The notes under the pieces were generated by a model. That model had not been told where the DNA came from and did not search any database. It saw only the letters and a program-made list of their open reading frames with translations. A stretch of DNA of 17,896 nucleotides from Clostridiales bacterium (GTDB lineage: Bacteria > Bacillota_A > Clostridia > Oscillospirales > Oscillospiraceae). This document shows positions 1-17,896 of this stretch, one piece after another; the stretch's first letter is position 1, and each line of letters starts with the position of its first letter. A program made the translations under genes and the position numbers. The DNA is taken from positions 1-17,896 of the forward strand of contig JALFGI010000051.1 in the NCBI GenBank assembly GCA_022777455.1, given 5' to 3'.

Positions 1-6
1 TGGATT

Positions 7-76
7 ATGTGAATCAGGTATAATTTACCCGCCCGCATGGGGGAGAACGCATCCTCCCTGCGGGCGGGTTTTGTGT
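7..76 (+). terminator. Strong hairpin terminator with conserved left flank (copy 1)
   Basis: An 11-bp perfect inverted repeat pairs 27-37 with 59-69, with a second pairing inside the loop (GGGAG with CTCCC). It is followed by TTTTGTGTTT, so it reads as an intrinsic terminator on the plus strand, probably for a gene left of the window. The left flank ATGTGAATCAGGTATAA (7-23) recurs almost exactly beside another hairpin at 2184-2251, so this is one member of a repeated hairpin class. The TATAAT at 19-24 could also be a -10 box for a very short RNA. Confidence 0.7.
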
Positions 77-102
77 TTATCGGTTTGACTCAGCTGAGCG
101 GT

Positions 103-322
103 AAATGGTAATTTGGCGCACCGTTGACCGCCGCATACTGCCCTTGGCTCCCCCTATGGGGGAGCTGGCTGCCCCGTAAGGGGCAGACTGAGAGGGCAGC
201 ACAGTTTGATGCACTGATGCTGCTGGCTCACTGCGGTACCCTCTCAGTCAGCCTGACGGCTGCCAGCTCTCCCAAAGGGAGAGCCAAGGGCGCTGCCTCG
301 CCAACGCGCCAAACAACAATTT
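103..322. repeat. R1, MITE-like inverted-repeat element
   Basis: First of five related elements in the window. Its ends are imperfect inverted repeats (AAATGGTAATTTGGCG on the left, CGCCAAACAACAATTT on the right). Inside are two convergent arms, each made of two small hairpins: a CTCCCCCTATGGGGGAG-type hairpin and a GGCTGCCCC/GGGGCAG-type hairpin on the left, and a CTCTCCC/GGGAGAG plus CAGCCTGACGGCTG pair on the right. GACTGAGAGGG and CCCTCTCAGTC face each other around a variable centre. No transposase is present. It lies between the anti-sigma gene's 3' end and the terminator at 27-76. Confidence 0.88.
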
Positions 323-386
323 GTTTTATCGTTTGAGGCGGATAGGCGCGCAGCAAACCCGGATTCGGTTTGAGAGAAGGGGAGCA

Positions 387-1562
387 TCAATGAAGGCCCG
401 GATAAAAATCAATCCAATGATCCTGGTATGTGATATCGCAAATTATGCCCTTTTCCATCATTTCCAAAAGGGTATCCGGTGTGGCGTATACATAAGCACC
501 ATAGGTATACACACCGTTTTCTTCCACATAAGCCAGAGCCTTCTCATAATAGCCGGCGTCGGAATGGTATCCCTGATTATACCAATTGGGCGGCGTCAAG
601 CCTGTGCCTGCGTTGACCTGGTCAATGGAGAAGCGAAGCAGCGTCTTGAAGTGTTCTTCATAAAAGAAACCGGGGTCATCTTCGTAAAAGCGTGCGGCAG
701 AAACCTGAAAGTAAGGATAAATTTCATTGAGTGCATCCAGATTCGCAATAGAAGGAGCAGAGGGCTTCATGCCGCATAAGGGAAGCACTTTTTCCTCAAA
801 ATTGCCGGCGCGAATTGCAATCCAGCCGAATCGACAGGTGTTTTGATAGGTTTCCTCAAGCTTGATGAGTTCGTCCATGCTCAAATCCGCAGGGAAGGAC
901 ACCGCGGCGAACACCTTCGTGTAGTCCGGAAAAGATTCCAGAATGTCACAAACATAGTCATTGTGTTCCTGGACAATGTTTTGGGGTGTATCGGGGATTT
1001 CGCCATCCGTATTGGCGAAAATTCTGCCGGGCAGGTCCCAGATTCCTTTCGGAAGCGTTATTTTTCCCTTTTCAATGTTCCCGAAATAGTATGTCTCGTC
1101 TTGGGAGAACATAGTACCCGTCATCTCAATAGAGATATCATAATTGGCAAAGCCTGTTTTTTGTACAGTGACATAGCGAACTGCCTGCGCAGGGCAGAAT
1201 AATTCTGCAAAGACACCCAAGGTAACCGACAGATCAGGAAACAGTTCAACGTAAGTTTCCTGTGTGGGGTCCCAGTATTGCTTTTCCACAGCAGGAATTG
1301 CATAATGAATGACGCCGATGAGGATTGCAAAAACAAGAATCAAGCTTGTCAGCACCACAGAAATGTTGCGCAGCCGTAGGTGCCTGCGGATTTTTTTCAG
1401 CTCCGAGCCGGATGTCTCTTCGGTTATCGGCGGATTATCCCATGGAACATCCATGAATTCCGCAATCAATTGTGCTTTTTCCAGTTCTTCTTCTATGTAA
1501 CCGCGTTCTTCTTCGGTCGCAGTTCCGTCTTTATAATGGGACAAAGCAGTCTTAAATTCCAT
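387..1562 (-). CDS. Membrane anti-sigma factor, Sigma_reg (YhdL-like) type
   Basis: Probable partner of the ECF sigma factor encoded just upstream, holding it at the membrane until a signal arrives. The protein has a short charged cytoplasmic N-terminus, one hydrophobic segment around residues 70-93 and a large outer domain. The C-terminal part (GTGLTPPNWYNQG, then a segment rich in Tyr and Gly ending DITYQDHWIDFYPGLH) resembles the Sigma_reg_C family of Firmicutes anti-sigma factors. No His/Cys zinc motif of the zf-HC2 type is seen. The gene overlaps the end of the sigma gene, implying translational coupling. Two ATG codons compete: the first (1568) lies only 3 nt from GGAGG, the second (1562) has a normal 9-nt spacing and is chosen, giving about 391 residues. 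The inducing signal cannot be read from sequence. Confidence 0.8.
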   Translation of the reverse strand: MEFKTALSHYKDGTATEEERGYIEEELEKAQLIAEFMDVPWDNPPITEETSGSELKKIRRHLRLRNISVVLTSLILVFAILIGVIHYAIPAVEKQYWDPTQETYVELFPDLSVTLGVFAELFCPAQAVRYVTVQKTGFANYDISIEMTGTMFSQDETYYFGNIEKGKITLPKGIWDLPGRIFANTDGEIPDTPQNIVQEHNDYVCDILESFPDYTKVFAAVSFPADLSMDELIKLEETYQNTCRFGWIAIRAGNFEEKVLPLCGMKPSAPSIANLDALNEIYPYFQVSAARFYEDDPGFFYEEHFKTLLRFSIDQVNAGTGLTPPNWYNQGYHSDAGYYEKALAYVEENGVYTYGAYVYATPDTLLEMMEKGIICDITYQDHWIDFYPGLH

Positions 1563-2046
1563 ACCCATATTCCTCCATTTTGCCTTTCAGCGTTTGTCTG
1601 AGCCGCATCATTCGTGTTCGGACAGCCGGGGCGGTTCTCCCGGTTAGTTGAGAGATCTCTTGTAAAGTAAGGCCGGAAAAATAGTGAAGAATTAGCATCT
1701 CACGATCAAAGGATGGCAGCGTATTGATAATGTCCCACAGGCACCGATTCCGCTCGTTCAGAATGTAGGTTGTTTCAGGGGTTGTACCATCACTGATCGT
1801 GGGGAAGGATTCGTCATAAACCTCCCGGCTATGTTTGCGAAGATAATCAATCCATAGATTTTTGCAGACCTTCATCAGCCAGTACCGGAAAGATGTTACA
1901 TCATTGGGTAAGCTCAGGTAGGCCTTTATAAAAGCGTCTGTCGCAATGTCTTCCGCAAGCTGCTGTCTGCTGCATAGTCCGATGCAGTATAGAACCGCAC
2001 TGCGGTAATACTTGCGATATAGATCCTCCCAAACATCTGCATCCAC
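1552..2046 (-). CDS. ECF-type RNA polymerase sigma factor
   Basis: Small sigma-70 factor of 164 residues, a typical ECF length, that redirects RNA polymerase to stress-type promoters. Region 2 occupies roughly residues 5-75 (LAEDIATDAFIKAYLSL, then FRYWLMKVCKNLWIDYLRK), and region 4 residues about 105-158 (LPSFDREMLILHYFSGLTLQEI, then the recognition helix near RTAPAVRTRMMRLRQTL). The start is GTG: an in-frame stop lies two codons upstream and there is a near-perfect ribosome site, AAAGGAGGTGAT, 8 nt before the GTG. The stop overlaps the start of the anti-sigma gene. A matching ECF promoter sits immediately upstream, so autoregulation is likely. Confidence 0.93.
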   Translation of the reverse strand: MDADVWEDLYRKYYRSAVLYCIGLCSRQQLAEDIATDAFIKAYLSLPNDVTSFRYWLMKVCKNLWIDYLRKHSREVYDESFPTISDGTTPETTYILNERNRCLWDIINTLPSFDREMLILHYFSGLTLQEISQLTGRTAPAVRTRMMRLRQTLKGKMEEYGYGI

Positions 2047-2071
2047 GACTTATCATCACCTCCTTTACTTA

Positions 2072-2100
2072 GAAAACGGATAACATCCTAAAACGTTACA
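2072..2100 (-). promoter_or_regulatory. Candidate autoregulated ECF promoter of the sigma/anti-sigma operon
   Basis: On the minus strand TGTAAC (plus 2095-2100) is followed after exactly 16 bp by CGTTTTC (plus 2078-2072). This matches the layout of Firmicutes ECF promoters (TGAAAC/TGTAAC, about 16 bp, CGTN). The AT-rich stretch 2100-2118 upstream could act as an UP element. Transcription would begin near 2067-2070, directly before the ribosome site, leaving a leader of about 20-25 nt. The pattern is seen in the sequence; the role is inferred. Confidence 0.6.
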
Positions 2101-2183
2101 AATTTTTTAAATTATTTCATGTGCTTACCGCGCTGCTGAGGCAAGCCGGGGAGCTGAAAGGCGGCCCCCCAGGTTTGTGGCAC

Positions 2184-2251
2184 ATGTGAATCGGGTATAA
2201 AATACGCACCCATGTGGGGAAGGATTTCGTCCTGCCGCACATGGGTGTTTT
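2184..2251 (-). terminator. Hairpin terminator with conserved flank (copy 2)
   Basis: A 10-bp inverted repeat pairs 2207-2216 with 2238-2247, with an inner AGGA/TCCT pairing. It starts 12 nt after the stop codon of the regulator gene at 2259 and is followed on the minus strand by GCGTATTTTATAC, fitting a terminator for that gene. On the plus strand TTTT follows the stem, so it may work both ways. The flank ATGTGAATCGGGTATAA (2184-2200) matches the flank of the hairpin at 27-69 at all but one of 17 positions, although the stem sequences differ. Confidence 0.7.
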
Positions 2252-2258
2252 GCCCATC

Positions 2259-2843
2259 TCAGATTTTCATTTTGAACAGCCCGTGGCGGTTGCAGCAGGC
2301 GTAGAGCCAGCCGTGGCCCCGGAGCTGGAACCGGGCTTCCGCCGGGCCTTCGGGGTAGAGCTTGGCAAACTGCACCCGGTCAGAGCTGACGAAGGCCAGG
2401 AAGGAAACATAGTGGGCTTTGGTCATGGGGTGGGAAAGGGTGACGAAGGTCTCGTCCTCCACCCGCTCCAGGCGGATTTCGTGTTCCCCCTCCGCCGTCT
2501 CCGCTTCCAGGGGCGGCAGGGCCAGACCGCAGCAGTTGATCACCGCGTCCCCCATGGAGGTGAGCACGTTGCCGCAGATGGGGCAGACATAGAATTTGGA
2601 CCGCAGCACATTGCAGCCGGTGTTCCGATTGACGATCTGTTCGCCGTTCATCAGCTCCATCACGGAGACACCCAGGCTCTTTGCCAGAGGCTCCACCAGG
2701 GAAATGTCCGGCAGCCCCTTTCCTGTCTCCCATTTGGAGACCGCTTTGTCGCTGACCCCGATTTTTTCCGCCAGCTGGGCCTGGGTCAGCTTTCTTTCCT
2801 CCCGGAACCGCTTGATGGCCGGGCCGGTGATGTATGAATTCAT
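2259..2843 (-). CDS. Xre-type HTH regulator fused to desulfoferrodoxin/superoxide reductase domain
   Basis: A 194-residue fusion. Residues about 4-62 are an Xre/Cro helix-turn-helix (LTQAQLAEKIGVSDKAVSKW, then PDISLVEPLAKSLGVS). Residues about 83-108 form a desulfoferrodoxin rubredoxin-like iron site with CPICGN (C87, C90) and NCCG (C104, C105). The remainder matches the superoxide reductase catalytic domain: H121, H138 and H144 in SHPMTKAHY, and C184 and H187 in CCNRHGLF, which are the five expected iron ligands. The residue before the first His, usually a Lys that helps catalysis, is Glu here. The start is ATG at 2843, with AAAGGAG 8 nt upstream; a GTG three codons earlier overlaps that ribosome site. 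It has its own promoter. It probably acts as a cytoplasmic superoxide/redox-responsive regulator, an enzyme, or both; HTH-Dx-SOR proteins are a known rare architecture. Confidence 0.88.
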   Translation of the reverse strand: MNSYITGPAIKRFREERKLTQAQLAEKIGVSDKAVSKWETGKGLPDISLVEPLAKSLGVSVMELMNGEQIVNRNTGCNVLRSKFYVCPICGNVLTSMGDAVINCCGLALPPLEAETAEGEHEIRLERVEDETFVTLSHPMTKAHYVSFLAFVSSDRVQFAKLYPEGPAEARFQLRGHGWLYACCNRHGLFKMKI

Positions 2844-2869
2844 AGAATCCACTCCTTTCTGTTGCCACC

Positions 2870-2898
2870 AGCATACCAGAGCAAAGGGAATTTCGCAA
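2870..2898 (-). promoter_or_regulatory. Sigma-A-type promoter of the HTH/superoxide reductase gene
   Basis: On the minus strand TTGCGA (plus 2893-2898) and TATGCT (plus 2870-2875) are separated by exactly 17 bp. The inferred start of transcription is near 2863, about 20 nt before the ATG. The small palindrome CTACGCTTGGTAG (2900-2912) lies just upstream of the -35 box. Confidence 0.62.
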
Positions 2899-2925
2899 CC
2901 TACGCTTGGTAGAGAGACTGCGGGG

Positions 2926-3132
2926 AAATTGTAATTTGGCGGGCAGATACGGCAGCCCCCCTTGGCTCTCCCTTTGGGAGAGCTGTCAGCCGAACAGGCT
3001 GACTGAGAGGGTGTCGCAGGGAGGACAACAGCATCCTTAAATCAGCAAACCGTGTACCCTCTCAGTCTGCCCCTTGCGGGGCAGCCAGCTCCCCCATAGG
3101 GGGAGCCAAGGGATGCGTCCAAACAACAATTT
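2926..3132. repeat. R2, MITE-like inverted-repeat element (arms swapped)
   Basis: Same family as R1, with ends AAATTGTAATTTGGCG and AAACAACAATTT. Here the arm types are exchanged relative to R1: the left arm carries CTCTCCCTTTGGGAGAG and CAGCCGAACAGGCTG, the right arm carries CTGCCCCTTGCGGGGCAG and CTCCCCCATAGGGGGAG. It fills the gap between the terminator of the rsmA operon and the promoter of the HTH/superoxide reductase gene. Confidence 0.88.
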
Positions 3133-3150
3133 ACGCCTATCCCCCGTTGG

Positions 3151-3183
3151 GAAAATGAAAAACCTGCCCGCTGGGGGCAGGTT
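3151..3183 (-). terminator. Intrinsic terminator of the rsmA-yjjG-SPL operon
   Basis: On the minus strand a 9-bp GC-rich stem AACCTGCCC/GGGCAGGTT (3175-3183 with 3161-3169, 5-nt loop) is followed by TTTCATTTTC. The stem begins inside the TAA stop codon of the radical SAM gene, a very compact operon end. Confidence 0.9.
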
Positions 3184-4045
3184 AAAAAAGGGACAGCTGC
3201 TGGTCCTTTTCTTCAAAGGTCATCATGTAATCGAAAATACGGTCATTGTTGTGCCAGATGCCGTATGCCTCGCAGGTTTCGTGGAACAGCTGCCAGAGCT
3301 CCCGGAACCGGGGGCTGGGGAGCTCGTAGGCGTTGCCGTAGGTCCGGATATACTGCTCCTTCAGGCCGGGGAAGTGCCGGTCCAGGGCGGCGTAGTAGTA
3401 TTCCCGGTCCCCGTCCCGGAGGGTCAGGCCCATGCCGAAATTGATGATGCCCTTCACTCCTGCTTCCCGGCAGTATTCCAGAATGCCAAGGATGTTCTCC
3501 GGGGTGTCGTTGAGCCAGGGAAGCAAAGGACTGAGCCACACCACCGTGGGTACCCCGGCCTCCCGGAATTTCCGCAGCGCCTCCGCCCGCTCTGCCGTGG
3601 TGCTCACCCGGGGCTCCACAATGCGGCATCGCTTTTCGTCGTAGGTGGTCAGGGTCATCTGCACCACCGCTTTGCCCCGGTCATTGATTTCCCGCAGCAA
3701 GTCCAGATCCCGGAGGATCCGGGCGGACTTGGTCTGGACCGCTGCGCCGAAGCCGTAGCGATGGATCAACTCCAGAGCGCCCCGGGTGAGGCGGAGGGTT
3801 TCTTCCAGGGGCATATAGGGGTCCGACATGGCCCCGGTGCCGATCATGCACTTTTTCCGCTTGGCCTTCAGCGCCTGCTCCAGAAGGGGCAGGGCGTTTT
3901 CTTTTACCTCGATGTCCTCGAAGGGGTGGTTCATTTGGTAACACAGGCTCCGGGAATCGCAGTAGATGCACCCGTGCTGGCAGCCCCGGTAGAGGTTCAT
4001 GCCGTTTTTGGCGGAAAGAATGGATTTTGCCTGAACGAAGTGCAT
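3182..4045 (-). CDS. SPL-family radical SAM protein (photolyase-like)
   Basis: A 287-residue protein with the radical SAM iron-sulfur motif CQHGCIYC near the N-terminus (C22, C26, C29), preceded by MNLYRG as is usual in this family. Later landmarks are GTGAMSDPYMPLE, KSARILRDLDLL and TLTTYDEKRCRIVEPR, typical of COG1533 proteins related to spore photoproduct lyase. Most members of this broad group have no proven substrate, so DNA repair should not be assumed. The start is supported by AAGGAGG 9 nt before the ATG. It is the last gene of the operon, 12 nt after the nucleotidase gene, and its stop is buried in the terminator stem. Confidence 0.88.
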   Translation of the reverse strand: MHFVQAKSILSAKNGMNLYRGCQHGCIYCDSRSLCYQMNHPFEDIEVKENALPLLEQALKAKRKKCMIGTGAMSDPYMPLEETLRLTRGALELIHRYGFGAAVQTKSARILRDLDLLREINDRGKAVVQMTLTTYDEKRCRIVEPRVSTTAERAEALRKFREAGVPTVVWLSPLLPWLNDTPENILGILEYCREAGVKGIINFGMGLTLRDGDREYYYAALDRHFPGLKEQYIRTYGNAYELPSPRFRELWQLFHETCEAYGIWHNNDRIFDYMMTFEEKDQQLSLF

Positions 4046-4057
4046 GGCGGAGCCTCC

Positions 4058-4744
4058 TTACAGAGTTTGAAGAAGAGATTCCAGCTGGGAGAGGGCTTCT
4101 ATTTCGTAGTCCGCCGGGATATCCGCCCGGGCTTCCAGATGGCCGGGGTTGACCCAGCAGGTTTTGATCCCCGCCCGGATGCCCCCCAGAATGTCGGAGG
4201 TCAGGCTGTCGCCCACCATGATGGCTTTTTCCGGGTCAAAGTCGGGAATCTGTGCAAAGCAGGTATCAAAGTATTCCCTGGAGGGTTTGTTGAAGCCAAT
4301 CTCCTGGGAGACGAACACCTTTTCGAAATAGGGGTACAGCCCCGCGCTGGTGAGCCGGGAGTGCTGCACCGAGGCGGTGCCGTTGCTGGCCAGGAACAGC
4401 CGGTATTTCTCATGCAGCCGCTCCACCGCTTCCTGGGCCCCGGGGAGAAAATAGTGGCCGATGCCCAGATTACTCTCATAGGCCCGGGTGACGGCCACCG
4501 CGTCCACCGGGTGGCCCAGCTCTGCAAACAACACCCGGAAGCGGCCCTCCTGGACCTGATCCCGGGTCATCTCTCCCCGTTCCAGGGCTTCCCAGTGCCG
4601 GCGGTTGATGATGTGGTAGCGGGTCAGCACCGCATCCGTGGGTTCCAGGCCGAAATCCCGGAGGGTTTTGGAAAGGGCGATGCGCTCCGCTTTGTGGAAG
4701 TCCAGGATGGTGTCATCCAAATCCAGAAAGAGAAATTCCATCAT
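4058..4744 (-). CDS. yjjG: YjjG-family HAD nucleotidase (noncanonical pyrimidine 5'-nucleotidase)
   Basis: A 228-residue HAD-superfamily phosphatase. Motif I is FLFLDLDDTILDF with nucleophile D8 and acid D10, motif II is LFLASNG near residue 120, the motif III lysine lies in GFNKPSREYF, and motif IV is MVGDSLTSDILGG. The early LDFHKAE and the INRRHW segment fit the YjjG group, which dephosphorylates noncanonical pyrimidine monophosphates and so cleans the nucleotide pool; exact substrate is inferred. The ATG overlaps the rsmA stop codon by 4 nt (ATGA), a translational-coupling arrangement; a second ATG follows at once, so the start could be one codon later. Confidence 0.85.
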   Translation of the reverse strand: MMEFLFLDLDDTILDFHKAERIALSKTLRDFGLEPTDAVLTRYHIINRRHWEALERGEMTRDQVQEGRFRVLFAELGHPVDAVAVTRAYESNLGIGHYFLPGAQEAVERLHEKYRLFLASNGTASVQHSRLTSAGLYPYFEKVFVSQEIGFNKPSREYFDTCFAQIPDFDPEKAIMVGDSLTSDILGGIRAGIKTCWVNPGHLEARADIPADYEIEALSQLESLLQTL

Positions 4745-5610
4745 CCGTTTTCCCTCCGGCGGTAGATTTCGTTGGCGATTTTTGCAAATTCCGGGATGCC
4801 CAATGTCTCACCCCGGACATTTCCCGAAAAACCGCAGGCGGCGATTGTCTCCTCTGCTCCCGCTTTGCCCAGCTCCGGAAAGCCGGAGGCCAGACCGTTA
4901 GAGAGCTTTTTCCGCCGCATGGCAAAGCTGGCGCGCACCACCCGGAAGAATAGCTCGGGGTCCGCAATGTCCCAGGGCCGCTCCTTCCGTACCCGGAGGG
5001 TAATTACAGCGGAGGTCACCTTGGGCTGGGGCAGGAAGCAGTGGGCCGGAACGTCAAACAGCAGCTCCGGCTCTGCGTAATACTGGCAGAACACGGTGAA
5101 GGCGCTGTAGTCCGCCGACCCGGGCCGGGCGGCGATGCGCTGGGCCACCTCCTTCTGCACCATCACGGTGACGGATTCAAAGCAATCCGCTTCCAAAAGG
5201 GCGGTGAGGATGGGGGAGGTGATGTAGTAGGGCAGATTGGCGCAGGCCATGGGCCGCAGGCCGGGGAGCTTCTCGGCAACCAAAGCTGGAATGTCCTGCT
5301 TCAGCACATCCCCCCAGAGAATCTCCACATTGGGGCAGTCCGTCAGGGTGATGTCCAGGATGGGCTTCAGCCGGTCGTCCACCTCCACGGCGCAGACCCT
5401 CCCTGCCCGCGAGGATAGCTGCTGGGTCAGCGGCCCGATGCCGGGGCCGATTTCCAGCACGCCCACGGATTTGTCCACCCCGGATTCCTCCGCGATGGAT
5501 GCCGGCACCCAGGGGGCAATGAGGAAATTCTGCCCCTTGGCCTTGGAAAAGTGGAACCCATGGGTGGCCAAAAGGGGCTTCATCACCTGAATATCGCAAA
5601 CATTGATCAT
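4741..5610 (-). CDS. rsmA: 16S rRNA (adenine-1518/1519-N6) dimethyltransferase
   Basis: RsmA (KsgA) dimethylates two adjacent adenines in helix 45 of 16S rRNA using S-adenosylmethionine, a late step of small-subunit assembly. The 289-residue length is normal. Visible motifs are KGQNFL (residues 25-30), the SAM loop LEIGPGIGPLT, the acidic strand end VCAVEVDD, GDVLKQD, and the catalytic NLPYYIT segment about residues 120-130, followed by the usual VTVMVQKEVAQRI and CFLPQPKVTSAVI. The ribosome site upstream of the ATG is weak (AAAGG about 10 nt away). It leads an operon with a 4-nt overlap to the nucleotidase. Repeat R3 and the G5/3D gene lie upstream. Confidence 0.96.
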   Translation of the reverse strand: MINVCDIQVMKPLLATHGFHFSKAKGQNFLIAPWVPASIAEESGVDKSVGVLEIGPGIGPLTQQLSSRAGRVCAVEVDDRLKPILDITLTDCPNVEILWGDVLKQDIPALVAEKLPGLRPMACANLPYYITSPILTALLEADCFESVTVMVQKEVAQRIAARPGSADYSAFTVFCQYYAEPELLFDVPAHCFLPQPKVTSAVITLRVRKERPWDIADPELFFRVVRASFAMRRKKLSNGLASGFPELGKAGAEETIAACGFSGNVRGETLGIPEFAKIANEIYRRRENG

Positions 5611-5659
5611 TTTTCTGATACCTTTCTGTGTGACCCAACCGCCGGATTTGTTGGGCGTT

Positions 5660-5870
5660 AAATTGTAATTTGGCGTACCGGAACCGGCGCACCCCTTGGC
5701 TCCCCCTATGGGGGAGCTGGCTGCCCCGTAAGGGGCTTACCTGAGAGGGCAACACAGTGTGTAAGGACGCTGTTGCCTTCTCTGCGGTACCCTCTCAGTC
5801 AGCCTGACGGCTGCCAGCTCTCCCAAAGGGAGAGCCAAGTGGCCGTATGCAGGCCTCATAAATTACAATT
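5660..5870. repeat. R3, MITE-like inverted-repeat element
   Basis: Third copy, in the R1 arrangement: left arm CTCCCCCTATGGGGGAG with GGCTGCCCCGTAAGGGGC, right arm CAGCCTGACGGCTG with CTCTCCCAAAGGGAGAG. Ends are AAATTGTAATTTGGCG and AAATTACAATT. The left arm has CTTACCTGAGAGGG in place of CAGACTGAGAGGG, so the second hairpin is degraded. It occupies most of the gap between the G5/3D gene's 3' end and rsmA's 5' end. Confidence 0.87.
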
Positions 5871-5938
5871 GATCGCGCTTATCCGGCGGGGGATGATTTC
5901 TGATATCATACCAGAGGAAATCCCCATTTGCAATCCTT

Positions 5939-6826
5939 TCAGCCCAGAAAATACACGGTGCACAGCTGTCTTCCGAAGGCGGCGGATTCTTCGGCGGTGG
6001 AAAAATACAGGTCCACCCGGGTGCCCTGCATGGCTTCACCGGCCTTGGCCTGGGAGAGGCCGTAGAGGAAGGAGCCGTCGGCGGACACGATGCAGAGTCT
6101 GGTGCCGGGGGCGATGAAGGCCGGGTCCACGGCCACGGTGCCCGGGCAGGCATCGGGAATGGCCCCGGCATCGGTGCCGGTAAAGCCGGTGGCTTCCACG
6201 GTGGCGGTGTGGGTATAGGTGAGCATCTGACCCTCCGGGAGCCACAGGTAGCCGCTGCCCGCGCTGACCATGGGCTCTTCCCGGGTGCCCAGGGCAATGA
6301 TCTGATTTTGGGCCGGGGACAGGAGCTGCCGGTCCGTGACCTCCCGGTGGGTCTCCAGGCCGTTGACATAATTCACCCGGGCGGTGCACTGCATTTCCCC
6401 CGGGACCCCTGCCACCAGCACCGCCTCCTGCCCCCAGGGGAGGGTGTTGTCGATGCAGTATTCCGTCTCCGGCGGGATGGCCAGGGTGTACACCTCCTGC
6501 CGGCTCTGGTGGAGCTCCACGGTGAACACCGCTCCCGGGGAGAGCACCGTGTCCGGGGAAAAGGACGTGACATCCTCCTGGGTGAGCACCAGCCCCAGGC
6601 TGCCCAGCGCCGCTTCGGCGGTCTGCCCGGCGCTTACCTCCAGGCAGGCTCCGTGGTATACCAGGGTTGCCTTCGGTTTCTGACCTGTGAAAGAGCGGGG
6701 CAGCAGCCCCTGTTCCGCGGCCAGATAGGTTAGCGCCGCCGCCCAGAGACCTGTGAGCACAAAGCACGCCGCCAAAAGACGCCTGCGCTGCCGTTTCTTT
6801 TTACCGGATTTTGCATAATGATACAT
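5939..6826 (-). CDS. Membrane-anchored G5/3D-domain protein (YabE-like)
   Basis: A 295-residue predicted cell-wall protein. A basic N-terminus (KKKRQRRR) precedes one membrane segment at about residues 17-37. Next come a short ubiquitin-like DUF348 segment, a G5 domain (about 115-195, TARVNYVNGLETHREVTDRQLL) and a C-terminal 3D domain (about 210-295) with GTVAVDP, APGTRL and GTRVDLYF. 3D domains of the YabE/YocH/Sps group cut or remodel peptidoglycan. Two of the three name-giving aspartates are present (D234 and D272); at the middle one, normally in DTGGAIKG, the sequence reads KAGEAMQG, so Asp is replaced by Lys. Enzymatic activity is therefore doubtful. The start has GGGGG 7 nt upstream. 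The neighbourhood recalls yabE-rnmV-ksgA, but rnmV is absent here. Confidence 0.82.
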   Translation of the reverse strand: MYHYAKSGKKKRQRRRLLAACFVLTGLWAAALTYLAAEQGLLPRSFTGQKPKATLVYHGACLEVSAGQTAEAALGSLGLVLTQEDVTSFSPDTVLSPGAVFTVELHQSRQEVYTLAIPPETEYCIDNTLPWGQEAVLVAGVPGEMQCTARVNYVNGLETHREVTDRQLLSPAQNQIIALGTREEPMVSAGSGYLWLPEGQMLTYTHTATVEATGFTGTDAGAIPDACPGTVAVDPAFIAPGTRLCIVSADGSFLYGLSQAKAGEAMQGTRVDLYFSTAEESAAFGRQLCTVYFLG

Positions 6827-6871
6827 AATAATTCCCCCTTTCCCCTATCATAGCCCAATTGCTGGCGGAAT

Positions 6872-7091
6872 CCATCGAATTCCGTCGAACAGGGGTGATA
6901 AAGGAAAGGGGGGCCGGTTTGTCGATATCAATTCCCGGCGGAATTGACGATATACGCCGGGCGTTCGATATGTGTAACTACACGAGATGCGCTGCGGCGC
7001 GAGAGGAATTGATATCCCATCGAATGCCGTATCGTGGCATATATCGACGCCGCAGGCGATATCGCATTTTGCCGGAGGCAAAATATATCGA
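6872..7091. repeat. Palindrome-dense intergenic element with repeated CGATAT/ATATCG
   Basis: The 305-bp gap 6827-7131 holds no credible gene but is full of paired segments. GATATCAATTCC (6925-6936) pairs perfectly with GGAATTGATATC (7005-7016) and encloses three hairpins: CCCGGCG/CGCCGGG (6934-6940, 6955-6961; competing by overlap), GTGTA/TACAC (6972-6983) and GCGC/GCGC (6989-7000). To the right lie ATGCC/GGCAT (7024-7040), CGCC/GGCG (7048-7058) and ATTTTGCC/GGCAAAAT with a 3-nt loop (7066-7084) flanked by CGATAT and ATATCG. To the left is CGGAAT/ATTCCG around 6874-6892. CGATAT or ATATCG occurs six times in 170 bp. It could be a non-autonomous repeat, a structured RNA or a protein-binding array. 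Confidence 0.6.
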
Positions 7092-7131
7092 TGAACGCAG
7101 GTTAAATTGCGGATTGCAAATTTTCGGGTGC

Positions 7132-8751
7132 CTACAGCAGCTTCAAACTGCCGGAGGTGATGCGTTCGCCGCTGATGCGGTCGAAGAGCATGATCTCATT
7201 GCCGGAGACGTTCAGGCGGATCTTTTCCCCCAGCCGGAACAGGGTGTTGCCGAAGACCACGCCGGTGAGCAGGAAGTTCCCCACCCGAATCTTGATGGTG
7301 GATTCCATGCCTGTGGGCATGGCGCCGTAGATTTCCCCTTCCAGGGCGCCGTTGGGGTCGATCTGCAAAAATTCGGGACGGATGCCCAGCACCAGGTCCT
7401 CATTGGTCAGCACCGGCTCTTCCATCATGGCGTCGTCCTCCTCCACCACCTTGGAGATGTGGTAGCGGAACACCTCGTCCTTGTTGCTCTTTTCCACATA
7501 GCCCTTCCGGGCGGCGGCGGTTTTCAGGGCGGCGGCCTTTTCTTCCCGGCGCTGATCCCGTTGGCGGAACCAGGCTTCCAGGTCCAGAGGCGTTTCGGGA
7601 ACGAACTGGGCTTGGGCGCCTTCCAGCGTGGTCAGGCTGACGGTGCCGTCCGGGGCGGCTTTGCCCTTGGCCTCCACGAAATTGATGGAGGGGTTGCCCA
7701 CGAAGTCCGCAACGAACAGGTTGTTGGGCTTGCCGTAGACGGTGAGAGGGGCGTCATACTGCTGCAGAACGCCGTTGTTGATCAGGCAAATCTGGGTGGC
7801 CAGGGTCATGGCCTCCATCTGGTCGTGGGTGACGTAGACGAAGGTGGAGCCGGTTTCCAGGTGGAGCCGCTGCAGCTCATACCGCATTTCCAGCCGGAGC
7901 TTGGCATCCAGGTTACTCAGGGGCTCATCCATGAACAGCACCAGGGGCTCGGGGGCCAGGGTCCGGGCGATGGCCACACGCTGCTGCTGGCCGCCGGAAA
8001 GCTCTGCGGGATACCGGTCCATGAACATGCTGATTTTTACAATCCGGGACACCCGACGCACCGACAGGTCGATTTCCTCTTTCGTCAGCTTCCGCACGGA
8101 CACGGCGGGCTTGCCGTCTCTCACAATCTGGAAATCCTCGGTCATTCCCGTGGCTTTGGCGGCGGCCACCTTGTCCTTCAGGGCCTTGATTTCGCCGGAT
8201 AGGTCCTTGCCCTGCTCCAAATGGTAGCCGAAGAGCTTCTTGGCGGTGTACTGGGAGATGGTAAAGGCATCGATCAGCTTGATGATGGCCTTCTTTTCGT
8301 CCAGCTTGCCCTTCTTGTCCCGGCACTCCTCCAGGACCTTCACCACATCCTCCGGCCGGGCCAGGAGCTCTGCCAGCCGGGCGGCGTTTTTGGCCTCGAA
8401 ATTGTATTCCGGCATCTCCTCTTTGATGTTGGACAGACCGAAGGAGATGTTCTGATACACGGTCATGTTGGGCCACAGGGCATAGTTCTGGAACAGGAAG
8501 CCCACCTTTCGCTTGTTGGCGGGGATGTTGATGCCCAGCTCGCTGTCGAACACCACCTTGTCGCCGATGGTGATGCGGCCGCTGGTGGGGGTCTCCAGGC
8601 CGGCGATCATCCGCAATGTGGTGGTTTTGCCGCAGCCGGAGGGGCCCAGGAGCGTGACGAATGCGTTATCCTTGATGACCAGGTCCAGGTTGTCTACCGC
8701 GTAGAACTTGCCCCAGTGTTTGGTCACGTGTTCCAATCTGATTTCAGGCAT
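7132..8751 (-). CDS. ABC importer ATPase with large insertion in the helical domain
   Basis: ATP-hydrolysing subunit of the importer encoded with it, of the CUT1/PotA/FbpC type. From the chosen start it is 539 residues, against about 350-380 for the family. Walker A is GPSGCGKTT (36-44), the Q-loop FQNYALWPNMTV (Q88), the signature LSGGQQQR (251-258), Walker B LVLFMDEPLSNLDAK and the H-loop VTHDQMEAM. Q-loop and signature are about 163 residues apart, versus roughly 50 in MalK, so about 110 charged, helix-prone residues are inserted. A second Lys/Glu-rich stretch interrupts the C-terminal TOBE region. The ATG at 8751 has GGAGG 8 nt upstream; a TTG five codons earlier overlaps that site. The permease stop is only 4 nt before the start. 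The substrate is unknown. Confidence 0.92.
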   Translation of the reverse strand: MPEIRLEHVTKHWGKFYAVDNLDLVIKDNAFVTLLGPSGCGKTTTLRMIAGLETPTSGRITIGDKVVFDSELGINIPANKRKVGFLFQNYALWPNMTVYQNISFGLSNIKEEMPEYNFEAKNAARLAELLARPEDVVKVLEECRDKKGKLDEKKAIIKLIDAFTISQYTAKKLFGYHLEQGKDLSGEIKALKDKVAAAKATGMTEDFQIVRDGKPAVSVRKLTKEEIDLSVRRVSRIVKISMFMDRYPAELSGGQQQRVAIARTLAPEPLVLFMDEPLSNLDAKLRLEMRYELQRLHLETGSTFVYVTHDQMEAMTLATQICLINNGVLQQYDAPLTVYGKPNNLFVADFVGNPSINFVEAKGKAAPDGTVSLTTLEGAQAQFVPETPLDLEAWFRQRDQRREEKAAALKTAAARKGYVEKSNKDEVFRYHISKVVEEDDAMMEEPVLTNEDLVLGIRPEFLQIDPNGALEGEIYGAMPTGMESTIKIRVGNFLLTGVVFGNTLFRLGEKIRLNVSGNEIMLFDRISGERITSGSLKLL

Positions 8752-8755
8752 GGTG

Positions 8756-10585
8756 TTAACCTCCAATTCCTTCGTCCAGGCTTGCGCCGGTGATCTTGTT
8801 GACCAGTGTGTTGCACACCAGAATGGTGATGATCAGCAGCAGGTTGATGCCGCTGGAGAATGCGTACAGGCCCATTTCGTCGAAATAGTCCAGGGTGGTG
8901 GAGAGGATGAAGCCCTGGACGCACAGCAGCATGAACAGGCTCAGTTCTCTCAGGCAGGTCATGAAGGGCAGAAGGTACCCACTGATGATGGAGGATTTCT
9001 GAATGGGGATGATGATCCGGGTCATCCGCTTGATCCAGGGGATGTCCTGGATGATGGCGGCCTCCTCGATCTCACCGGAGAGCTGGAGCATGGAGTTCAG
9101 GGCGTTCCGGCTGGCGAAGGGGATGTATTTGATGGTGCCCACGATGATCAGCAGGGTGTAGGTATTAAACAGGTTCAGCCTTTCCGAGGAGAAGAGGATG
9201 AAGAAGGCGGCGCCCACCGCCAGCGACGGCATCAGATAGGGCAGGAAGGCCATGGCGTTGACATAATTCGCCCATTTGCTCCGCCGCTGCTTGCTCACCG
9301 CGTAGCCGATCAGGGTGCCAATGGTGCCCGCCAGCAGCGCGCAGGCGATGCTGACCCACATGGTACCGGCAAAGGCATGCCAGATGGTTTCGTTGTACAG
9401 GATGCCCTTCTGGCCGTACATGCCGTTTTCGGTGATGTTCTCCTTGGTGATCCACCATTTGGCGGTCAGGTTGTCCGGGTTGCCGGTGTAGAGGAAGGAG
9501 TAGTCACCGGGGTTGGGCAGGAAGGTCTCAAAGGCAAAGGAGACGATGGGGAAAATGCTGGTGAAGAAGGTGATGATCACCAGCACAATGGCGATGGCGT
9601 ACTTCCCCACCTTGCCCAGATTGATTTTGGAAATCTGGCCGGACTTGCCGGTGACGGTGGTGTAGTTCTTCCGGCTGGTCAGCGACAGCTGGTTGAGCAG
9701 CATGATGGCCACGCCGAACAGCATCATGATGATGGCCAGCACCGAAGCCTCACCGGTGTACTTGGAGTTCATGGACACATACTTGGTGGACAGGGTGGTG
9801 AGCCCTAAGTAATGGGGCACGGGATAGGAGCCCATAGCGCTGCCGAACACCAGCAGGATGGTGGAAAGAATGGCGGGCTTGACCATGGGCAGGGTGATTC
9901 TCGTCATGGTCTTCCACTTGGGGGTGTCCAGGATGGTGGCGGCCTCCTCCAGGTTGGCGTCCATGTTTCGGAAAATGCCGCCGATGAGGATGTAGGCGAA
10001 GGGGGCATAGTGCAGTCCCAGCACCATCAGGCTGGGGAACAGCCCCTGGCACCACCATTTTGGCATGGTAATGCCGAACAGGGACGCAAGCAGGCCATTG
10101 GAGGTGCGGGTGACGGCGTTGGAATTGAACAGGTTCTGCCACACCACCGCCAGGGTCCACTGGGGCATGATGTAGGGGAAGATGAAAATGGAGCTCAGGT
10201 ATTTCCGCCAGGCCAGGTTGGTGCGGGTGATGAGGAAGGCGAAAATGCCGCCGAAGAGAATGGAGACCACGCAGGTGCCCACCGCCAGATAGACGGTATT
10301 CAGCAGGGGGGTCCACAGATTCTTTTTGGCCATGCGGCTCGTGAACAGGTCGATGTAGTTCACCAGGGTGTAGCCGCTGGTTTTGCCTGTCAGGTGGGCG
10401 TCAATGGTGCCGGGGTGGATGCTCAGGGTATCCTTCACAATGGCCACAATGGGGGCCACGGTGGTGATGGTGACCACGATGCCCAGCACCAGCAGAATCA
10501 CGTTGTAGGGCTTACTGAAATAGGTGCCCAGTTTGTTCAGCCAGATCCGCAGGGGACTGGCAGTGAGCGGATTGTTTTGTTTCAT
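8756..10585 (-). CDS. Fused double-domain ABC importer permease (COG1178/ThiP-like)
   Basis: A 609-residue inner-membrane protein joining two permease halves, so one chain could form the whole pore. Each half carries an EAA loop that docks on the ATPase: EEAATILDTPKWKTMTRITLP in shortened view begins near residue 217, and EEAAIIQDIPWIKRM lies near residue 518. About twelve hydrophobic segments are evident. Fused permeases of this kind serve iron(III), thiamine, phosphonate and related importers; the substrate cannot be fixed here. The start is ATG at 10585 with AAAGGAG 6 nt upstream; the frame stays open for 119 further codons upstream only because repeat R4 lacks stops in it, and that extension looks non-genuine. 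The ATPase gene follows after 4 nt. Confidence 0.93.
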   Translation of the reverse strand: MKQNNPLTASPLRIWLNKLGTYFSKPYNVILLVLGIVVTITTVAPIVAIVKDTLSIHPGTIDAHLTGKTSGYTLVNYIDLFTSRMAKKNLWTPLLNTVYLAVGTCVVSILFGGIFAFLITRTNLAWRKYLSSIFIFPYIMPQWTLAVVWQNLFNSNAVTRTSNGLLASLFGITMPKWWCQGLFPSLMVLGLHYAPFAYILIGGIFRNMDANLEEAATILDTPKWKTMTRITLPMVKPAILSTILLVFGSAMGSYPVPHYLGLTTLSTKYVSMNSKYTGEASVLAIIMMLFGVAIMLLNQLSLTSRKNYTTVTGKSGQISKINLGKVGKYAIAIVLVIITFFTSIFPIVSFAFETFLPNPGDYSFLYTGNPDNLTAKWWITKENITENGMYGQKGILYNETIWHAFAGTMWVSIACALLAGTIGTLIGYAVSKQRRSKWANYVNAMAFLPYLMPSLAVGAAFFILFSSERLNLFNTYTLLIIVGTIKYIPFASRNALNSMLQLSGEIEEAAIIQDIPWIKRMTRIIIPIQKSSIISGYLLPFMTCLRELSLFMLLCVQGFILSTTLDYFDEMGLYAFSSGINLLLIITILVCNTLVNKITGASLDEGIGG

Positions 10586-10638
10586 GGCACGCTCCTTTTG
10601 AATCATGCGCGGATCGGGTTTTGCCAGACAGACGATCG

Positions 10639-10850
10639 ATTGTAATTTTTCGCACTGGCGCGGCAGCGCCTCTTGGCTCTCCCTTTGGGAGAGCTGGCTG
10701 CCCCATAGGGGCAGACTGAGAGGGTACCGTACCCAATGAGACGATCCTAATCCTTCAAATGGTGCCCTCTCAGTCAGCCTGTTCGGCTGACAGCTCTCCC
10801 AAGGGGAGAGCCAAGGGGTGCCGCCGTATCTGCCTGCCAAATTACAATTT
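10639..10850. repeat. R4, MITE-like inverted-repeat element inside the importer locus
   Basis: Fourth copy, with ends ATTGTAATTTTTCGC and CCAAATTACAATTT. It is a mosaic: the left arm joins CTCTCCCTTTGGGAGAG to CTGCCCCATAGGGGCAG, while the right arm has CAGCCTGTTCGGCTG and CTCTCCCAAGGGGAGAG. It separates the binding-protein gene and its terminator from the permease start, and its hairpins may add to the drop in transcription there. Confidence 0.87.
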
Positions 10851-10882
10851 ACCATACCGCCAACAGCCGATGGGCGCATGGG

Positions 10883-10930
10883 ATATAAAACGGCGCCTCC
10901 GGACCGTTGTTTACCAAATCCAGAGGCGCC
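10883..10930 (-). terminator. Terminator or attenuator after the solute-binding protein gene
   Basis: On the minus strand an 11-bp stem with one mismatch (10920-10930 with 10892-10902, containing GGCGCC on both sides) has a 17-nt loop and is followed by GTTTTATAT. It begins about 37 nt after the binding-protein stop codon. Partial read-through here would give much binding protein and less permease/ATPase, a common need in ABC importers. Confidence 0.72.
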
Positions 10931-10966
10931 TGATGGATTCATCAGATGACCGATGTAAGACTTTGA

Positions 10967-12295
10967 TTAGCCGGCGCTGTACTTATCCAGCATCTCGATC
11001 CAGCTGCCCACGGTGAAGGCGACGGAAGCGCAGTACTCGGGATCCTCCAGAACCAGCTTGCCGTCGGTGGTCCACCAGTCGTAGCCGGCGTCGTTCTTGG
11101 CAGCGTAGGCAACGGTGCCGTCCTCGGCCATGCCGCCTTCCATGTGATGGAACTTGGCCTCGTTGTCAGCGGCGACCACGGGGTTGGAGGAGTAGCCGCC
11201 CATGTCCTTGCCCCAGGCGGAGAAGCCGTCCACGGTGCAGGTCATGTAGGCGATGAAGGCGCAGGCAGTCCAGGGCAGGGGAGAGTTGTCGGTGACGAAC
11301 AGGTAATGGCAGTAGCCATAGCCGCCGATGCCCTGGTAGCCATCCTGGTAGGCGGCGACCTTGATGTTGTTCACGGAGACGGAGTCGGACTCTTCCACGC
11401 TGCGCAGCTTGGAGTAAACCAGCAGGCCGAACTGATCGGTGGCGGACTTGTCAACCAGGGTGTTGCAGATGGGGCCGTCGTCGGTCTGAGCGGAGTAGCT
11501 CTCCACCCACAGCTTGATCCAGGCCAGCGCGTAAGCGCCGTCCTCGCCCAGGCCCAGATCCTCGGCGTCAACTTCCATCTCCTCGATTACGGGAGCGAAG
11601 TAAGCCTGCTCCTCGGCGGGCAGGGCCTCGTAAGCTTCCCGCAGCCAGGCGGCGTAGGTATCTTCCGTCAGCATGTACAGGAAGTTCTTGCCCACGATTT
11701 CGGAGTCGATGTCCATGAACAGGCCATGCTCGCCCTCGGCCACGAAGTCCCAGCAGTTGTCGTAGGTCTTGTCACCGGTGCAGTTGTACTCAAAGACCTT
11801 GTTCAGGGTCTGCAGGGGCAGGAAGCCCTGGTAGTCAGCGGCGGTGGTGCCGTTGGCCTCGGCCCAGTCCTTGGGAATGAAGGTGTCCAGAATGCCGGTC
11901 TGGACCATCTTGGACTGGATCTGGTTGCCGTCCTGGATCAGGGTCATGGCGAAGGTGCCGGTGCCCTTCAGGGAGTCGGCGGTGAGCTGATCGAAGATCT
12001 TGTTGTTCTTGGGCTGCTGCCACTCGAACTCCATGTTGTAGCTGGGGTCGATGGTCTGCAGGTAGGCGATGAACAGAGGCAGGGCGCTCTTGCCACGGCT
12101 GGAGTTGCCCACGCCGTAGAACATCTTGCCGTTGGATTCCTCAATGGCCTTCTTGGCCAGCTCTTCCAGGGTCATGTTCTGAGCCTCGGCGATGATGGCC
12201 TTCACGTCGGTCTCGGCGGATGCCCGGCCGGCGCCGCACAGGGCCATGGCCAGCACCATGCAGACCACCAGAACCATGGAAATGATTTTCTTCAT
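10967..12295 (-). CDS. Secreted solute-binding protein of the ABC importer
   Basis: A 442-residue extracellular binding protein that would deliver substrate to the permease downstream. Residues 1-27 form a signal peptide with a signal-peptidase-I site ASA|ET. There is no convincing lipobox: the only cysteine at the right place follows Leu (MALC), where Gly/Ala/Ser is expected, which is odd for a Gram-positive importer protein. The mature protein is acidic, rich in Tyr, Trp and Gly, with segments such as MFYGVGNSSRGKSALPLF and YGYCHYLFVTDNSPLPWTACAF suggesting a type-2 periplasmic-binding fold; the ligand is not evident. The start has AGGAGG 8 nt upstream. A good promoter precedes it and a terminator follows it. 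Confidence 0.85.
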   Translation of the reverse strand: MKKIISMVLVVCMVLAMALCGAGRASAETDVKAIIAEAQNMTLEELAKKAIEESNGKMFYGVGNSSRGKSALPLFIAYLQTIDPSYNMEFEWQQPKNNKIFDQLTADSLKGTGTFAMTLIQDGNQIQSKMVQTGILDTFIPKDWAEANGTTAADYQGFLPLQTLNKVFEYNCTGDKTYDNCWDFVAEGEHGLFMDIDSEIVGKNFLYMLTEDTYAAWLREAYEALPAEEQAYFAPVIEEMEVDAEDLGLGEDGAYALAWIKLWVESYSAQTDDGPICNTLVDKSATDQFGLLVYSKLRSVEESDSVSVNNIKVAAYQDGYQGIGGYGYCHYLFVTDNSPLPWTACAFIAYMTCTVDGFSAWGKDMGGYSSNPVVAADNEAKFHHMEGGMAEDGTVAYAAKNDAGYDWWTTDGKLVLEDPEYCASVAFTVGSWIEMLDKYSAG

Positions 12296-12328
12296 ATCGG
12301 TTTCCTCCTGAATTAAAAATCTTAAGTG

Positions 12329-12385
12329 CAGGGGATGATCCCCCTGTTTCTATATTCATTATAGCAGCGATATCCACAAAACCAA
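12329..12385 (-). promoter_or_regulatory. Promoter of the importer genes with start-site palindrome
   Basis: On the minus strand TATAAT (plus 12358-12363) carries the extended TGC just upstream and has TTGGTT (plus 12380-12385) 16 bp away as a weak -35 box. Predicted transcription starts near 12350, giving a 55-nt leader. Within that leader CAGGGG/CCCCTG (12329-12346) forms a small inverted repeat which could be an operator or a leader hairpin. The promoter is well supported by pattern; the operator role is a guess. Confidence 0.6.
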
Positions 12386-12436
12386 TCGGACAAAACTGAT
12401 ATCTTTTGTTTGAATCGGCTTTTTTCATAAAAACAG

Positions 12437-12465
12437 ATGCAATGTAAATCGAAAAATGATATAAT
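12437..12465 (+). promoter_or_regulatory. Divergent promoter toward the PH-like membrane gene
   Basis: TATAAT (12460-12465) is preceded by TGA in the extended -10 position; the -35 region is poor (ATGCAA or TGCAAT at 16-17 bp spacing). It drives rightward transcription with a leader of about 70 nt before the gene at 12543. It stands about 100 bp from the leftward -10 box, so the two promoters share one regulatory region. Confidence 0.55.
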
Positions 12466-12542
12466 TTGGAGGCGGATGGGGCGCCTGGCTCCATTCATCC
12501 GAACATTCAAGTTTACGACAGAACCCGACAAGGAGGATTCCC

Positions 12543-13052
12543 ATGGTTCCATGCTATTTTTCCCCCAAAAAAAGGTGGGAGAGGATTACAGGCAATGTGG
12601 CCGTGCTGCTGGGCAGTGGAACGCTGCTGGGGCTGGGGGGATATTTTCTGGTGACGGCGGAGGACTGCCGCCGGGAGGCTGGGGTACTGCTTGGAATGGG
12701 GCTGCTGTTTGGTTTGCTGGGAATCTGGAATGAAGGGCTCATGATCCGGGAATACGCCATCGATACGGAGGGGATCACCCTGCGATACTGGAAGCGGAAA
12801 ACGGTTTTCTATCCCTGGAGCCAGATCAGCAAGATTTACGCCTATGTACGTCACGCCGGAAGTGCGAGGGATGAGGTGATCCGGTGTACCATTGGAGAAC
12901 CCACCAAAGCCCCCCAGGGGATTGCCCACCACTGGAGCGGATATGAATTCTTCCATTTCCGGCGTGTACTCACCGTGGAGTATACACCGGAGCGGCTGGA
13001 GGCCTTTAAGCTTTGCTCCGGCCGGGACGTCCCGGACTACCGATACCAATAA
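12543..13052 (+). CDS. Small membrane protein with two TM helices and PH-like domain
   Basis: A 169-residue protein. Two hydrophobic helices lie at about residues 15-36 and 46-62 with a short turn between them. The rest (from about residue 68) resembles a bacterial PH-like domain facing the cytoplasm: it opens with IREYAIDTEGITLRYW and continues KTVFYPWSQISKIYAY, the usual pattern of a strand pair followed by WSxI. Such proteins are common in Firmicutes and mostly uncharacterised. GGAGG stands 6 nt before the ATG. It begins the rightward unit that leads to the binding lipoprotein, kinase and regulator, separated from them by a repeat. I do not recognise a specific function. Confidence 0.75.
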   Translation: MVPCYFSPKKRWERITGNVAVLLGSGTLLGLGGYFLVTAEDCRREAGVLLGMGLLFGLLGIWNEGLMIREYAIDTEGITLRYWKRKTVFYPWSQISKIYAYVRHAGSARDEVIRCTIGEPTKAPQGIAHHWSGYEFFHFRRVLTVEYTPERLEAFKLCSGRDVPDYRYQ

Positions 13053-13068
13053 AACATTGCAGCATAAT

Positions 13069-13379
13069 TGTAGGGGAGGCTCAGCCTCCCGCCAAGTGAT
13101 GTATCTGAGTGTTCCGTTGAATGGTAAAATGTTAGGGCAATACCGCATAATGGGGCAAGGAGATTCGGCGCGGGATTTTGGCCCAGCCGAAAGTTTTGAA
13201 AACGCGGGAATACTTTGTGTATTTCCCGTTTTCATAAACTGCGCGGATGGGGCAAAAGACCCGCCGAAGCCCGCAGCTCCCATTGTGCGGTGTTGCCTTA
13301 GATATTGTACGAATTCGCCGGAACCAATCCCATCTGGTGAGGTGGTGCCGCGCGGGAGGATGAGATCCTCCCCTACAGT
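13069..13379. repeat. Nested inverted-repeat element (two repeat families)
   Basis: The 363-bp gap 13053-13415 has no gene. Its outer ends are inverted copies: TTGTAGGGGAGG...CCTCCCGC on the left and GCGGGAGG...CCTCCCCTACAG on the right, each folding into its own hairpin (GGGAGGC/GCCTCCC at 13074-13090; GGGAGGA/TCCTCCC at 13354-13372). Inside, 13132-13300 is a second inverted pair (TTAGGGCAATACCGCA facing TGCGGTGTTGCCTTA) with a central hairpin at about 13199-13233 (GAAAACGCGGGAATAC facing GTATTTCCCGTTTTC). The inner unit seems to have inserted into the outer one. No transposase is present. Confidence 0.72.
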
Positions 13380-13415
13380 TGAAACGGCAAAAATCTGATC
13401 ATTTATGGAGCGATT

Positions 13416-14417
13416 ATGAAAAAAATACACTTCTTATCCATCCTTCTGGCCCTGCTTCTGCTCTCCGGCTGTGCTTCCGGGGCGGTGGACGCCGGGATGC
13501 TGCCCCAGCCGGGCAGCCGGTTGGTGGTTTACACCTCTCATAAGGAGGAGGTGTACCGGCCCATCATCCGGGAATTTGAGGAGCGGACGGGCATCTGGGT
13601 GGAGCTGGTCACCGGGGGGAGCAACGAGCTGCTGCAGCAGCTGGAAGCGGAAAAGGACAATCCCAAAGCGGACGTGATGTTCGGCGGGGGCGTGGAAAGC
13701 CTGGAAAGCTACCGGCACCTGTTCCGCGCCGTCCGGCGGGGGGAATCCGACGCGGTGACCGCAAGCCTGCGCCAGAGCGAGGACAGCTGGGCTCCCTTCT
13801 CCGCCCTGCCGGTGGTGCTGATTTACAACACCAAGCTGGTGGATCCCCGAGATCTCACCGGCTGGCAGGACCTGACCCGGGAGAAATTCCGGGGGAAGAT
13901 CGCCTTTGCCGATCCCACCAGATCCGCCTCCTCCTTCACCGCCCTGGTTACCCTGCTTTCTGCCTGCGGGGAGGAAACCCTGGCCCGGGTGGCCCGGAAC
14001 CTGGACGGCTGCCAGCTCAGCTCCTCCGGTGAGGTGCTCTCCGCAGTGGCGGACGGCTCCTGCCTGGTGGGGGTGACCTTGGAGGAGACCGCGTTGCAGC
14101 GCATCGCCGCCGGGAACAACCTGGCCCTGGTCTATCCCGCCGAGGGCACCAGCTGCATCCCCGACGGCACCGCCGTGATTGCCGGCGCGCCCCACCCGGA
14201 AAACGCGGAGCGCTTTCTGGAATTCACCCTCAGCCGGGAGGTGCAGCAGCTGCTGGGAGAGCGGTTTTTCCGCCGCAGCGTCCGCAGTGACGTGACGGTG
14301 CCCGCCTCCCTGCCCGCCATGGAGGAGCTGAAGCTGGTGGACTACGATGTCCGCTGGGCCTCGGAGAACCGGGAGGAGCTTCTTTCCCGGTGGGCCGCTG
14401 CGCTGGAGGGAGCATGA
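13416..14417 (+). CDS. AfuA/FbpA-type solute-binding lipoprotein, probable sensor subunit
   Basis: A 333-residue lipoprotein: signal peptide with lipobox LSGC (Cys 19). The mature part has the COG1840-type pattern, VVYTSHKEEVYRPIIREFEERTGIWV at its start in pieces, then LPVVLIYNTKLV, GKIAFADPTRSASSF and a C-terminal helical region. Relatives bind iron(III), sugar phosphates, phosphoglycerate or aminoethylphosphonate. No permease or ATPase follows; instead a histidine kinase starts 1 nt after the stop codon. This suggests a receptor that passes ligand binding to the kinase, as PgtC is thought to do for PgtB. The start has GGAG 5 nt upstream; no convincing own promoter is seen, so it may be transcribed from 12460 or from within the repeat. 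Confidence 0.85.
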   Translation: MKKIHFLSILLALLLLSGCASGAVDAGMLPQPGSRLVVYTSHKEEVYRPIIREFEERTGIWVELVTGGSNELLQQLEAEKDNPKADVMFGGGVESLESYRHLFRAVRRGESDAVTASLRQSEDSWAPFSALPVVLIYNTKLVDPRDLTGWQDLTREKFRGKIAFADPTRSASSFTALVTLLSACGEETLARVARNLDGCQLSSSGEVLSAVADGSCLVGVTLEETALQRIAAGNNLALVYPAEGTSCIPDGTAVIAGAPHPENAERFLEFTLSREVQQLLGERFFRRSVRSDVTVPASLPAMEELKLVDYDVRWASENREELLSRWAAALEGA

Positions 14418-14418
14418 C

Positions 14419-16113
14419 ATGAGAATTCTGAAAAAATCCTTCCGCAACCGCCTCTTTGCCGCCATGCTGCTGTGCTCTTTGATCCCGCTGCTGATCTGTA
14501 CCGTGCTGATGGTGCAGATCACCCGGCTGCGGCTGGACAGCAAGACCCGGGAGGACGGGGCCGAGCAGTCCGCCGCCCTGCTGGGGAGCATGGATTTCAT
14601 CAGCAATGCCCTCACCTCCGCCGCCGCCCGACTGCAGGACACGGAGACGGCAATCCACGGCCTGGGGGCGGGAATCGGGAACCGGCTGCAGATAAACAGC
14701 CTCCTGTTCGATGCCACGGACACCTTCCGGAATCTGGCGGTGTTCGACCTGTACGACAGTGCGGGTCAGTGCCGCTATTCCACCCGGGGCACCGTATCGG
14801 CGGACCTGCGCACGGACTGGGGGGTGCTCTACGGCGCAGCCCAGACCCCGGGAGTGCCTGCGTACTATGCCACGGAAGACCCCGCCGACACCGCCTCCCC
14901 TTTGCTCATGGGGGCGGTGCAGCTCCGGGCGGAGGACGGCTGCCGAGGGTTCTTGGTGATGCGGCTGTACACCGCCGGGTTCCACGGCATGCTGGACGGC
15001 AAATACGCCCAGAGCGATGTGATGATTCTCAGCCGGTTCTTCCGGCCCATCTACAGCTCCCAGTCCTACCTGACCCAGACCCTGGCCCCCCAATTGCGGC
15101 AGCAGCTTCTGGGCGGGGGGATTCCGGATGACGCGGAGTACGTGTACACCGTCTCCTGCCATGAGCCCACGGGGCTTTATCTGGTGCTGCGTCAGCCCCG
15201 ACTGTTCACCGCCCGGACAGTGGGGATGCTGTACACCGCCGGTATCCTGTGTACGCTGGTGTGTGTGCTGATCTCCGTGCTGGTGAGTCTGCCCATGAGC
15301 CGCCAGATCACCTCCCCCCTGCGCCGGCTGATGGGAGCCTTCGACAAGGTGCAGCAGGCGGACCTGGAGACCCAGCTGAGCGTGGAGGGAACCGACGAAT
15401 TCGCCCGGCTGGCCGCCCGGTTCAACCAGATGGTGCTGGCTCTGAAATCCAACCGGGAGGAGCTGATCTCCAACCAGCAGGAGCTGAACGAGGCCCAGAT
15501 CCGGATGCTCCAGGCCCAGCTGAATCCCCATTTCCTGTGCAACACCCTGGATACCATGAAATGGATCAGCAAAATCAACAAGGTGCCCCAGGTAGCGCTG
15601 ATGTCCACCAATCTGGCGGACATTCTGCGGTTTTGTATTTCCGCCGAGGAATTTGTGCCCCTGTACCGGGAGCTGGAAATTCTGGAGCGGTATATCGAGA
15701 TTCAGAAAATCCGGCTCAGCGACGATTTCGCCTTCCAGCAGGAGATTCCGGAGGAGCTTTACGACTGTCTGGTGCCCAAAATGATCCTGCAGCCCATTGT
15801 GGAGAATGCCATTCTCCACGGCCTGAACGGGGTATCGGGCAGCGTCATCCGGGTCACCGCCCGGGAGGAGGGGGGAAACCTTCTGCGCATTACCGTGACG
15901 GACAACGGCAGAGGCTTCCCTGAAGGAATGCTGGGCCGCCCCTACAGCCGGGACAAGGGCCTTGCAAAAGGCCACCTGGGATTATATAATGTAGACATGA
16001 TTTTAAGGAGAAATTTCGGCGAGGACTACGGCTTGATTCTGGAGCCGGGGGACGGTGGCGTAGGGGCCTCCGTCACCGCCGTCCTGCCCATCCGGTATGA
16101 GGAGGAAACGTAA
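14419..16113 (+). CDS. YesM-type sensor histidine kinase
   Basis: A 564-residue membrane kinase. The first membrane helix spans about residues 12-33, followed by an outer sensor region of about 230 residues, a second helix about 266-290, a HAMP linker (SRQITSPLRRLMGAFDKV) and a short coiled coil. The kinase core has QLNPHFLCNTLD with the phospho-accepting H371; most relatives have Tyr where Cys stands. The ATP-binding part has the N-box ENAILHG and the glycine loop DNGRGFPEG, then GHLGLYNV. The chosen ATG has GGAGG 9 nt upstream, inside the lipoprotein gene; an in-frame ATG 24 codons earlier lacks support. Kinase and regulator genes abut, so they are expressed together. Confidence 0.93.
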   Translation: MRILKKSFRNRLFAAMLLCSLIPLLICTVLMVQITRLRLDSKTREDGAEQSAALLGSMDFISNALTSAAARLQDTETAIHGLGAGIGNRLQINSLLFDATDTFRNLAVFDLYDSAGQCRYSTRGTVSADLRTDWGVLYGAAQTPGVPAYYATEDPADTASPLLMGAVQLRAEDGCRGFLVMRLYTAGFHGMLDGKYAQSDVMILSRFFRPIYSSQSYLTQTLAPQLRQQLLGGGIPDDAEYVYTVSCHEPTGLYLVLRQPRLFTARTVGMLYTAGILCTLVCVLISVLVSLPMSRQITSPLRRLMGAFDKVQQADLETQLSVEGTDEFARLAARFNQMVLALKSNREELISNQQELNEAQIRMLQAQLNPHFLCNTLDTMKWISKINKVPQVALMSTNLADILRFCISAEEFVPLYRELEILERYIEIQKIRLSDDFAFQQEIPEELYDCLVPKMILQPIVENAILHGLNGVSGSVIRVTAREEGGNLLRITVTDNGRGFPEGMLGRPYSRDKGLAKGHLGLYNVDMILRRNFGEDYGLILEPGDGGVGASVTAVLPIRYEEET

Positions 16114-16854
16114 GTGCTGAAGGTGCTGATCGTGGAAGATGAAGAGATGATCCGCAAGGGCATCGTGCTCACGGTGGACTGGGCCGCTCTGGACTGCGTG
16201 GTGGTGGGAGAAGCCGCCAACGGGTTGGAGGGCCTGGAGGCCGCCCGGCGGCTGGAGCCCACCCTGATCATCACCGACCTGAAAATGCCCCAGATGGATG
16301 GCATCGAGATGCTCCGTGCCCTCCGGGAGGAAGGCTGCAAGGCCTATGTGATCATCCTCACCGCCTACGATCATTTTGCCTATGCCCAAAGCGCCCTGCG
16401 GCTGGGGGCGGTGGACTATCTGCTCAAGCCCTTCCACGACGGGGATCTGGAGAATGCCATCATCCAGCTGCGCAGCCGGATGGAAAACAAGCCCGCCGCC
16501 CTGCCCATCGACATTCCCCGCAAGGGCGACAAGAGCCGCTACGTTCTGGAAGCCATGGCCTACATCAGCCAGCACTACAACGAGCCGGACATCAGCGTGG
16601 GCACCGTGGCCCAGAGCCTGCACATCAGCGAGGGGTACTTAAGCCACACCTTTAAGAAGGAGACGGACTACACTCTGCTGGGCTATCTTACCCGCTACCG
16701 CATCCACAAGGCCATGGAGCTATTAAAGGACTGCCGGGTGAAGGTCTACGAGGTGGCCGAGCAGGTGGGCTACCGGGACATCGCCTATTTTTCCTCCACC
16801 TTCAAAAAATACACCGGCATTTCCCCTTCGGAATACCAGCTCACCTGCCGGTAG
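16114..16854 (+). CDS. YesN-type response regulator with AraC DNA-binding domain
   Basis: A 246-residue regulator. The receiver domain (about 1-120) has the acidic pocket E8/D9, phosphorylation site D55 in ITDLKMPQMDG, T/A switch region in LTAYD, and the KPF lysine. Residues about 145-246 form an AraC-type pair of helix-turn-helices (DISVGTVAQSLHISEGYLSHTF and KVYEVAEQVGYRDIAYFSSTF, then the family ending GISPSEY). The start is GTG, directly after the kinase TAA, with AGGAGG 8 nt upstream. It is expected to be phosphorylated by the adjacent kinase and to activate nearby transport genes, the divergent importer being the natural candidate. Confidence 0.94.
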   Translation: MLKVLIVEDEEMIRKGIVLTVDWAALDCVVVGEAANGLEGLEAARRLEPTLIITDLKMPQMDGIEMLRALREEGCKAYVIILTAYDHFAYAQSALRLGAVDYLLKPFHDGDLENAIIQLRSRMENKPAALPIDIPRKGDKSRYVLEAMAYISQHYNEPDISVGTVAQSLHISEGYLSHTFKKETDYTLLGYLTRYRIHKAMELLKDCRVKVYEVAEQVGYRDIAYFSSTFKKYTGISPSEYQLTCR

Positions 16855-16876
16855 TGGGATAAGGTATCAAACTTAT

Positions 16877-17083
16877 AAATTGTAATTTAGCGTTCCGGAA
16901 CCGGCGCACTCCTTGGCTCCCCCTCTGGGGGAGCTGGCTGCCCTGTAAGGGGCGCCCCTGAGAGGGTAATGCCGGTGTTGTTGCCTTCTCTGCGGCACCC
17001 TCTCAGTCAGCCTGTTCGGCTGACAGCTCTCCCAAAGGGAGAGCCAAGGGGCGCTGCCGTATCTGCACGCTAAATTACAATTT
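16877..17083. repeat. R5, MITE-like inverted-repeat element with near-perfect ends
   Basis: Fifth copy and the best preserved at its ends: TAAATTGTAATTTAGCG faces CGCTAAATTACAATTTA as a perfect 17-bp inverted pair. Left arm: CTCCCCCTCTGGGGGAG and a decayed GGCTGCCCTGTAAGGGGC. Right arm: CAGCCTGTTCGGCTG and CTCTCCCAAAGGGAGAG. It fills the gap between the response-regulator stop and the next gene, where no separate terminator with a T-tract is visible. Confidence 0.9.
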
Positions 17084-17124
17084 AATCGTATCACATCACC
17101 CGACGAAATTTTACGAGGTAACCC

Positions 17125-17895
17125 ATGATCAAACTCATTGCCAGTGATATTGACGGCACCCTGCTGCAAGATGGCGAGACCGCCATCAGCCAGCGGTTTT
17201 TCACCCAGGCCCGGCGGCTGATGGAGCAGGGGGTGGCCGTCTGCGCCGCCAGCGGGCGGCAATATACCAGCCTGCGCAGCCTCTTCGCCCCGGTGGCGGA
17301 GGGGATGTATTTCCTGTGTGAAAACGGCGCGGTGGTCTACGGCCCGGGCACGCCGGGGAAGCTCCTGTCCAAAACCGTGATTGACCGGCAGGTTTCCCTG
17401 GAGCTCTGCCGGGACATTCTGGACATACCGGACTGCGAGGTGCTGATTTCCGGCACCAATATGAGCTATCTGTGCCCCAAAACCAGGGAATACATTGATC
17501 ACATCCGCTATTTTGTGGGGAACAACACCACGATTCTTGATTCCCCGGAGGAAATGCCGGAGGATTTTGTAAAGATTTCCGCCTACTACCGTCCCGGGGC
17601 CACGGAGATCGAGCCCCTGCTGGCGCCCAAGTGGCGGGATCGCTTCCAGGTGGCCATTGCGGGGGCGTGCTGGCTGGATTTCACCCTGGCGGACAAGGCC
17701 ACGGGCATCCGGGCGTTGTGCCGGGAACTGGGCATCGGAGTGGAGGAAGCCATGGCCTTCGGGGATAATTATAATGACATCCCCATGCTGGACGCCGTGG
17801 GCCATCCCTACCTCATGACCTCCGCCGCCGAACCCCTGCGCCGGCGGGGCTATGCCCTGTGCCCCCGCCCGGAGGATGTGCTGGAAACATTATAA
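17125..17895 (+). CDS. Cof-type HAD phosphatase
   Basis: A complete 256-residue HAD hydrolase of the Cof/YidA group, which removes phosphate from sugar phosphates and similar small metabolites. Motif I is ASDIDGTLL with nucleophile D8 and D10; motif II is the AASGR segment near residue 43; the cap lies between about residues 85 and 185; the motif III lysine is in LADKATGIRAL; motif IV is FGDNYNDIPML. The usual K-G-x-A/S motif of this group is shifted to DKATG. GAGGT stands 5 nt before the ATG. The gene ends one base before the window edge and its partner genes are outside view. Substrate is not predictable. Confidence 0.92.
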   Translation: MIKLIASDIDGTLLQDGETAISQRFFTQARRLMEQGVAVCAASGRQYTSLRSLFAPVAEGMYFLCENGAVVYGPGTPGKLLSKTVIDRQVSLELCRDILDIPDCEVLISGTNMSYLCPKTREYIDHIRYFVGNNTTILDSPEEMPEDFVKISAYYRPGATEIEPLLAPKWRDRFQVAIAGACWLDFTLADKATGIRALCRELGIGVEEAMAFGDNYNDIPMLDAVGHPYLMTSAAEPLRRRGYALCPRPEDVLETL

Positions 17896-17896
17896 A

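Follow-up and report, generated by a model that had tools for sequence, protein, structure and literature searches.

What does a bacterium gain by joining a DNA-binding domain to a superoxide reductase (SOR)? The question is raised by one gene in a 17,896-nucleotide stretch of Clostridiales DNA (hereafter the window), whose translation contains an Xre helix-turn-helix (HTH), a Cys4 desulforedoxin (Dx) site and an SOR site with all five ligands (Table 1). Comparison with related sequences leads us to favour, at a probability of roughly 0.55, the reading that the protein would be an autogenous redox regulator with its own gene as main target. A working enzyme that controls its own synthesis, a sensor of metal availability and a regulator with a wider set of targets are weighed below where the evidence bears on them.

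Table 1. Features at the fusion locus, in window coordinates
Feature	Position	Strand	Basis
Strong hairpin past the stop codon, then a short U-rich stretch; possible terminator	2207..2247	minus	fold of 2185-2262
HTH-Dx-SOR fusion gene, 194 aa + stop codon	2259..2843	minus	translation, 121-protein alignment, model pLDDT 92.6
Dx-SOR module, residues 81-194; ligands H121, H138, H144, C184, H187; fusion-typical K142, R186	2262..2603	minus	
Desulforedoxin-type Cys4 site C87-x2-C90 ... C104-C105, residues 87-106	2526..2585	minus	all four Cys in 121/121 close relatives
Xre/Cro-C1 helix-turn-helix domain, residues 1-68	2640..2843	minus	
-10 hexamer TATGCT	2870..2875	minus	sequence, family spacing
-35 hexamer TTGCGA; first three bases common to operator motif	2893..2898	minus	sequence; 17-nt family spacer
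Predicted operator CTACCAAGCGTAGGTTG: imperfect CTACG-N3-CGTAG dyad (one mismatch) + GTTG	2896..2912	minus	

The fusion, its relatives and its surroundings

The open reading frame, its strand, the five SOR ligands and the four Dx cysteines were all correctly assigned in the original prediction. The centre II ligands (four His, one Cys) align with those of solved SOR sequences, and the Dx motif reads C87-P-I-C90 and C104-C105, with 13 residues between the two halves. Loss of the ligand set in close homologues would have spoken against the original prediction; among 121 proteins (the query and the 120 relatives listed out of 8,000 matches), 119 retain the five SOR ligands and every one the four cysteines. 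In Pfam, HTH_3 matches the protein with 59 bits and Desulfoferrodox reaches 20.5 bits, just below its 22.2-bit cut-off; in a set of 113 diverse relatives, the latter family is recognized in 95 at E<=0.001. The predicted model (pLDDT 92.6) resembles solved SORs as well as P22 c2, the structural match of the HTH, and SOR/desulfoferrodoxin structures stand at the top of both structure comparisons.

The available part of the SORGOdb article (2011) names a class HTH-Dx-SOR, in which 19 proteins were placed, and gives neither an operator nor a function for it, nor any comment on its Lys (PMC3116461). As described there, the class is like the window protein in having an N-terminal helix-turn-helix followed by desulforedoxin and SOR modules, and differs in its Dx motif, with a spacing of 15 residues against 13 (PMC3116461). 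The window protein has the N-terminal HTH, the CxxC-x(n)-CC motif and the centre II ligands by which this class is recognized. Desulfoferrodoxins, or 2Fe-SORs, from D. baarsii (2ji1) and D. desulfuricans (1dfx) have both metal-ligand sets and the fold in common with the fusion, which differs by its extra Xre domain, a loop about 3 residues shorter, the absence of Glu-Lys, a Lys/Arg between the second and third His, and CN(R/K)HG in place of CNLHG. The SOR of T. pallidum (1y07) is a chain of 123 residues, too short for an Xre domain. Compared with repressors of the P22 c2 and lambda cI type, the remainder of the fusion is a metal module. HppE, an Xre-cupin iron epoxidase, likewise combines Xre with a mononuclear iron protein, but the structures match in the HTH only and its iron domain is unrelated to the SOR-type iron module. 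TrtA of T. denticola resembled a relative at first but was rejected; this Xre protein is 104 residues long, and its authors could not assign what follows residue 80 (PMC12724145).

The fusion is a known class and is common in its lineage. The original prediction had called it rare, a view that does not survive the genome counts: the nearest genome (L003/G001, whose protein is 91% identical to the window fusion) belongs to a family in which 57 of 200 genomes carry a fusion and to a genus in which 36 of 101 do. Stand-alone SORs occur in 97 genomes of the family set and 29 of the genus set, together with a fusion in 31 and 9, respectively, and the two types show no association in either set (Fisher p 0.35 and 0.65), many of these genomes being drafts in which absences weigh little. 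Fusions were assigned with a profile of our own at 95 bits (100 in the family and genus scans) and stand-alone SORs at 50 Pfam bits; partial matches in G164, G229 and G253 were counted in neither group. A scan of genome contigs yielded at least 581 matching stretches; since either an HTH or a C-terminal pattern sufficed for a match, other Xre proteins may be among them. The titles of the best 80 name Clostridia or Bacillota, and some Treponema or Spirochaetales. A viral origin was rejected, as the viral scan gave two loci matching the HTH only. Separately, an unverified phage-labelled faecal record (L308, MT835563.1, 3001-3582) holds a 60% identical HTH-Dx-SOR fusion.

No enzyme partner adjoins the fusion in the window, as judged from open reading frames and Pfam families, in agreement with the original prediction. 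Across 77 related loci, counted without the window, none of the neighbouring families, those of metal transport among them, turns up in more than 6. No conserved operon partner or divergent target was found: the next gene follows at 50 nt or less in the same orientation in 5 of 74 loci, and the previous gene is divergent in 33 of 76 (crude ORF calling, other loci than the window in both cases). Upstream, the fusion is preceded by a radical SAM gene in the same orientation. This gene forms a block with an HAD gene and one read as KsgA-like, which the window shares with L003; the downstream gene is not shared. Past the stop codon, the 2185-2262 fold has -31.3 kcal/mol and a z of -4.8; the hairpin was not among the results of a terminator scan, and no RNA family reached its gathering score in the window. 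Beyond the hairpin follow an ECF sigma factor and a Sigma_reg_C protein, whose overlapping genes (387-2046, minus) probably encode a sigma/anti-sigma pair.

Elsewhere in the window, we read from the ORF list an ABC transporter block that includes a binding protein (7132-12295, minus) and another binding protein accompanied by a sensor kinase and response regulator (13416-16854, plus), with Pfam applied to 13416-14417 only. A dispersed intergenic repeat occurs at 141-196, 2923-3117, 5658-5752, 10636-10729, 10755-10853 and 16876-17085, in both orientations, with matches of up to 108 nt and 93% complementarity. Several copies end in AATTACAATTT, one lies directly upstream of the fusion's predicted operator, and the repeat looks like a MITE-type element.

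A palindrome at the fusion's own promoter

The original prediction also gave the fusion its own promoter, which is borne out and strengthened by a conserved dyad and by the -35/-10 geometry. The window gene and its relatives are preceded by the consensus CTACG-N3-CGTAGGTTG. With at most 3 mismatches out of 14 positions, the dyad is present in 134 of 137 fusion promoters, among them that of the window, against 13 of 2,740 shuffled sequences, and with at most one mismatch in 86 of 137 against 0 of 2,740. These promoters are upstream regions of at least 100 nt, taken after setting aside 23 of 178 fusion ORFs that lack a clear start, duplicates and one promoter shorter than 100 nt; the control consisted of 20 rounds of single-base shuffling. 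From the outermost to the innermost pair, the arms are complementary in 127, 87, 117, 122 and 108 of the 137. The position of the dyad centres on 66 nt ahead of the start, its first base falling 61-91 nt ahead in 129 of 134 cases. In the window, 2896-2912 is the sole match with fewer than three mismatches, the fifth base being permitted to be C or G, a choice fitted to the window copy.

The dyad runs into the -35 box, the closing TTG of the motif being the beginning of that box. A TATAAT-like -10 element (at most two mismatches) stands exactly 17 nt past TTGnnn in 110 of 131 fusion promoters, three with too near a start being left out, against 147 of 2,620 shuffles. A generic promoter scan of window positions 2000-3200 returned no promoter. 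The site has drifted in the nine diverged fusions examined, to 2-3 mismatches and forms such as CTACGGAGCGTTTCTTG, and none with at most 3 mismatches was found within 300 nt upstream of the distant fusions of Acetoanaerobium (41% identity) and Monoglobus (34%). A dyad-symmetric site at its own promoter, here a predicted one, is what an autogenous Xre regulator should possess. Assuming that transcription starts 7 nt past the -10, the dyad would be centred at about -43. Since lambda cI activates PRM from about -43, activation of the promoter by the fusion would be at least as likely as repression.

The operator appears specific to the fusions. It was absent upstream of stand-alone SORs, none of 50 such regions having a match with fewer than 5 mismatches. 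Among 30 loci with a fusion-type HTH in seven genomes, 7 of 7 fusions have a site with 0-1 mismatch and 0 of 23 other Xre loci have one with at most one mismatch; one of the latter comes to 2 mismatches and three to 3. The search was then made genome-wide with one consensus and up to 2 mismatches in 30 genomes other than the window's own, 29 of which carry a fusion. It gave 27 sites with at most one mismatch, 22 of them at a fusion-type start (in one, in G214, the contig end cuts the fusion after 40 residues). Two of the five others lie in long open frames (G155, G084) and one in a repeated element (G193), while one precedes only a 68-aa ORF (G214) and one a gene read as MerR-type (G227).

These five sites, together with the restriction of the search to a single consensus and 2 mismatches, leave some room for a wider oxidative-stress regulator whose other sites would be too degenerate to detect. 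Treponema ruminis, where a 2-mismatch site precedes an 86-aa ORF, points the same way. We consider such a regulator very improbable: at up to 2 mismatches there are 68 sites, of which 25 stand at fusion starts, the other 43 comparing with 125 for a reversed-pattern control, and six of ten non-fusion sites inspected fall within open frames of at least 150 codons, two more being copies of one repeat. The absence of the site from stand-alone SOR promoters argues likewise, although the fusion may have weak extra targets. On contig 29 of G003 (L298, ~4740-4967), a 62-aa HTH fragment lies near a 2-mismatch operator copy and is perhaps a decayed second fusion.

Residues around the iron site

Stand-alone SORs have (E/Q)KH(V/I/L)P in 51 of 51 sequences, and the original prediction had rightly noted that the usual Lys before the first His is missing in the window protein. 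There, G119-E120 and not Glu-Lys precedes the first His. Lys occurs there in 0 of 121 close relatives and in 1 of 159 distinct fusion domains (L028); it is also found in the distant Monoglobus fusion (L306), which belongs to neither set and joins L028 in having E-K-H, with the same loop length. The proposal that Glu takes the place of Lys fared less well. HMMER pairs E120 with K48, whereas a MAFFT alignment of 206 sequences puts the stand-alone E-K in columns that the window protein lacks, so that substitution of Lys by Glu or deletion of a Glu-Lys pair depends on the aligner. Nor is the Glu a special conserved residue: the residue preceding H121 in the 121 closest proteins is E in 51, D in 28, A in 23, S in 11 and another in 8, and Glu occupies the position in 52 of the 159 fusions. 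Fusions have about 3 residues fewer than SOR in the loop ahead of this His.

Other charges are gained. In the turn that links two ligand His, position 142 is K in 148 and R in 11 of the 159 fusions, whereas 47 stand-alone SORs have E (22), P (13), D (7) or A (5) and Lys/Arg in none; position 186, next to the Cys ligand, carries R or K in 125 of 159 fusions and Leu in 47 of 47 stand-alone SORs. In a tree, fusion and stand-alone SOR domains separate cleanly (support 1.0, branch 1.68). This split and the swaps at both positions indicate that the fusion clade altered the charges around its iron, a change that may tune sensing or restore catalysis. All five ligands are retained in 147 of the 159 fusion domains, H121 being lost in seven and H187 in five, which means that not every member needs an intact iron site. 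Among individual proteins, L030 and L042 have His instead of the second Cys of the Dx CC pair (SCHGIT), and the Monoglobus pectinilyticus fusion, from a plasmid record (1486-2067), has Asp instead of the last His ligand (CSRDG) and adjoins a gene of the ZIP metal transporter family.

The same residues suit a working superoxide reductase that controls its own synthesis, much as PutA, an enzyme of proline use, regulates its own. The guiding positive charge would then have moved to K142 and R186, as the swaps in 159 of 159 and 125 of 159 fusions would allow, and the invariant Lys/Arg between the ligand His could equally be such a relocated charge. The ligand set is complete in most members, and no stand-alone SOR was seen in 26 of 57 (family) and 27 of 36 (genus) fusion genomes, counts that drafts inflate. 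Partial loss of the Glu-Lys pair is no proof of lost activity, since an SOR lacking the conserved Glu reportedly reduces superoxide. Against this stand the Glu-Lys and the Pro two residues past the first His, which all 40 aligned stand-alone SORs possess and the window fusion lacks, and the independent presence of the two types, from which the fusion neither replaces nor accompanies a stand-alone SOR. On balance an active enzyme seems a possible but rather unlikely account.

Alternatively, DNA binding might be governed by whether iron or zinc fills the Cys4 and His4-Cys sites, and not by their oxidation. The ligand positions are much more constant than the catalytic loop, in line with a metal-availability sensor, but the gene neighbourhoods offer no recurrent metal-transport partner and the ZIP transporter beside one distant member is a single case, which makes this reading improbable. 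That the iron site senses superoxide instead of catalysing its reduction is plausible, given that the ligands are nearly always kept, Glu-Lys nearly always lost and an invariant Lys/Arg gained between the ligand His.

A putative one-gene redox switch

The palindromic site at the fusion's own promoter in most sampled relatives suggests a one-gene oxidative-stress switch that would mainly control itself. The one-protein switch put forward in the original prediction therefore stands in part: control of the own promoter is well supported by the conserved, fusion-specific operator, while rarity and a special role of the Glu fall away. A vestigial HTH is unlikely, since a matching site is retained. 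In the autogenous regulator that we favour, the Xre domain, presumably dimeric, would bind a CTACG-N3-CGTAG site that adjoins the -35 box of the fusion gene itself and has its centre near -43. The Dx-SOR module has retained its Fe(His)4Cys and Cys4 sites and lost the Glu-Lys pair of the enzyme, and we infer that its iron would receive the signal. On meeting superoxide, peroxide or O2, the iron module would switch state and alter DNA binding, and the cell would thereby reset the amount of fusion protein made, upwards or downwards.

A more specific version may be formulated for the clade that bears the operator, in which an SOR enzyme would have become a sensor. Here the lost Glu-Lys loop would be the one that guides superoxide and aids the exit of peroxide, and its loss, with the fixation of Lys/Arg, could leave a long-lived ferric or peroxo state that drives the Xre dimer at -43, the place of a class II activator. 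The result would be a one-gene oxidative switch with positive feedback in gut Clostridia and Treponema. We regard this full scenario as speculative and, taken as a whole, unlikely.

In the literature searched, which left subscription journals mostly aside, we found neither a description of the dyad operator or of the charge swap, nor a study of the function or operator of any HTH-SOR protein. Most of what is known of superoxide sensing comes from SoxR-type Fe-S regulators. If oxidants are read through the iron site of a superoxide reductase, the chemical route would be different, in a fusion that is common in anaerobic gut bacteria, and the predicted operator and the charge swap make the sensor hypothesis directly testable.
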